Shown: in pieces, positions 1-14,569 of the stretch
How the letters are laid out: every line of letters starts with the position of its first letter
Numbering within the stretch: position 1 is the first letter of the stretch
Assembly: GCA_033297075.1 (NCBI GenBank)
Contig: MU858391.1
Coordinates: forward strand, 1 to 14,569
Length of the DNA: 14,569 nucleotides
DNA from: Rhypophila decipiens
Taxonomy: Eukaryota > Ascomycota > Sordariomycetes > Sordariales > Naviculisporaceae
Reading direction: 5' to 3'
The notes under the pieces: model-generated
Told to the model about the DNA's origin: nothing
The model's input: the letters and a program-made list of their open reading frames with translations, nothing else
Database searches by the model: none
Program-made: the position numbers and the translations under genes

Positions 1-41
1 TCTCTATCTAATACCCTCTTTATTTCCAACTCCATCACTTT

Positions 42-155
42 TCCTCTCACTCCTATCCTCATCCTCATCCTTATTCTAACCCGCACCTTATCATGCAACC
101 CTCACCATATTATCCATCCCTCACCCTATCATCCATTCCTGACCTTATTATCTCA
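42..155. repeat. imperfect 19-bp tandem repeat, C/T/A-rich
   Basis: Six consecutive 19-bp blocks begin at 42, 61, 80, 99, 118 and 137. Each follows a loose pattern of CC, then CAC or CAT, then a TATTAT/TATCAT-like core. The blocks at 99 and 118 are the most alike. The G-poor composition on this strand continues upstream to the window edge, so the array may start outside the window. I see no gene in 1-590; the open frames crossing it are low-complexity and lack family signatures. It is probably a degenerate minisatellite. Confidence 0.55.
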
Positions 156-452
156 GTGACGCAGCCTTCCTCCCCGGGTTTAGCGGCACTTGCCAAGCCT
201 CTCGCTGCTTTTTGCCACTTACAAACTCACCACACTTATTGTCTTCTCTATACACCCCCCTTTCTTTTTTCCTTTCACACGTCCAAAGCACAGACCATGA
301 TTCCTCAATTGTGGCATCAGCGATGCCCATCAATCTATCATGCAACCGCCCTTGGGTCAGCTCTTCGCTCTGCACGATCCGCAGCCTACTCTCAGTCCAT
401 CTCACAAATTCCTATTTTCTTCGCTCTTCATAACAACAAGAAAAAGTAAGCT

Positions 453-538
453 GTTATACTGTTATTGTATTTTAATATCAATATTCTTTCCCTTAGTTAT
501 AACATTATTGTATTCTACTACTAACATTCTTTCCTTCA
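453..538. repeat. 43-bp tandem duplication
   Basis: Bases 453-495 and 496-538 are two adjacent copies of a 43-bp AT-rich unit beginning GTTATA and containing TTATTGTATT and CATTCTTTCC-like blocks. By hand I count about 10 mismatches in 43 (roughly 77% identity). There is no coding evidence here. A GTAAGC...CTTAG pair around 446-496 resembles a small fungal intron, but no exon can be recognised on either side. Confidence 0.6.
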
Positions 539-539
539 C

Positions 540-1300
540 TTCAAAGGCGTGAAAATCCCGACGACTCTTCTCCAGAGCATCTTGATACTAGGTACATCAG
601 CGTGCAGTATTCATTGATATGCCGACTCATCGCTTGATCCGAGGAAGTGAGATGAGAAGGCCCGATTACGCCTTTCCATTGCAGCCTAGGCGAGGCATTT
701 CTTTCTCAGGCGATGATGACCGTATCTAAGATATCCTGCCACTATTGGTGACGATGATAGGGGAAGGATTGGAGCGGCTGAGATTCTGCTCCGGCGTCGC
801 CATTACTATTTCCTCCACCTCACAAACTACCTGTCTGATATGGTCAGATGCTACCGGATGTACAAGCATCCGAGTGAAGATGACGCGTTTAAGAGAGGAG
901 TTCTCAGACCAAGAGTTTTGGAGATAACATTTGTGGGCTGAATGGTGGGCCACCGCGCGGTTTTACTGGTTCGATGACACACTTCTATGATGATTGTGTC
1001 TGCCTACGGGATTAGTAGACAATCTAATGCGCAACGGCGTCTCGACTTCTTTGGATGAAGAAATTGGACGAGCAATCTCCAGCCGCTGTTCATGAATCGA
1101 AAGAGGACTCCATCGTGTAAATTAGGGTGGCAAGGATGACCACAAGACCCTGGAAGCTCGAGCAATGGGTCGAGAGGTAGCACACAAGGATAAGATGAGA
1201 AGACTCAGAAAGTGGCCGAAGGGAATGGAACCTCGGGATATCTGCACCTTTCATTGGAGATATCTGAGGCTATGACGCCTGAAGAGTACTGTTCAAGCTA
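540..1300. other. gene-free stretch upstream of the chromodomain gene
   Basis: I see no convincing gene on either strand. All open frames are under about 80 codons and have no recognisable motif. The stretch runs into a TATA box at 1306 and may include the distal promoter of the chromodomain gene. A decayed retrotransposon LTR is an alternative (TATA box, then an AT-rich transcript-start-like region), but I found no matching second LTR, primer-binding site or target duplication. Confidence 0.4.
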
Positions 1301-1305
1301 TTAAG

Positions 1306-1314
1306 TATAAAAGG
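1306..1314 (+). promoter_or_regulatory. TATA box
   Basis: TATAAAAGG is a good match to a core-promoter TATA box. It lies about 290 bp before the first coding-like sequence of the chromodomain gene and about 130 bp before a long pyrimidine-rich leader, which is a common fungal promoter layout. Assignment to that gene is by position only. Confidence 0.45.
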
Positions 1315-1447
1315 GGCCGTAGCCCACAGGAATTACGTCTCTGATGCTTATACTAGTATCAACTTTAATGTATTATCTTCTTAGTTCATTGAGATTTCCT
1401 CAATATAAACTCCATATCGTTTTACCAGCCCCCAGCACCATATAAGC

Positions 1448-1585
1448 CTCACCTGCTCCCTCCCCGTCCTGCTCCCCGTCTTCCTCCCTGTCCTCCTTCT
1501 CTTTCTGATCTTCCTTCCACACAATCCCTGATCCCCTCCCTATACCAGTCTTCTTCCCCTCTGCCTACACCCACTCACCCACCAC
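1448..1585 (+). promoter_or_regulatory. pyrimidine-rich (CT) leader
   Basis: About 135 bases are almost all C and T, with many CTCC, CCTC and TCTTCC runs, ending in ACCACAG at about 1586. Such CT tracts are typical around transcription starts and 5' leaders of fungal genes, and can also be the polypyrimidine tract of a leader intron. The reading frame of the downstream gene stays open through the tract as far back as 1393, where it would encode a proline/serine-rich segment, so a coding role cannot be excluded. Confidence 0.4.
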
Positions 1586-1590
1586 AGCCT

Positions 1591-2652
1591 TTGAACCGGG
1601 ATGATCGACAGGCACTCAACTCAAGAGAAAAGGCTCCGCCTAAAGAGCAGGAGCGGAGTGAGATTTGCAATCCAACAAATCCACTCCTGCATATCAATTA
1701 TTCCCCTTCTACCTCAAATACGCTAGCTACACAGAGAAATACTACCACTGGTTCACCAATACCGTCGTTGAGCACCCAGAAAACTCAAAATCAGGCGGCA
1801 TCCTCTGATGGAAAGGATGATATCGAAAATTCCGGCAGAACAGCAAACTCCGCCAAGAAGGTTCAGGATAGTCCAAACCAGAAGGAAAATACTACTGGTA
1901 AAGAACAAGACGAAACTCGCCGACCTAATAAACGACAGAAGTTGTTGTCACCAGATGTGATAGTCAACGAGCACGAAAAAACACCTCAACTTAGCGATAG
2001 CTATACTCCAGCCTCGTCCCCAAGCCTGTCTCACCCAGACCCAATGCCTTATGCTGAATACCGAGAATCGCCTTTTTCGGGCACTTTGAAATATACAAGA
2101 GTTGGAGACGATGTCTATTGCACCCTGGAGTTCACCACTTCACGGATCCCAGATTGCCTAGATGTTTCCGAGCTGCCCAAGCTTTGTATTGGTAGAGAAG
2201 TCCGGAAACCACTAGTGACTCAAGAAGCGACACCTAATAGGCGAAAGTCACGTCCTCGAGCGCGGTATATCCTAGAAGATGACCAAAAGCTTATCCTTCT
2301 TAGAGAGAGAGGGTTACTATGGAGCGAGATTGCAAAAGAATTCCCTGAGCGCTCGGAAGGAGCATTAAGACTACGATACTCTATGCTTGGCCCTAGCGCC
2401 AACCAGCAGAGAAAGTCCACTCGAAGTGGGCGAAAAGCGCATCCAGGACGAGACGAGTCTCCGGGCCCGGATAATGACAATAGCGACGAGTATTACCTGG
2501 ACAAGATCTCACGCCATAGAATCGTCGCCAATGGTAGCATAGAGTACGATGTGCTATGGGTCGGCGGCGGTTGCACTTGGGAGCCTCACACTGCAATGAT
2601 GAATACGGAAGCTTTGGAGATCTATTTGCAAAGTTGCCTTCCTCGTGGATAA
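1591..2652 (+). CDS. Myb/SANT and chromodomain protein (5' end unresolved)
   Basis: This is probably a nuclear chromatin- or DNA-binding protein. The N-terminal part (codons 1-150 from 1591) is polar and low-complexity, with a basic PNKRQK nuclear-localisation-like stretch. A short beta-rich segment follows (SPFSGTLKYTRVGDD). A Myb/SANT-like helical region at about 2260-2395 carries spaced tryptophan/aromatic and arginine residues (EDDQKLILLRERG, then WSEIAKEFPERSEGALRLRY). The C-terminus (about 2490-2640) is a chromodomain: YYLDKISRHRI, IEYDVLWVGG, then the TWEP signature and a closing helix. The 1591 codon is TTG, not ATG. The first in-frame ATG is at 2044, which would remove the whole N-terminal half, while the frame is open from 1393. 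The true start therefore probably lies in an upstream exon or the gene is 5'-damaged. The domains are clear; the targets are unknown. The repeat-rich neighbourhood would suit a heterochromatin-related or transposon-derived protein, but that is inference. Confidence 0.7.
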   Translation: MNRDDRQALNSREKAPPKEQERSEICNPTNPLLHINYSPSTSNTLATQRNTTTGSPIPSLSTQKTQNQAASSDGKDDIENSGRTANSAKKVQDSPNQKENTTGKEQDETRRPNKRQKLLSPDVIVNEHEKTPQLSDSYTPASSPSLSHPDPMPYAEYRESPFSGTLKYTRVGDDVYCTLEFTTSRIPDCLDVSELPKLCIGREVRKPLVTQEATPNRRKSRPRARYILEDDQKLILLRERGLLWSEIAKEFPERSEGALRLRYSMLGPSANQQRKSTRSGRKAHPGRDESPGPDNDNSDEYYLDKISRHRIVANGSIEYDVLWVGGGCTWEPHTAMMNTEALEIYLQSCLPRG

Positions 2653-2871
2653 CCATGTCTCAGAGGAGTCGTGACAGTACCAGAGTCAGGGAAATTAGCG
2701 AGCTTCAATAACTTTCTGTAGACGTAATTAATAAGTTAACTTATTTTTGGGTTGATCTTACTATAATACAAGCAAGATCTGCTCTCTGGTGACATACGTT
2801 AGACGGAAACAAGAATGTAAGTACGTCAGAAAGATGACGAGGGACGAGAGCTGAGCTTCTATGGCTGAAAT

Positions 2872-3911
2872 TTTGTGCCGGCAGAAAGGATACGTACCCC
2901 CCCTCCCCCCAATAGGGAGATATAAAGAGTACGTACCTACGTACAGCAGTGTCGAGAGGGTTTTCTGCCGGCAGACAGAATACGTACCTAGGCAGCAGGA
3001 AAAGAAAAAAGCCCTATAAAAGGGATTCTGCCGGCAGAAAAGATGCGTACCAAATATGAAGGCAGAAAACAGCACGGCAGGAAGTTTACATACCTACGTA
3101 CAGCAGGGTGGAGACAATTTTCTGCTGGCAGAAAGGATACGTACTAAATCTATGAGAGGGATTCTGGCGGCAGAAAGGATACATACTCAGGAAACAATGA
3201 TAAGTTAGCAAAAAAGGTATGTGGAAGTCTTTCAGGAAAGAGTATGGCAGAATGGGTGCATACTTACAGTACGGCTGAAAGGGCGTTGGGAAAAGTTATG
3301 GTAGGAAAAATACGTACTAGCAGAAAGACTGCCTAAGCGCAGTAGAAAGATTTGGTAAAAATTTTCTGCCAGCAGAAAAGATACAACAAAAGGAATCAAA
3401 CCTATAGAAGAAATTCTGCCGGCAGAAATAGTACACCCTAGATACAGCAGAGTTGAGAGAATTTTCTGCCGGCAGAAAAGATACGTACCTAGCCAGAGGG
3501 ACATATAACGGCAGAAAACAGCACGGCAGAAAAAAGAGTACGTACCTACGTACAGAAGGGTCGAGAAAGTTTTCTGCTGGCAGTAAGGATACGTACCCAG
3601 CCAGAGGGAAAGATAAAGGCAGAAAAGAGCATGATAGAAAGAGCACGTACCTATGAACAGCAGGGTCGAGAGAATTCTCTGCCGGCAGAAAGATTACGCA
3701 CCTAGCCAGCAGGAAAAAGGAACTAAATCTACGAAATGGATTCTGCCGGCAGAAAGATTTGGTATTTTCTGTTGGCAAAAAAAATACAAGACCATGGCAG
3801 AAAAGATACAATATACCTGGGTATAGTACGTGTATGTATGTATGGATCAATGTTTATTCTGCCATTATCGTTTCTTTCTGGGTAGGTACGTATTCTTTCT
3901 GCCGGCAGAAA
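2872..3911. repeat. array of a 16-bp palindrome with flanking GATACGTACC motif
   Basis: At least 13 copies of TTTCTGCCGGCAGAAA or close variants start at about 2872, 2962, 3025, 3119, 3161, 3363, 3413, 3463, 3571, 3676, 3740, 3766 and 3896. The copies at 3463 and 3896 are perfect palindromes. Most are followed on the right by GATACGTACC(TA). Several are preceded by TACGTACAGCAGGGTCGAGAG, and half-sites (GGCAGAAAA, CACGGCAGAAA) fall between them. The copies at 3463, 3571 and 3676 define a higher-order unit of about 105-108 bp. The last copy (3896) has its flank inverted (TAGGTACGTA to its left), so the array is bounded by an oppositely oriented unit. Open frames inside it only mirror the repeat. 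It could be subterminal repeats of a DNA transposon or a satellite. Confidence 0.85.
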
Positions 3912-3955
3912 ACTTAAGCCATAGGCTCAGTTCTCATCCCTCGAGTAAGAATTCT

Positions 3956-4589
3956 TTTTGCTGTGCTCTTTTCTGTGCATTACGGCACGTGCTTGCTCTT
4001 ACTCCACCTGGAGCTGTTTGTAGCTCTAGGAGCAGCAGGATTATCATGCATCCTTGCAAACCCGTTTCTACACCCATTAATAGCCATTTTTGGCTCTAGG
4101 AATGGCAGGGCTATCTTATCTACCCTTGCAGAACTTGTTTCTGCTGCTAATTTCGGCTTCATATCCCGTCTACCATAGTATTACCTACTTCTTCATCTGG
4201 ATTATGAATACAGTGGACTCCAGAAATGGCTTCTGCAGCATGGTGAGTACTTACCTCCAGAAACGGCTCCCTAGGCACTTCTTCATTGTGGATGTGCTGC
4301 CATTCTCGGAGCCCAGAGCGTTCAGAGATCCAGATACAAAAGTAGGCATTACAAGGGTGGACAAGGTGCCCATGCCATTTCTAGAACGAGAATTGGCTGC
4401 AGAAACAAGTCTTGTGGGGATTGATAAGATACCTCTGACTTTTCTAGAGCCAGATATGGGTCCTACTTGATGTAGAAACAGATCTGCAAGGATACACGAG
4501 GTATTCCCGCTGCTCCTAGAGCCACAAACAGCTCCACGTGGAGTAAGAGCAACCACGTAGCGTAATGCACAGAGAAGAGCACAACAAAA
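3956..4589. mobile_element. foldback/MITE-like element with long inverted repeats
   Basis: Bases from 3956 rightwards (TTTTGCTGTGCTC...) are the inverted complement of bases from 4589 leftwards (TTTTGTTGTGCTC... on the minus strand). The outer 90 bases or so are about 90% identical by hand alignment. Weaker similarity, roughly 65-70%, continues to about 200 bases per arm, leaving a central region of about 220 bases. Each arm is built of tandem modules of about 62-72 bp that start CTCTAGGAG or CTCTAGAAA and contain CCTTGCA and TTGTTTCTGCWGC: two in the left arm and about three in the right. There is no credible transposase reading frame and I could not find a clear target-site duplication, so it is a non-autonomous or foldback element with uncertain exact ends. 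Confidence 0.75.
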
Positions 4590-4741
4590 TGGCGTTACGT
4601 GTTAGTTGGACCTAAATAGCATTGTACCGATATTGATACATCCATGATACAGTAGGGACCGAAATCAGTGTCTAACATTTTGAAGTTGAATCATCCTCCG
4701 CACGGACCATTTGGCCCTGGTTCTAGGACACATAGTGCGTC

Positions 4742-4759
4742 ACTTGTACAGGTACAAGT
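4742..4759. other. perfect 8-bp hairpin downstream of the NLR
   Basis: ACTTGTAC and GTACAAGT face each other across a 2-base spacer. The hairpin lies about 170-190 bases past the stop codon of the minus-strand NLR gene, so it could fall in its 3' UTR or termination region, or simply be repeat debris. Apart from it I see nothing recognisable in 4600-4929. Confidence 0.3.
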
Positions 4760-4929
4760 CAGCTCCAAAATTAGCCGTCGCTATGGAGTCAGATGACAAC
4801 GGAATAGCCAATCGGATCTAGGGTACGCATTAGAGCAAACCAACCCGATAATTGCATAATCATCACGTAATATATTGGAAGAAAAGACAAAGAATCCTCT
4901 AATAAGTCACGTACAAAACGAAGCCAGTT

Positions 4930-7900
4930 CTAGCTACTCCACGTGGCGACGGTAGTTAAGGAGGATAGCGTATCCGGGTGCTCTTCACCAAGCACTCGCC
5001 GCTGAGCCTCGACACAGTCCCTCATCAGTGCGAAAGCATCTGCGTGCCGACCTTGGCCTTTCCAAGTCAAGGCGAGGTTGTTCATACTGGTCAGCGTATC
5101 GGGATGCTCCTCTCCCAGCACCCTTTTTCTCGTCTCCATCACCTGCACCTCCAGCGACTCGGCCTCCTTCCACCGGCCCTGGTTCCAAAACGTCGACGCC
5201 AGGTTGGCCATGCTGGTAAGCGTCGAGGGATGCTCCTCTCCCAGCACCCTCTTGAACGTCTCCATGACCTGCACCTCCAGCGACTCGGCCTCCTTCCACC
5301 GGCCCTGGTTCCTGTAAGTCGACGCCAGGTTGGCCATGCTGGTCAGCGTCGCGGGATGCTCCTCTCCCAGCACCCTCTTTCTCGTCTCCATCACCTGCAC
5401 AAACAGCGACTCGGTCTCCGCCCACCATCCTTCGTCGTAGTATACACGACCAAGTATAGTACCTACAAAACCATTGTCTTCAGCATGGTCCTCACTTATG
5501 TCCGGAAGATGGCCTACAAGATGTCGCCGGAACTCCGGTTGATCTTCTTCTAGCATTTGACAGCACGTCGCCAAAATAAACCTCATATACCACCACCGCC
5601 ATAGTCGGTCTGGCCTTTTCTGCAATGCTCGCCACTGCACAAGACTGTGCATTGTCACTCCAGGCCACTGCCCTTCTACTCGCTGTATGAGGCTATAGCG
5701 GACCAGAACATCGCGGCTCTTCCGGTACCGGAAACTATCCCATTCGTCCTTGTTAAGTGACAGAAATTGCAGAAGACCGGCCGGCATGGCTTTGTCAACG
5801 TCACCCACTAGCTTAGCGTCGACCTCTGCCATCCCAAGACACGCAAGACGGAACAATTCATCTTCTATGATGCTCCCTTTGAACTGCGCGAGGAACGTCA
5901 GCAGTAGCTCGGGCTGCAGATCGGAATGTTCCCTCGTAATCTTTTCCAGTGTGGTATCCCACACCGTCCACACCGTCTTCTGAGTCGCCAACAAGTCCTG
6001 GAAGCCGACCATCCGTAGGAGCTCATCGCGGTGTCTGTCGTAATCCGCGAGATACGCCGACAACGCACGCTCGGGTGCAGAATGCTCAGATCCAGAGTCA
6101 CTGCCGATGTACGCGCCCGCAAGGTCAATGGCAAGCGCCAAGTACCCAAGTCGTTCCGCTACCTTATCGCAGTCGTGTCGGACCTCCTCCGAAGCCGACT
6201 CGCTGCTGAGATGCACGTGTTGGAGGAGAAGTGCCACTCCTTCCACCGGTGACATGACGTCAACGTGGACTTGCTCGCAGGCCCCTGGGACAAGCCCTAC
6301 GCTCTTGCTGTCTCGACTGGTCACGATGACGCTTCCCCGGTTCCCCTTAGGCATGATCTGCTGGACCCCCCAGCGGACATCGTCTGCATTGTCGACAATA
6401 ACTAGCCACTCGTCGTTCGCCTCTGTTCTATCGCGAAGCCATCGGAGCACTACTTGCACAACTCCGTCAGTAAGAACGGACTCCTGCTTCTCGGCGCGCT
6501 CCTCCGGAAGCCGCAGCTCGGCAGCACATCGTCTGAAGCTAGATTGCACTGACTCCTCGTCTGTCGCGTCGATCCAGAGGATAGGGTTGTATTGATCTTT
6601 GTGCTTCTCGGCGTAGTCTAGTGCCAGCTGGGACTTGCCGGCCCCGCCTAGTCCGTGAAGGGCAACGGCATAGGGCACGCTTCCTTTCTCGTGTCGTATC
6701 TTCATCTTCTGCTTGATTTCCATGGACAGCTCGGCCCGCTTGGTGTAGGTATGGACCGTCTCGAGCGGCACTGCATAGGTCCCTCTTGCCGTCTGGGACG
6801 TCGCCACCACGGCCCGTGCTCTGTCTTCCAGATCCGTATCCACGTCTCGTTTTCCCTCCATCTCCTTGGCTTGAATCATCTCAATGGCTTCGGCAGTCCT
6901 GCCTTGGGCTTTCAAGATAGTACAGAGGCAGTCGAACAGACGCAATGTTTTGCCGCGATATCCGCCATCCAACTCCTTGCTGATCTTGAGCCCGCTTCCA
7001 CATATCTCTTCGGCGTCCTCGTATCTTTGCCCCCCCACAAGCCATTCTGATAGTTCCAACAGGCAGTCCCTGGTGACTGGGTGCTTCAGGCCCTTCAAGC
7101 CCGTGGACAAGTCAAGTCGGTGCCGAAGAAACTCCTCGCCTTGCTCGCTTTCATCACTGAGCACACCGAGCTCGGTGAGATCCCAGTTTTCTGGAACCAC
7201 CAGTTCAGTATCATCTGGACTCACATAGTCATGGTATTCCTCATCAAGATATGATGGTACTGGCGGTACCAGGTTGCCGTCTAACCACCGGCCGGCGGGC
7301 AAGCTGTTGATGTTGTTGGCAGCGCTGGCGCGCGAGCTTGCAGCATCCTCGTCCGCATCGTAAAGGAAGTGGATCGACACCAGTCCAATCTCTTTCAGGT
7401 GCTGAGCAATATGTTTTAGCAGCTCGTTTCGCAAACTCTCGTCGTTCGTGGCCACGGCTGTAGGGCGTCCCTCGGCGTCGGGCTTGAGGATGGCCGCCAG
7501 CTTGTCGGGGATGGAGTTGCAGACTGGACATGTATACGCCGGCCGGGGCGCCTTCACCTCAAACATCTCTTTCCAAGCTTCCAACTCTGGACCTTCGCTG
7601 TACTCTGGGTGCATTTGTTCAATGTGCATCTCGATGGCTTCTTCATCCTCGAACCATTGGTCCTCGCCCTCGCACGCTTGGCAATGCCAGCGGATGGGCG
7701 TGTGTACATCCTGGAGCCAGCCTCTGGAGTGCTCTCGGTCCATATGCGACTTCCATTCTTCGAGCCGGGAAAAAAGTTGAGGCGGCGAGGCGCAATCAGG
7801 CGATATGCACGAATAGAAATGCATGTCCCGGCCAACGTGGAACCTGAGGAAAAGCCGTGTCAGCAAGACACAGCCCAGCACTGAGGAGACAGAAGGAACA

Positions 7901-9058
7901 AGTTGACTTACTCCCACCATTTCTGCGTTTCCAAATCAGCCTTCAAGAAGTGTTTGCAGCAATACGGACAAACGGCATCCTTATCGGTGGGCTCCGTTTT
8001 GGGAGGTTTGGGATACCGCGCGGTATTCGGCGCTGGGACAGACACAACAGAACCACCTTCGAAGAAAGGTTTTTGCGTGTCTGCATATCTGCGTCTTGCA
8101 ACACCGGAGTCGGGGATGCTTGGGGCCGTCTCGGATGGGGCCGGAGGCTGAGCCATGTGTCGAGGAATTGCCGACGGCTTCTGGGCCTTGATGACGGATA
8201 TCGGCGTCGTCGGGGGCGCAACAGGGCCCGGTGCCGCCGGCTCTGGTTTTGCCGGCTGAGCTTGAGAGCTTGGATTGGCGACTTGTTTATGTCCCGTAAC
8301 CCCGGGTATCAGCTCGTGTTTCTTTGCTGCGCGATTCCGCAAGTATTTGATGCGAAGGCAGCGGAACGAAGCAGCACTGGCGAGCTGTCGGCAAAGAGAC
8401 AGGGCCGCCCCGCGGTAACCTTCCTGTCGCGGGCGGTCGACGAGTCGATACCGTAGATGCAGATAGATCATGTCCTCGACATCGCCACTCTGCTTTCGTT
8501 TTGCAAAGGCACTGACCCGTTCTGTCAGAGTATTGACCGAGGACTGCTGGATGGCTGCGCCAAGTCGCAATATGGAATCCACCGCCGACTCGAGTGCCTT
8601 GAGCGACTCTACCAACAAAGAGGAGAGTTCTTCGTTGGGCTCACGCCTCACGCGCTCGACGAGCGTGTTGGCGTCTTGGTCTCGGTCGTCCTCGAGCTCA
8701 GGCTGGTTCTCCAAGCTCTGAACTGTTGAAAGCCAGTTATGTAAGAATCTGCCTTACATTTCGAAAAGAAAAAAAGAAAAAAGATACGTAGGTAACTGAA
8801 CACCGATAAAGACTCACTTAGGAGCAAGTTTCTTTGCATCATCTCCAGTAACTCCAATACCATGCCCCGGAGAGAGTCACTGTAGGCCAGACTGGCATCC
8901 AGGGACAGCTTCGGATCGGCATAGACGCCCAGATTGACGGTCCATCGTCTGAATAACTGACGTAGTGGCTCGACAACAACGAAAACAGCCCGATCCGGAG
9001 TCTGAGTGATATGGCGAAAGACTTCATCGCAACGCCGGGACAATGTTCGAATCTCCAT
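4930..9058 (-). CDS. NLR: helical N-terminus, C2H2 zinc fingers, NB-ARC, TPR
   Basis: A STAND-class intracellular receptor of 1321 aa predicted from three exons: 9058-8818, 8722-7912 and 7843-4930. Intron 1 (95 bp, GTGAGT...CAACAG, phase 1) and intron 2 (68 bp, GTAAGT...CTCAG, phase 2) keep the frame exactly. The ATG at 9058 is the first after an in-frame stop at 9119-9121. Residues 30-75 match the helical N-terminal domain common in fungal C2H2/NLR proteins (LFRRWTVNLG...SLRGMVLELLEMM). Zinc-finger-like pairs are C332/C335/H353 (split by intron 2), C363/C368/H384/H389, C405/C408/H424/H429 and C456/C459/H495/H499. The NB-ARC has a P-loop GLGGAGKS (748-755), Walker B LVIVDNADD (about 831-839), GSVIVTSRD (854-862), a GLPLA-like LGYLALAIDLAG (916-927) and MHS in place of MHD (1082-1084). 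Four TPRs of 42 aa (about 1148-1315) end at the usual DTLSSL...W terminus, so it appears complete. It shares a divergent promoter with the S8 protease. Its ligand is unknown. Confidence 0.9.
5045..5420 (-). repeat. 126-bp in-gene repeats encoding TPR units
   Basis: The 3' end of the NLR coding region is a tandem repeat of 126 bp (42 codons). Each unit encodes a kinesin-light-chain-like TPR with the core RVLGEEHPxTLTSM and NQGRWKEAESL. By hand I count about 14 differences in 126 bases between the units at about 5170-5295 and 5296-5421 (about 89% identity). The outer units are more divergent, and the last one carries the terminal variant ending DTLSSL. Such similarity between adjacent units fits recent duplication or gene conversion, as in other fungal NLR repeat domains. 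Confidence 0.8.
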
Positions 9059-9515
9059 GTCGGGTAAGCCCAAGGGCACAAGTGCACCAGTCGAAGATGT
9101 TGCCCTTGTGATCGCTTCTCAAGCTACCTACTGGTGACGCGGCTATAGTTTGTTGACCTGTTTGGGTCCCTGGTGGTAGGCCAACTTGTCCTGCAGAATC
9201 CCGATGATGCTTTGAAGTTGGGCCCATGATTCAAAGACTGCTCCAATGGCAACATCGTGCAACATGCAGCCACATGCAGTTACCCCTCACGACAGCGAAA
9301 CATGAATGGCGGCGAGATCCCGAGATAAGCGCTGAGGGTTTTGACGACGCTGTGATTGGATAAACCCACCACACCGGGAATATGTTGCGGCCAGATCCGG
9401 CCCGTCACTGGCATTGCCTGACTGCGATCCATCATCATTCTGGCTTTCCTTGGTCAGTTACAACATCAAGACAGACATCACAACCACAAACACGCACTTA
9501 GCAAGAGCAGCAATC
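9059..9515. promoter_or_regulatory. shared divergent promoter region of NLR and S8 protease
   Basis: The 457 bases between the two start codons must hold the promoters of both genes. Visible candidate sites are CCAAT at 9243-9247 (+ strand), ATTGG (CCAAT on the minus strand) at 9355-9359 and a GATAAG site at 9324-9329. An ACATGCAG motif is repeated twice near 9262-9280. There is no clear TATA box. An ATG at 9382 opens a 39-codon frame that closes at 9501, 14 bases before the protease start; if transcription begins upstream of it, it would be an upstream ORF. Assignments are by motif only. Confidence 0.45.
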
Positions 9516-12500
9516 ATGGCCACTCTCGGTTCCCTCGAACAATGGCGTCTCCTGGAGGGAGTGTGCCCCCTTTTCGAGTGTGGAATTCCGTGGACTTCGC
9601 GCACGAAGCGGCCGGTCGACGAACTGGTCATCAAAAACACAGCAACTCTTTTCAAAACCGGGCTTCGGAACCTAAGGCTCGTCGGGCGGCCGGATGGGTT
9701 CATCCCAGAGGATAAGAGGCTCGACGTCGACTATCAGATCGATTCACTACTTTTTCAATTGGAGACATTGCTGCAGAGTTCCGTCAAAGTAGCAAGTGAA
9801 GGTCTAGAGAAGTGCAGTGATGATGAGGTGAGCATTACTTACGTTGATAAATCGCTGCAAGCATGTATCACTGACTTTGTTTCAAATACCTTTTAGAGTG
9901 AGGATACTATATATACTGGCGATGTTGCCACAAGGTATCCCAAGCTTGTGGCTCTTCACAAGTACGTAGACCACCACAGGACCACAATTTCGACCATGGA
10001 CCCCAGTCAACTTGTTTGCCTAGACCAGGACGCTGTAAAATTCAAGAAGGTATACTACGGCATCACCGTTTGCCTCAAGACGATAGAAGGCGTGAACAAC
10101 CAAGACTCACGCGATCTCGCGTCGCCAGCCCAACAGAGCAGAGCGCGGGCTGGCGTCAGTCAACTCAGCAGTTCATTTCAAACTCACTCGCGCCGCTTGT
10201 TTGGATCTCTGGTGGGCCATATCAGCCCTTGCGTGTCCAGGGGGGCCAGGCACGAAGCCATGCTTCAGCTCAAGTACCTCGAACACCGCGGGGACCCAAT
10301 ACAAAGCCCCGAGCTCTCGTTGCTGCTGGCCTTATGCCCGGATCAAGGACTCTGGCAGCAAACACAGTGCAGCGAGCTTCAAGACCAAGAGTATGAACGC
10401 TACTGTTAAATTACGGAATCATCAAAGCTGACCAGTAGGCAGGGAAGATGAGGATTGTATAGAAGAGGTCAGGGTGGGCCACCTCTGCAGCCACGCTAAG
10501 ATAGCACATGACAACAACCAGATCTTTCGCATTCAGTTGGGTGTGGATCGCGTCCTGGACGCATCCGATGATGCATACCGACCGGACAACCCGGGAGCCA
10601 CACCTATAGTTTCATTGTCTGACCTCGTTGCCAAAGGCCTGTTCAAGGACCAAAGCAAGGTTTTCCCCGACGACAAGAGAGTCCTTGCATACACACTTGG
10701 CCACGCCTTGTTGAACTTATACGAAAGCGACTGGCTTCAAAGACTGTGGACGCTGGAAAACATTTTTCTTCCCTTTGTGGCAGACACCAACATGGTTTAC
10801 AACATCCACCAGCCGTATATTGTTTGCAGTCTCTCCATGGAAAGGCCGGCGCTCGGGACGCTGGATGCTCTGCACAAGTATCCCCTGATTCTGTCGTTTG
10901 CTAAACTGCTCTGGGAGATCGAGACGGGAGAGCAAGTGCACCAACAGACGTGGAGGAAATACAAAAATGGGCAGCCTAGCCTCTGGTGGACATTGAAGGG
11001 ATACTTTAAAACCGATGCCAAGCTGCGAGTCATTGGCGGATACCGAAAGGCGATCGAGGCCTGCCTCGACTTCTCGGCCCGCTTTGAGAGGGAGCGGAAT
11101 CGGAACTCGACAACGACAGTCCAGCACGCCATCCTCAAGTACATTGTGCACGAGCTCGAGACTGAGGTCTACTTGGACGAGCGAAATGAGAGGTGGGGAA
11201 AATGCAACATTGGCTTGCCCGCTGCCTACGCCATTTCAACCCGTGTCTCCGGCGACCGGGATAAGGCGTCTAGCCTTGACATGTCCCCTGGACGAGCAGC
11301 ATCTCCTACCGGTACGGCTGCCTCTTTTCGGCAAAATCCCCCCCGTACGTCGAGAGTTGTGGCAGTTCCTGTCAAGCATGGAGCCATAACAAAGCCCATT
11401 CAGGACACAGCCGCTGGTCTGGGAATCACCCGCCCTTCCACAAGAGGCAGCCCAAGTAACAAGCTACCAGCATCTCGAAGGCCACCGCTACGGCCTAACC
11501 ACACAGCTCACAAGCCACCGCTGCCAGCCAGAGGGGTATCGGACAACCAGAAGACGACACAGAAACACCGAAAACAATCTCGAGTAGTCCAAAGAACACA
11601 TGGAAACAACCGTTCTACCTTGCCATCCCCTCCCCTTCCAGGGCGGAGTGTATCGCCAATTCCGGTCCATGGACGCAGCAGTGAATCTGAGGATGACGGC
11701 AAGCAAGATTCTCCAAGCAGGAACACCAACAGTAAGACCCCTAATGCCTCCCTGTTACGCAAATCAACTTACATCTCTCCAAGACAAGGTCATAAAGGTA
11801 AAATCGGGGTTCGGACACACGAGGCTTTTTAGCTGTACGGATGCAAGGTGAGTTGTCTAATTCCAACCATGGTATAGAAAGCGGCTGAGACTGAAGGCTC
11901 TAGCGTGCAAATTTCCGCCGAGACCTTCGACTACCTGAACAAGACGGTCGACGAATACTGGCAACATTGGGAGAAGGACAAGGCAATCAAGGTTGCCATC
12001 CTCGACACCGGGATTGACATTGAGCATGCTGATTTCAAGCGGGCGAGAACCAAAACCTTTACAGGCCCACAAAGAAACATTCCAAATCCACCGGAAGGCG
12101 AAACGGCCCAGAAGGCTCGCATCATAGCCTGCAACAACTTTTGTCCCGGCCAAGAAGAAACAGACGTCAGCGATGTTGACGGCCATGGCACACAAGTTGC
12201 AGGTATCATCTTGCGACTTGCACCTCACGCTCAGCTCTATATCGCCCGTATATGCGCTGGAGATGCGAACCGAGGGCTCCCGCCAGAGAAACAAGTCTCG
12301 ATGGAGAGGAAGATATATGACACGCCACAGCCAGAGATAGTAGAGAGGGTAGGTGGAGATTACTCCTAGGACATAGTTCCCATTTCTAATGTGAAGCCTT
12401 CTCTCAACAGGCAATCGAATGGGCCCTCGAAATCGGAGTTGACATCATCAACATGTCCCTGGGCTTCCGCAACTGCCCGGAAACCAAGTTGAAGGGCGTC

Positions 12501-13052
12501 CGCCGCGCCCTTGAAAAGGCCCAGGAACAAAAGGTTGTCGTCTTTGCAGCTACATCCAATGAAGGGCTGCACGAGCCAGTAGCATGGCCGGCGTGCGATC
12601 GGCAGTATGCCCTTGGCATCCACTCGTGCGGCGACAGCGGGAGGAAGGCTTCAGACTTTAATGCGCTGCCTTCAATACATGGTGAGAACTTCATGGTGGT
12701 TGGCGAGAATATTCTATCACAGTGGCCGACGGATAAGGGTGGTGGGTTTCGAGTTGCCACTGGCACCTCATTTGCAGCGCCTGTTGCCAGCGCCATCGGG
12801 GTTTTGATCCTGCAGTTTACGCGGCAGAAGCTGTGCAAGCTACACCACCAAAGCGTCGGCAAACTCATCCGACTGGAGGATCTCTGGACCAACGTGGGTA
12901 TGATGAAGGTATTGCGAGCCATCAGCACGCTCGTGGATGACGAGTTCTGGTCCATCAGCCCCAAGCTGTTTTGGAGAGATGCGCTCCCTAGCGGACGTGA
13001 CAAAATACAGCAGGCGTGGGACGTCATTGAGGTTGCTCTTCAGGTTAGCTGA
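9516..13052 (+). CDS. DUF7580 / subtilisin-like (peptidase S8) protein
   Basis: An intracellular-type subtilase of about 1081 aa with no signal peptide. Predicted exons are 9516-9827, 9897-10390, 10443-11731, 11784-11847, 11904-12348 and 12411-13052. Introns 1 (GTGAGC...TTTTAG), 2 (52 bp, GTATGA...GGCAG) and 5 (62 bp, GTAGGT...CAACAG) are phase-consistent. The 11732-11903 part is less sure because the upstream frame meets TAG at 11830. Residues 1-270 are a helical N-terminal region. Residues 325-520 match DUF7580 (VSLSDLVAKGLF, RVLAYTLGHALLNLYESDWL, FAKLLWEIETGE). Residues about 520-700 are a Pro/Ser/Arg-rich linker. The protease domain has Asp754 (AILDTGID), His814 (DGHGTQVAG), an oxyanion Asn918 (AATSNEG) and Ser988 (GTSFAAP), so the triad is intact. 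The layout resembles the HET-Q2-type protease partners of fungal gasdermins. Its likely substrate is the gasdermin-like product next door, inferred from position. Confidence 0.85.
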
Positions 13053-13104
13053 GATGCCTATGGCTTATCTAGAAGCGCTGTAAAATATCCAATTCGCTTG
13101 CACC

Positions 13105-13151
13105 TGTCAGAATATTCGGTGTCGCTCGGAAGAATACATGTTCCTGTTTGT
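13105..13151 (+). repeat. 47-bp direct repeat, left copy
   Basis: Begins TGTCAGAATATTCGGTGTCG and ends CATGTTCCTGTTTG. It is repeated at 14429-14475 with a single visible mismatch (C to T at the 21st base). The two copies bracket the gasdermin-like gene in the same orientation. Flanking bases do not match beyond the repeat. Confidence 0.85.
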
Positions 13152-13251
13152 GAGGGATTTGTCATCAATTGGAAATCTTGATAATCATCTTTGTCATTGG
13201 CTTAGTCATGTTTGAGATTGGTATTGCACCATGTATAGTTATAAGAGAGCT

Positions 13252-13270
13252 TCTCTGGCGAAGCCAGAGA
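13252..13270. terminator. 8-bp hairpin between convergent genes
   Basis: TCTCTGGC, a GAA loop, then GCCAGAGA form a perfect stem between two convergent stop codons. It could fold in either 3' UTR. Fungal polymerase II does not need a stem-loop to terminate, so a role in 3'-end formation or RNA stability is only a guess. Confidence 0.25.
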
Positions 13271-13337
13271 GCAGAGGAGGAGGATCAATTCAATCACAAT
13301 CAATTCAAGAAGCAAGTGCCATATTCCCACAGCACCA

Positions 13338-14207
13338 TTATGCGCTTGCAGGAGAGCTGCTTGACACATCATCCGTCACTTCAAAAGTAAAAAGATCCCT
13401 TGTTTCGGGGTCTTCGTCCTCAAACCACTCAAACGTAGGAATAAACACCACTCCATCGTCACCACCCCCAGACTTGTCTCCATCCCGACCAAACAGCGCC
13501 GAGTCCGTGAAATTCCCCTTGTCATCAAGTCTCCCACGCAACTTGGAGTAAAAGAATTCGCGCACGCGATACGCAAAGTCGCACGCCTCATCAACTTCAA
13601 ACTCAGTCTCGGTCCCCGCATCACGCCGCCTCTCAAAAGTCGCCTCGGCTTCACCAAGACCACCAGGGAGCGCTGCAACGGCGCTCGCCTCGATGGAACG
13701 GCCCGCCGACTTTCCCTCGCGGACCGATAGCTGACCCGCTGTCGCAGTCCCGACAACGACATACAGAGACTTGCCGAAGGCGCCCTTCCTCGCGTACTCT
13801 TGCACTCTCTTGTGCCGGAGCGCTTCGTCCATGTACTCCTTGCTCGGAATGAAGACGGTAGCACGCACATCAACGGCATCAACACTGGTTGAGACGTTGC
13901 GCTCGCGGCCCGCTCCGGCGGATGCTCCGAGCTCTGTGTTAAACAGCGCGGCGATGGCGGGAACGGCTTTGGCGAGGAAGCTGTCGGATATGCGCAGTTC
14001 TGCGTCAACGTGGCGTTTGACAGCGGCCGAAGCGTCGCGCTTGCTTTCGGCGGGGATGGGCGGGATGGCGTCTAGGTTGAGGGATGATTCTAGGTCTGCT
14101 GGGTCGGTGAGGATGCTGCCGAGACGCATGATGGAGCCGGGCGTTTCCGGGTAGCGCGGCACTACCCAGAGCATTGGGCCGGTGATTTGTCCTGGGCGTT
14201 GGGACAT
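13338..14207 (-). CDS. gasdermin-like protein (HET-Q1/RCD-1 type)
   Basis: A single-exon gene of 289 aa with an ATG at 14207 and TAA at 13338. Fungal gasdermin-like proteins stay inactive until a short C-terminal segment is cut off, then form membrane pores and kill the cell, usually in allorecognition. Visible family-like blocks in order are PGSIMRLGSILTDP (23-36), VRATVFIPSKEYMDEAL (114-130), GKSLYVVVGTATAGQLSV (145-162), DFAYRVREFFYS (210-221) and FTDSALFG (233-240). The length fits the family (about 250-290 aa). The tail from about 241 is strongly acidic (about 14 Asp/Glu against 3 Arg/Lys) and ends in a Ser-rich stretch, as expected for a removable inhibitory tail, although the cleavage site cannot be read from sequence. 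There is no signal peptide. The gene lies 285 bp from the S8 protease, tail to tail, and is bracketed by a 47-bp direct repeat. The family call rests on remembered motifs, so an unnamed fungal family is the alternative. Confidence 0.72.
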   Translation of the reverse strand: MSQRPGQITGPMLWVVPRYPETPGSIMRLGSILTDPADLESSLNLDAIPPIPAESKRDASAAVKRHVDAELRISDSFLAKAVPAIAALFNTELGASAGAGRERNVSTSVDAVDVRATVFIPSKEYMDEALRHKRVQEYARKGAFGKSLYVVVGTATAGQLSVREGKSAGRSIEASAVAALPGGLGEAEATFERRRDAGTETEFEVDEACDFAYRVREFFYSKLRGRLDDKGNFTDSALFGRDGDKSGGGDDGVVFIPTFEWFEDEDPETRDLFTFEVTDDVSSSSPASA

Positions 14208-14323
14208 CTTATTGTTGCTGTCGTGGTAGTTGGGTTGGTATGAGGGTGAAGGGATGATTGCTGCCTGTGATATTGTTGGGGGTTCAGGCCATGCAATGCA
14301 GGCTTACAGCTGCTGGCATGGGG

Positions 14324-14414
14324 GGGCCCATAGGGACACGGGTACCCGTGTCTCTAAAATTTTACGGGTACCCGTGTGCATTATGTAAGCCCTCTATCCC
14401 ACCCCACCCCACCC
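14324..14414. repeat. GGGTACCCG-rich repeat, copy 1
   Basis: Starts GGGCCCATAGG, then has ACGGGTACCCGT twice around a TAAAATTTTA core, then ATTATGTAAGCC and a run of CCACC units. It matches the copy at 14475-14569 in order and spacing with many substitutions. Both halves contain self-complementary CGGGTACCCG blocks. It lies upstream of the gasdermin-like start (14207), so it may sit in or near that promoter. Confidence 0.7.
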
Positions 14415-14428
14415 CACACCACTGTAGT

Positions 14429-14475
14429 TGTCAGAATATTCGGTGTCGTTCGGAAGAATACATGTTCCTGTTTGG
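14429..14475 (+). repeat. 47-bp direct repeat, right copy
   Basis: Same sequence and orientation as 13105-13151 with one mismatch; the copies are 1324 bp apart. It abuts the second GGGTACCCG-rich repeat, whereas the left copy is not followed by one. Confidence 0.85.
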
Positions 14476-14569
14476 GGGCCCAATAGGTTCGCGGGTACCC
14501 GCGAATCTAAAATTTCGCGGGTCCCGCCAATGTTACGTAAGCCAGCAATTCCACCCCAACCACCAAACT
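14475..14569. repeat. GGGTACCCG-rich repeat, copy 2 (reaches window edge)
   Basis: GGGGCCCAATAGG, then CGCGGGTACCCGCG, a TCTAAAATTT core, CGCGGGTCCCGC, then ATGTTACGTAAGCC and CCACCCC. It is the same module as 14324-14414, with CGCGGG replacing ACACGGG. The second palindrome is disrupted (GGGTCCCG). Similar palindromic GGTACCC blocks occur in subterminal repeats of some hAT-like elements, but I cannot confirm a family here, and the array may continue beyond the window. Confidence 0.65.

Follow-up and report, generated by a model that had tools for sequence, protein, structure and literature searches.

Does an NLR gene that adjoins a fungal gasdermin and its protease belong to the same death machinery, or does it merely lie nearby? 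The window analysed here is the whole of one contig of Rhypophila decipiens (G000:C347; 14,569 bp, in a genome of 45.7 Mb and 408 contigs), and it carries three adjacent genes, all with intact frames: a C2H2-NB-ARC-TPR (NLR) gene on the minus strand (4930..9058; three exons, 1321 aa, read from frames, splice sites and Pfam), a DUF7580-Peptidase S8 gene on the plus strand (9516..13052; six exons, 1081 aa, read from a public protein and Pfam) and a gasdermin gene of the HET-Q1 kind on the minus strand (13338..14207; 289 aa, no intron needed). The models of the NLR and gasdermin genes are our own. The start codons of the NLR and protease genes diverge from an interval of 457 bp (9059..9515), and the stops of the protease and gasdermin genes lie 285 bp apart; these coordinates reproduce the gene order and both spacings given in the first-pass annotation. 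Passages of a 2025 review (PMC12881547) name as open questions how gasdermin-activating proteases are controlled and which stimuli their sensors respond to; a partner gene that recurs next to the protease gene offers a concrete gene for the study of that control.

The gasdermin and the adjoining protease

The 289-aa protein, earlier annotated as gasdermin-like, is a fungal gasdermin of the HET-Q1 kind, judging from its matches to known sequences: the HET-Q1 pore chain (9uv9) aligns with residues 9-239 at E 1.7e-55 in a search of PDB sequences, and RCD-1-2 matches the protein at 2e-4. The predicted structure has the gasdermin fold in its N-terminal domain, with modest Foldseek TM-scores (0.37/0.47 in the best row). 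The position at which the aligned 9uv9 chain ends marks F239 as a candidate P1 residue of cleavage, with its codon at 13491..13493 on the minus strand; Phe occupies this position in 32 of 35 gasdermin sequences, and the reported P1 of HET-Q1 is F238 (PMC10989679, in the passages seen). Cleavage there would remove residues 240-289 (13341-13490, minus strand), a tail of 50 aa in the window gasdermin, for which the range across the 35-sequence set is 26-100 aa. Two 46-bp direct repeats on the plus strand, 98% identical, lie one on each side of the gene (13105..13150 and 14429..14474); recombination between them might delete the gasdermin cassette. Additionally, near the DUF7580 gene on contig C222 there is an 83% copy of the stretch at 13170-13326 (L051 676-834).

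The protease gene comprises six exons (9516-9827, 9897-10390, 10443-11731, 11784-11847, 11904-12348 and 12411-13052, plus strand), and its translation equals the public R. decipiens protein P0036 letter for letter. A first splice model of 1073 aa was dropped for this public model, which the window DNA reproduces; the 1073-aa version served as the query of the homolog search. Scanned by exon ORF, the protein has two Pfam matches to DUF7580 (2.6e-40 and 6e-13; 10164..11169, plus strand), then a linker, then two matches to Peptidase_S8 (7.4e-10 and 1.2e-12; 11980..12821, plus strand). The S8 domain carries D754, H814 and S988, which bears out the intact catalytic triad described earlier, and the triad motifs are kept at all four S8-DUF7580 loci of the genome. 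With its stop 285 bp from that of the gasdermin gene, the gene lies well inside the ≤10 kb used as the criterion for pairing an S8 (or CHAT) protease gene with a gasdermin gene, and it fits the published HET-Q2-like (Q2L) kind, the members of which would act on the gasdermin by cleavage.

What does DUF7580 contribute? The domain is suggested to be weakly kinase-like: hhalign gives a likeness to kinases of 79% and 1.6e-5, which is weak, and Kdo/Pkinase is also matched by one of ten DUF7580 members. A fold for DUF7580 taken from the full-length protease model was discarded, as that model is poor (pLDDT 38.9, from four sequences) and the fold search covered the S8 part only. We found no mention of DUF7580 in the open-licence PMC literature.

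Gasdermin genes with protease neighbours are well documented. Passages of two reviews report that >80% of fungal gasdermin genes are clustered with protease genes, ~63% with S8 genes, describe fungal proteases as fused to the receptor, and note that some proteases belong to NLRs and that clusters may comprise two or three genes (PMC12881547, PMC10197012); the gasdermin-protease part of the window is thus already a known kind. Among other fungi, Coniochaeta ligniaria has a gasdermin relative (P0003) and an S8-DUF7580 relative (P0037) on contigs of equal size, 1,343,909, and Aspergillus pseudodeflectus has a gasdermin relative and an S8 relative, the latter without DUF7580, on contigs of size 764,384, with ids that follow one another (P0017, P0040).

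The NLR gene and its zinc-finger module across the genome

The NLR gene (exons 9058-8818, 8722-7912 and 7843-4930, minus strand) encodes an NB-ARC domain (6109..6684, minus strand; 2.6e-12) and a TPR region (4972..5454, minus strand; TPR_10 9.7e-55), and with these it has the layout of a fungal NLR, i.e. an N-terminal part, NB-ARC or NACHT, and repeats. The TPR region includes 126-bp tandem units (5064-5426; 2.9 copies, 86% matches), an array of internally similar units that could differ among strains. The long N-terminus, in which a Pfam scan found no family above cut-off, bears zinc fingers that the first-pass annotation omitted. This zinc-finger module starts at residue 328 (7314..7982, minus strand) and is interrupted by the intron at 7844-7911; the genome search matched it in the window at 7309-7866 and 7908-7982. 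Separately, a stretch of 619 bp from the NLR gene (window 7228-7846), which begins near the exon 3 border, recurs with 99% identity at C301:17936-18484 (L029), adjoined by inverted TPR-coding pieces of 80-89% identity. This recent, rearranged partial copy was rejected as a further partner gene and kept as an unpaired zinc-finger locus.

How much does an NLR neighbour mean by itself? The genome has at least 164 NLR-type NTPase matches, and a point chosen at random would have ~0.07 of them within 10 kb; since such NTPases are common, an NLR neighbour alone is weak evidence, and the zinc-finger module common to paired loci is stronger evidence than NLR adjacency. A chance NLR neighbour, plausible from this density, was rejected, as the common module and the fixed orientation described below argue against it.

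Gasdermin loci were found on three contigs, C347, C363 and C163 (a match on C92 to a gasdermin query, E 0.08, is left out of this count). The C363 gasdermin is recognised by profile (98.0%) and among PDB sequences (RCD-1-2, 3e-10), and that of C163 clearly by profile (97.3%) and weakly against PDB sequences (0.0055). At all three, the gasdermin gene is accompanied by an S8-DUF7580 gene and a divergent gene with the zinc-finger module. The gasdermin and protease genes are convergent at C347 and C363 and tandem at C163; the zinc-finger gene of C363 continues into a protein kinase (1.2e-14), and a Pfam scan recognised no further domain in that of C163. A fourth S8-DUF7580 gene, on C208, also has a zinc-finger partner, and no gasdermin was seen there in 38000-56000 (ORFs ≥150 aa) or by the gasdermin queries; the partner is thus not confined to gasdermin loci. 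The three-gene module proposed in the first-pass annotation therefore holds in part: the third gene recurs at each gasdermin locus found, but the constant element is its zinc-finger N-terminus and not the NLR portion, and the NLR would be one form of a recurrent zinc-finger partner.

This pairing concerns DUF7580 genes in general, with or without a gasdermin. Pfam matches DUF7580 19 times at 18 loci (the C154 match is under the curated cut-off), and zinc-finger queries from C347, C363 and C329 lead to 18 loci with E ≤0.01, to which a fourth query, from C4, adds none at that threshold (C74, E 0.84, and C36, E 0.2, are left out); all such genome counts are lower bounds. A zinc-finger match lies 1.0-4.2 kb from 12 of the 18 DUF7580 loci, and all 12 pairs are head-to-head (C347, C208, C67, C163, C363, C222, C247, C329, C72, C176, C4 and C39). 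By chance, 0.07 pairs would be expected within 5 kb, and 0.05 against the nine pairs left once the three query loci are removed; these statistics treat the loci as independent and, because the loci are paralogues, overstate that independence. Six zinc-finger loci are unpaired (C301, C245, C276, C1, C6:90262 and C116), as are six DUF7580 loci (C139, C117, C6:31030, C129, C323 and C154). The figures describe one genome, that of R. decipiens; surroundings were read at DUF7580 loci other than C139, C117 and C323 and other than four pairs placed by search coordinates only (C67, C72, C176 and C247), with 1.6 kb in the case of C129, and partner genes outside the window were mostly read as ORFs.

Both members of the pair vary in what is attached to them. 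Beside DUF7580 there is an S8 domain at C347, C363, C163 and C208, a patatin in the adjoining upstream ORF at C222 (1.1e-9), and, by eye, a HeLo-like N-terminus at C329, C4 and C39, where the pieces scanned gave no Pfam match to HeLo; WD40 at C39 is likewise a by-eye reading. Opposite them, Cys and His positions are common to eight modules of this genome and to P0052 (Annulohypoxylon) in an alignment in which C39 is without the middle part, and the module is joined to NB-ARC-TPR at C347, to a kinase at C363 and to ANK in the same 979-aa frame at C247. At C39, NACHT (NPHP3_N, 6.1e-31) is in the next ORF, and the two ORFs probably form one gene. Our chief argument for a functional pairing is that it persists although both members have swapped domains. 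Apparently new here are the head-to-head arrangement at 12 of 18 DUF7580 loci, the trio at all three gasdermin loci found and the swapped parts on both sides; titles and passages of the open-licence PMC literature yielded no description of a DUF7580/zinc-finger pairing.

Kinase genes also occur near DUF7580 genes that have no zinc-finger match: a protein-kinase-type gene, divergent or near, at C154 (L046/L047; kinase 1.6e-9), a kinase-TPR match in an ambiguous arrangement on C6 (L040/L041; 1.8e-11) and, by eye, a kinase-like and ANK piece at C129 (L052). These genes, and the kinase that the C363 partner contains, suggest a kinase/pseudokinase logic.

Interpretations of the pairing

We think it somewhat probable that the three genes of the window form a pyroptosis-like death module in which the NLR is the standing partner of the protease. 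The gasdermin would be made with an inhibitory C-terminal tail of ~50 residues; the active S8-DUF7580 protease would cut after F239 and release residues 1-239, which would form membrane pores and kill the hyphal compartment. The NB-ARC-TPR part of the NLR would sense the trigger, and the helical and zinc-finger N-terminus would dock with the DUF7580 protein and either restrain or assemble it. Points that weigh against this reading are the six unpaired loci on each side, the C208 pair with no gasdermin in sight, the weak PDB match of the C163 gasdermin, the modest TM-scores and the contig sizes of the NLR and gasdermin matches given below. In its general form, the C-terminal part of the partner would sense and the N-terminal part would act on the DUF7580 effector. 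A wider proposal, attractive to us although we stop short of calling it probable, is that of a modular paired immune system. In it, a kinase-like DUF7580 regulator would control an effector of death, be it S8 plus gasdermin, patatin or a HeLo-like membrane domain, and would be encoded head-to-head with a zinc-finger partner bearing an interchangeable sensing or signalling part (NB-ARC-TPR, NACHT, ANK or kinase); the window would be the version that couples an NLR to a protease and a gasdermin encoded separately. The labels "immune" and "allorecognition" would apply to the locus by analogy. If the pairing is functional, a single partner family would be set above several distinct modes of killing within this fungus, and its NLR version would be a fungal parallel to the mammalian NLR, separate protease and gasdermin.

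Might the gasdermin and protease alone be the unit, with DUF7580 serving the protease as a built-in sensor and the zinc-finger NLR as an independent immune gene nearby, since such genes gather in fast-evolving regions? The clusters in published passages are two-gene units (PMC10197012, PMC12881547), NLR-type NTPases are common in the genome, and none of 50 NLR matches from the homolog search is on a contig of the same size as any of 35 gasdermin matches (P0052 is the sole one of the 50 to cover most of the query, with 48% identity over 71%). We nonetheless regard this account as unlikely, given that the zinc-finger module is head-to-head with DUF7580 at 12 of 18 loci, in one orientation, also where no gasdermin was seen.

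The same orientation could be read in terms of transcription. C2H2-type fingers can bind DNA, and with 457 bp between head-to-head starts, the partner might be a regulator on a common promoter that controls expression of the DUF7580 gene and not its protein. The presence of NB-ARC-TPR, a kinase or ANK in the same protein, which is typical of cytosolic signalling, and the lack of any classical C2H2 DNA-binding Pfam family above cut-off in the modules scanned make this role rather improbable. Alternatively, the pairs could be neutral leftovers of an old paired duplication, without joint function; the loci are indeed paralogues, and the piece on C301 indicates that copying of fragments continues. 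Divergence speaks against such leftovers: the modules are ~29-37% identical to that of the window (the window itself and C301 left out), S8 exons are 29-41% and DUF7580 domains 13-27% identical between loci, and adjacency and orientation have nevertheless been kept in 12 pairs while domains were exchanged on both sides, so we consider them very improbable. Least credible of all is a selfish element with killer and resistance in one cassette, for which the near-identical repeats around the gasdermin gene and the small contig beside repeats might be cited, but nothing in the data points to drive, and published passages describe gasdermin-protease clusters as defence or allorecognition units (PMC12881547, PMC10197012).

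Known systems and the left part of the window

The death module that we favour resembles HET-Q1/HET-Q2 of Podospora anserina and the Q2L clusters in that a HET-Q1-type gasdermin adjoins an S8 protease gene, and HET-Q1 in its Phe at the reported P1 and its short C-terminal tail (PMC10989679, PMC12881547, PMC10197012, in part). HET-Q2, however, is given as 388 aa, whereas the window protease is fused to DUF7580 in 1081 aa, and a divergent zinc-finger NLR gene stands beside it; in the published passages, proteases fused to NLRs or repeats are described and kinase-like fusions are mentioned, and we found no separate zinc-finger partner described there. RCD-1 of Neurospora crassa is activated by two allelic forms without cleavage, according to a passage of the 2025 review (PMC12881547), and the window gasdermin is closer in sequence to HET-Q1 than to RCD-1.

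NB-ARC/TPR NLRs are also known from other Sordariales, where C2H2 fingers are reported in 34 NLRs; in the main text of that survey, 52 of 57 zinc-finger NLRs have their fingers at the C-terminus, and head-to-head pairs consist of two NLRs (13 of 225 two-NLR clusters), in contrast to the N-terminal module and DUF7580 neighbour of the window, and the words gasdermin, protease and Rhypophila are absent (PMC12258605). MLKL-like proteins, described in a passage as a membrane-killing domain plus a pseudokinase (PMC12881547), are comparable in that DUF7580 is weakly kinase-like and follows the by-eye HeLo-like N-termini at C329, C4 and C39; they differ in that DUF7580 of the window is attached to a protease, and its resemblance to kinases is no more than suggestive. 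Under the mechanism that we favour, NLR, protease and gasdermin would follow the order known from the mammalian inflammasome, here spread over three separate genes.

To the left of the cluster, the window has features of another sort. About a dozen TTCTGCCGGCAGAAA-type palindromes are dispersed over 2869-3924, with a 108-bp tandem array at 3443-3717 within the palindrome region, and long inverted repeats (88 nt, 90%; 109 nt, 75%) give 3956-4589 the look of a foldback element. Farther left, a 419-aa open frame on the plus strand (1393-2652) has a Myb-like DNA-binding domain just at cut-off (22.9 bits).
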